From NCBI GenBank assembly GCA_028287345.1, contig JAQBPV010000100.1:1-40641 (forward strand): 40,641 bases of DNA, written 5' to 3'. The translations under genes were made by a program, and so were the position numbers. The notes below the pieces were generated by a model. The model did not search any database. It saw only the letters and a list, made by a program, of their open reading frames with translations, and was not told the DNA's origin. Within the stretch, counting starts at the first letter, position 1; every line of letters begins with the position of its first letter. Positions 1 to 40,641 of the stretch are shown piece after piece. This DNA comes from Gemmatimonadota bacterium (GTDB taxonomy: Bacteria; Gemmatimonadota; Gemmatimonadetes; Gemmatimonadales; Gemmatimonadaceae).

Positions 1-423
1 GCGAACGGGCTTTCCATGCTCCACCGCCAGCTGCACGATCGTCCTGAAGTTCTCATCTCGCCGCTTTCCACCGACGTTGCCGGGGTTGATGCGGTACTTG
101 GCGAGTGCCCGGGCGCAGTCCGGATACCTGGCGAGAAGGAGATGCCCGTTGTAGTGGAAGTCGCCGACGATGGGGACGTTGATACCCTCGTCAGCGAGGC
201 GCGACACGATCTCCGGAACTGCTGCCGCCGCTTCGTCGTTGTTCACGGTGACGCGGACGAGCTGCGAGCCCGCGGCGGCGAGTGCGGCCACCTGCGCAAC
301 GGTACCGAGGACGTCCGCCGTGTCGGTATTCGTCATGGACTGCACGACGATCGGGTGTGCCGACCCAACGGGGACGGAGCCGACGAGGGCAGTGACGGTG
401 GTTCGGCGCGGTGCGAAGGACAC
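1..423 (-). CDS. ispG: 4-hydroxy-3-methylbut-2-enyl diphosphate synthase, N-terminal part
   Basis: This is the first 141 codons of IspG (GcpE), the [4Fe-4S] enzyme that reduces methylerythritol cyclodiphosphate to HMBPP in the MEP isoprenoid pathway. The gene reads leftward and runs off the window, so the C-terminal iron-sulfur domain with its cysteines is not visible. Recognisable TIM-barrel motifs are [13 protein letters not shown] near residue 30, [18 protein letters not shown] near 55, [12 protein letters not shown] near 90 and [11 protein letters not shown] near 110. The only conventional start after an in-frame stop (cta on the plus strand, 451-453) is GTG at 423, and I see no clear Shine-Dalgarno sequence before it. 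Family assignment is secure; the exact start is moderately certain. Confidence 0.93.
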
Positions 424-548
424 GGAGACAGGGTCAGGGGACGATGAAATCTACTGTCGTCTTCCCGCTGCGTGGAGCAGGAGCGCGGCGTAACTTCTGC
501 GCATCGCTGTCACGAATGGCTTGGGAGACGACCACGACCGAGGGAGTG

Positions 549-998
549 ATGGACGACGAACGGATGAACACCGAGGGAGAGCAGGGAACGGTGCGCGAAC
601 AAGGGACGACGCCAGGAAAGGCGCCGCGGCGGCCGCGCCGGAAATGGCCGCTCGTGGTATTGGGAGTCGTGGCGGTACCTGTCGCCCTGTTTGCCGCCTG
701 GACGGCAGTCACACTCAACGTGACGTACTCTCGCGGCGACCGCGCGGGCTACATCCAGAAGTTCTCCGACAAGGGCTGGATCTGCAAAACGTGGGAGGGA
801 CAGCTCGCGATGGTGAACGTACCTGGCGCCAACCAGGAGCGATTCGATTTCTCCGTGCGAGACGACAGCGTCGCTGCGCAGATCACGAGGCTCATGGGCT
901 CTCGCGTCGCCATCACATACGAGCAGCACCGTGGTGTTCCGGGCACGTGCTTCGGTGAGACGGAGTACTTCGTCACCGGAGTGAAGCCCGTTCAGTGA
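549..998 (+). CDS. Small membrane-anchored hypothetical protein
   Basis: This is a 149-residue protein of unknown function. I chose ATG 549 because GAGGGA lies just upstream, although the frame stays open to 411 and ATG 564 is also possible. A charged, Lys/Arg/Pro-rich N-terminus (residues 1-35) is followed by one hydrophobic helix, starting at PLVVLGVVAVPVALFAAW (about 37-60). A soluble C-terminal domain follows and is probably outside the membrane. It contains the motif KGWICKTWEGQLAM and two cysteines, one in ICKTW and one in GTCFGE. Similar small proteins with an ICKTWEGEL-type motif occur widely in bacteria without a known role. It is divergent from ispG and shares no operon with it. Confidence 0.75.
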   Translation: MDDERMNTEGEQGTVREQGTTPGKAPRRPRRKWPLVVLGVVAVPVALFAAWTAVTLNVTYSRGDRAGYIQKFSDKGWICKTWEGQLAMVNVPGANQERFDFSVRDDSVAAQITRLMGSRVAITYEQHRGVPGTCFGETEYFVTGVKPVQ

Positions 999-1065
999 GT
1001 CGGCCGATCCTCTTCGGCTGCGTTGAAGGGATGCCGGCGGCGCAGATGTGGCACGGGCGCAACTA

Positions 1066-1094
1066 TTGACCGGTCTTTTAGTGCTTGCTACGTT
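1066..1094 (+). promoter_or_regulatory. Sigma-70-type promoter of the cold-shock gene
   Basis: TTGACC at 1066-1071 and TACGTT at 1089-1094 are separated by exactly 17 bases and resemble -35 and -10 elements. Transcription would start near 1101, giving the cold-shock gene a 5' leader of about 120 bases. Long leaders of this kind are typical of cspA-family genes. Confidence 0.5.
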
Positions 1095-1164
1095 AGCCGC
1101 TGCCGAGCGCCAGTGTGGGCCGGCTGAGTCGCGGCGGGACAACGGTGTGCCCGCGGTATCAGGT

Positions 1165-1200
1165 ATTGTCGGGGACGGTGCGTTCCGCTCCCTAGACAAT
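1165..1200 (+). promoter_or_regulatory. Imperfect stem-loop in the leader of the cold-shock gene
   Basis: ATTGTC at 1165-1170 pairs with GACAAT at 1195-1200. The stem extends inward by GGGA/TCCC around a one- or two-base bulge. The structure ends 20 bases before the ATG at 1221 and just before the ribosome-binding region, so it could form part of a temperature-responsive leader or an operator. This is inference from position and pairing only. Confidence 0.35.
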
Positions 1201-1220
1201 CAGTTTCTCAGGGGTGGGAC

Positions 1221-1427
1221 ATGCGTACGACCGGAAAGGTGAAGTGGTTCAACGACGCGAAGGGCTTTGGCTTCATCACCCCCGACAATGGGGAGAAGGA
1301 CTGTTTCGTCCACTACAGCGCGATCCAGGGCAACGGCTTCAAGTCGCTGGCTGAGGGAGACGCTGTGGAGTTCGACATCGTGCAGGGCGCCAAGGGTCCC
1401 GCGGCCGAGAACGTCTCGAAGGCCTGA
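1221..1427 (+). CDS. Cold-shock domain protein (CspA family)
   Basis: This 68-residue protein is a single cold-shock OB-fold that binds single-stranded RNA and DNA and acts as an RNA chaperone in the cytoplasm. The two RNP motifs are visible: KGFGFI (RNP1) near residues 14-19 and CFVHY (RNP2) near 28-32. WFNDAKGF precedes RNP1. GGGGTGGGAC lies just before the ATG and can serve as the ribosome-binding site. The gene is monocistronic, with its own promoter at 1066, a long leader and a strong hairpin after the stop. A close paralogue lies at 26487-26696; the two share the segment from [14 protein letters not shown] onward almost unchanged. The Cys in DCFVHY is absent from the paralogue. Confidence 0.96.
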
Positions 1428-1450
1428 GTTTCTGCGGTCTCGCTCGTATT

Positions 1451-1486
1451 GACGGGGCGGAGTTCCAATCGGAACTCCGCCCCGTC
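1451..1486. terminator. Bidirectional terminator hairpin between convergent genes
   Basis: A perfect 16-bp stem (1451-1466 with 1471-1486) closes a four-base loop, AATC. It lies between the cold-shock gene stop (1427) and the stop of the convergent minus-strand gene (1487). There is no long T tract on either side, so termination efficiency is uncertain, but size and position fit a shared terminator. Confidence 0.75.
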
Positions 1487-1870
1487 TCACGTTCGTGCTT
1501 TGCCCGGTGGCCGTCCCCGTCTAGGCGTGGGTGCCGATTCCAGCACTGCTGCAAGTCTGTCGTCCAGTTCCCGCTGGAGTTTCGTGAGGTCGACGATGAG
1601 TGTGAGCTGTCCGCTCATGTAGACCTGAGGTGACCCTGATTCGAGGAGATGGGCGGCGATGTGTACGCCGCCGGCGACGCTGACGCCGAGTGAAACGTGT
1701 AGCTGTCGGATGAGCGCGATTCGGAGGAGGGCGGGGTGGGTGATGCGGCGTGGGATGCCGCGTCGCGCTGATATGACGTCTGGGACTATGTGTTGGGTGA
1801 GAAGGTTGTCGGTCCACTTGGTTGGGGCGTCAATGGCAAGTGAAGCAACAGCAACGTCATACGAGCGCAT
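1487..1870 (-). CDS. Small hypothetical protein with an AT-hook-like C-terminus
   Basis: This 127-residue protein matches no family I can name. The middle (about residues 25-75) is rich in short helical stretches, with repeated Arg-Arg and Leu-Ile patterns such as RRGIPRRITHPALLRIALIRQL, which could be a helix-turn-helix or ribbon-helix-like fold. Residues 85-112 look like an amphipathic or coiled segment. The last residues, PTPRRGRPPGKART, contain an RGRP core flanked by basic residues, as in AT-hook minor-groove binders. The ATG at 1870 has AT-rich DNA directly before it and no room for a normal ribosome-binding site, so the transcript may be leaderless. A DNA-binding role is inference. Confidence 0.65.
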   Translation of the reverse strand: MRSYDVAVASLAIDAPTKWTDNLLTQHIVPDVISARRGIPRRITHPALLRIALIRQLHVSLGVSVAGGVHIAAHLLESGSPQVYMSGQLTLIVDLTKLQRELDDRLAAVLESAPTPRRGRPPGKART

Positions 1871-1990
1871 ATAATATTACTATAATTTTATGTACAATTT
1901 GCAAAGGCAGACAGTTTATAATTATCCTCTGCATATAGGAAGATTATAGCGGCCAATCAATCACGCAAGCGACATAGTCATTCAAAGAAT
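1871..1990. promoter_or_regulatory. AT-rich divergent promoter island
   Basis: About 100 bases here are roughly 70% A+T, in sharp contrast to the GC-rich surroundings. The island contains many TATAAT-like hexamers on both strands, for example TATAAT at 1917-1922 on the plus strand. It separates the minus-strand AT-hook-like gene from the plus-strand outer-membrane protein and probably holds promoters for both. Confidence 0.55.
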
Positions 1991-2042
1991 GGCACAGATA
2001 TCGAATCCTCCCGTGCCGACACCTCATTATAGGAGAAGCACG

Positions 2043-2582
2043 ATGACGCCCCGATTCATCGCCATCGCTAGCATGGCCATGCTGGCCCTGAGTGCTAGCC
2101 CGGCACAATCCCAAATCGCCATCATGGTGGCCGGTGGGGTGAATGCTCCCGTCGGCACACTGGGCGATCTCGCCGATCTCGGATACAACATCGCCGCAGG
2201 TGTGAACGTCGGCGCAACACTGCTGCCCATCGGGCTCCGCTTCGAGGGAGCCTATAACGGATTTCAGGTCAAGAATTTCGCCGGCGGCGGGGATGTGCGC
2301 GTCCTCTCAGGAACGGCCAACGCCATCTTCAACATCGGCCGAACCAAGGATGCTCCGTACCTCATCGCCGGTCTCGGTGGCTACAACCGCCAACTCACCC
2401 TCCCTCCATTCGGAAGGTCGAGCAACGAAACCGTAGTCGGAATAAACGGCGGCGGCGGACTACGCTTTCCTCTCGTCGGACTCACCACATTCGTCGAAGC
2501 GCGATACCACGTCATGCTTGGCGACAAGAGCGACGCCACGGACTATCAGTTCATTCCGATCACGTTTGGCATCGTCTTCTGA
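2043..2582 (+). CDS. Outer-membrane beta-barrel domain protein
   Basis: This 179-residue secreted protein begins at ATG 2043. AGGAGA six bases upstream supports this start over the longer frame opening at 1989. Residues 1-23 form a signal peptide ending in ASPAQSQ. The rest shows alternating hydrophobic and polar residues with many Gly and aromatic positions, and ends in QFIPITFGIVF. A C-terminal phenylalanine preceded by alternating hydrophobics is the usual signature for insertion by the BAM machinery. It resembles small OmpA/Opa-like eight-stranded barrels. No ligand or enzymatic role can be inferred. It is transcribed from the AT-rich region upstream and stands alone. Confidence 0.8.
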   Translation: MTPRFIAIASMAMLALSASPAQSQIAIMVAGGVNAPVGTLGDLADLGYNIAAGVNVGATLLPIGLRFEGAYNGFQVKNFAGGGDVRVLSGTANAIFNIGRTKDAPYLIAGLGGYNRQLTLPPFGRSSNETVVGINGGGGLRFPLVGLTTFVEARYHVMLGDKSDATDYQFIPITFGIVF

Positions 2583-2640
2583 ACGCTCGCTTCCCCCGAA
2601 CCTTCATCACCACGCTGCCATGACCGCAGCGAACCGCTAG

Positions 2641-5154
2641 TCACTTCCGCGGCTTGGCACGTCGAGTGGGCGCGGCGTTGAGTGGATCCTCGGGCCATTC
2701 GTGCTTCGGGTAGCGACCGCGAAGATCCTTGCGCACCTCGAAGTAGGAGGACCGCCAGAAGCCGGCAAGGTCGCGCGTGACCTGCACGGGACGATGTGCG
2801 GGCGACAGCAGGTGCAAGGTGACAGGTACACGACCACCAGCGATGCGCGGCGTATCCGCGAGTCCGAACATCTCCTGCAGCCTGACGGCAAGTACTGGTG
2901 CGCCTGGATCGTCGTAGGCTATCGGTATTCGGCTCCCGGTGGGCACCACCAAATGCGTCGGTGCGAGCTCGTCGAGCTGACGTCGTTGGTCCCACGTGAG
3001 CATGCCGAGCAACAGGTCATGCATGGGGAGCTGCTCGACCTGCGATCGTCGACGCACTCCCAGGAGATGCGGGCGCAGCCAATCATCCAACTGCCCGATC
3101 AACGCGGGCTCGCTGAAATCAGGCCATGCGGAATCGAGCAGGCGAAGAAACGCGATACGATCGCGCAACCGTTGCGCCGACTCGCTCCAGGGCAGGGAAA
3201 GATCACCGCGGCGAACAGCGTCGATGATCACCTGAGCGCTGGCGTCTGCATCCACCTTGTGCAACGCGCCTTCGTGCAGGATGATCGCACCAAGGCGCTC
3301 ACGCCGGACGGCGAGTATGGCACCAGCATCTGCATCCCACGCAACGACCTCTTCACTCACGATGTCGGCGCCGAAGGATGCGTCGATTTCCTCGCGATCG
3401 ATCGGAGCTGCCAGATAAATGCGAGCCTGAGGCGACCGACCATCCAGGTCGGCGATGGCGAGATAAGGAGCGTTCGCAAGGACACCGGGATCCTGAAGCA
3501 CGGCGCCACTGCCGTTGCGCAGCAGATAACGGTCGCCCGAACCGTCGCGTCGCTGCGCAACGCGCTCAGGATACGCCAAGGCGAGCAATCGACCCGTTGC
3601 GTGTTCGTCAATGCGCTCCACAGGCGGCACCCGAAGCTGCTCACGCCATGTTCGACTCTGCTCGCGCACGCGACGCATTGCATCCCGGTCGACATCACCA
3701 GCGGTCGCACGTCCATCCTCGCCAACCAGGGCAACCCGCGAGCGAAGGTCCAGGTCGCGGAACTGTGCGTCACGGCGCAGGACGTCACGTTCCTCGAGCA
3801 GCGCGGCAATCACGCACGCCGTGGCACCCAATCCGAGCGAACGCGCGGAAAGCAGCATGTGCGCAAGCCGAGGGTGCAGGCCAAAGGAGGAGATCTCGCG
3901 GCCGTGTGACGTGATGCGATGCGCGTCATCGAGCGCGCCGAGCTCGCGCAACAACGTACGAGCCTGCGCGAGCGCCGGTCCGGGAGGCGTGTCGAGCCAG
4001 AGTAGCTCGTGCGGGTCATGCACGCCCGCCACGGCAAGGTCGAGCGCAAGCGACGCGAGGTCGGTCTCGAGAATCTCCGGACGAGCGCGGTCGGGGAGAT
4101 GTGCATCTTCCTCGGCGGGCCACAGCCGATAACTGACGCCTGGCGCGGTACGGCCAGCGCGACCGCTGCGCTGATCGGCCGAGGAGCGCGACACGCGAAC
4201 AGTTTCCAGCCGGGACATGCCGGAACGAGCCGAGAAGCGCGAGACGCGCGACAGCCCACTGTCGATGACGATGTTCACGCCTTCGATGGTGAGGCTCGTC
4301 TCGGCGATCGAAGTCGCGAGCACGACTTTGCGCACACCTCGCTGCGGCGGCGCGATCGCCGCGTCCTGCGCAGCCGGCGAGAGATCGCCATAGAGCGGAA
4401 GCACGCTCACGTCGTCAGGAAGACCGCCGCGCTCGAGGGCCGACAAGCAGCGGCGGATCTCTGTCTGACCGGGAAGAAACGCGAGAATGCTTCCCGCGTC
4501 GCGCGCGAGGGCCGCGCGAACGCCCAACGCCACCGCATCCTCGATGCGTGCGTTTGACGCCGCGGGAAGATGGCGAACCTCAACAGGATAGCGTCGTCCT
4601 TCGCTGGTGATGATCGGCGCGTTGCCGAGCAGCGCCGAGATGGCGAGGCCGTCGAGCGTTGCGGACATGACGAGGATGCGCAGATCAGGACGCAGAAGCT
4701 CCTGCGTCTGCAGCGTGAGCGCGAGGCCGAGGTCGGCGTGGATGCTGCGCTCATGAAACTCGTCGAACAGCACCGCGCCGTAGCGATCGAGTGTCGAATC
4801 GTCGAGCAGCATTCGCGTGAGCACGCCTTCCGTGACGACCTCGATGCGTGTCGCAGCGCCGACGCGCGATTCGCCGCGAACGCGGAATCCGACAGTGGCG
4901 CCAACGGATTCGCCGAGCATGGACGCCATTCGGCGCGCGGCGGCTCGTGCCGCCAGCCGACGTGGCTCGAGCATCAGGATGCGGCGCGGCCGCAGCCAGC
5001 GAGACTCGAGGAGCGCGAGCGGCACTCTCGTCGTCTTCCCTGCACCCGGTGGCGCCTGCAACACAGCGGACGACGACCGCCCGAGCGCTTCATGCAGCGC
5101 AGGCAGTACCTGTTCGATAGGAAGGTCGGAACTGCGTGAGTCGTCTGAGGCCAT
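2641..5154 (-). CDS. hrpB: ATP-dependent helicase HrpB
   Basis: This 837-residue DEAH-type superfamily 2 RNA helicase has the normal length for HrpB. Walker A is PPGAGKTT at residues 35-42, the DEAH-equivalent box is DEFHER at 131-136, motif III is SATLD at 164-168, and motif VI is QRSGRAGR in the second RecA domain. The helicase-associated domains and the HrpB C-terminal region follow (GRYPKHEWPEDP near the end). Its biological role is poorly defined in most bacteria; RNA remodelling is assumed. The gene is single. The ATG at 5154 has no strong ribosome-binding site. The long open frames on the opposite strand are antisense shadows. Confidence 0.96.
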   Translation of the reverse strand: MASDDSRSSDLPIEQVLPALHEALGRSSSAVLQAPPGAGKTTRVPLALLESRWLRPRRILMLEPRRLAARAAARRMASMLGESVGATVGFRVRGESRVGAATRIEVVTEGVLTRMLLDDSTLDRYGAVLFDEFHERSIHADLGLALTLQTQELLRPDLRILVMSATLDGLAISALLGNAPIITSEGRRYPVEVRHLPAASNARIEDAVALGVRAALARDAGSILAFLPGQTEIRRCLSALERGGLPDDVSVLPLYGDLSPAAQDAAIAPPQRGVRKVVLATSIAETSLTIEGVNIVIDSGLSRVSRFSARSGMSRLETVRVSRSSADQRSGRAGRTAPGVSYRLWPAEEDAHLPDRARPEILETDLASLALDLAVAGVHDPHELLWLDTPPGPALAQARTLLRELGALDDAHRITSHGREISSFGLHPRLAHMLLSARSLGLGATACVIAALLEERDVLRRDAQFRDLDLRSRVALVGEDGRATAGDVDRDAMRRVREQSRTWREQLRVPPVERIDEHATGRLLALAYPERVAQRRDGSGDRYLLRNGSGAVLQDPGVLANAPYLAIADLDGRSPQARIYLAAPIDREEIDASFGADIVSEEVVAWDADAGAILAVRRERLGAIILHEGALHKVDADASAQVIIDAVRRGDLSLPWSESAQRLRDRIAFLRLLDSAWPDFSEPALIGQLDDWLRPHLLGVRRRSQVEQLPMHDLLLGMLTWDQRRQLDELAPTHLVVPTGSRIPIAYDDPGAPVLAVRLQEMFGLADTPRIAGGRVPVTLHLLSPAHRPVQVTRDLAGFWRSSYFEVRKDLRGRYPKHEWPEDPLNAAPTRRAKPRK

Positions 5155-5214
5155 CGGGGGTCAATGTAACGTCGCCTTGGCGAAGTCCCCGTGGCGACGC
5201 ATTTTGTAGTGACG

Positions 5215-5436
5215 ATGGCAAAGATCGAATTCTTTCGCAGCACGCAGGTGACCACGGACTGCGACCAGTGTCACGGACGCGTCGACCTGATCAAGGGCGG
5301 CGTGTGTACGAACTGCCGGCGCATTCTCTGCGCGAATCATCTACACGGCTCGTTCGTCCGCCGCCTACTCGCGGATCTGACCGGGAAGGCGATCTGCGTT
5401 AACTGCCGCGCCGGTATCCCAGTGAAGCCAAAGTGA
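5215..5436 (+). CDS. Small zinc-ribbon-like protein
   Basis: This 73-residue protein begins at ATG 5215; a GTG at 5191 in the same frame is an alternative. It carries several cysteine pairs: CDQC, CTNC, a CANH that could supply Cys and His ligands, and CVNC near the end. This pattern is expected to bind one or two zinc ions. The final residues are GIPVKPK. The function is unknown. Its stop codon overlaps the GTG start of the TrpF-family gene by four bases (GTGA), so the two are translationally coupled, and a shared process is plausible but unproven. Confidence 0.75.
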   Translation: MAKIEFFRSTQVTTDCDQCHGRVDLIKGGVCTNCRRILCANHLHGSFVRRLLADLTGKAICVNCRAGIPVKPK

Positions 5437-6122
5437 ACCGCACCGACCTGTTCAAGGAGCGCGCAGAGGTCGTGCGAGTGAAGGTGTGTTGTATAGCGTC
5501 CATCGAAGAGGCGGAGCTTGCGCTCGAACTGGGCGCCGACGCACTGGGCCTCGTGTCGGCGATGCCGAGCGGGCCCGGAGTGATACCGGATGCGGCCATC
5601 GCAATGATCGCCGAGTGGGTGGGTACGCGCGCGGCGACGGTGTTGCTCACTTCGAGGTCGTCCGCCGACGGTATCGACGAGCAGTTGACGCTCAGCCGTC
5701 CGAGCGTGCTTCAGATCTGCGATGCGCTGCCCGATGGCGAGATGGCGATCGTTCGACGACGACATCCCGATGTGGTGCTGATGCCGGTCGTCCACGTGCG
5801 AGGTACGGACGCGGTCCGCGAAGCAGTGAGTCTGGCCGCCGATGCCGATGCGATCCTGCTCGACTCTGGAAATCCGTGCGCGCAGGTGAAAGAGCTCGGC
5901 GGCACCGGCCGTGTTCACGACTGGCAGGTCAGCCGCGCGATTCGAGACGCCGTAGGCGTTCCGCTCTTTCTCGCCGGTGGCTTGCGCGCTCATAACGTGG
6001 CGGATGCGGTACGCACCGTGCAGCCGTTCGGCGTGGACGTCTGCAGCGGGGTACGACGTAATGGAAAGCTGGACCGGTCAACACTCACGGAGTTCATGAG
6101 CGCGGTGCGCGGCGCGATCTGA
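5433..6122 (+). CDS. Phosphoribosylanthranilate isomerase (TrpF) family protein, divergent
   Basis: This 229-residue TIM-barrel protein of the TrpF family begins at GTG 5433. TrpF converts phosphoribosylanthranilate to CdRP in tryptophan synthesis. The catalytic cysteine is kept in KVCCI (near residue 19) and the catalytic aspartate in LLDSGN (near 148). GGTGRVHDW and the phosphate-binding LAGGL and DVCSGV segments also match. Differences from standard TrpF are KVCGI changed to KVCCI, MPSGPG in place of the usual loop after strand 2, and no VQLHG motif (LQICD instead). No other trp gene is nearby. It may be a true isomerase or a related enzyme acting on another phosphoribosyl substrate. Confidence 0.8.
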   Translation: MNRTDLFKERAEVVRVKVCCIASIEEAELALELGADALGLVSAMPSGPGVIPDAAIAMIAEWVGTRAATVLLTSRSSADGIDEQLTLSRPSVLQICDALPDGEMAIVRRRHPDVVLMPVVHVRGTDAVREAVSLAADADAILLDSGNPCAQVKELGGTGRVHDWQVSRAIRDAVGVPLFLAGGLRAHNVADAVRTVQPFGVDVCSGVRRNGKLDRSTLTEFMSAVRGAI

Positions 6123-6217
6123 GAATCGACGGATGAGCTCAAAAGGTTTAGCTTGAGCGACTCTAGGAACCCCACCATTCGCCGCCAGTCCGCGCGGCCT
6201 TCTCCTTTCTCCGATAT

Positions 6218-7927
6218 ATGAGCGGTCGGACGTTCACGCTGGCCATCGCCGCTGCCGGCGCGCTGGCGGCTCCGCTGTGGGCAGCGAATGCGCAAAAGGC
6301 GCAACCTGCGCCGGCCCCGTTGCGCACCATCGCCGAGGCCATCGCGCAACGCAGCGGTGATCGTGAGGTGACGATTGCCGGCCGCGCATCGGTCAGCTCC
6401 GGCAAACTGCAGTCGAGCGCGTTCGACGTCGCGGTCGAGGATACGACGGGGGGCATTCGCATCTTCTCGCGCAATCCGCAGTCGGACGTGCACGAAGGAG
6501 ACAGCGTCGTCGCGACCGGAGCGATCAAGAGCTACCGCGGCAACCTCGAGTTGGTGCTCTCGAGTCTTCACATCGTCGACGCGCCACGACGCCTCATCGT
6601 GCCGCTCGAACTGGCCATCAACCCGTCCATTCTCGAGAGACATTCCGGCCGACTCGTACGCGTGCATGGCCGCGTGGCCGGCATGGGACGCAGTGAGGGA
6701 GGACAGTGGCTTCGACTGCGCGACGCATCGTCGATGTCGCACGGCACCGTCACCGTCTGGGTTCCCGCAAATCATGGTTCGCCGATCGATCTCGCCGTCG
6801 TCGGTGCATCGGACAGCATGACGGTCACCGGAGTCGTTACGACTTATCAGGACAATGCCGACGATCCGATCGTCTGGCAGATCGTGCCGCGCGAAGCAGC
6901 TGACGTCGCCATCAGTGCCGAGCCTGGCGGATTTCCGAACTCGCTTCTCTGGATCGCACTGGCAATCGCCGTCGCCGTTGGTGGCGCACTGTCGATCAGC
7001 CGCATGAATGCACGCCGCCAGCTGGCCGGCCTGCGCGAGACGGAAGCGCGCTATCGGCAGCTTCTGGCGCTGGTGCCTGATGCCGTGATCGTCCACGCGC
7101 GTGGGATCGTGCTCTTCACCAATCCAGCGGCCACCGAGCTGCTCGGTCTTCCCGCTGAGGAGGCGCTCGTTGGAAAGCCCGTTGCCGACTTCGTTCATCC
7201 GGACTCGCGAGCGGCATTCGCGGAAGTGAGCGACGATCGTGCGATGGTCGCGACCGATCGTGCACCGCGTGTTCGCGCACAGATGCTTGGCGCAAATGGC
7301 AGCGTCGTCGACGTCGAAGTGGCGTCGAGCCCGTGCGTCTACCATGACCGGCCGGCGATGGTGCTGCTCGCACGCGATATCACCGCACAGCTTCGATACG
7401 AGCGCGACCTCCATGCACTCGCTCTCGTGGACGAGCTCACCGGGCTCCAGAACCGCCGCGCCTTCACGCTGTTTGCGGAACAGGAGCTCGCGCGCGCTCG
7501 GCGACATGGTCGCACTCCGGTGTTGGTGTTCGCCGATCTCGACGGTCTCAAGCAGATCAACGACAAGCACGGACATGCGGCAGGCGACCAGGCGATTCGC
7601 ATGGTGGCGAATGCGCTGCGGAGCATCTTCCGCGAGACGGATATCGTGGCGCGGTGGAGCGGCGATGAGTTCGTGGCGATGCTGGTGGATGGCAGCGAAG
7701 AATCGGCGCTGCCAATCCGCGCGCGGCTCGACGCGGCTATCGCCGCCCAGGCGTCTCCGGCACTGCCGTACATCGTCACGGCGAGCGTCGGCGCGAGCCC
7801 GCTCGATCCGGCACTGCCGTTGCGTGATGCGATGGAGCGCGCCGATGCGGAGCTCTACTCACAGAAGAAGCGCGGACGCCGGAGCAAGATCCGCGTGACA
7901 CCAGTGGCGGTCGACGCGGTCGAGTAA
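6218..7927 (+). CDS. Membrane diguanylate cyclase with periplasmic OB-like and PAS sensor domains
   Basis: This 569-residue signalling protein makes cyclic di-GMP. A signal sequence (1-25) leads into a periplasmic region (30-232) that looks like two OB-fold modules. The repeated pattern of a xxxGRVxxx strand followed by a VEDxTGGIRIF-type strand resembles nucleic-acid-binding-like OB sensors. A transmembrane helix at 241-260 is followed by a PAS domain (about 275-395) and a GGDEF domain (403-560). The active-site loop is SGDEF at 481-485 instead of GGDEF. The product-inhibition motif RETD (472-475) stands exactly five residues before it. FADLDGLKQIND supplies the metal-binding Asp. No ribosome-binding site is evident before ATG 6218. 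The gene is single. Confidence 0.92.
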   Translation: MSGRTFTLAIAAAGALAAPLWAANAQKAQPAPAPLRTIAEAIAQRSGDREVTIAGRASVSSGKLQSSAFDVAVEDTTGGIRIFSRNPQSDVHEGDSVVATGAIKSYRGNLELVLSSLHIVDAPRRLIVPLELAINPSILERHSGRLVRVHGRVAGMGRSEGGQWLRLRDASSMSHGTVTVWVPANHGSPIDLAVVGASDSMTVTGVVTTYQDNADDPIVWQIVPREAADVAISAEPGGFPNSLLWIALAIAVAVGGALSISRMNARRQLAGLRETEARYRQLLALVPDAVIVHARGIVLFTNPAATELLGLPAEEALVGKPVADFVHPDSRAAFAEVSDDRAMVATDRAPRVRAQMLGANGSVVDVEVASSPCVYHDRPAMVLLARDITAQLRYERDLHALALVDELTGLQNRRAFTLFAEQELARARRHGRTPVLVFADLDGLKQINDKHGHAAGDQAIRMVANALRSIFRETDIVARWSGDEFVAMLVDGSEESALPIRARLDAAIAAQASPALPYIVTASVGASPLDPALPLRDAMERADAELYSQKKRGRRSKIRVTPVAVDAVE

Positions 7928-7993
7928 CACAACTACCTTCGAAGGGTAGGAGTGTCGAGCCTGGCGCGTGGTGTGCCGGCAGAGAGGAGCAGA

Positions 7994-8488
7994 ATGATTC
8001 ACGACAAGACGATCACGCGGCGCGCCTGGTGTGCGTCCATACTGAAGACGCTCGCTGCCGGCGGCGCCGTTACCGCGTTGCTGCCATCGCTCGCGAGCGC
8101 TGATGCGGCTCCAATCGCGGTGACGGTCTACAAGGATCCAAACTGCGGGTGCTGCAAGAAGTGGGTATCGCACCTGAGCGCGAATGGGTTCGCACCTGTC
8201 GCGAAGGACCGCACCGACATGGATGCGCTCAAGGACAGCCTCGGAATTCCAGTCGCGCTGCGTTCGTGTCATACCGCGGTCGTCGGAAAGCTGCTCATCG
8301 AGGGTCACGTCCCCGCGGCGGATATGAAGCGGCTGATCGCTACGGCGCCGAAGGGCGTGCTCGGACTCGCTGTGCCGGGAATGCCTGGTGGATCACCGGG
8401 CATGGAGATGGGCGGACGCAGCGATCGCTATGACGTGGTCGCATTCAGCGCCGGCGGAAAGACGCACGTGTTCGCCACGCACGGCTGA
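7994..8488 (+). CDS. DUF411 metal-binding protein
   Basis: This 164-residue exported protein belongs to the DUF411 family, often found with copper resistance and suspected to bind copper. ATG 7994 is preceded by AGAGGAG at good spacing, which favours it over GTG 7952. The N-terminus TRRAWCASILKTLAAGG followed by a hydrophobic stretch looks like a Tat signal. The core starts with VYKDPNCGCCKKWV, whose CxCC cysteines are the likely metal ligands. The conserved SCHTAVV, IEGHVPA and GLAVPGMPGGSPGMEM motifs follow. The His and Met residues there may also bind metal. No other copper gene is close, so the in vivo metal is not shown by context. Confidence 0.9.
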   Translation: MIHDKTITRRAWCASILKTLAAGGAVTALLPSLASADAAPIAVTVYKDPNCGCCKKWVSHLSANGFAPVAKDRTDMDALKDSLGIPVALRSCHTAVVGKLLIEGHVPAADMKRLIATAPKGVLGLAVPGMPGGSPGMEMGGRSDRYDVVAFSAGGKTHVFATHG

Positions 8489-8497
8489 TCCGCCGTC

Positions 8498-9253
8498 ATG
8501 CGGGATGGTAGTGCGGCGCTGCGCCGAGCGATGGCTACGCTCGCGTTGACATTCACCATCCTGCCGGCGAGCGCGTCATCGCAGTCGATGAACGTGCGAC
8601 CGTTCAACGTGGGCGAGGAGCTCACGTACCGAGTGAAGTTCGGCAAGATTCCGGTGGGAACGGCGCGAATGCACGTCGCAGGCGTCGAAGAGATTCGTGG
8701 TCATCCGACCTTTCACCTCGTCTTCACGATCGACGGAGGGCTGCCATTCTTCCGCGTTCACGATCGATACGACAGCTGGATCGACACATTGACGCTTGCA
8801 TCGCGGCGTCATGTGCAAGAGATTCGCGAAGGCGGATACAAGCGAAATCGACGCTACGAGATTTTTCCGGAAGAGCGTAGCTTTCGCGAGAACGATGATA
8901 CAACGCTGAAAGCGAGTGTAGATTCACCGTTGGACGAAGGGTCGTTCATCTACTTCATCAGAACGGTGCGCGTCCCTGTCGGGCAGACGCGCGAGTTTCA
9001 ACAGTACTTCAAGCCCGATCGGAACCCGGTAGTCATCCGGGCACTCCGGCGCGACACGGTCGAGGTGCCGTCCGGGCGGTACCCGACCGTCGTCGTGCGT
9101 CCGTCGATTCGAGCGAATGGAATTTTTGCCGAAGACGGACAGGCGGAGCTCTGGATCAGCGACGATGCGAAGCGCATGCTCATTCGCATGGAGTCGAAGT
9201 TCGCCGGCTTCTCCCTCTCCCTCACGCTCACCGACGTAAAACTCGGCACCTAG
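8498..9253 (+). CDS. DUF3108 domain secreted protein
   Basis: This 251-residue protein has an N-terminal signal peptide (about 1-29, cleaved near ASASSQS) and a DUF3108 domain. It opens with FNVGEELTYRVKFGKIPVG, the characteristic start of the family, and ends with LSLTLTDVKLG. DUF3108 proteins are periplasmic all-beta proteins of unknown role. The start at ATG 8498 lies ten bases after the DUF411 stop, so the two may be cotranscribed; ATG 8531 is an alternative with a shorter signal peptide. Its stop codon lies inside the loop of a terminator hairpin shared with argH. Confidence 0.85.
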   Translation: MRDGSAALRRAMATLALTFTILPASASSQSMNVRPFNVGEELTYRVKFGKIPVGTARMHVAGVEEIRGHPTFHLVFTIDGGLPFFRVHDRYDSWIDTLTLASRRHVQEIREGGYKRNRRYEIFPEERSFRENDDTTLKASVDSPLDEGSFIYFIRTVRVPVGQTREFQQYFKPDRNPVVIRALRRDTVEVPSGRYPTVVVRPSIRANGIFAEDGQAELWISDDAKRMLIRMESKFAGFSLSLTLTDVKLGT

Positions 9254-9264
9254 TGGTGCCGAGT
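9241..9264. terminator. Bidirectional terminator spanning a stop codon
   Basis: The arms ACTCGGCACC (9241-9250) and GGTGCCGAGT (9255-9264) pair perfectly around the loop TAGT, which contains the TAG stop of the DUF3108 gene. On the minus strand the stem is followed by TTTT, so it serves argH, whose stop is at 9272, as an intrinsic terminator. The last codons of the DUF3108 gene form one arm. Confidence 0.75.
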
Positions 9265-9271
9265 GCGACTT

Positions 9272-10705
9272 CTACACAGCGGCGTTGCTCGAGCGAGGTG
9301 TCGGCGGAGGAAGCAGGACGACACGCGCCGCCTCGATCTGCGCACGGACCGCAACGGGACCCGTGCCTCCCTCCACTTCGCGATGCGCTACGGACTGCGC
9401 GGGACTCAACGCATCCGAGACATCCGCTGCGAAGAGCCGATGCGCAGCCGTGAACGATGCAAAGGGTAGCGACTGCATTTCCACGCCGGTCGATTCGCTC
9501 TCGCGCACCAACTTGCCGACCGCGCCATGCGCCTCGCGGAACGTGGCGCCCTTTCGCACGAGATAGTCGGCGAGGTCCGTTGCCATCATCGTGCTCGAGA
9601 GCGCCGACTGCATCCGATCACGCCGGAACGTGCACTCCGCCAGCGCTCCGGCGACGGCCGGCAACACGAGCAACAGCGTATCCGTGGCGTCGAACAGCGT
9701 GCGCTTGTCGTCCTGAAGGTCCTTGTTGTAGCTCGAGGGCAACCCCTTGAGGGTGGCGAGCAGCGACGTGAGATTGCCGAGCATTCGCGCCGCTGAGCCA
9801 CGGGCGAGCTCGAGCGCGTCGGGATTCCGCTTCTGCGGCATCATGCTCGAGCCGCTCGTGTAGCCCTCTCCGAACTGTACGAAACCGAATTCGCTGGAGC
9901 CGTAGATGATCAGGTCTTCAGCGAGACGTGATAGATGCACTCCGATCATCGTCGACGTGAACAACACCTCGGCGATGAAATCACGGTCGCTCACGGCGTC
10001 GATGGAGTTGGGCGAGATGGCGTCGAAGCCGAGCGTGCCCTGGAGCAGCACGCGCGAGATGGGATATGCGCAGCCGGCGACGGCACCGGAACCGAGTGGA
10101 AGGACGGCGGCCGAACGCTGCGCGGCCTTGAGTCGTGCGCGATCGCGCTCGAGTGGCCAGAAGTGCGAGAGCAGCCAGTGCGCAGCGGAAACGGGAATCG
10201 CGCGCTGGAGATGTGTGTACGACGGCATGAGTGCCGTCTCGACGGTGGTGGCCTGATCGAGCAGCGACTGCTGCAGCATACGAACGGCGCTGTCGAGGCG
10301 CTGCGTGGCGTCCATCGTCCACAGACGCGTCGCGGTTGCAACCTGATCGTTGCGGCTGCGGCCCGTGTGCAGTTTCGAGGCAACGTCGCCGATCTCTTCG
10401 TGGAGCAACCGGTCTATCAACGTGTGAACGTCTTCGTCGGACGCCTGGGGCTGCTCACCAGCGTCGAGCCGCGCCGCGACGGCATCGAGCCCGCGCTCGA
10501 GTTCCTTGCTTTCGTCGAGTGTGAGGACATTTGCGCCCCACAGCGCGACGGCCCACGCCTTCGAAAGACGGATGTCGTACGGCCACAGGCGGAAGTCGAT
10601 GCCGATGGAGTTATTCAATGCGTCGAAGGCGGCTGTGGGGCCAGTGCCGAAGCGCCCGCCCCACAGCTTGTGCGATTTCTTCACTTCCACCGCCGGCGTG
10701 ATCAC
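9272..10705 (-). CDS. argH: Argininosuccinate lyase
   Basis: This 477-residue cytoplasmic enzyme cleaves argininosuccinate to arginine and fumarate, the last step of arginine synthesis. It starts with KLWGGRF near residue 13 and carries the fumarase-superfamily signature GSSMMPQKRNPD, with the catalytic serine loop. HTGRSRNDQV and LHTGR match ArgH substrate-binding motifs. The open frame extends further upstream inside argG, but those residues are an Arg/Ser-rich shadow. GTG 10705, one base after the argG stop, is the most likely start, with GTG 10714 as an alternative. It is cotranscribed with argG and ends at the hairpin at 9241-9264. Confidence 0.95.
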   Translation of the reverse strand: MITPAVEVKKSHKLWGGRFGTGPTAAFDALNNSIGIDFRLWPYDIRLSKAWAVALWGANVLTLDESKELERGLDAVAARLDAGEQPQASDEDVHTLIDRLLHEEIGDVASKLHTGRSRNDQVATATRLWTMDATQRLDSAVRMLQQSLLDQATTVETALMPSYTHLQRAIPVSAAHWLLSHFWPLERDRARLKAAQRSAAVLPLGSGAVAGCAYPISRVLLQGTLGFDAISPNSIDAVSDRDFIAEVLFTSTMIGVHLSRLAEDLIIYGSSEFGFVQFGEGYTSGSSMMPQKRNPDALELARGSAARMLGNLTSLLATLKGLPSSYNKDLQDDKRTLFDATDTLLLVLPAVAGALAECTFRRDRMQSALSSTMMATDLADYLVRKGATFREAHGAVGKLVRESESTGVEMQSLPFASFTAAHRLFAADVSDALSPAQSVAHREVEGGTGPVAVRAQIEAARVVLLPPPTPRSSNAAV

Positions 10706-10706
10706 G

Positions 10707-11978
10707 TCAGACACCAGCCAGCTCGGCAACCGGCGTCGGCTCGACAGCCGGCGCTTCCTCGGCTGCCTTCGCCGCGGCGAGCTCCTGATCCTTGATTGCA
10801 CGCACGCGTGCCGGCAACGCGAACAGGCGGATGAAGCCCGCCGCATCGCTCTGCTGATAGACGTCGTCCTCACCAAAGGTGACGAAGCGCTCGTCGTACA
10901 GTGCGTTGTCGCTGAAGCGGCCGACGACCTGAAGCCCGCCCTTGTAGAGACGCAGCGTGACGGTGCCGGTGATGCGCTCCTGCGTGACGTTCACGAACGC
11001 GTCGTATGCCTCGCGCTCGGTGGTCCACCAGCGGCCCTCGTAGACGAGATCGGCGTAACGCGGCGCGATGAGGTCCTTGGCTGCGAGCGTCTTGCGATCG
11101 AGCACGAGCTGCTCGAGCTCGGAGTGTGCGGCATAGAGCAGCGTTCCACCCGGCGTCTCGTACACGCCGCGTGACTTCATGCCGACCATGCGATCCTCGA
11201 CGAGGTCGATGCGGCCGACGCCGTGCTTGCCACCGATCGCGTTGAGCTTCGAAACGAGCGCGAACGGTCCGAGCTTCTCGCCGTTTACCGACATCGGAGT
11301 TCCGTTCTCGAAGCCGATGACAACGTCCTCTGCGACATCAGGCGCCTGCGACGGCTCCGTCGTCAGCATGAACATGTCCGGCTTCGGCGCGGAGTTCGGA
11401 TCCTCGAGGTTGCCGCCCTCGTGGGAGAGATGCCAAAGATTGGCATCTCTCGAATAGATCTTCTCTTTCGTCGCAGCGATGGGGATTCCCTTCGCGGTCG
11501 CGTAGTCGATGGCGTCTTCGCGGCTGCGAATGTCCCACTCGCGCCACGGCGCGATGACGGGCAACTCCGGTGCGAGCGTGGCGAAAGTCATTTCGAAACG
11601 GACCTGATCATTGCCCTTGCCGGTGCACCCGTGCGCGAGCGCATCGGCGCCCACGCGGTGCGCGACTTCGACCTGACGCTTCGCAATGAGCGGACGCGCC
11701 ATGGCGGTGCCGAGCAGATACTTGCGGTTATAGACGGCGCCGGCGCGGAGCGTCGGGAAGATGAAGTCGCGGACGAACTCCTCGCGGAGGTCTTCGACGT
11801 AGCACTCCTCGGCACCCGAAGCCAACGCCTTTTCACGCACGCCGCGCAGCTCGTCGGCACCCTGCCCGATGTCAGCCGCGACGCAGATCACGCGCGCGTC
11901 ATAGTGCTCGCGCAGCCAAGGAACGATGATCGAGGTGTCGAGTCCGCCCGAGTAGGCGAGAACAATGGTGCGGGGCAT
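10707..11978 (-). CDS. argG: Argininosuccinate synthase
   Basis: This 423-residue enzyme joins citrulline and aspartate, using ATP, to form argininosuccinate. The N-type ATP pyrophosphatase loop AYSGGLDTS is at residues 8-16, followed by [10 protein letters not shown]. The citrulline/aspartate-binding motif [13 protein letters not shown] is near residue 120. A short Ala/Glu-rich tail ([23 protein letters not shown]) extends beyond the usual C-terminus. The ATG at 11978 is preceded by AGGAG at six bases on the minus strand. The gene leads an argG-argH operon, and the upstream region holds ARG-box-like palindromes, so control by the neighbouring ArgR is expected. Confidence 0.97.
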
Positions 11979-11986
11979 GGACGCTC

Positions 11987-12026
11987 CTGAATAAGATTAT
12001 GCAGAACTCCTGCATATTTACACAGA
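11987..12026 (-). promoter_or_regulatory. ARG-box-like operator region upstream of argG
   Basis: The region holds TGAATA (11988-11993), TATGCA (11998-12003) and TGCATA (12011-12016). They form the palindromes TATGCAG/CTGCATA with a five-base gap and TGCATA-TT-TACACA, the latter in the register of a classic 18-bp ARG box. It begins nine bases before the argG ATG and overlaps its ribosome-binding region. ArgR is encoded next door. Confidence 0.6.
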
Positions 12027-12078
12027 ACGCATACCCTAGTCAACCCTTTGGGATCCGTGCCATAGAGAGAGGTAGCGG

Positions 12079-12540
12079 CTAGACTTCTCCAGCCAGCTCG
12101 AGCAATCGCTGCGTCAGCTGGACGCGCGCTTCGGCGGACTTGGTGACGATGAGGATCGTGTCGTCGCCGGCGATGGTGCCGAGCACCTCGTCGAACTCCT
12201 CCTGGTCGATCGCTTCGGCGATAGGCTGCGCCCCGCTCCGCACGGTGTGGAGGACGATGAGCTCCCCGACGCCACTGATCCTGGAGAACAGCTGAGGTAA
12301 GAGATTGGCCAGTAGCGGGTTGTCGTCATCCTCCGCAAGCGAACCCGGCAGCATATACCGCACGCCTTCCTCGGCCGATACACGTGCGAGCCCGATGTCG
12401 TGCACGTCGCGGGAAAGGGTCGCCTGAGTGACGTCCATTCCACGCGCTAGAAGCAGCTGTCGGAGCTCCTCCTGACTCGCCACGACATGCGCCGAAACCA
12501 GGTCACGAATGGCAGATTGGCGCGCTTGCTTCTTGGTCAT
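12079..12540 (-). CDS. argR: Arginine repressor
   Basis: This 153-residue ArgR/AhrC-type regulator has an N-terminal winged helix (about 1-70) with SQEELRQLLLARGMDVTQATLSRDVHDIGLARV-like content. Its recognition segment VTQATLSRD is characteristic. The C-terminal domain forms the arginine-binding hexamer (VLHTVRSGAQPIAEAID and GTIAGDDTILIV). ATG 12540 is chosen because GGAGG lies at ideal spacing before it; the frame extends to 12618 only as a shadow. It is divergent from argC and upstream of argG in the same direction. It probably represses both arms of the cluster through the palindromes at 11987-12026 and 12612-12629. Confidence 0.95.
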   Translation of the reverse strand: MTKKQARQSAIRDLVSAHVVASQEELRQLLLARGMDVTQATLSRDVHDIGLARVSAEEGVRYMLPGSLAEDDDNPLLANLLPQLFSRISGVGELIVLHTVRSGAQPIAEAIDQEEFDEVLGTIAGDDTILIVTKSAEARVQLTQRLLELAGEV

Positions 12541-12611
12541 CAGACCTCCGGTGGGTTGGCCCAGTGTACACCCAAAGCCTCCGAGCGGGAAGCGGGGATT
12601 GACCACAGTCA

Positions 12612-12629
12612 AATGCATGATTATGCATT
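12612..12629. promoter_or_regulatory. ARG box at the argC start
   Basis: AATGCATGATTATGCATT is a near-perfect 18-bp palindrome in the same register as the E. coli ARG-box consensus, with TGCATn4ATGCA half-sites. It overlaps the first possible argC start codons (ATG 12617 and ATG 12623) and lies within the argR-argC intergenic region. Bound ArgR would block transcription or initiation of argC. Confidence 0.75.
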
Positions 12630-13609
12630 ATAGTGTGAATAGAATTCCTGTCGGCGTCTTGGGCGCCAGCGGCTACGCCGGTCGCGAGCTGTGTGCGCTC
12701 ATTGCACAGCACCCGCGCTTTTCGCTCGCCTTCGCCACGGCGAACGAACAGCGTGGGCAGACCGTGCGCCTCGGTCGGCAGGACGTCACGTTCACCGCGA
12801 CGGACGACGCACCGCTCGGCAATGTCGGGCTCGTGTTCGCCGCGCTGCCGCACGGTGCGTCGCTGCCATGGGTGGAGCGCGCGCGTCGCGCGGGCGCGCG
12901 CGTGGTCGACCTGTCGAGCGACCTGCGGCCCGGAAACGCCGCGGACCTGCTTGGCGCCATTTATGGGATGCCGGAACTCGGCGCGGAGACCCGGGCAGCG
13001 ATCAAGATCGCTGAGATCGTCGCGAATCCGGGATGCTATCCAACGTCCATTTTGCTGGCGCTCAAGCCACTCGTGGATGCAGGACTCGTCGCGCCGGGCG
13101 CGACCATCGTGGCGAATTCGGCGAGTGGCGTGAGCGGCGCAGGCAATTCGCCGAAGCGCGAGCTGTTGTTCGCCGAAGTCGCGGACGACTATCGGGCGTA
13201 TGGCGTAGGCAACAGCCATCGCCACCTGAAGGAGATGACGGCCACGATCGTCACGCTTGGTGGCGACGCGGAGTTGGTGTTCACACCGCATCTGCTGCCG
13301 GTAGCACGCGGGATTCTGTCGACGATCACCGTGCCGCTCGTCGCGCCGCTCGCCGATGCACTCGAGCCGTTTCGCGACGCCTACGCGAACGAGCCGTTCA
13401 TCGAGGTCGTGAGCGAACAGCCGACGCTCAGCGATGTCGTGCGCCGGAATGTCGTCCGCATGACCGCGACGATGATCGCCGGCCTGCGCGCGCCGACGCT
13501 GCTGGTGACGTCGGCGATCGATAATCTCGTGAAGGGCGCAGCTGGCCAGGCACTCCAGAATGCGAACATCATGTTCGACATCGACGAAGCGCTTGGGTTG
13601 CCGGCATGA
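12617..13609 (+). CDS. argC: N-acetyl-gamma-glutamyl-phosphate reductase
   Basis: This enzyme of about 330 residues reduces N-acetylglutamyl phosphate to the semialdehyde with NADPH. The nucleotide-binding motif is GASGYAGREL near residue 16 and the active-site cysteine is in NPGCYPTSILLALKPL. The conserved HRHLKEM supplies the catalytic histidine. ATG 12617, ATG 12623 and GTG 12635 are all possible starts; none has a ribosome-binding site, and the first two sit inside the ARG box, so the message may be leaderless. The stop overlaps the argB start (ATGA), so the genes are coupled. The frame before 12617 is an antisense shadow of argR. Confidence 0.95.
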   Translation: MIMHYSVNRIPVGVLGASGYAGRELCALIAQHPRFSLAFATANEQRGQTVRLGRQDVTFTATDDAPLGNVGLVFAALPHGASLPWVERARRAGARVVDLSSDLRPGNAADLLGAIYGMPELGAETRAAIKIAEIVANPGCYPTSILLALKPLVDAGLVAPGATIVANSASGVSGAGNSPKRELLFAEVADDYRAYGVGNSHRHLKEMTATIVTLGGDAELVFTPHLLPVARGILSTITVPLVAPLADALEPFRDAYANEPFIEVVSEQPTLSDVVRRNVVRMTATMIAGLRAPTLLVTSAIDNLVKGAAGQALQNANIMFDIDEALGLPA

Positions 13610-14379
13610 CGCGTGTGATCAAGGTGGGCGGACGTCCGCAGTCGGATCCGGCGCTCATCAAGGCGCTCGCTGCGGCGCATCGCGCGAATGCAGCGCAGGA
13701 TGGACTTGTCGTCGTGCACGGCGGCGGCGACGAGGTCTCGACGCTGCAGCGGCTCTATGGTGTTGTCGCGGAGTTCAAGGGCGGGCGTCGTGTCACGAAC
13801 CAGGCCGACCTCGCCATCATTCGCATGGCGCTTTCCGGCTCAGCGAACAAGCGGCTCGTTAGCGCACTAGTGTCCGAGCAGGTGCCGGCGATCGGTCTAT
13901 CGGGCGAGGACGCCGGCCTGCTCGTCGCGACGCCACTGGATTTCGCACGATTCGGATTCGTCGGCGTGCCATTCGTCGTGAACCAGGCGCTCCTCACACA
14001 CTTGCTCGCTGGGTCCTACATGCCGGTGATCTCACCAGTGAGCCGTGGCGCGGATCCGCGATTGGGTGAAACGCTGAATGTGAATGGCGACGACGCAGCC
14101 GGGGCGATCGCTGTCGCGCTCAAGGCGACCGATCTCCTCTTCGTCTCCGACGTCGAGGGCGTGATGAAAGATGGCGCGGCCATCTCGATGCTCTCGCCGG
14201 AAGACGCTCAGCAACTCATCGATGATGGCACGGCACAGGGTGGCATGAGTGCCAAGCTCCAGGCGGCACTGAAGGCACTCGAAGGTGGAGTCGAGCGAGT
14301 CCGCATCTCTGACATTGCCGCGATCGAGCAACTCGATCGTGGAACCGTTTTGACACGAGTGGGGAGTGTATGCGCATGA
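13606..14379 (+). CDS. argB: Acetylglutamate kinase
   Basis: This 257-residue amino-acid-kinase-fold enzyme phosphorylates N-acetylglutamate. Recognisable parts are KVGG near residue 6, VVVHGGGDEV for substrate and phosphate binding, GGRRVTN, GLSGEDAGLL, FGFVGVPFVVN, NVNGDDAAGAIAVALKATDLLFVSDVEGV and GGMSAKLQAAL. It is at the short end for ArgB and lacks the N-terminal helix used by arginine-inhibited hexameric forms, which suggests an arginine-insensitive enzyme (inference). LysZ of the LysW route is a related alternative, but the argG, argH and argR neighbours favour arginine. ATGA overlaps link it to argC before and argD after. Confidence 0.92.
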   Translation: MTRVIKVGGRPQSDPALIKALAAAHRANAAQDGLVVVHGGGDEVSTLQRLYGVVAEFKGGRRVTNQADLAIIRMALSGSANKRLVSALVSEQVPAIGLSGEDAGLLVATPLDFARFGFVGVPFVVNQALLTHLLAGSYMPVISPVSRGADPRLGETLNVNGDDAAGAIAVALKATDLLFVSDVEGVMKDGAAISMLSPEDAQQLIDDGTAQGGMSAKLQAALKALEGGVERVRISDIAAIEQLDRGTVLTRVGSVCA

Positions 14380-15608
14380 CCGCACCAACCGCCAATTCGA
14401 TGACCCCAGCCACCACGCACGAAGCGCAGCCCGCCAGCGCCGGTCTCCCGCCGGCGATGATGAGCCCCATCCTCGGCACGTACAAGCGCGCACCGGTGGA
14501 GTTCGTGCGTGGCAGCGGTGTCTATCTCTACGACGCCGAGGGGAAGGCATACCTCGACTTCGTGGCTGGCATCGCGGTGAATGCGCTCGGCTATGATGAC
14601 GCCGGTCTCAAGGCGGCGATGCACGCGGCCGCGGAGGGACTGATTCATACGTCGAACCTCTACAGTACATCGCCGGGCGAGCAGCTCGCCGCGGCGCTCG
14701 TCGCGAAGTCGTTCGCCGACCGTGTCTTCTTCTGCAACTCGGGTGCAGAGGCCAACGAAGGCGCCTTCAAGTTCGCGCGCCGTTGGGCGCGTACGCAGGG
14801 CGATGTAAAGCATGAGATCATCGCACTGCGCGGGGCATTTCATGGCCGTCTGTTCGCGACGCTCGCCGCGACGGACCGCCCGTCGTATCGCCTGCCGTTC
14901 CGTCCACTCACGCCCGGCGTGTCGATCTTCGAGCGCGACCTGCGCGAGCTCGACGCGGCGCTGAGCGAGGACACCGTTGCGGCGTTGATCGTCGAGCCCG
15001 TGCAGGGTGAAGGCGGCGTGCGCGTGCTCGACGCGGGCTTCCTCCGTGAGCTGCGTGCGATCACGAAGGCGCGCAAGATTGCCCTCATCCTCGACGAGAT
15101 TCAGTGCGGACTTGGCCGTACGGGAACATTGTTCGCCTACGAGCAGGCCGGCATCGAGCCAGACATGGTCACGCTTGCGAAGCCAATTGCAGGCGGCCTG
15201 CCGATGGGCGCAATCCTCATGACGGAGGAGATCGCTTCTGCGGTGAAGCCTGGCGATCACGGCACGACATTCGGCGGCGGTCCGTTCGTGGCCTCGGTCG
15301 CGATGCATGTCTTCGAGCGGCTTTCCGATCCGAAGCTCCTCGAGCACGTCCGCACCACCGGTGCGTGGTTCGGTAAGCAACTCAACGACATCGCGCACCG
15401 CACCAGCCGCATCCGTCAGGTTCGCGGTGCAGGCTTGATGTGGGGCATCGATGTCATGGGCACATCGGCGCACGTCGTCAGCGAAGCGTTGAGCCGTGGG
15501 CTGCTCGTGTGCTCAGCGGGCGACTACACCGTTCGCCTGCTGCCACCGCTCGTGTCCACGCAGGACGAGCTCCTGCGCGGGCTGCAGATCCTCGAGGAAG
15601 TTCTCTGA
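14370..15608 (+). CDS. argD: Acetylornithine aminotransferase
   Basis: This 412-residue class III PLP-dependent aminotransferase makes N-acetylornithine from the semialdehyde and glutamate. FCNSGAEANEGAFKFAR binds PLP phosphate, LILDEIQCGLGRTG contains the PLP-binding Asp, and TLAKPIAGGLPMGA contains the Schiff-base lysine. GTTFGGGPFVAS follows as expected. Two start codons are close together: ATG 14370, and ATG 14376 in an ATGA overlap with the argB stop at better spacing from GGGAG. The first 20 residues are a poorly conserved Ala/Thr/Pro-rich extension. It belongs to the argC-argB-argD-acetyltransferase operon. Confidence 0.94.
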   Translation: MRMTAPTANSMTPATTHEAQPASAGLPPAMMSPILGTYKRAPVEFVRGSGVYLYDAEGKAYLDFVAGIAVNALGYDDAGLKAAMHAAAEGLIHTSNLYSTSPGEQLAAALVAKSFADRVFFCNSGAEANEGAFKFARRWARTQGDVKHEIIALRGAFHGRLFATLAATDRPSYRLPFRPLTPGVSIFERDLRELDAALSEDTVAALIVEPVQGEGGVRVLDAGFLRELRAITKARKIALILDEIQCGLGRTGTLFAYEQAGIEPDMVTLAKPIAGGLPMGAILMTEEIASAVKPGDHGTTFGGGPFVASVAMHVFERLSDPKLLEHVRTTGAWFGKQLNDIAHRTSRIRQVRGAGLMWGIDVMGTSAHVVSEALSRGLLVCSAGDYTVRLLPPLVSTQDELLRGLQILEEVL

Positions 15609-16102
15609 TGGCACCTGACCTGTTCGTACGACGGGCCCGTCCGCAGGATGCCGCGGCGATCTCGCGTCTGAACAATCACTACGCCAACGAAGGACAGATG
15701 CTGCGGCGCACGCCGGAGATGATCGGGCTAGCCATCGACGACTACGTCGTGGTGCAGAACAGCGCCGGCGAGCTTCTCGGCTGTGGTGCGCTCAAGGAGT
15801 ATTCGCCGAGTGTGGCTGAGGTCGCGGCGATCGCGGTGTCGAAGGACGCACATGGCAAGGGGCTCGGCCGCGCGATCGTGAGCGCGGTCGAGGAGTTGGC
15901 GCGCAAGCGCGGCATCTACGATGTGTTCGCACTCACGCTGCAGCCGGAATTCTTTTCGGCCATCGGATACCTGCGCGTCGACCGGGCGCGCTATCCAGAG
16001 AAAATTCGTCGCGACTGCCTGGGATGCGCGCGCCGCTTCGCCTGCAACGAGATCTGTTTCGCGAAGAATCTCGTGTTGGAGGATGTCGTCCGCGCGGCGT
16101 GA
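15608..16102 (+). CDS. Short GNAT acetyltransferase, probable N-acetylglutamate synthase
   Basis: This 164-residue GNAT-fold protein probably acetylates glutamate with acetyl-CoA, the first step of the pathway encoded here. The acetyl-CoA loop is AVSKDAHGKGLGRAIV (motif A, near residues 78-93), followed by VFALTLQPEFFSAIGY, which matches short stand-alone ArgA-type enzymes. ATG 15608 overlaps the argD stop as TGATG. A C-terminal tail with four cysteines (DCLGCARRFACNEICF) is notable and may bind a metal or form a redox switch. There is no amino-acid-kinase domain, unlike classical ArgA. The assignment rests on motif plus operon context. Confidence 0.85.
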   Translation: MAPDLFVRRARPQDAAAISRLNNHYANEGQMLRRTPEMIGLAIDDYVVVQNSAGELLGCGALKEYSPSVAEVAAIAVSKDAHGKGLGRAIVSAVEELARKRGIYDVFALTLQPEFFSAIGYLRVDRARYPEKIRRDCLGCARRFACNEICFAKNLVLEDVVRAA

Positions 16103-16179
16103 CGCGCTGAAGTGCAGGGAGTTCGCCACGGTGTAGATTCCCAGCGCCCACCGTGACTCACTCTCTCCGTCCGACATCG

Positions 16180-17769
16180 ATGCGACGCTCCGCCATTCTG
16201 GCCGCGGCCCTCACCTCAATGGCGATTCCACCTGCGCGCTCGCAGGCACCCGCGCGGCCAAAGCTGATCGTCTTTCTGACGGTCGATCAGATGCGGTCCG
16301 ACTACGTGGATCGCTGGAGCTCGCAACTTACCGGCGGCCTCAAGCGGCTTGGGCAGAATGGCGCGTTCTTCACGAATGCCTTTCATGACCATGCGAACAC
16401 GGAAACGGCACCCGGACACTCGGTGACGATGGCCGGACGCTTCCCGCGCTCGACGGGCATCGTCAGCAACAACACCGGTGTACTCGACCCGCAGGCTCCG
16501 CTTCTCACGTCGCGCGATTCACCGGCATCACCGTATCGTTTTCGCGGGTCTGTGCTGATGGACTGGCTTCGCACGCGCGATCCGCGCTCGCGCGGGTTGT
16601 CCGTATCGCGAAAGGATCGCGGCGCGATTCTGCCCATGGGCCGCGCGAAGCAGAACGTCTTCTGGTACGCGACGTCGAACGGCGAATTCACGACGAGCAA
16701 GTACTACGGCGACACGCTTCCCACGTGGATTCGCGGCATCAACGCGCGACGTACGCCACAGAAGACGGTCGGGCAATCGTGGAACCTGCTCTTGCCGGCC
16801 AGCTCGTACACGGAGCCGGACAGCGAGCTGCTGGAGAACGGGGGGAGGAACTTCACGTTTCCACACGTGATGCCGACGGACACCGTGCGTGCGGGTGCGG
16901 AGTTTCCATACACCCCGTGGATGGACGAGCTGACCGTCGCTACGGCCCTGCAGGGCGTGCAGGAATTGAGAATCGGTAACGGGCCAGCTACCGACATTCT
17001 GGCAATCTCCTTGTCGGCCACCGACTACATCGGCCATCGGTACGGTCCCGGTTCCCGCGAGCAGCACGACAACATCCTGCGGCTCGACCGCACGATCGGC
17101 GCGCTGATCGATTCGCTCTACAAGCTGCGCGATTCGAGCACGATCGTGTTCGCGCTCACGGCCGATCATGGCGTCACGCCATTTCCGGAACTCGCGGCGC
17201 GGCTTGCCGGACGACCGGCGCCGGCACGCTACGACGTGCGGCCGGCGGTGTCGCGTGTACGCGCAGCGCTGCGCATGGCGCAGGTCGACACGATGGCAAT
17301 TTCGCTCGATGGTGCGGCGGTCTACGTCAATCGGCCAGCGTTCGTCGGTTCCAACGCCAAGCCCGATGTCATTCTGGGCGAGCTCGCGAGCCAGCTACGC
17401 GCAACGCCGGGCATCGCTCGTGTCGACTACGTCCGTGATCTCGCAAAAAAAGATACGATTCGCGATGCGGTCACGCGCCGCTGGATTCACATGCTTCCGC
17501 TCGATGTTCCCATCGAGCTGGTATTCACACCGGTCGAAGGCGCATATCCCAAAGACGCGACGATCGCTGAGCACGGACTCCCGTACGACAACGATGCGCA
17601 CGTGCCCGTGATCTTCTACGGTCCATGGGTGAAGCCCGGACGCTACACAGAGCGCGCACTCGTTGCCGACATGGCGCCGACGCTCGCTCGCATCGCTGGC
17701 GTACCGCCGACGGAGAAGTTGGACGGACGTGTGCTCGACAAGGCGCTGCAACACCTCACACCGCCGTAG
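16180..17769 (+). CDS. PafA-like alkaline phosphatase
   Basis: This 529-residue secreted phosphatase belongs to the alkaline phosphatase superfamily, PafA type, and probably hydrolyses phosphate monoesters in the periplasm. ATG 16180 starts a signal peptide MRRSAILAAALTSMAIPPARSQ; GTG 16153 would add nine residues. Metal and active-site motifs are FLTVDQMRSDY, NTETAPGHSVTMAG with the threonine nucleophile near residue 75, SRKDRGAILPMG with the Lys/Arg pair that contacts the phosphate in PafA, ATDYIGHRYGP and TADHGVTPF. C-terminal DNDAHVPVIFYG and VADMAPTLARIAGV complete the fold. No regulatory site such as a Pho box was evident. It is followed closely by the Smr gene. Confidence 0.92.
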   Translation: MRRSAILAAALTSMAIPPARSQAPARPKLIVFLTVDQMRSDYVDRWSSQLTGGLKRLGQNGAFFTNAFHDHANTETAPGHSVTMAGRFPRSTGIVSNNTGVLDPQAPLLTSRDSPASPYRFRGSVLMDWLRTRDPRSRGLSVSRKDRGAILPMGRAKQNVFWYATSNGEFTTSKYYGDTLPTWIRGINARRTPQKTVGQSWNLLLPASSYTEPDSELLENGGRNFTFPHVMPTDTVRAGAEFPYTPWMDELTVATALQGVQELRIGNGPATDILAISLSATDYIGHRYGPGSREQHDNILRLDRTIGALIDSLYKLRDSSTIVFALTADHGVTPFPELAARLAGRPAPARYDVRPAVSRVRAALRMAQVDTMAISLDGAAVYVNRPAFVGSNAKPDVILGELASQLRATPGIARVDYVRDLAKKDTIRDAVTRRWIHMLPLDVPIELVFTPVEGAYPKDATIAEHGLPYDNDAHVPVIFYGPWVKPGRYTERALVADMAPTLARIAGVPPTEKLDGRVLDKALQHLTPP

Positions 17770-17774
17770 CGTCG

Positions 17775-18386
17775 ATGGCGGAACGCCGCATCCGAGGCCT
17801 CACGGGGCTGCAGCAAGCGTTCGACGAGGTGGAGTTCGGCGCGTCGCGCACGCTGAACCTTCGGACGTCGCTGCCCACAGCCAGCGAAGCGGCGCGGCGC
17901 GTCGACGCGTGGCTGCGGCAACATCAGGCGCAGCAATCCGGCAGCGTGTTGATCATCACCGGCCGTGGCAACAACAGTGAAGGTGGCGTGTCGGTCGTGC
18001 GTGAGACGAGCATTCGCGTCTTTCACGAACTGCGCAGGAAGGGCGTGATCATCGAATTCAGCGAGCACACGGCGGGATCGTTCGTCGTGACGCTCGCGCC
18101 GATGTCCGCGATGCTGGAGGCAGGGTCTCGCCGGCGCGAGCAAACGCCGCAAGCAGCACCAGCCTCGCCGCCGACACTTTCAGCACTCGATGAGGACACG
18201 CGAAAGCTACTGAGGGCGCTCGCCGAGCATTCGCTCGATGCCTTGGGCATGCGAGACCGCGAGCCGTTTCTCGAGAATGAGATGTTGCGGCTCTTCGGTT
18301 CGATCGCTGCAACGCTGGACGACGGTCCGGACCGTGAGCGTCGGCTGCGCGCTGCAATTGCTGCGGCCATGAGCGACTACGACTGA
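17775..18386 (+). CDS. Smr-domain-like protein
   Basis: This 203-residue protein begins at ATG 17775, five bases after the phosphatase stop. Residues 25-115 resemble the Smr domain of MutS2 C-termini and small nucleases: LNLRTSLPTASEAARRV corresponds to the LDLRG strand-helix, and VLIITGRGNNSEGG to the GxGxxSxGG loop. The usual His in LDLHG and in TGxGxHS is not kept (LRTS, GNNS), so nuclease activity is doubtful. A C-terminal helical region (150-203) is rich in Arg/Glu/Leu. Cytoplasmic location and nucleic-acid binding are inferred. The close spacing suggests cotranscription with the phosphatase but no obvious shared function. Confidence 0.75.
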   Translation: MAERRIRGLTGLQQAFDEVEFGASRTLNLRTSLPTASEAARRVDAWLRQHQAQQSGSVLIITGRGNNSEGGVSVVRETSIRVFHELRRKGVIIEFSEHTAGSFVVTLAPMSAMLEAGSRRREQTPQAAPASPPTLSALDEDTRKLLRALAEHSLDALGMRDREPFLENEMLRLFGSIAATLDDGPDRERRLRAAIAAAMSDYD

Positions 18387-18472
18387 TATGGAATATCGTC
18401 CAGTTCGCGCTCGTCACACTCGCGACTCTGTCGGACGCTAGGTTCGAAGCTCACACAATTCACCGGATCGAC

Positions 18473-20599
18473 ATGTCCCGCAGCTATCCCGCTCTTCGCG
18501 TCCTTCGATCGGCGTTCGTGATTTCTTGCATCGCCGCTGTGCCAGCCGTGGCGCAGCAGGGCGCATCAACGCCGGGTTATTCCCCAACCAACGCGATGGC
18601 CGAACGCGCCGTCGAAGCACAGGCGATCTCTCGTCCGGATGCCGCGCGTGCTCGAGCGCACTCCAGAATCCTGTCAGCCGAGACGCATGTGGCGGGAACG
18701 CCCGCACAGGCACGGACGCGCGACTACGTCATCGCACAGATGAAGGCGATGGGACTGGAAACGGAAGTGCGTCAGTACGACGTCTTCATTCCGCATCCGA
18801 CCTCGGTGCAGGTGTGGCGCGTATCACCGCGGCCCAAGGCGCTCCAACTCGCCGAGCCGCGCGTGCCCGGCGATCCGTCATCCGCGCTGTGGCAGTATCC
18901 AACCGTCAACGGACACAGCGGAGCGGGAGACGTCACCGGCGACGTCATCTACGTGAATTACGGACTGATCGAGGACTACGCGCTCCTCGACTCGCTCGGG
19001 ATTTCGGTGAAGGGAAAGATTACCATCGCGAGATACGGGCGGTCCTTCCGCGGCATCAAGGCACGCGAAGCGGAGAAGCATGGCGCGACAGCACTGCTGA
19101 TCTACAGCGATCCGCAGCAGGACGGTTACGTGACGGGTGACGTCTATCCGAAGGGCCCGATGCGCAACAAGGACGGCGTGCAGCGCGGCAGCGTGTTCAA
19201 CGGCGCCGGTGATCCGGCGACGCCCGGCTATCCGAGCATCGCAGGTGCGCCGCGGCTGACGCAGGATCGCATGACCATTCCGCACATTCCGGTCGTGCCG
19301 ATCTCCTATGGCAATGCGAGTGAGCTGCTCGATGGTTTGGGTGGCCGTGATGTTCCTCAGAGTTGGCAGGGAGGATTGCCCTTCCGCTATCACGTCGGCC
19401 CTGGACCGTTGAAGGCGCGCGTTCGCGTCGTCGATGATCGAGCGACGAAAGGCACCAAACCGATCTACGACACCTTTGGCGTCGTACGAGGCTCTGAATT
19501 TCCGGATGAGATCGTGATGGTCGGTGGGCATCGCGATGGATGGGGGCCGGGTACGAGCGACAATGTGAGCGGCACCGTGAGCGTGCTCGAGGCAGCGCGC
19601 GCCGTTTCCGATGCGGTGAAGGCGGGGCATAAGCCGAAGCGGACGATCGTGTTCGCCACGTGGGATGCAGAAGAGTGGGGCTTGATGGGCTCGTCCGAAT
19701 ACGTCGAAGACGATTCGCTTCGCCTCATGAAAGGCGGCGTGGCGTACCTCAACCAGGATGTCGCTGCGTCGGGTGCGCGCTTCGGCGGCGGCGGCTCGCC
19801 ATCACTTCGTGCGACACTCCGCGACATCGCGCGCAGCGTGCCGGACCCCAGCGGCAAGGGAAGCGTGTACGCGGAGTGGCGCCGCTATAGCGCGGTTGCC
19901 GATACTGCCGAGCCGGCGATGGGCGATCCGGGCGGCGGTTCGGACTTCGCCGGGTTCTACAACCACCTCGGCATGCCGATCGCCGAGTGGGGTTTTGGCG
20001 GCGCGGGTGGTGTGTATCACTCGCAGTACGACGACTTCACGTGGATGACAAAGTTCGGCGACTCGACGTTTGCCTATCACGCTACCGCAGCGCGCATCGG
20101 AGCAGCCATGCTGCTTCGCCTCGCCAACGCGGACATCCTGCCGTACGACTACGTGGAGTTCGCGCGCACGATGCAGCGCTATCTCCCGGCCGTGGACCGC
20201 GCCCTCGGTGCCAAGAAATGGGGCGGCTCGACCACGGCGCTTCGTTCAGCGATCGGACGAATGGAGCAGGAGGCAAGCGCATTCGCATCAGCGCGTGATG
20301 CGATGCTCGCCGCAGGTGTGCCGTCGCGTGACCGTCGTCTCGCAGTGAACACTGCCTTGTTACAGGTCGAGCGCGCACTCGTTCGTCCACAGGGTCTCCG
20401 CACGCGACCCTGGTATCGCAACCTCATCTACGTGGCCGATGAGGACAACGGCTACGCAAACATGGTTTTTCCCTCGGTGAACGAAGCGATCCGTGCGAAC
20501 GACGAACCGCTCACGACAGCGGAACTCACCGATCTTGCGCAGCGCTTCGATCTCGCGACGCGAGCGCTCGCCGCCGCGCGGGCCGCGATCACGCAGTAA
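18473..20599 (+). CDS. M28 family metallopeptidase, glutamate-carboxypeptidase-II-like
   Basis: This 708-residue secreted zinc peptidase has the architecture of glutamate carboxypeptidase II and the transferrin receptor. It has a signal peptide (1-27, ending PAVAQQ), an M28 catalytic domain interrupted by a protease-associated domain (about 150-330), and a C-terminal helical dimerisation domain (about 560-708). Zinc ligands can be read in GGHRDGW (His), GTSDNVSG (Asp), WDAEEWGLMGS (Glu-Glu), YLNQDVAAS (Asp) and VYHSQYDDF (His). It probably removes C-terminal residues from peptides in the periplasm or outside the cell. No strong ribosome-binding site is seen before ATG 18473. Confidence 0.93.
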   Translation: MSRSYPALRVLRSAFVISCIAAVPAVAQQGASTPGYSPTNAMAERAVEAQAISRPDAARARAHSRILSAETHVAGTPAQARTRDYVIAQMKAMGLETEVRQYDVFIPHPTSVQVWRVSPRPKALQLAEPRVPGDPSSALWQYPTVNGHSGAGDVTGDVIYVNYGLIEDYALLDSLGISVKGKITIARYGRSFRGIKAREAEKHGATALLIYSDPQQDGYVTGDVYPKGPMRNKDGVQRGSVFNGAGDPATPGYPSIAGAPRLTQDRMTIPHIPVVPISYGNASELLDGLGGRDVPQSWQGGLPFRYHVGPGPLKARVRVVDDRATKGTKPIYDTFGVVRGSEFPDEIVMVGGHRDGWGPGTSDNVSGTVSVLEAARAVSDAVKAGHKPKRTIVFATWDAEEWGLMGSSEYVEDDSLRLMKGGVAYLNQDVAASGARFGGGGSPSLRATLRDIARSVPDPSGKGSVYAEWRRYSAVADTAEPAMGDPGGGSDFAGFYNHLGMPIAEWGFGGAGGVYHSQYDDFTWMTKFGDSTFAYHATAARIGAAMLLRLANADILPYDYVEFARTMQRYLPAVDRALGAKKWGGSTTALRSAIGRMEQEASAFASARDAMLAAGVPSRDRRLAVNTALLQVERALVRPQGLRTRPWYRNLIYVADEDNGYANMVFPSVNEAIRANDEPLTTAELTDLAQRFDLATRALAAARAAITQ

Positions 20600-20738
20600 A
20601 CAGAAGCGCCGATCCCGAAGATGTCGTGCAGCCACTTAGCCGATGCGCGAAGGATGCGAACAGAAGCACGCTCGATGCAGGCCCGTGACTTGCGTCGCCG
20701 CAAGCGTTGATGTCTGCAAACTTTCCGCCGTGGCGCAC

Positions 20739-21476
20739 ATGCTAGACCGAATCGATCTAACGATAACCAGACTTGCCGACGCGGAGCGCGCAGCGCTGGC
20801 GGGTTATGCAGCGCGGGCCGCTTGGCCGTCGGGCTTTCAGATCTACGAGCGCGGCGCCGTAGCGGACGGAGTGTTTGTGGTCGTGCGCGGCCGCGTCGTG
20901 CTTCGCAGCAGGGTGCGCGCGGGTCGCGGTTTCGTTCCATGGATCGCGACTGGCGGTGAAACGTTTGGCGCCGAAGGCTTCTCGTCGCACGCCGTATACG
21001 CCACCGATGCACGCGCCGACGAAGAGACGGAAACGCTCTTTCTCAGCTCAGCCAAGTTTCGTGCATTCGTGCGTGAGCAACCCACACACGCCATCGCACT
21101 CATCGGGCAGATCATGGCCGAGCGTTCGGCACTGCTCGACAAGCTGCGTGAGCTCACCACGCTGAGCGTCGAGCAACGCCTCGTGGCTGCACTGCAGCGC
21201 ATGGCCGCACATGACAGCTTCCTGCACTCCGATGGCCGCATCGAGCTCGGCAGCGCACACTATCGTCTGTTGTGCGAGCTCGTGGGCGCGACGCGTGAGT
21301 CGGTCTCCCTGGTGCTCGGACGGCTGACGGGCGAAGGGTTCGTCGAGCGCGCCGGAAACACGCTGTTCGTGATGCCCTCGGCACGACTGTTCGAACGTCT
21401 GTCCGGCAGCGCGGACGACATGCTCGCGCGAGTGCTGGCGGAGGCGTCCGAATCGGGGCAGAGCGCCATCGCCTGA
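20739..21476 (+). CDS. Crp/Fnr family transcriptional regulator
   Basis: This 245-residue regulator has an N-terminal cyclic-nucleotide-binding-like beta-roll (about 15-125, with GVFVVVRGRVVL and TGGETFGAEGF), a dimerisation helix and a C-terminal HTH_Crp domain. Its recognition part is LLCELVGATRESVSLVLGRLTGEGFVE (about 180-206). ATG 20739 is chosen because the beta-roll starts soon after it; the frame opening at 20643 adds non-homologous residues. No Fe-S cysteine cluster is present, so it is not an FNR-type oxygen sensor. The cAMP-binding residues of Crp are not clearly kept, so the effector is unknown. An inverted repeat CTTGCG-n4-CGCAAG at 20689-20704 might be its own operator. Confidence 0.88.
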   Translation: MLDRIDLTITRLADAERAALAGYAARAAWPSGFQIYERGAVADGVFVVVRGRVVLRSRVRAGRGFVPWIATGGETFGAEGFSSHAVYATDARADEETETLFLSSAKFRAFVREQPTHAIALIGQIMAERSALLDKLRELTTLSVEQRLVAALQRMAAHDSFLHSDGRIELGSAHYRLLCELVGATRESVSLVLGRLTGEGFVERAGNTLFVMPSARLFERLSGSADDMLARVLAEASESGQSAIA

Positions 21477-21527
21477 ACCGAAGCGCGGCTCGTGGGCTTA
21501 TATTCTCGACCCACACCACGAGACCGG

Positions 21528-22718
21528 ATGCCGCTGGACGAACACACTGATCTTTCGCCGGACGAGCTGCAGCGCTACCACCGCCACCTGATCCTTCCCA
21601 ACATCGGCGAAGAGGGTCAGCGTCGGCTCAAGGCTGCGCACGTCCTGCTCATCGGAGCGGGTGGCCTGGGTTCTCCCGCAGCGCTCTACCTCGCTGCAGC
21701 GGGCGTTGGGCACCTGGGAATCGTGGACGCAGACGTCGTCGAGCTCAGCAATCTACAGCGACAGGTATTACACGGTTCCCGCGACATCGGGCGGCCAAAG
21801 GTTTCCTCGGCGGAGGCCCGCCTGCGCGATCTCAATCCGCATGTCGACATCACCACGTACCATGCGCGGCTCACGAGTGCGAACGCCATGGAGCTGCTCG
21901 GCGCGTACGACATCATCGTCGACGGCTCGGACAACTTTCAGACGCGCTATCTCGTCAACGACGCGTGTGTGTTGCTCGACAAGCCCAACGTGTACGGCAG
22001 CGTGATCCGGTTCGATGGGCAAGCATCCGTCTTCAGCGCGAAGGACGGGCCCTGCTATCGCTGCCTCTTCCGCGAGCCTCCGCCGCCAGGGCTCATCCCG
22101 AACTGCGCTGAAGGTGGTGTCTTCGGGGTGCTGCCTGGCCTCGTCGGCACGATCCAGGCGACGGAGACGATCAAGCTGATCACTGGCGCCGGTGAACCTC
22201 TCGTGGGGCGTCTCCTGCTGGTGGACGCGTTGCGCATGCGCTTCCGCACCATCGAGCTTGCGCGCGACCCCGAGTGCAAGGCGTGCGGCACACGCGAGAT
22301 CACCTCGCTCATCGACTACGATGCGTTCTGCGGTGTCACGAGTTCCGAGGACGCTGCGGTGGGGAACGAGTATGCGTCGGGCGCTGCCGACGATGACGAG
22401 AAGGACGAGATCACGCCGGCTCGCCTCGACGCGAGACTGCGAGGAGGTGCGAATATCGCACTGCTCGACGTGCGCGAGCCGTACGAGTGGGCCATTGCGC
22501 GGCTGTCGGACGCTCGATTGGTGCCGCTCAACTCACTGCCGCAGGCTGTGCACTCGCTCAACCGGGACGTCGAGATGGTGGTCTACTGTCATCACGGTGC
22601 GCGCAGCCAGGCAGCGGCGGATTGGCTGCGAGACCAGGGATTCGACAAGGTGCGCAACCTCGTCGGCGGCATCGACCGCTGGAGCCTCGAAGTCGATCCG
22701 TCGATGCGGCGCTACTGA
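21528..22718 (+). CDS. MoeB/ThiF adenylyltransferase fused to a rhodanese domain
   Basis: This 396-residue two-domain protein resembles MoeZ. The N-terminal E1-like domain (about 10-270) adenylates the C-terminal glycine of a ubiquitin-like sulfur carrier such as MoaD or ThiS. The nucleotide loop is GAGGLGSP (43-50), followed by VDADVVELSNLQRQ and VDGSDNFQTRYLVND. Zinc cysteines are in CYRC and CKAC. The rhodanese domain (about 285-390) has its sulfur-carrying cysteine in VVYCHHGARSQ (Cys354) and would supply sulfur. ATG 21528 follows a TATATT box; earlier codons of the open frame are not conserved. It likely serves molybdopterin, thiamine or cysteine synthesis; no pathway gene nearby decides this. 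Confidence 0.92.
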   Translation: MPLDEHTDLSPDELQRYHRHLILPNIGEEGQRRLKAAHVLLIGAGGLGSPAALYLAAAGVGHLGIVDADVVELSNLQRQVLHGSRDIGRPKVSSAEARLRDLNPHVDITTYHARLTSANAMELLGAYDIIVDGSDNFQTRYLVNDACVLLDKPNVYGSVIRFDGQASVFSAKDGPCYRCLFREPPPPGLIPNCAEGGVFGVLPGLVGTIQATETIKLITGAGEPLVGRLLLVDALRMRFRTIELARDPECKACGTREITSLIDYDAFCGVTSSEDAAVGNEYASGAADDDEKDEITPARLDARLRGGANIALLDVREPYEWAIARLSDARLVPLNSLPQAVHSLNRDVEMVVYCHHGARSQAAADWLRDQGFDKVRNLVGGIDRWSLEVDPSMRRY

Positions 22719-22773
22719 TGGCCCCAGTCAGGGGCGCCACCTGATTCCCCTTCTTCTCATCGCGCCGGCGGTT

Positions 22774-23619
22774 GTGCTCCTCGCGGCGGCGATCAATCGC
22801 CGCCGCGTGAGCCGAGCGATCGAAGCGGAATACGCCGCGCGCTTTCCGTCTGACGGCGAGGGCGTGGCCGAAGGTGCGCAGGGCTTTCGGCTCGAGGGAA
22901 CGAGTGGCCGGAGCCTCCTGTTGCTGCACGGCTCTGGCGACACGCCGCAGTCGCTCCGCTATCTGGGCGAGCGACTGCACGAGGCTGGCTACACGGTGTT
23001 TGCGCCATTGCTGCCGGGCCACGGCCGCTCTCCGCGCGCCTTCGCGATGGCGACGGCCGACGACTATTACGAGGCAGCTCGACAGGCGTTGACCGAACTG
23101 CAATCCTCGAGTAAGTGGGTTGGACTGGTGGGGCTGTCGATGGGCGGGGCAATCGCGGCGAGGCTGGCCGCGTCGGATTCCGGTGTGCGTGCGCTCGCGT
23201 TGCTCGCGCCGTATCTCATGCCACCGGTGGATGTGCGGTTGGTGCGCGCGACAGCGCCATTCTGGGGGCTCACCGCTCCGTACCTGCGTGGACGAGGCGA
23301 AGCGTCGGTGCACGACAGGAAAGCGGATGCGGAGAGCCGCGCCTATGGGACGTTTTCACCGGGCGCGCTCACCGCGCTCGCAGTGACCGCACACGAGGGA
23401 CTGCTCGCGCTACCGGCTGTGACTCAGCCAGTGCTGATCGTCAACTCGGAGCAGGACAACCGAATTCCGCGCAAGCTTGCGCAGGGCGCGCTCGAGCGGG
23501 TCCGAGCGCCCATGGAACAGCATTGGGTCAGCGGATGTGGCCACGTGATCACGGTGGACTACTGCAAGGATGCAGTGGCCGACCTCGTGGTGGCCTTCCT
23601 CGCGCGCCACGCCGGCTGA
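22774..23619 (+). CDS. Alpha/beta hydrolase, lysophospholipase or carboxylesterase type
   Basis: This serine hydrolase of about 280 residues may be membrane-anchored. The catalytic triad can be read as Ser in GLSMGG, Asp in NSEQDNRIP and His in SGCGHVI. LLLHGSGDTPQSLRYLGERL provides the oxyanion region. The coordinate given uses the first conventional start, GTG 22774, but that cuts a hydrophobic helix in half. CTG 22741, six bases after AGGGG, would restore IPLLLIAPAVVLLAAA as an N-terminal membrane helix and may be the true start. It follows the MoeB-rhodanese gene closely. Substrate is unknown; monoacylglycerol lipases and carboxylesterases are the nearest relatives by motif. Confidence 0.88.
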   Translation: MLLAAAINRRRVSRAIEAEYAARFPSDGEGVAEGAQGFRLEGTSGRSLLLLHGSGDTPQSLRYLGERLHEAGYTVFAPLLPGHGRSPRAFAMATADDYYEAARQALTELQSSSKWVGLVGLSMGGAIAARLAASDSGVRALALLAPYLMPPVDVRLVRATAPFWGLTAPYLRGRGEASVHDRKADAESRAYGTFSPGALTALAVTAHEGLLALPAVTQPVLIVNSEQDNRIPRKLAQGALERVRAPMEQHWVSGCGHVITVDYCKDAVADLVVAFLARHAG

Positions 23620-23652
23620 GCTCCGGCGCGGCACGCAAGCGAAGGAACTGCG

Positions 23653-24111
23653 TCAGCCAGTTACGCGATCGACGATGTTCTCGCCCAACTCTTTCGCGGC
23701 ATCGACGCCCTGACTGACGGCCGTCTGTGCCTGTTCGACCACGCCAGTCGCGACGCGCTTCACGCGGTCGACCAGCGAGTTGGATGTCTTCTTTGCAGCA
23801 GGCCTTCTCGGAGCTGCCTTCTTTGCCGGCGCCGCCTTCCTGGCTGGCGCGGCCTTTTTCTGCGCGCTCTTCTTCGCCGGAGCGCTACGTCTCACCGCCT
23901 TCTTCGGCGCGCTCTTTTTGGTTGCGGCCCTCTTTGCGCCACCCTTCTTTGCGGCCTTCTTGGCGGAGCCCTTCTTGGCGGTGCCCTTCTTGGCCGCCTT
24001 CTTTGCGCCGCCCTTCTTCGCCGCGGAACGCTTCGCCGGGGCGCTGCGCTTCTTGCTGGACTTCTTAGCGGTGCTGCGCTTGGTACCACGCCCCTTCTTT
24101 TTCGCTGCCAT
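23653..24111 (-). CDS. Histone H1-like Lys/Ala-rich protein
   Basis: This 152-residue protein is very basic. Residues 1-110 are almost wholly Lys, Ala, Arg, Pro, Ser and Gly in loose AAKK/PAKK repeats, as in eukaryotic histone H1 tails, chlamydial Hc1/Hc2 and AlgP of Pseudomonas. The last 43 residues (from SNSLVDRVKRV) form a separate amphipathic helix with a periodic VDRV motif that opens and closes it. GAGGAG stands at good spacing before ATG 24111. It probably binds DNA non-specifically and compacts the nucleoid. The opposite-strand open frame is a Phe/Ala-rich shadow. Family assignment rests on composition, since such sequences do not align well. Confidence 0.85.
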   Translation of the reverse strand: MAAKKKGRGTKRSTAKKSSKKRSAPAKRSAAKKGGAKKAAKKGTAKKGSAKKAAKKGGAKRAATKKSAPKKAVRRSAPAKKSAQKKAAPARKAAPAKKAAPRRPAAKKTSNSLVDRVKRVATGVVEQAQTAVSQGVDAAKELGENIVDRVTG

Positions 24112-24389
24112 CGCTGCGTCTCCTCTGCCAGGTAGTGGCGGTGGGTGCTACGCGGTTCATGTGGTTGCCGCTGGGCAAGTTTCAGGCAATGACGACGCGC
24201 CCAACGGAGCTGCTGCCGCGCACTGTGAGTACAATTGCTGTCGCATCATACTCTGTTAACGCCGTGCACGTCCAACCAATGCGCGCGTCACCACACAACG
24301 GCGAGCGTGCATGGTGCACAACATGGCGCAAAAACGCTGGATCGGCCAGCATGAAAACATCGATTGACTCACGACCACGTCACTCGATG

Positions 24390-24861
24390 GTCGGATGTCC
24401 ACGAGTACGGGTTGGAAGAGGACGCCATCGCGCCGCTCGGTTTCGACGAAGGCTGCCTCGCGCATCAGCTGCAGCAGATGTCCCGCAGAAATGGCGTAGA
24501 AACGGCTCCGCCACAGCTGTGCTTCGCACGACCGATCAGGGCGCTCCTCGGTGAGAGAGAGGCGCACATCGTACTGGTCGCCGTCCCACCCCCACGTCTG
24601 CACCGCGAGCTCCCGGCAGCCCCCTCGACGTGCATGGCATCCGGCTGCACGTCGGGGCTTCGGCGGATCATGCCCGCGTGGTCGCGCACCGAAATGACGG
24701 ACACCACCAGGCATGAGACGATCGAGACAGCTGTGAAACGCGGCAAGAATCTGCCTGTCCGAAAGCAGGTGCGGCACCGCGTTGTCGCACGCGAGCACCG
24801 CGCTCGCCGGTTCTGCGTGGACGGCCGCGAACGATACGCACCCGCGCGACGATCGCCGCAT
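24390..24861 (-). pseudogene. Remnant of a class I SAM-dependent methyltransferase
   Basis: The C-terminal half of a class I methyltransferase can be read on the minus strand only by switching frames twice. VLACDNAVPHLLSD to LMPGG is in one frame (to about 24703). SVISVRDHAGMIRRSPDVQP to MHVEG is in the +1 frame (to about 24625). CRELAVQTWGWDGDQYDV to VLFQPVLV is back in the first frame (to about 24400). The second shift falls in a run of five Gs and would be repaired by one extra G. I cannot find the N-terminal SAM-binding half (DxACGxG) upstream, and the last frame runs past the expected stop to 24256. The flanks 24112-24389 and 24862-25138 show no other gene. Confidence 0.7.
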
Positions 24862-25138
24862 CGAACACCGCGCCGGCGAACCACTGGCCGTTGGAATCGA
24901 TCCACCGATGAGCGGTCACCGTGAGCGCAGCTGGCCCGCCGCATTGTGAAACTCGATCGAGGCCGAGGGCGAGCGGTTCGCGCCGGCGGACACCACGAGC
25001 GATGCGCTCGAGCCGGGGCGTTCTCCCGGTCCGCGCAGCAGCCGCGTTCGTGAGTGTCTGCATGGCGCTGCACGGTGGAAGACGCGCGACCGGACGCCAC
25101 TGTGCCAAACCCCCCGCGTACATCCGTAACGATGCCGT

Positions 25139-25882
25139 TTACGGACCGAGAGGCGGCACCCCTGTGAGGTCAGGCCACGGTCGCTTCCGCGAGTAGGGTC
25201 TTCCGAACACAGCGGCCAGCGATTCGCGCGGGTCTTCAGCGCGAACCACGACGTCCAGCGAATCGCTGAGACGCATGACGCGTGAGAAGTCGCGGTAGCG
25301 GTCGTACGAGTGGAAGAACCCCGAGGGGCCCGGGCGGGTAAGCTTGCCGAGCAGGATGTCCGGGAGGCCGATGAAGGCGAGCGCGTAGAAGTCGTTCAGC
25401 TTCTGCCCGCGGGGGAGGTCGCTCTCGATGATGCCGTGTGGCAGCGACCCGTGCTTTCCCCACTGGACATCGATGGCCGGTGTGCCTCGGTCGCGCCAGT
25501 CCGTGTGAAGGATGGAGCCGTGCCAGAAGGTCCAGATGTTCGTGGGCGCGTTGGTGGAGTCGTAGGCCACCCAGATGACCTCCTCGTCCGTCGGCACGGT
25601 GAAGGGGATCCACGACCCGTGGACGTCGTCCTTCCAGAGTAGATGGTAGCCAATGATCCGACGGGAGGGATGCACGACGGCGACTGCTCGGCTCAGAGGG
25701 AACCACTCGTCGCGCTGCAGGTATAAAACGGGTGCGAGTCCGCGCGCGAGCCTGGCGACTGAGTCAGAGTCGTCGAGGGCGTTCGGTACGGTTACTGGAC
25801 GAGGCGGGATGTGTGCTCGGGGCCCGCACGCGGAGCCGAAACACAGGCCGAGTATGGCCATACTCCGCAGGCTAATACGCAA
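25139..25882 (-). CDS. Putative lipoprotein of unknown function
   Basis: This 247-residue exported protein is probably a lipoprotein: residues 1-19 (MRISLRSMAILGLCFGSAC) carry a lipobox-like GSAC with cysteine 19. The mature part has many aromatic and charged residues, with segments LAPVLYLQRDEWFPLSRA, IGYHLLWKDDVHGSWIPF, FWHGSILHTDWRDRG and IDVQWGKHGSLPHG. The repeated His/Trp/Asp pattern suggests a metal- or carbohydrate-related fold. I see a faint resemblance to Vps62-type domains but cannot assign it. The start shown is TTG 25882; ATG 25861 would shorten the signal peptide and remove its positive charges. It is divergent from the zinc-ribbon gene at 25986. Confidence 0.75.
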   Translation of the reverse strand: MRISLRSMAILGLCFGSACGPRAHIPPRPVTVPNALDDSDSVARLARGLAPVLYLQRDEWFPLSRAVAVVHPSRRIIGYHLLWKDDVHGSWIPFTVPTDEEVIWVAYDSTNAPTNIWTFWHGSILHTDWRDRGTPAIDVQWGKHGSLPHGIIESDLPRGQKLNDFYALAFIGLPDILLGKLTRPGPSGFFHSYDRYRDFSRVMRLSDSLDVVVRAEDPRESLAAVFGRPYSRKRPWPDLTGVPPLGP

Positions 25883-25985
25883 GACGATGCCCCACTGTGC
25901 TTTAGGCCCTTTGAGGGTTACTATTCGTACAGGGCGTCCCGGCGCCAGACGTTCCGGGTTAGTGCGAAATCATTCTGGAGGGCCA

Positions 25986-26195
25986 ATGCGCAAGCCGCGC
26001 CCGGCTACGTATAACCCAGTGCAAGCGCTCCATCTGATCGCGAACGATCGGAACGGCTCACCGTTGAGCTGCCCGTCCTGCTCTGGTCAGATCGAGCGAA
26101 CGCCCGACGATTTTCCTCCGCCTCCGCGCTCGCAGGTAACTCTGCAGTGCCGGGAGTGCGGCCGAGTCGCACGCTACATTGCGGGCGCTGCGTAG
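25986..26195 (+). CDS. Small zinc-ribbon protein
   Basis: This 69-residue protein begins at ATG 25986, with GGAGGG at ideal spacing; the longer open frame to 25653 is antisense to the lipoprotein. Two cysteine pairs, CPSC and CREC, are about 25 residues apart with a Pro-rich turn (DDFPPPPRSQ) between them, giving a typical zinc-ribbon layout. The function is unknown; proteins of this size often act as regulators or accessory subunits. It is monocistronic, ending in a strong terminator. Confidence 0.75.
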   Translation: MRKPRPATYNPVQALHLIANDRNGSPLSCPSCSGQIERTPDDFPPPPRSQVTLQCRECGRVARYIAGAA

Positions 26196-26220
26196 GACAC
26201 TGGCAGTAGTACGAATACCT

Positions 26221-26254
26221 GCAACACGGGGCCGAGCGATCGGCCCCGTGTTGC
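26221..26254 (+). terminator. Hairpin terminator after the zinc-ribbon gene
   Basis: A perfect 15-bp stem (26221-26235 with 26240-26254) closes the loop GCGA, 26 bases after the stop at 26195. It is GC-rich and followed by GTTTCGG rather than a full T tract. Confidence 0.75.
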
Positions 26255-26486
26255 GTTTCGGAGCTGAGGTTTTGGAGCGATGAAGCGGGGTCAGGAGGGT
26301 TGCGGTGGAGTGGCACTGTGACGTGTGCACAAAACTTGCCCGATCAGGTCGTACGTCCCGCCCCGGGGGTCGAGCGATCGACACGATGGGGCATCACAGG
26401 GATCACGTGAACCGAGCGGCGACCGGCGGGCGGTACACCCTCGAACGCGCGATCAGGCTCCACAGCTCTGGTAAGAGGTACGGTAC

Positions 26487-26696
26487 ATGGCACGCATCAA
26501 CGGAACAGTGAAGTGGTTCAACGACGCGAAGGGCTTCGGTTTCATCTCGCGTGAGGGCGGCCCGGACGTCTTCGTGCACTTCAGCGCCATCCAGGGAAAC
26601 GGATTCAAGTCGCTGGCCGAGGGAGACAAGGTCGAGTTCGAGATCGTGCAGGGACAGAAGGGACCGCAAGCTGCTGACGTCACCAAGGCTGGCTGA
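26487..26696 (+). CDS. Cold-shock domain protein (CspA family), second copy
   Basis: This 69-residue single-domain RNA chaperone begins [20 protein letters not shown], with RNP1 KGFGFI and RNP2 VFVHF intact. AAGAGGT precedes the ATG at suitable spacing. The upstream 290 bases (26196-26486) contain only the terminator of the preceding gene and otherwise unexplained sequence, so a long leader is possible, but I could not pick a convincing promoter. It is a paralogue of the gene at 1221 and differs mainly in residues 1-6 and around RNP2. Its own hairpin follows at 26743. Confidence 0.96.
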
Positions 26697-26742
26697 TCTC
26701 TCGTCCCATGCTGCGGCGTGACCTGTCTGTTGGCCGAACGAG

Positions 26743-26772
26743 CGAGCGCCCCGGCGAAGGCTGGGGCGCTCG
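26743..26772 (+). terminator. Hairpin terminator after the second cold-shock gene
   Basis: CGAGCGCCCC (26743-26752) pairs with GGGGCGCTCG (26763-26772) around a ten-base loop that can add two more pairs past one mismatch. It lies about 50 bases past the stop. No T tract follows. Confidence 0.65.
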
Positions 26773-26877
26773 TGCGTCCGACACGGAGTTGGCTGAGCGT
26801 CGCTGAATCGGACGGTCGTCGCACCGTTCGACCGAGGAACCATTTCGAGGTGTAGCTCCGATGAAGGGGCATACGCC

Positions 26878-26901
26878 AAGGGCATTCGTTTTGCCCTTTT
26901 T
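26878..26901 (+). terminator. Intrinsic-terminator-like hairpin abutting the LigD-type gene
   Basis: AAGGGCA (26878-26884) pairs with TGCCCTT (26892-26898) around TTCGTTT, and the run of five Ts at 26897-26901 completes an intrinsic terminator. It ends six bases before ATG 26908, leaving no room for a promoter or ribosome-binding site in between. It may therefore attenuate the downstream gene or control its translation. Confidence 0.6.
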
Positions 26902-26907
26902 CGAAGC

Positions 26908-28020
26908 ATGACTCCGATGCGGCGAAAGAGCGTAAGTGACCGCGTGGGCGCGGACGTCGAGTCTCAGTTGAAGGCGATCGAAGACGCTGACGACGACGGC
27001 GACGTCGATTTCGGTCGAGGAAAGAAGCTTCACGTCTCGAGTCTTTCCAAGGTCTATTTCCCCAAAACCGGCGACACCAAAGGCGCATTGATGCGCTATT
27101 ATACGCGCATCTGGCCGGTGTTGCAGCCACATGTGGACGGAAGACCGCTGGTGCTCAAGCGGTTTCCCGACGGCGTAGGCGGACAGATCTTCTTCCAGCA
27201 GAACGCCGGACCACATGTACCCGAAGCAGTTCGCGTCGAGACGCTGAACACCGTAGAAGAAGGACCAAAGCCACGCATCATCGGCGGCGACCTCCTTACG
27301 ATGCTCTACACCGTCCAACTCGGCGCAATCGAAGTGCATCCATGGCTGTCTCGGCTGCCGGACGTCGATGCCGCTGACCGGTGCCTCATCGACCTCGATC
27401 CGGGAGAGGGTGTGTCCTTCTCGAGTGTGATCGAATTGGCGCGAGACGTGCGCGCAATCGCGCGGCAATGTTCGGTACCCGTTGCCGTGAAGACGTCGGG
27501 CTCGCGGGGGATCCATCTCGTCATTCCGCTCCCGCCCCGAACGTCGTACGATGAGTCCGCGCAACTCGCGCTGCTGATTGCGCGAGCTGCAGTGGCGCAT
27601 CGGCCCGATCTTGCGACCGTCGAGAGATCCATTCGAGCGCGGCCAGAGGGAACGATCTATGTCGACTCGATGCAGAACTCGCGTGGCAAGAGCATGGCAT
27701 GTGCGTACAGCGTTCGAGCGAAGGAGGGTGCCACGGTCTCTGCGCCGCTCCGCGAGCAGGAGCTCACGTCGAAGTTGCGTCCAGCGGCATTCACGTTGCG
27801 CTCAATACCGGCCCGTGTCGCACGCACGGGGGACCTCTGGGAAGAAGCGCTCAGCGAGCGTCCATCGGCGAAGACGATACGAAATGCAATGATTGCATTG
27901 GAGCAGGTGCTCGACAGCGCGCCGGCGACGAAGAAGCCGCAGCGTGGGACGAAACGGAGTCGAAGTGGAGGTAACGATGAACGAGCAACCGCAGGGCGCA
28001 AGCGAAAGCAGCACGCGTGA
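26908..28020 (+). CDS. LigD-type DNA repair polymerase domain protein (stand-alone PolDom)
   Basis: This 370-residue protein is the archaeo-eukaryotic primase-like polymerase domain found in LigD of bacterial non-homologous end joining. It fills gaps at DNA ends, often adding ribonucleotides. Conserved parts are SKVYFPKTGDTKGALMRYY, RPLVLKRFPDGVGG, FFQQNAGPHVPE, LGAIEVHPWLSR, the catalytic DLDPGEG (near 161-167), KTSGSRGIHLVIPL and DSMQNSRGKSMACAYSVR. There is no ligase or nuclease domain, and no ku or ligase gene in the window. A Lys/Arg-rich tail (340-370) may bind DNA. The start is uncertain: ATG 26908 and 26914 lie right behind a terminator hairpin, and homology begins only near residue 38. 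Confidence 0.92.
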   Translation: MTPMRRKSVSDRVGADVESQLKAIEDADDDGDVDFGRGKKLHVSSLSKVYFPKTGDTKGALMRYYTRIWPVLQPHVDGRPLVLKRFPDGVGGQIFFQQNAGPHVPEAVRVETLNTVEEGPKPRIIGGDLLTMLYTVQLGAIEVHPWLSRLPDVDAADRCLIDLDPGEGVSFSSVIELARDVRAIARQCSVPVAVKTSGSRGIHLVIPLPPRTSYDESAQLALLIARAAVAHRPDLATVERSIRARPEGTIYVDSMQNSRGKSMACAYSVRAKEGATVSAPLREQELTSKLRPAAFTLRSIPARVARTGDLWEEALSERPSAKTIRNAMIALEQVLDSAPATKKPQRGTKRSRSGGNDERATAGRKRKQHA

Positions 28021-28318
28021 GCCGAGGATTTCCCAGCCGCTGTACACGCGACCGATGCCAGGAGGTGGCTATGTCCGCGTGGAGCTAGTCGAGAGTGACG
28101 AGAGCGCTGTCGGCGCAGAGCATCTGCGCGGACGCGTGGTGATGGAGCGGCGCACTCCTGCCCCAGCAACGCCAGAGGAAGAGCACATGGTCGTTGAAGA
28201 TCTGGAGGGAGACGACCCCAACGTCATCATGGCCGAGCTCTTTCGCATCGCCCGAGACAACGCTGCGATAGCGCGGCGTGTGTTGCGGCGACAGCAACCG
28301 ATCCAGCGAACCGACTAG
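27977..28318 (+). CDS. Small acidic hypothetical protein
   Basis: This 113-residue protein has no family I recognise. ATG 27977 is preceded by GGAGG at six bases. The gene overlaps the last 44 bases of the polymerase-domain gene in another frame, so translation is likely coupled. The N-terminal 45 residues are polar and probably disordered; the rest alternates basic and acidic stretches (VVMERRTPAPATPEEEHMVVEDLEGDDPN) and ends in a helix LFRIARDNAAIARRVLRRQQ. The overlap suggests it is made with the repair polymerase, but a functional link is speculative. Confidence 0.7.
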   Translation: MNEQPQGASESSTREPRISQPLYTRPMPGGGYVRVELVESDESAVGAEHLRGRVVMERRTPAPATPEEEHMVVEDLEGDDPNVIMAELFRIARDNAAIARRVLRRQQPIQRTD

Positions 28319-28322
28319 AGGT

Positions 28323-28628
28323 TCAACCGCCGGCGGCGCGAAGGGGCATCTCGATCTGTCGTCCGTCGGTGCCGGTGCGTTCGGCGCTGGGTGCATCGGC
28401 ACGCGTTGCTGCGGTGCGCGCACCAAGCAGGTGAAGCGTCTGGTGATAGAAGTGGAGTGTGTGGACGGGCGCGCGAAGGCTCTCCGGACCGGCGCGCGCG
28501 ATGGCATAACCCTCTTCGCGCACGCGACGTGGCAAGGCACGCGCGAGCGGATGGCGGAGTAACCGCCGAATCTCCGTTCCGTTGCGTGCCAATAGCGCCG
28601 CGCACAAACCGTCCAGGTAGTCGAGCAT
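28323..28628 (-). CDS. Small conserved hypothetical protein
   Basis: This 101-residue protein begins at ATG 28628, after GGGG at short spacing. I judge it real because its residues (MLDYLDGLCAALLARN, IRRLLRHPLARALPRRVREE) form regular amphipathic helices and because a palindrome lies at a promoter-like distance upstream (28657-28674). The longer minus-strand frame to 28928 overlaps the NrtR-like gene and is not supported. No function is known. It lies downstream of, and in the same direction as, the NrtR-like regulator and shares its putative operator motif, so it may be under that regulator. Confidence 0.6.
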   Translation of the reverse strand: MLDYLDGLCAALLARNGTEIRRLLRHPLARALPRRVREEGYAIARAGPESLRAPVHTLHFYHQTLHLLGARTAATRADAPSAERTGTDGRQIEMPLRAAGG

Positions 28629-28656
28629 CGATCGCCCCGAGATTGGACCTAATGAA

Positions 28657-28674
28657 CATATTGCGACTAATATG
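28657..28674 (-). promoter_or_regulatory. Palindrome with shared motif, upstream of 28323-28628
   Basis: CATATT-GCGACT-AATATG is an 18-bp inverted repeat, 29 bases before the ATG at 28628. On the minus strand it contains ATTAGTCGCAAT, matching ATTAGTAACAAT in the palindrome before the NrtR-like gene. It is a candidate operator for that regulator. Confidence 0.5.
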
Positions 28675-28822
28675 CCAAACGCAATAGCCTTTCGGCCAGC
28701 ACGACGATGCGAATCTCCCTCATATTCGACCCGCGCTGGCGGACCTACGCCACTTTGACTTTCCAAAGGGAGTATCGGCAACGTCTGCGAAAGCGCATAC
28801 AGGGTGCCGACGCGGCGACGCT

Positions 28823-29518
28823 CTATTCGGTAAACAGATCGAATCGGACGCCGCGCCGAGCGCCCCGGCGCTTCTTCGGCGCGTAGCGGAACAGTTGTGC
28901 AGGCCGTCCCCGCCCTTCGCTGCGCCACTCATCGGTCGGCTCCACCAGATAGCTCGCCTGAAGCGCTCGGCGAAAGCTGGCCTTGTGGAGCCGCCGGCCC
29001 AACAGCAGCTCGTAGACGCCCTGCAGATCGCTCAGCGTGAACGTGGGTGCCAGCAGCCGGAATGCGAGCGGGGACTGGTCAACGCGCTGGCGCACAACCG
29101 CAGCCGCGCGGTCGACGATGGTGCGATGCCGCGGTGCGAGCGCGGGAAGCGATGCGAGTGGAAACCACTCCGCGTCTTCAATGGGCAGTCCGACACCAGC
29201 TGGCGAAAGCGCGGCGATACCCACCGAGACGTCTGCGTCACCAGGATGGCGGCGTCCGTCACTCAGCGCACCGACCTGCTCGAAGTAGGCCGGAGCGGCG
29301 CCGAGTGCCGCGTTTGCGATGCGAGCCGCCGCGTCCTCCAGACCCTCGCCGGGTTGCGGCGCGTCCCATGGCAGCGACCACCGCTCACGTGCGCTCGCGG
29401 GCGCACGAATGAGCAGGACGGCTAGGGCATCGGTTCGAGGGGAGAGAACCACGACGTCCACGGCAAGCGTCGTTCGACGGACGGCTGCCTTGATCGGGAC
29501 GGGAGGGCGGTCACGCAT
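28823..29518 (-). CDS. NrtR-like regulator: degenerate Nudix domain plus winged helix
   Basis: This 231-residue protein has the NrtR layout: an N-terminal Nudix-fold domain (about 15-150) and a C-terminal winged helix (155-225). The latter shows the typical FRLLAPTFTLSDLQGVYELL, KASFRRALQASYLVEPTDEW and GRGRPAQLFRYAPKK. Known NrtR proteins sense ADP-ribose-type ligands and repress NAD or sugar metabolism genes. Here the Nudix box (GEGLEDAAARIANAALG) lacks the REUxEE glutamates, so it should bind but not cleave its ligand. No NAD gene is in the window. Palindromes just upstream (29525-29542) suggest autoregulation. Start at ATG 29518. Confidence 0.88.
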   Translation of the reverse strand: MRDRPPVPIKAAVRRTTLAVDVVVLSPRTDALAVLLIRAPASARERWSLPWDAPQPGEGLEDAAARIANAALGAAPAYFEQVGALSDGRRHPGDADVSVGIAALSPAGVGLPIEDAEWFPLASLPALAPRHRTIVDRAAAVVRQRVDQSPLAFRLLAPTFTLSDLQGVYELLLGRRLHKASFRRALQASYLVEPTDEWRSEGRGRPAQLFRYAPKKRRGARRGVRFDLFTE

Positions 29519-29524
29519 GTGGCG

Positions 29525-29542
29525 CGAATTAGTAACAATTCG
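29525..29542. promoter_or_regulatory. Candidate operator of the NrtR-like gene
   Basis: CGAATT-AGTAAC-AATTCG is a perfect inverted repeat ending seven bases before the ATG at 29518. It contains ATTAGTAACAAT (29528-29539). A partial second copy, AATAGTAACGAA, is at 29580-29591, next to CGAAA-AG-TTTCG (29588-29599), and TTTCCG-n9-CGGAAA lies at 29561-29581. Clustered palindromes in front of a regulator gene point to autoregulation. Confidence 0.55.
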
Positions 29543-29719
29543 TCACCAATGTCAAGGGCGTTTCCGTCAGGCGAGCGGAAATAGTAACGAAAAGTTTCGA
29601 AATCGACCGCTCAGGCGACTTCGTGATATACCGGAAATGCTTTGCAACGTCAACGGACGAAGTGGCCGACAAGTTTTGCAACACATGCACAGCAGCCAAC
29701 TGCGTGATGCCGATCGCAA

Positions 29720-31618
29720 TCAGGGAGTGAGCACGGGCAATGCTTCTCGGCGCAACCCGGCGCCGTATGGAGCGACCGACGGAATTGTGATGGGAAGCTG
29801 GCCCGTGATGGGCGCAAGCCCGACAAGTGCACGTGCAGCAGCGCGCTGCGACAGCGCAGAGGCGCTCCATGCTTCGAGAAAGACAGGCGTTGCCGGAAGT
29901 CCTTGCGGCAGATACGGGTTTGCGAACGAAACGAGAATGACCTTTCGTCCCGCCTTCTGTAAACCGTCGATCAACTCCGGTAGACCTCCGGTGGCCGACA
30001 TGGTCGCGGTGCTCGTGCTCGCGCCGAAGTACGACGACACGATAACGACATCGGCGCCTTCCGCGGCATGCATCGCGTTGTCGACGATGGCAGGAAGCAG
30101 GCGAGGAACAGGGCTCGCGACATATGTACCTGTTCCACCCGAAGCCGCGCCAGCAGTGGCATCGAACACAATCTCGGGCGTCATCACCTGCGTGCGAAGC
30201 TGCGGAAACTGACGCTGCAGTTCGGCATTGAACGTCGCACCCGCGCTCAATTCCGCGCGCGGCGCGATCGTAAGGCTCACCACCCGACTGGTACGCGGCA
30301 GGCGGCCCAGTGGAATCATGCCGAGCGAATCGTGCACGAGCGTAATCGCGCGCTCGGCCGCAACGCGCGCGGGGGCGAGGTTCGCGCTGTCGGCTACGAT
30401 GCTGCGAACCTTCTCGACATCGACGTACCGGTTACGATCAAGACCCATGCGATGCTTCGCAACGAGCAACCGGCGAACCGACGAATCGACCCGCGCTTCC
30501 GTAAAGCGGCCAGCGCGAACACCGGAGACGACGGCGTCGATGGCAGCGTTGACGTCAGTTGGCATGAGCAGCACATCGTTGCCCGCAGCGACTGCCAGCT
30601 GCGTGACTTCGCCCATCGTCGCGTTGCCCAGCACGCCGTTCATGTCGAGTGCGTCAGTGACGAGGATGCCCTGGAAGCCCATCTGCGTACGTAGCAGGTC
30701 GAGCATGACCTTCGGACTCAGCGTCGCAGCGGTGCGCGTGGTGTCGAGCGCCGGCAGGTAGCCGTGAAAGGTCATGACTCCCGCCACACCGCTCTTTACC
30801 GCCTCGCGGAAGGGAAGCAACTCGACACTGTCGAGTCGCGCACGCGACGCGTCGACACGCGCGAGCTCGAGATGAGAGTTTTGCTCGGTGTCGCCATGTC
30901 CCGGAAAATGCTTCGCGGTGGCGAGCATCCCGTTTTCCTGGATGCCGCGGATGAACGAACGACCCATCTGAGCGACGAGTCGCGGGTCTTCGCCGAACGA
31001 GCGTGCGGCAATGACCGGATTTTTTGGGTTGTTGTTGACGTCGAGCACTGGCGCGAACGCCATCTGGATGCCGAGCGCACGGCCTTCGATGGCAGTGACG
31101 CGACCCATCTCGTAGGCGAGCACGGTGTCGCGCGTAGCGCCAATGCCCATCTGGTACGGGAACGCAGTGGCGCCGCCGAGGTCGATGGCGTTGGGGATGA
31201 AGTAGCCCCCGCGCGCGCGGAACGCTGCTCCGGTCTCTAGGTCGGCGCCGATGAGGAGAGGCAGAGTGGCGGAGCGCTGGAGAGCGTTGGTCTTGACCGC
31301 GATGTCGATCGGGCCGCCCACCGAGATGATGGCGCCGCCAAGCTTCTGCTCGCGAACCATCTTCTCGACGCGCGTCCACGCCGCGTTGTCGGTCGCGGTG
31401 TAGTCGCCGAGGATCCATGGCCACACCATCTGGGCGGCTTTGTCACGGAGGGAGAGCGTCGTGAGGACTGAATCGGCCCATGCGATGTCGCTGGTCGTTC
31501 CGCGAACCGTGATCGCGTGACCAGTGCTCATAGGGCGAGCTGCGGCGCAGGCCGCAACAGCAATCGTGAGCGCGCCGAGTGTAGTGCAGCGAATGGCGCG
31601 CCCGACGCGCATCACCAT
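29720..31618 (-). CDS. Glycoside hydrolase family 3, NagZ-like beta-N-acetylhexosaminidase
   Basis: This 632-residue exported enzyme has a lipoprotein-like signal (lipobox AVAAC near residue 24), a GH3 TIM-barrel and a second C-terminal domain, as in two-domain NagZ. The NagZ catalytic loop KHFPGHGDTEQNSH (near 233) contains the acid/base His/Asp, and the nucleophile Asp is in LVTDALDMNGV (near 320). It probably removes N-acetylglucosamine from peptidoglycan fragments or chitin-derived sugars in the periplasm. ATG 31618 overlaps the stop of the YggX-like gene; ATG 31612 is the alternative (TGATG). The frame beyond 31618 is a shadow of the upstream gene. Confidence 0.92.
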   Translation of the reverse strand: MVMRVGRAIRCTTLGALTIAVAACAAARPMSTGHAITVRGTTSDIAWADSVLTTLSLRDKAAQMVWPWILGDYTATDNAAWTRVEKMVREQKLGGAIISVGGPIDIAVKTNALQRSATLPLLIGADLETGAAFRARGGYFIPNAIDLGGATAFPYQMGIGATRDTVLAYEMGRVTAIEGRALGIQMAFAPVLDVNNNPKNPVIAARSFGEDPRLVAQMGRSFIRGIQENGMLATAKHFPGHGDTEQNSHLELARVDASRARLDSVELLPFREAVKSGVAGVMTFHGYLPALDTTRTAATLSPKVMLDLLRTQMGFQGILVTDALDMNGVLGNATMGEVTQLAVAAGNDVLLMPTDVNAAIDAVVSGVRAGRFTEARVDSSVRRLLVAKHRMGLDRNRYVDVEKVRSIVADSANLAPARVAAERAITLVHDSLGMIPLGRLPRTSRVVSLTIAPRAELSAGATFNAELQRQFPQLRTQVMTPEIVFDATAGAASGGTGTYVASPVPRLLPAIVDNAMHAAEGADVVIVSSYFGASTSTATMSATGGLPELIDGLQKAGRKVILVSFANPYLPQGLPATPVFLEAWSASALSQRAAARALVGLAPITGQLPITIPSVAPYGAGLRREALPVLTP

Positions 31619-31893
31619 GCGATGGTGCCCTGCTTGGAGGTGTCCACGTCTTCCTCGCCCCCCTTCTTGAAGAGGAACGCCTCCATGTTCTTCGTGAGGA
31701 AGCTCCGCGCCTGCGGATCCATCACATTCAGCCCGTAGTGGTTGATGAGCATCGTCTGCTGCTTGAGCCAGAGGCCCCAGCAATCAGTGCAGATCGACTC
31801 GACGACGCGGGCGCCGATGGGGCCGGGAAAGGGCGGACGCTCGAATCCCGCGCGCGTCTGACCGCAGCGGGAACAAGTGACGGTAGCTGGCAT
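31612..31893 (-). CDS. YggX-like Fe(II) trafficking protein with two CxxC pairs
   Basis: This 93-residue protein aligns with YggX, which protects iron-sulfur clusters from oxidative damage: residues 23-72 (FPGPIGARVVESICTDCWGLW, KQQTMLINHYGLN, FLTKNMEAFLF) match its core. Unlike enterobacterial YggX it has two CxxC pairs, C7-S-R-C10 and C35-T-D-C38, which could bind zinc or iron. A Lys/Glu/Asp tail ends in GTIAW. It is translationally coupled to the GH3 gene (seven-base overlap), with no evident functional connection. The role in iron handling is inferred from the family. Confidence 0.88.
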   Translation of the reverse strand: MPATVTCSRCGQTRAGFERPPFPGPIGARVVESICTDCWGLWLKQQTMLINHYGLNVMDPQARSFLTKNMEAFLFKKGGEEDVDTSKQGTIAW

Positions 31894-31929
31894 TCAAAAC
31901 CTCTCGGGAGTGGTGCTGCAGGCCGAAAT

Positions 31930-32730
31930 CTACACCGCAGCGTCCACTGCCAATTCGTCGTTCCGCTTGGCTGCCGAGCCGTAGTTTCGTGCGTATTCGA
32001 TCTTCGCGAGGCCAAACAGCTTCAGCGCCCGAATGTAGATCCAACCGATGTCGAGCTCGAACCAGCGCGCCTTGAACTTGGCGCTCTTGGGATCGGCGTG
32101 ATGGTTGTTGTGCAGCTCTTCGCCGCCGAGCCAGATGGCGATGGGAGTGATGTTGCGACTCTCGTCCTTCACTTCGAAGTTGCGATAGCCAAGGGCGTGG
32201 CCGATGCCATTGATCACCCCGGCGGCCCAAAGCGGGATCCAGATCATCTGAATGCCCCAGACGGCGGGTCCGATGAACAGACCGAAGAGATAGATGTCAA
32301 TGGCCAGCATGAGGAAGACGCCGGCGAAGCTGAAGCGCGACAGCACGTACCGCTCGAGCCAGTCGTTCGGCGTTCCTCGGCCGTACTTCTCGAGCATGCC
32401 CGGCTGCTTCACCGCCTTTCGATAGTAAAAGGCGCCCTTGAGCATGATCTCGCGCAGCCCTTCCATGACGGGACTGTGCGGGTCACCCTCACGGTCGGCG
32501 AATGCATGGTGCTTCCGATGGCAGGCAACCCACTCCTTGGTCACGATGGCGGTCGTGAGCCAGAGCCATACACGCATTGGCGTGGAGGCCAAGGCATGGA
32601 AGCGAACGCCGCGATGTGTCTGGGCGCGGTGCAGGAAGAGCGTGACACAGACATTGGTGATGTGCCCCGCGACGATGATGAACAGGACCGGCATCCACCA
32701 CCGGTGCGCCCATGCGCCAAACTCTGGCAT
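31930..32730 (-). CDS. Membrane fatty acid (acyl-CoA) desaturase
   Basis: This 266-residue di-iron desaturase probably introduces a cis double bond into acyl chains to adjust membrane fluidity. The three histidine boxes are intact: HRAQTH (34-39), HRKHH (71-75) and HNNHH (207-211). Hydrophobic helices lie near residues 12-30, 50-68, 132-155 and 157-175. ATG 32730 is favoured by GTGGAG six bases upstream; the frame continues to 32763 with no ribosome-binding site. The size and box spacing match the short delta-9 desaturases of bacteria. Electron donors are not encoded nearby. It is divergent from the aldo/keto reductase gene. Confidence 0.95.
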   Translation of the reverse strand: MPEFGAWAHRWWMPVLFIIVAGHITNVCVTLFLHRAQTHRGVRFHALASTPMRVWLWLTTAIVTKEWVACHRKHHAFADREGDPHSPVMEGLREIMLKGAFYYRKAVKQPGMLEKYGRGTPNDWLERYVLSRFSFAGVFLMLAIDIYLFGLFIGPAVWGIQMIWIPLWAAGVINGIGHALGYRNFEVKDESRNITPIAIWLGGEELHNNHHADPKSAKFKARWFELDIGWIYIRALKLFGLAKIEYARNYGSAAKRNDELAVDAAV

Positions 32731-32961
32731 TGCAGACTCCACTCTCGAAAAGACGACGGACATCGCGCGCCGATGAGATCATCGTTCACGCAAACGAGAA
32801 ATAGTGCTTCGGCCACACGTCCGTTATAGCTGGGCGCGGGTCGGTGAATCTAGCCGCACTCGCGCTCGCCTCCAAAGCCGCGAATGTGCCCGATTCCGTA
32901 CATTCATCCGCATACCTTGCGCCCTTGCCCTCGGAGGCCACGCCACATAGCGTCACCGGAC

Positions 32962-34110
32962 ATGTCACGACGCACCACGGACACTCCGCCGCTGGATAGC
33001 GCGGCCAGCCTCACCCCTCCGCCCAACCCGACTATCGGCCGCGACGCGCTCCAAGCGACCACAACGGGAACTCGGCGGTTCATCGCGCGCATCGCCAATC
33101 GGGACGAGGAATTTGCCCGTCACTTTCCGCGAAAACTCACGGTCAGTGCGCTGGGCATCGGCTCGTATCTGGGCGACTGCACCGACGCCGAGGACGAGTT
33201 ATATCGGCTGAGTGTCCATGCGGCCATCAACTCCGGCGTCAACGTCATCGACACGGCGAGCAACTACCGCTGCCAGCGATCGGAGCGCGTGGTGGGGCAA
33301 GCCATTGTCGAGGCAATCGCGGCCGGGGAAGTTCGCCGCGATGAGTTGGTGGTGTGCACCAAGGGCGGGTACGTCGCGCTGGATGGCGAGCCGCCGGCAT
33401 CGCGGGAAGCATACGAGCAGTGGCTCGAGAAGGAGCTCTTCGCGCCGGGGATTCTCACCCCGGACGACCTGGTTCGCGGCGGCCATTCAATCGCGCCGAA
33501 ATTCCTCGCCCACCAGCTGGCGCAGAGCCGAGCGAACCTCGGCCTCGACACCATCGACGTCTATTATCTGCACAATCCGGAAGAGCAACTTCTGATGCTG
33601 GACCGGCAGACGTTCATGGCGAAGATGCGCGCTGCGTTTGCGCTGCTCGAGGAGCGGGCGGAGCGTGGCGAGATCGCGGGCTACGGATGCGCGACCTGGC
33701 TGGGGCTTCGCGTGCCGCCGGACCACAAGCAGCACCTGACGCTCGCGGAGCTGATGGCGATCGCGCGAGAGGTGGGGGGGACGACTCATCACTTCCGAGC
33801 CGTGCAGTTGCCGGTGAGCCTGGCGATGCCGGAGGCGGCGCGACTGCCGACGCAGCCGCTCGGCCGGAAGCTGGTTCCGCTGCTCGAAGCGGCGGATGCG
33901 CTGGGGCTTGGCGTGGTAGCGAGCGCGCCGCTGATGCAGGGGCGGCTGTCGGTGGGGCTGCCGCCGGCGATGACCGAGCTCTTTCCGGCGTGTACGTCGG
34001 ATGCGCAGCGGGCGCTTCGTTTTGCGTCGTCGTTGCCAGGCGTTGCGACGGTTCTAGCGGGGATGCGGAGCGTCGCGCATGTGCAGGAGAATCTCGCGGC
34101 CTGGAGCTAG
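32962..34110 (+). CDS. Aldo/keto reductase
   Basis: This 382-residue NAD(P)H-dependent oxidoreductase of the AKR family has the catalytic tetrad Asp and Tyr in IDTASNY (near 96), Lys in CTKGGY (near 134) and His in YYLHNP (near 204). It is longer than typical AKRs (about 300) because of a 45-residue polar N-terminus (MSRRTTDTPPLDS onward) and an insert around residues 140-170. The C-terminal region keeps SLPGVATVLAGMRS, the usual cofactor-binding end. ATG 32962 is taken as start; the frame opens earlier at 32884. The substrate is unknown. It is convergent with the NHL-repeat gene. Confidence 0.9.
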   Translation: MSRRTTDTPPLDSAASLTPPPNPTIGRDALQATTTGTRRFIARIANRDEEFARHFPRKLTVSALGIGSYLGDCTDAEDELYRLSVHAAINSGVNVIDTASNYRCQRSERVVGQAIVEAIAAGEVRRDELVVCTKGGYVALDGEPPASREAYEQWLEKELFAPGILTPDDLVRGGHSIAPKFLAHQLAQSRANLGLDTIDVYYLHNPEEQLLMLDRQTFMAKMRAAFALLEERAERGEIAGYGCATWLGLRVPPDHKQHLTLAELMAIAREVGGTTHHFRAVQLPVSLAMPEAARLPTQPLGRKLVPLLEAADALGLGVVASAPLMQGRLSVGLPPAMTELFPACTSDAQRALRFASSLPGVATVLAGMRSVAHVQENLAAWS

Positions 34111-34147
34111 AAAACCGGGGCGCTCACTTCGTTCGCTCACGAGGCGC

Positions 34148-34162
34148 TGGCGCTGCGCGCCA
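34148..34162. terminator. Hairpin in the convergent intergenic region
   Basis: TGGCGC (34148-34153) pairs with GCGCCA (34157-34162) between the converging stops at 34110 and 34189. It adjoins the near-palindromic GCTCACTTCGTTCGCTCAC at 34113-34131, a low-complexity motif common in intergenic DNA of GC-rich bacteria. It is a possible weak bidirectional terminator or repeat element. Confidence 0.35.
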
Positions 34163-34188
34163 AGCCCATGGGCGATCGCTTTGCTCGC

Positions 34189-35637
34189 TTAGGGCAACTG
34201 CCTCTCAAAATCGAGAGGGAGATCGCCGATAGATCCGGTTCGGCGATCGACAACGGCTATGCGATGCCGATTGGTGTCCGCGACATAGACGAGCTCCTCG
34301 GTGATCGTGAGACCGGATGACTCGCTAAAACCACGCAGCCAGGTTTCTGAGGTCTTGCGTAAGCGGTCGATCCACTTGAGGGCGCCGTTGTACGAATCGG
34401 CGACCAGCAACCGCCCGTCGGACGCCATCGCGATACCCTGCGGGTGCTGGAGGCGAACGTCGTCACCGGTGCCGTCGGCGTCACCGAAGTCGAACAAGTC
34501 CGTTCCCACGATCGTCCGCACTCGGCCAGCGGGGTCGCGATCGGCGGTGCGGACGGCGCTCGACTCGCTGTCGGTGAAGCACAGCACGTCCCCCGCGAGA
34601 CAGATGCCCATCGGCTGCGCGAGTGCCGCCTCGGCATGCTTGCCGTCGTGCAGCTCCTCTGCGCCGCTGCCGCTGTGGACGACAGCGAGGCTCGTCGCGA
34701 GGTCCACTGCCACTATCTGATGCAGGCCGGCCATGGCCACGAACAGCGTTCGGTCGTCGAGCGCGAGATCCCACGGGGAGCTCATGGCTCCAGCGTCGAG
34801 ATCTTCCATCGTATGTGCCTGACGTCCGATGCCAGCAATCGTTCGCACCTCGCCCGTGTCGATCGAAGCGGCACGGATGGAGTGATTTCCCGCGTCGGCG
34901 ATGAAGAGCGTGTCGCCGGAGAAGGCGAGGCCCTGCGGGTTGGTGAAGCGAGGTGAGCTACCGTCGCGGTAGCCAGGAGCGTCGCCGCCCAAAGCGCGGT
35001 CCACCTGCATTCGTGTTCCTGCTTCATCGAGCGTGCCGACGAGGATACGGTGATGACCGCTGTCGGCGACGGCGATGCGTCGTCCGTCGACGGCGATCTT
35101 GCCCGGAAATGCCAAGTCTGTTTGCTCGACGGTGGATGGGTCAGGGGCGAAGTGCATACGGCCGGAGCGGAGGGTGCCGGCCGTTCGCGCTTCGCCAAGG
35201 ACGCGATCGATGAACGGGAAGAGTTCGGCAGCCACGTACTCGCCAGCACGCACGCCGATTACGTATCCGCGTGGATCGACAGCGACGAGCGTGGGCCACG
35301 CGTTGACGGCGTATGAGCGCCACACGCGAAACTGCCGGTCGTTCAATGTGGGATGGACGGCTCCCAGACGGATGGATGCATCGCGGATGTGCGCGCTGTC
35401 GCGTTCACCGGTGAACTTTCCGCTGTGCACGCCAACGACTTCGACCTCGTCAGGATATCTCTCTTTCAACTCCCGCAACTGCGGGAGTACATGGATGCAG
35501 TTGATTCAGCCGTAGGTCCAGAAGTCGAGCAGCAACAGTTTGCCGCGAAAGTCGGCAAGACGCAGGCGGCGCCCACCGGTATGAATCCAATCGGGTGTAT
35601 CGGGAAAATCGGGAGCGCGTACGGAGGGGCTATCCAT
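34189..35637 (-). CDS. Candidate selenoprotein: thioredoxin-fold and NHL-repeat protein (NHLRC2-like) with in-frame TGA
   Basis: Two minus-strand frames (35637 to 35509, and 35505 to 34189) join in the same frame through one TGA at 35506-35508, giving 482 residues. The first part ends LLLLDFWTYG, and the second resumes INCIHVLPQLRELKERYP. The NHLRC2 family has FWTYGCINCxHVLP here, so TGA replaces exactly the first Cys of the redox CxxC (residue 44), leaving Cys47. A hairpin follows at SECIS-like distance. The rest is intact: thioredoxin domain with VHSGKFTGERD and AWPTLVAVDPRG (to about 130), then six-bladed NHL propeller with SGHHRILV, NPQGLAFSGDTLFIADAGNH and ADSYNGALKWID. ATG 35637 is the likely start. 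Read-through as selenocysteine is inference; a nonsense mutation is the alternative. Confidence 0.75.
35469..35488 (-). promoter_or_regulatory. SECIS-like hairpin downstream of the in-frame TGA
   Basis: On the minus strand ACTCCCGC pairs with GCGGGAGT (8 bp) around the loop AGTT. The stem starts 17 bases, and the loop 25 bases, after the TGA at 35506-35508. Bacterial SECIS elements have a small apical loop with an early G, roughly 16-37 bases from the UGA; this one fits, with G at loop position 2. It lies within coding sequence, as bacterial SECIS elements do. Confidence 0.6.
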
Positions 35638-35741
35638 TGAGGACTCGCGCCAGCGAGAATACTCGAGTAGGCAGCATTTCAGCAGGGCGACTCGACGTCG
35701 CGAAACCCGCGCCAGCTCGCGCACACATCGAGGAGAGAACG

Positions 35742-36023
35742 ATGACCAAGCAGTGCAAGCACCTCAATCACGTCCTCACGGAAACGCCGAACACTCCCAA
35801 TGGCTGCGAAGAATGTCTCGCCATGGGCGGGCAGTGGGTGCACCTGCGGCTCTGCCTCGAGTGCGGGCATGTCGGGTGCTGCGACGATTCGCCGAACAAG
35901 CACGCGACCAAGCACTTTCACGCGACGAAGCATCCGGTCATCCGGAGCTTCGAGCCAGGTGAAGACTGGGGATGGTGCTACGTCGATGATCTGTTCATCG
36001 AGCCGGCGCCGCAGCCGTCGTGA
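35742..36023 (+). CDS. UBP-type zinc-finger protein
   Basis: This 93-residue protein is almost entirely one UBP-type zinc finger (ZnF_UBP), the fold that recognises free ubiquitin C-termini in eukaryotes. The zinc ligands are CKHLNH, CEEC, CLECGHVGCCDDSPNKHATKH and HPVIRSFEPGEDWGWCY. Bacteria with such proteins mostly lack ubiquitin, so the target is unknown, possibly a diglycine-ended sulfur carrier. GGAGAG stands at good spacing before ATG 35742. Its stop overlaps the GTG start of the hydrolase that follows (GTGA), so the pair is translationally coupled; small UBP zinc fingers next to hydrolases are a pattern worth noting. Confidence 0.93.
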   Translation: MTKQCKHLNHVLTETPNTPNGCEECLAMGGQWVHLRLCLECGHVGCCDDSPNKHATKHFHATKHPVIRSFEPGEDWGWCYVDDLFIEPAPQPS

Positions 36024-37048
36024 CGGACGACGCTTCGGGAAGTTCACACGTGCCGCCGGTGCGGCCACCGCACCATGCGCCCGACGGCAAGTTCCGGAAT
36101 CCGTGGCCAGACAGCGAACCACGCGGTTTCACGGACATGATACGTTGGATGCGAGAGCGCAGAGGCCATCCTCGCGCACCCACGCCGGCGCGAGGATCGT
36201 TTCCCACGGCGACGCCGGTGGTCGCGCGGCCACGTGCGAGCGTCGGTGAGCACACGGCGACGTGGATCGGGCACTCCACGATCCTGCTGCAGTCGGCCGG
36301 GCTGAACATCATCACCGATCCGGTGTTCAGCGGGCGCGCATTTCCCGTCCAGTGGCTCGGTCCACGGCGCGTGATGCCTCCCGCGATGGACATCGACGCG
36401 CTACCGCCGCTGGACATCGTGCTCCTGTCGCACACCCACTACGACCATCTCGACAAAGCCGCGGTGAAGCGGCTGGCGCGAGCACATCCACTCGCGACAT
36501 GGGTCATGCCTCTCGGCGTTGGCACGTACGTGCGAGGCTGGGGGGTGCAAGAGGTCGTCGAGCTGGATTGGTGGCAGGAGACGGAAGTCAAAGGGCTTCG
36601 CGTCACCGCCACGCCGGCGCGACACTTCAGTGCGCGTCGACTCGGTGACCGGAACAAGAGCCTCTGGTGCGGATTCGCACTCGCGATCGGCGAGCGCCGA
36701 GCGTACTTCGCCGGCGACACAGCGTACCATCCCGAGTTTGCTGCCATCGGCAAACGATGCGGTCCGTTCGACTTCGTGATGATGCCGATTGGCGCGTACG
36801 ATCCGCGCTGGTTCATGCATGTCGTCCATGTGGACCCTGAGGAGGCCGTGCGAGCGTACACGGACCTGGTCGCGCCGCACGCGGGAGCACCTTTACCGTT
36901 GATGCTCGGCATTCACTGGGGAACGTTCCGACTCACCGATGAGCCGATGGAGGAACCTCCCGCTCGGACGCGTGCGCAATGGCGCGAGCGGGGGCTGGAC
37001 GACGATCAGCTGTGGGTTGCCAGGTTTGGGGAAACGCGAAGCTGGTGA
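36020..37048 (+). CDS. Metallo-beta-lactamase-fold hydrolase, NAPE-PLD-like
   Basis: This 342-residue MBL-fold hydrolase starts at GTG 36020, overlapping the UBP gene. The metal-binding motif is SHTHYDHLD (near 137-145); further ligands are in ATPARHFSAR (His), YFAGDTAYHPEF (Asp) and LGIHWGTFRLTDEP (His). The overall pattern (ATWIGHSTILLQSAGLNIITDPVF, FDFVMMPIGAYDPRWFM) matches the NAPE-hydrolysing phospholipase D and RomA-like group of the family. Substrate could be a phospholipid or another phosphodiester or lactone; it is not shown by the sequence. The first 70 residues are Pro/Arg-rich. It precedes the thr leader. Confidence 0.92.
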   Translation: MTDDASGSSHVPPVRPPHHAPDGKFRNPWPDSEPRGFTDMIRWMRERRGHPRAPTPARGSFPTATPVVARPRASVGEHTATWIGHSTILLQSAGLNIITDPVFSGRAFPVQWLGPRRVMPPAMDIDALPPLDIVLLSHTHYDHLDKAAVKRLARAHPLATWVMPLGVGTYVRGWGVQEVVELDWWQETEVKGLRVTATPARHFSARRLGDRNKSLWCGFALAIGERRAYFAGDTAYHPEFAAIGKRCGPFDFVMMPIGAYDPRWFMHVVHVDPEEAVRAYTDLVAPHAGAPLPLMLGIHWGTFRLTDEPMEEPPARTRAQWRERGLDDDQLWVARFGETRSW

Positions 37049-37068
37049 CGCGCGGGGGTTGCCGTTCG

Positions 37069-37136
37069 TATAGCTTCTGAAGTGCGGGTGCTCGAGACGA
37101 CGTACACGCGGCCCTCTCCGGGGCCGCTATTTTTTT
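37069..37136 (+). promoter_or_regulatory. Probable attenuator leader of the thr operon
   Basis: A -10-like TATAGC (37069-37074) with TGAC near -35 is followed by GTG 37082, which opens a reading frame coding MRVLETTYTRPSPGPLFF. ACG ACG TAC ACG gives three Thr codons in four. Directly after comes an intrinsic terminator: GCGGCCC (37108-37114), loop TCTCCG, GGGCCGC (37121-37127), then TATTTTTTT. It ends 28 bases before thrA, too close for a separate promoter. A simple terminator for the upstream hydrolase is the alternative. Confidence 0.5.
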
Positions 37137-37164
37137 GTCGTACATCCTCAAGTCGATCCACTCA

Positions 37165-39693
37165 ATGCCGCCGTCCACCTCTCCCATCGTCGTGCACAAG
37201 TTCGGAGGCGCCGCGCTCGCCGACGCCGCCGCGATCAATAATGTCGCCGAGCTGCTCGGCGCTGATACAGTGGAGCAGCGGCGGATCGTCGTGACGTCGG
37301 CGCTTCAGGGGGTCACGAATCAGCTCGTGGCGGCAATCGGCCACGCGAACGACGGTGACGGCACAGCAGCCAAGACGATTGCCGAGCAGCTGCGTGAACG
37401 GCATCTGCACGTGGCGCGCGGCGTGGTGGGCGACGACGCCGTGGAAGTTCGCGATGCCTTGGTCCATCGTTTGGTGACAGCGAGCGATGTGCTGGACGAA
37501 CAGCTGAATGCACTCTCGAGGGATCAGCAGTCGGCGGCCTCCCTGGGCGATGCCATTCTTGCACACGGTGAGCGACAGGCAGCGCAGATCCTCGCTGTCG
37601 CGCTGCAGGCGCGAGGAATGCGGGCAATTGTCGTCGATGCGACGCAGCTGCTGATGACGGATGGTCGTCACGGCAACGCGGCGCCGGATCTCGCGCGCAC
37701 GGATGCGACGGCACCAGCGGTGATCAACGCGTCGTTCGAGCAGCACGACATGGTGATCGTGCCTGGCTTCATTGGCGCGGGCCATGAAGGCGCCGTGGTG
37801 ACGCTGGGGCGCGGCGGATCCGACCTCACGGCCGCTGTGCTGGCGCGGGCGCTCGAAGCACGCGAGGTGGTGCTGTGGAAGGACGTGCCAGGCGTGATGA
37901 CGGCGGATCCGCGCATCGTGCCAGAGGCGCGCGTCGTTCCGATGCTCGACGCGCGCGAGGCCTCGGAGTTGGCCTACTACGGTGCGAAGGTCCTGCATCC
38001 GCGCACGCTACTTCCCCTTCGCTCGGGAATGACACTGCGGCTACGTCCCTTCGGCGACTCGGATGCGGCGGGAACGACGATCACGGTTGGACGCGTCGCG
38101 CGCGGCGCACCGGTGCGGGCAATTTCCGGAATGTCGCAACAGGCACTCGTTGCCGTGAGCGGAACGGGCATGTTAGGCGTGCCTGGCGTGGCGGCGCGCG
38201 TGTTCGGCGCGCTCGCAGCGTCGCACATCTCGGTGTCGATGATCTCGCAGGCGTCGTCCGAACAGTCGATCTGCTTCACGGTTCCGTCGGACCGTGCGGA
38301 GGAGGTCGCAGAACTGCTCCGCGTTGCGTTCAGCGAGGAGCTCGAGCGTCGCGAAGTGGATGACATCATCGTGCGGTCCGGCCTGACTACTATCGCCGTA
38401 GTAGGTTCGGGAATGGCGCACACGCCGGGGATCGCGGCGCGCATCTTCGGTGCAGTCGCGGATGCTGGAGTGAACGTCGTCGCAATCGCGCAGGGTGCAT
38501 CAGAGCGGAACGTCTCCTTCGTCGTCGACGAAAATGAATCAGCGGCCGCGGTGCGTGCAGTGCACAGCGCCTTCCGGCTCGACAAAGTCGGTGGCGGGCG
38601 AGCGACGCGCCGAGCGGAGCCGATGGACATCATCATTCTCGGATTGGGGCGTGTGGCGCAGGAGCTCGTGACGCAGTTCGCCGCCGTGGCGCGACAGAAG
38701 GGTCGCGCCATGCGGATCGTCGGCCTCATCGATCGAACGGGCTACATCTATCAGCCGCGGGGATTGACGTCGCGGCAGCTGAGTGCTGCCGTGTTGCTGA
38801 AGCAGCAGGGCGGATCGCTCGAGAATTCGCCGCTGGGCAAGGCGGGGACGGCGCTCGAAGCGGTGAACTTCATGGCGGCGCATGCGCTCGTACATCCGGT
38901 GCTCGTGGATGTCGCGAGCGGCGACACCGCACCGGCATTGGCGAGCGCGGTCGCACATGGCATCGATCTCGTGCTGGCGAACAAGGTGCCGCTTGCCGCG
39001 TCGATGTCTGGGGCACGCAAGATCATGCAGGAAGCGCGCGCCAGTGGTCGTCGTGTGCTGCACGAAGCGACGGTCGGCGCTGGCCTGCCCGTGATCGACA
39101 CGCTGCAGCAACTGCACGCATCGGGTGACCGCGTGGACAGTGTAGACAGCTCGCCATCGGGCACGATGGGATTCCTGTTCAGCGAGATGGGTCGCGGACG
39201 CAAATTCTCCGACGCGGTGCGCGAAGCGATGTCGCGCGGCTATACCGAACCCGATCCGCGCGACGACCTGTGCGGACTCGATGTCGCGCGCAAAGGCATC
39301 ATCCTCGCGCGCATGCTCGGCTACACGGGCGAGATGGCCGACGTCAGTCTCGAATCGCTCGTACCGGCCGCGCTACAGGATGTGTCGCCGGAGGAATTTC
39401 TCGAGGCTCTGCCGACGCTCGATGCAGAATGGGAGCAGCGCATTTCCGACGCGCGCGCACGCGGCGAGGTGCTGCGGTATCGCGCCCGAGCGACGCGCGG
39501 CGGCGTGAAGGTCGGACTCGTGAGCGTGCCGGTGGGTAGCGCGCTCGCGTCGCTCGACGGAACGGACAACCTCTTCGTCTTCAGCACGGCGAGGTATCGC
39601 AATCGTCCGCTCGTTGTCTCCGGACCGGGCGCCGGCGTCGAAGTCACCGCAGCGGGCGTGCTCGGCGACGTCCTTCGTCTCACGGCAAAATGA
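37165..39693 (+). CDS. thrA: Bifunctional aspartate kinase / homoserine dehydrogenase I
   Basis: This 842-residue fusion enzyme catalyses the first and third steps from aspartate to homoserine. Domains: aspartate kinase (8-305, KFGG 12-15, GRGGSDLTAAVLARAL, KDVPGVMTADPR), two ACT domains (about 328-390 and 408-475) that bind the feedback effector, and homoserine dehydrogenase (488-842) with the NAD(P) loop GLGRVAQE (493-500), LANKVPL and VDSSPSGTMGFLFSEM. The usual KFGGTS of the kinase reads KFGGAA, which is unusual. ATG 37165 is chosen because homology begins there; the frame opens at 37135. It overlaps thrB by ATGA. Regulation by threonine is expected through the ACT domains and perhaps the leader. 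Confidence 0.96.
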   Translation: MPPSTSPIVVHKFGGAALADAAAINNVAELLGADTVEQRRIVVTSALQGVTNQLVAAIGHANDGDGTAAKTIAEQLRERHLHVARGVVGDDAVEVRDALVHRLVTASDVLDEQLNALSRDQQSAASLGDAILAHGERQAAQILAVALQARGMRAIVVDATQLLMTDGRHGNAAPDLARTDATAPAVINASFEQHDMVIVPGFIGAGHEGAVVTLGRGGSDLTAAVLARALEAREVVLWKDVPGVMTADPRIVPEARVVPMLDAREASELAYYGAKVLHPRTLLPLRSGMTLRLRPFGDSDAAGTTITVGRVARGAPVRAISGMSQQALVAVSGTGMLGVPGVAARVFGALAASHISVSMISQASSEQSICFTVPSDRAEEVAELLRVAFSEELERREVDDIIVRSGLTTIAVVGSGMAHTPGIAARIFGAVADAGVNVVAIAQGASERNVSFVVDENESAAAVRAVHSAFRLDKVGGGRATRRAEPMDIIILGLGRVAQELVTQFAAVARQKGRAMRIVGLIDRTGYIYQPRGLTSRQLSAAVLLKQQGGSLENSPLGKAGTALEAVNFMAAHALVHPVLVDVASGDTAPALASAVAHGIDLVLANKVPLAASMSGARKIMQEARASGRRVLHEATVGAGLPVIDTLQQLHASGDRVDSVDSSPSGTMGFLFSEMGRGRKFSDAVREAMSRGYTEPDPRDDLCGLDVARKGIILARMLGYTGEMADVSLESLVPAALQDVSPEEFLEALPTLDAEWEQRISDARARGEVLRYRARATRGGVKVGLVSVPVGSALASLDGTDNLFVFSTARYRNRPLVVSGPGAGVEVTAAGVLGDVLRLTAK

Positions 39694-40641
39694 CAGCGGC
39701 GAGCGGGCGGTACGTCGCAACGACGCCGGGTGGAATCGGCAACGTCGGACCGGGGCTCGACGTGCTCGGTTGCGCGATCGCCGGCGCGCGCGACGAGGTG
39801 ATTGCGGAGTGGAGCAGCGAGCCAGGCATCACGGTGCTGGATCCGGGGCACGCCGAACTCTCGCCGTCTCCTACGCGCCACACGTCTGCCATCGCCGCCG
39901 GCGCCGTGTTTCACTGGGCGCAGCGGCTGGGTGCAAAACCGGAGGGCGAAGGCATTGCGCTGACAGTGAAGAAAGGACTGCCCCTCTCGGGAGGCCAGGG
40001 TGGCAGCGCTGCTTCTGCGATAGCGGGTGCAGCAGCAGCCAACGCGTTGTTCGGCGGTATTCTCGACAACAACGCGCTGCTCGAATGTGGGTTGGTGGCG
40101 GAGGCGAAGGTGGCGGGTCGTCATCTGGACAACATTGCGCCGGCGCTGCTTGGTGGCATCACGCTCATTCGGTGCATCGATCCAATCGATGTGATCCGAC
40201 TTCCTGTTCCGACGGGGCTGCGGCTGGTGATCGCACATCCCGCGCAGCGGTTGTCGACGGCGATGGCTCGGCGCGCCCTTCCGCGCAGCGTGCCGCTGCA
40301 GACAGTGACGCATCAACTCGCGCAGGTGGCAGCGATGGTGGCGGCGTGCTACGTCAACGATCTTGCAATGTTCGGACGAGCGATCGATGACCGCATCGCA
40401 GAACCAGCGCGTGCATCGCTCATTCCGGGGTTCATCGATGCCAAGCGTGCTGCGATCGAGGCAGGCGCACTTGGCGCGTCGATCTCGGGTTCAGGACCAA
40501 CCGCGTTCGCGATCGCCGATGATTTCGATCGTGCGCAACAGATCGCCGCTGCCATGAGTGCATCATATGCTGGTCAGGGCATCGAGTGTACAACTACCGT
40601 CACCGAGATCGACATGGATGGAACCATCGTGAGGCCATTGT
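39690..40641 (+). CDS. thrB: Homoserine kinase, lacking at most its last codons
   Basis: This GHMP-family kinase phosphorylates homoserine, the fourth step of threonine synthesis. 317 codons are readable from ATG 39690 (ATGA overlap with the thrA stop) to the window end, close to the family's usual 300-320 residues, so perhaps only the stop codon is missing. The substrate-binding start is ATTPGGIGNVGPGLDVLG and the ATP-phosphate loop is LPLSGGQGGSAAS, where most homologues have GLGSSAAS. The C-terminal GHMP motif is ASISGSGPTAFAI, and the end, TEIDMDGTIVRPL, resembles other ThrB C-termini. It forms an operon with thrA; thrC is likely just beyond the window. Confidence 0.95.
   Translation, partial: MTAASGRYVATTPGGIGNVGPGLDVLGCAIAGARDEVIAEWSSEPGITVLDPGHAELSPSPTRHTSAIAAGAVFHWAQRLGAKPEGEGIALTVKKGLPLSGGQGGSAASAIAGAAAANALFGGILDNNALLECGLVAEAKVAGRHLDNIAPALLGGITLIRCIDPIDVIRLPVPTGLRLVIAHPAQRLSTAMARRALPRSVPLQTVTHQLAQVAAMVAACYVNDLAMFGRAIDDRIAEPARASLIPGFIDAKRAAIEAGALGASISGSGPTAFAIADDFDRAQQIAAAMSASYAGQGIECTTTVTEIDMDGTIVRPL

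Follow-up and report, generated by a model that had tools for sequence, protein, structure and literature searches.

A gene for an NHLRC2/SOQ1-type protein in a Gemmatimonadota bacterium is, judging from sequence, very probably a UGA-encoded selenoprotein. It lies on the minus strand of the window, by which we mean the whole stretch of DNA analysed (40,641 nucleotides; contig JAQBPV010000100.1 of assembly GCA_028287345.1). We hold with high confidence to a reading in which an in-frame UGA at codon 44 is decoded as selenocysteine (Sec) through a hairpin downstream of it, and in which Sec44 and Cys47 would most likely form a redox pair. A UGA-encoded selenoprotein had already been claimed in the first-pass annotation of this DNA; the claim now draws support from the alternation of the codon with Cys codons, from the sel genes, from the conservation of the hairpin and from constraint on the protein after the TGA, all of which, like the codon itself and the fold, were obtained by computation.

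The reading frame, its TGA and the relatives

The features of the gene and its product are as follows:
34189 to 35637, minus strand: candidate selenoprotein coding frame, 482 residues, TAA stop included; orthologues known
35506 to 35508, minus strand: TGA, codon 44, proposed selenocysteine (translation, and the codon read in relatives)
35497 to 35499, minus strand: TGC, codon 47, proposed resolving Cys of U-I-N-C (invariant in a 22-row alignment)
35260 to 35544, minus strand: thioredoxin-like domain (Pfam Thioredoxin_8, residues 32 through 126; 48 bits), spanning the TGA
34213 to 35121, minus strand: NHL propeller region (residues 173 through 475; alignment to NHLRC2 6g7w and Pfam NHL repeats)

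The frame contains one internal stop only, the TGA of codon 44 (context DFWTYG*INCIHV), and ends in TAA. The first-pass annotation had held that two frames join in frame across this TGA with no other lesion, that family homology extends to both sides of it, and that it replaces the first Cys of YGCINC. All of this is borne out: translation shows the single internal stop, conserved family residues are found on both sides in the 22-row alignment, and aligned relatives have TGC or TGT at codon 44, the place of the first Cys of their YGC-I-N-C. The ATG start codon at 35637 is putative, as the open frame continues 41 to 42 codons upstream of it. TGA is also the stop of 7 of the 12 neighbouring window genes checked, so there is no wholesale reassignment of the code.

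The codon aligned to residue 44 was read at 109 loci, drawn from the window's genome and phylum together with 80 loci kept of 388 in a genome-contig scan (one of the six search patterns of that scan holds the Cys codon). It is TGA in 20 and TGC or TGT in 89, with no other codon at any locus, which is the exclusive alternation that the first-pass annotation had proposed looking for. Removal of five duplicates (identical over the 210 bases round the codon) leaves 15 distinct TGA genes, to which a family search adds two (L181 and L185; L182 was removed as a copy of L045), giving 17 distinct TGA orthologues. By the group codes of the genome set, these come from eight Gemmatimonadota genera in three families: the window's own family has six of the genera, family f3 of the same order one and family f4 of the same class one. 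Relatives from other phyla, among those read (80 kept of 388), all have Cys at codon 44.

No second internal stop was found in the 15 TGA genes whose frames were followed to the end; L185 leaves its contig. A second TGA that had been counted in L019 fits the normal end of that gene, 433 codons after the first. Two paralogues with stops (L012 of the window's genome, and L038) were considered as Sec candidates and set aside, their motif Cys being intact and the stops lying beyond the similar part. Three orthologues from another class of the phylum (L031, L033 and L034) have YCCINC, like the eukaryotic CCINC, rather than YGCINC.

Two neighbouring genes were counted at the orthologue loci by targeted searches, with some of the 17 fetched loci cut by contig ends:
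36020 to 37048, plus strand: metallo-beta-lactamase-fold hydrolase, divergent; in 12 of 17 fetched orthologue loci
32884 to 34110, plus strand: aldo/keto reductase, convergent; in 10 of 17 fetched orthologue loci

The metallo-beta-lactamase-fold gene is also present at four of four Cys loci. These shared neighbours support orthology and name no pathway. Just before the metallo-beta-lactamase-fold gene lies a small Cys/His-rich ORF of 93 aa (35742 through 36023, plus strand), found again in 2 of the 17 fetched loci, which by eye looks like a UBP-type zinc finger. Elsewhere in the window, a NUDIX protein with an NrtR/AraR-type winged helix (28823 through 29518, minus strand) adjoins a GH3-family glycoside hydrolase (29720 through 31783, minus strand); the pair is perhaps a regulated sugar-use unit.

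The downstream hairpin and the selenocysteine machinery

A bacterial selenocysteine insertion element (SECIS) follows its UGA directly. The candidate here is:
35470 to 35487, minus strand: hairpin CTCCCGC-AGTT-GCGGGAG, proposed bacterial SECIS (folding and conservation)

The hairpin has 7 bp (CTCCCGC/GCGGGAG) and an AGTT loop; the centroid fold adds one A-U pair, which places its start 17 bases after the TGA. With this eighth pair, folding agrees with the GC-rich, AGTT-looped hairpin that had been described 17 bases downstream. The folding energy of the 63-nt stretch is unexceptional (z = −1.73; 10 of 200 shuffles fold as well), and an Rfam scan of window positions 33900 through 36100 gave no SECIS match, the sole hit being an ar35 match below threshold on the opposite strand. 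Because the energy is weak, the case rests on conservation next to the TGA and on codon choice.

Conservation of the hairpin next to the TGA exceeds chance. All 17 TGA genes have it at one fixed offset; 15 form the full 7 of 7 pairs and two (L013 and L045) form six. The consensus is CTYCCGC-AGTT-GCGGRAG, and the loop is AGTT in 16 genes and AGGT in L026. At the same positions of 84 Cys relatives (>38% identity; no duplicate filter applied), seven pairs occur in one, six in one and at most five in 82, the count being of fixed positions only, so that a Cys gene folding a similar hairpin shifted by about 1 base (L025) is scored as without it. Dropped from this set were L011 and L038 through L041 (<38% identity, all Cys) as well as L036 and L037, which lack the thioredoxin (Trx) part; four later loci also stand outside it (L183, TGC; L184, codon uncovered; L186, the same gene as L035; L206, no stop inside and codon unread).

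Among the TGA genes, pair 3 varies (C-G in 10, T-G in 4, T-A in 3), pair 4 has a single two-sided change (C-G to T-A in L045), pair 2 is once T-G and once mismatched, pair 1 is once mismatched, and three pairs are invariant. All 16 TGA genes that have Leu at this place in the hairpin encode it as TTG, compared with 10 of 81 Cys relatives. TTG is rare: downstream of the TGA, 15 of the TGA genes use it for 58 of 561 Leu codons. Redrawing synonymous codons according to the usage of each gene gave p < 0.05 for the observed number of pairs in 16 of 17 TGA genes (L045 fails, p 0.18) and in 7 of 84 Cys relatives, these being related and hence non-independent genes. On conservation and codon choice, we propose that the hairpin directly after the UGA is a predicted SECIS. 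The UGA of codon 44 would be read as Sec by SelB with Sec-tRNA(Sec), directed by this element ∼17 to 18 nt downstream; Sec insertion itself we infer.

Profile searches of the window's own assembly (G000; 543 contigs, 91.8% complete, 5.6% contamination), made as the first-pass annotation had suggested, found all four of selA, selB, selD and tRNA-Sec, on contigs other than the window's. The selB match scores 317.7 bits over model positions 1 through 341 of 581, selD scores 369.1 bits on contig C487, near a tRNA-Sec, and the tRNA-Sec has the anticodon TCA (UCA). Two equal-score tRNA-Sec matches at contig ends (C441:5-95 and C487:33-123) are probably one locus split by assembly.

The machinery was surveyed in 24 of the 36 matched genomes, those with a long match covering the codon (14 TGA, 10 Cys). 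Over cut-off, the 14 TGA genomes hold selA in 13, selB in 13, selD in 10 and tRNA-Sec (≥68 bits) in 10. The one below the selB cut-off (G364) has a C-terminal selB piece at a contig end; the five missing selD or tRNA-Sec (G364, G307, G351, G261 and G143) are assemblies of 230 to 830 contigs at 77 to 92% completeness. Four of the 10 Cys genomes (G080, G026, G105 and G245) have all four genes, and six have no selA, selB or selD over cut-off; possession of the full set in Cys-form genomes means that the machinery does not predict the Sec form. A tRNA match in one of these six (G005; 49.3 bits against a cut-off of 47) was left uncounted, because matches of ∼49 bits also occur as second hits in other surveyed genomes and 5 of 14 control genomes also score over the cut-off of the tRNA-Sec family, a higher number than that of the controls we take to be Sec users. 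With relatedness uncorrected, selA is found in 13 of 14 TGA vs. 4 of 10 Cys genomes (Fisher p = 0.0088), and any strong Sec component in 14 of 14 vs. 4 of 10 (p = 0.0016, or ∼0.006 with G005 counted); the phylum as a whole often has selA (280 of 395 genomes over cut-off).

Roseisolibacter sp. H3M3-2 (G170; TGA, 97% complete) gave no selA by TIGR00474 or PF03841, and holds selB, tRNA-Sec and a TGA-bearing selD; this points either to an assembly gap or to an odd Sec system. The selD of four relatives (L176, L178, L179 and L180) has an in-frame TGA of its own, with a different hairpin. SelD is of Cys form in the window's assembly (L003, C487) and has an in-frame TGA at the corresponding place in G253 and G071 of the same genus (L178 and L179), so that SelD too alternates between Sec and Cys within one genus.

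Evolution of the proposed Sec form and rival explanations

Scattered disablement, which the first-pass annotation had named as speaking against a selenoprotein, is absent from the relatives, and substitutions after the TGA are constrained. Downstream of the TGA, third positions account for 49 to 56% of the differences within seven pairs of TGA genes (some genes reused); the six pairs free of saturation have dN of 0.20 to 0.29, dS of 0.67 to 1.06 and dN/dS of 0.21 to 0.35 over the same part.

A tree was built from 45 rows, comprising 17 TGA and 9 Cys genes of the window's class and 19 chosen outgroup relatives, with the site set to C in all. The 19 outgroup rows, three of which belong to another class of the same phylum, split from the other 26 at 100/100. 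TGA and Cys forms are intermixed among the 26 in-class rows, requiring at least five changes, of which well-supported branches force three. One gain with several reversals is favoured by the near-identical hairpin of the deepest TGA branches (L027 and L030); most likely, the Sec form arose a single time in the window's class, with several later returns to Cys.

One Cys gene, L035 (G159:C2, ∼586179 through 587711; TGC), keeps all seven hairpin pairs and has the AGGT loop seen in the Roseisolibacter sp. H3M3-2 gene L026, its sister in the tree (100/90). Its genome has no selA, selB or selD over cut-off, and belongs by group codes to one genus with the TGA genome G170. The simplest reading is that this hairpin is an apparent fossil SECIS, left when the gene recently reverted from Sec to Cys, the trait having been lost; plain shared ancestry of the DNA partly explains why it can still be seen. 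Together, the reversals and the fossil hairpin make a good case for studying how Sec is lost.

The MAG-quality assemblies behind the sequences raise the thought of a pseudogene or sequencing error, in which a single assembly would hold either a genuine stop or a wrongly called Cys codon. Against this, 17 distinct genes of eight genera have TGA at this codon, the 15 frames followed to their end have no further internal stop, and six pairs show the low dN/dS given above, which leaves such an explanation extremely improbable. Reading of the UGA as Trp or Cys without selenium, by leaky readthrough or a variant code, would accommodate the four TGA genomes without a strong tRNA-Sec match and the one without selA, but it fits poorly with the use of TGA as a stop by most of the neighbouring genes checked, with a hairpin that accompanies only the TGA form (save L035 and a few partial cases), and with selB over cut-off in 13 of 14 TGA genomes and present as a contig-edge piece in the 14th; we think it highly unlikely. 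The UGA might instead serve regulated termination, with restart at an available downstream start codon (the next listed is TTG at 35478) yielding a deliberate short protein. Such a product would lose the active site and the first strands of the Trx domain, yet conservation extends to the residues ahead of the TGA, and codon 44 is just where other relatives have Cys, so that restart is scarcely credible.

It is a separate question whether a true selenoprotein of this kind has already been catalogued under a generic UxxC name ("thiol-disulfide isomerase-like protein" or "redoxin family protein"). Such generic families appear in the 2022 and 2026 reviews with only a domain identifier and one accession, and the 2022 review assigns Thioredoxin_8, the best Trx Pfam here, to the isomerase-like family. 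Against this, the table of PMC13188914 (the 2026 review) has no entry naming NHL, NHLRC2 or SOQ1, the texts of the four selenoproteome papers searched (PMC13188914, PMC9312934, PMC12013277 and PMC1088965) do not contain the word NHL, and no NCBIfam model reaches its cut-off for the protein; prior cataloguing is, in our judgement, unlikely. Full-text literature searches yielded, among the matches listed, no paper describing the Sec form by title or abstract start. The first-pass annotation had put it forward as a form not known to be described, and the selenoprotein lists examined name no such family; the generic UxxC entries (MGB1650493.1, MAK15852.1, HEU0032618.1 and MBA3499694.1) stand there by domain and accession. 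As far as these sources go, this is a new Sec variant of the NHLRC2/SOQ1 family, and it would add a family to the 119 prokaryotic selenoprotein families and subfamilies of PMC13188914's own count.

Family, proposed redox role and comparison with known systems

The protein is NHLRC2/SOQ1-type over its full length, a Trx-like domain followed by an NHL propeller (Pfam NHL repeats, 99 bits). Its best PDB sequence match is SOQ1 (7djj; E 1.1e-83, residues 5 through 428), and human NHLRC2 (6gc1) matches with E 1.6e-78 over residues 6 through 475. An AlphaFold2 model made from the 22 rows (pLDDT 92.3, pTM 0.90) compares with 6gc1 at a TM of 0.90 by query length and 35% identity in the Foldseek alignment. 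Positions 44 through 47, W114 and P115 (the cis-Pro position, by sequence) are invariant in the 22 rows, U being read as C.

As the first residue of U-I-N-C, Sec44 would probably act as the attacking selenolate and would probably form a selenenylsulfide with Cys47; most likely, this would take place in the cleft between the domains, on a propeller-held substrate. We infer this chemistry, together with cell location and substrate. Cells pay a high price for selenocysteine and mostly use it in place of redox-active Cys; a Sec form that has persisted in several genera and families therefore gives independent evolutionary evidence for a redox nucleophile at the first Cys. At least in these bacteria, the place of Sec at exactly that Cys argues for this role. 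Trx-fold families with Sec at the first motif position are known (2022 and 2026 reviews).

The finding bears on the published doubt over a catalytic role of the CCINC site of NHLRC2 and SOQ1. In mammals NHLRC2 is essential, and it is the protein mutated in FINCA disease; in plants, SOQ1 controls one form of photoprotection. According to passages of PMC6107167, the CCINC of NHLRC2 lies in a conserved interdomain cleft, the protein showed no insulin-reductase activity, and the authors suggest that its domain takes no part in thiol-disulfide exchange; the missing activity speaks against classical thioredoxin chemistry. For SOQ1, passages of PMC10173003 leave the redox role unsettled. We consider it slightly better than an even bet that this is an undescribed selenoprotein family, old in Gemmatimonadota, whose Sec marks the first (C/G)CINC Cys as the redox nucleophile of the whole NHLRC2/SOQ1 family, so that NHLRC2 and SOQ1 would be dedicated redox enzymes acting on a propeller-held substrate despite the reported lack of insulin-reductase activity in NHLRC2. 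The Sec form also offers a more reactive enzyme for substrate finding.

TlpA, ResA and DipZ and the listed Trx-fold UxxC selenoproteins share the thioredoxin-like fold. Membership of TlpA/ResA was rejected, the NCBIfam scores being far under their cut-offs (ResA, 44.3 of 170 bits; TlpA, 33.8 of 230), and solved relatives that match in the Trx part alone have no NHL propeller, unlike this protein. Cys-form bacterial orthologues (Gemmatimonadota, Chloroflexota, Acidobacteriota and others) have the same domains at 38 to 54% identity and, among those read, mostly YGCINC; many of those outside the window's class are ∼625 to 660 residues long. The lumenal part of Arabidopsis SOQ1 (PDB 7djj/7djk) combines Trx-like and NHL domains, as here. 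According to passages of PMC6107167 and PMC10173003, SOQ1 also has a HAD domain, a membrane helix and a C-terminal domain, which the Gemmatimonadota protein lacks (no Pfam match to the HAD or C-terminal SOQ1 domain in the 482 residues, and no membrane helix by eye). Human NHLRC2, as described in passages of PMC6107167, has the same order of Trx-like domain and NHL propeller, with a CxxC-type motif at the domain cleft; that motif is CCINC, whereas the Gemmatimonadota protein has YG-U-INC.
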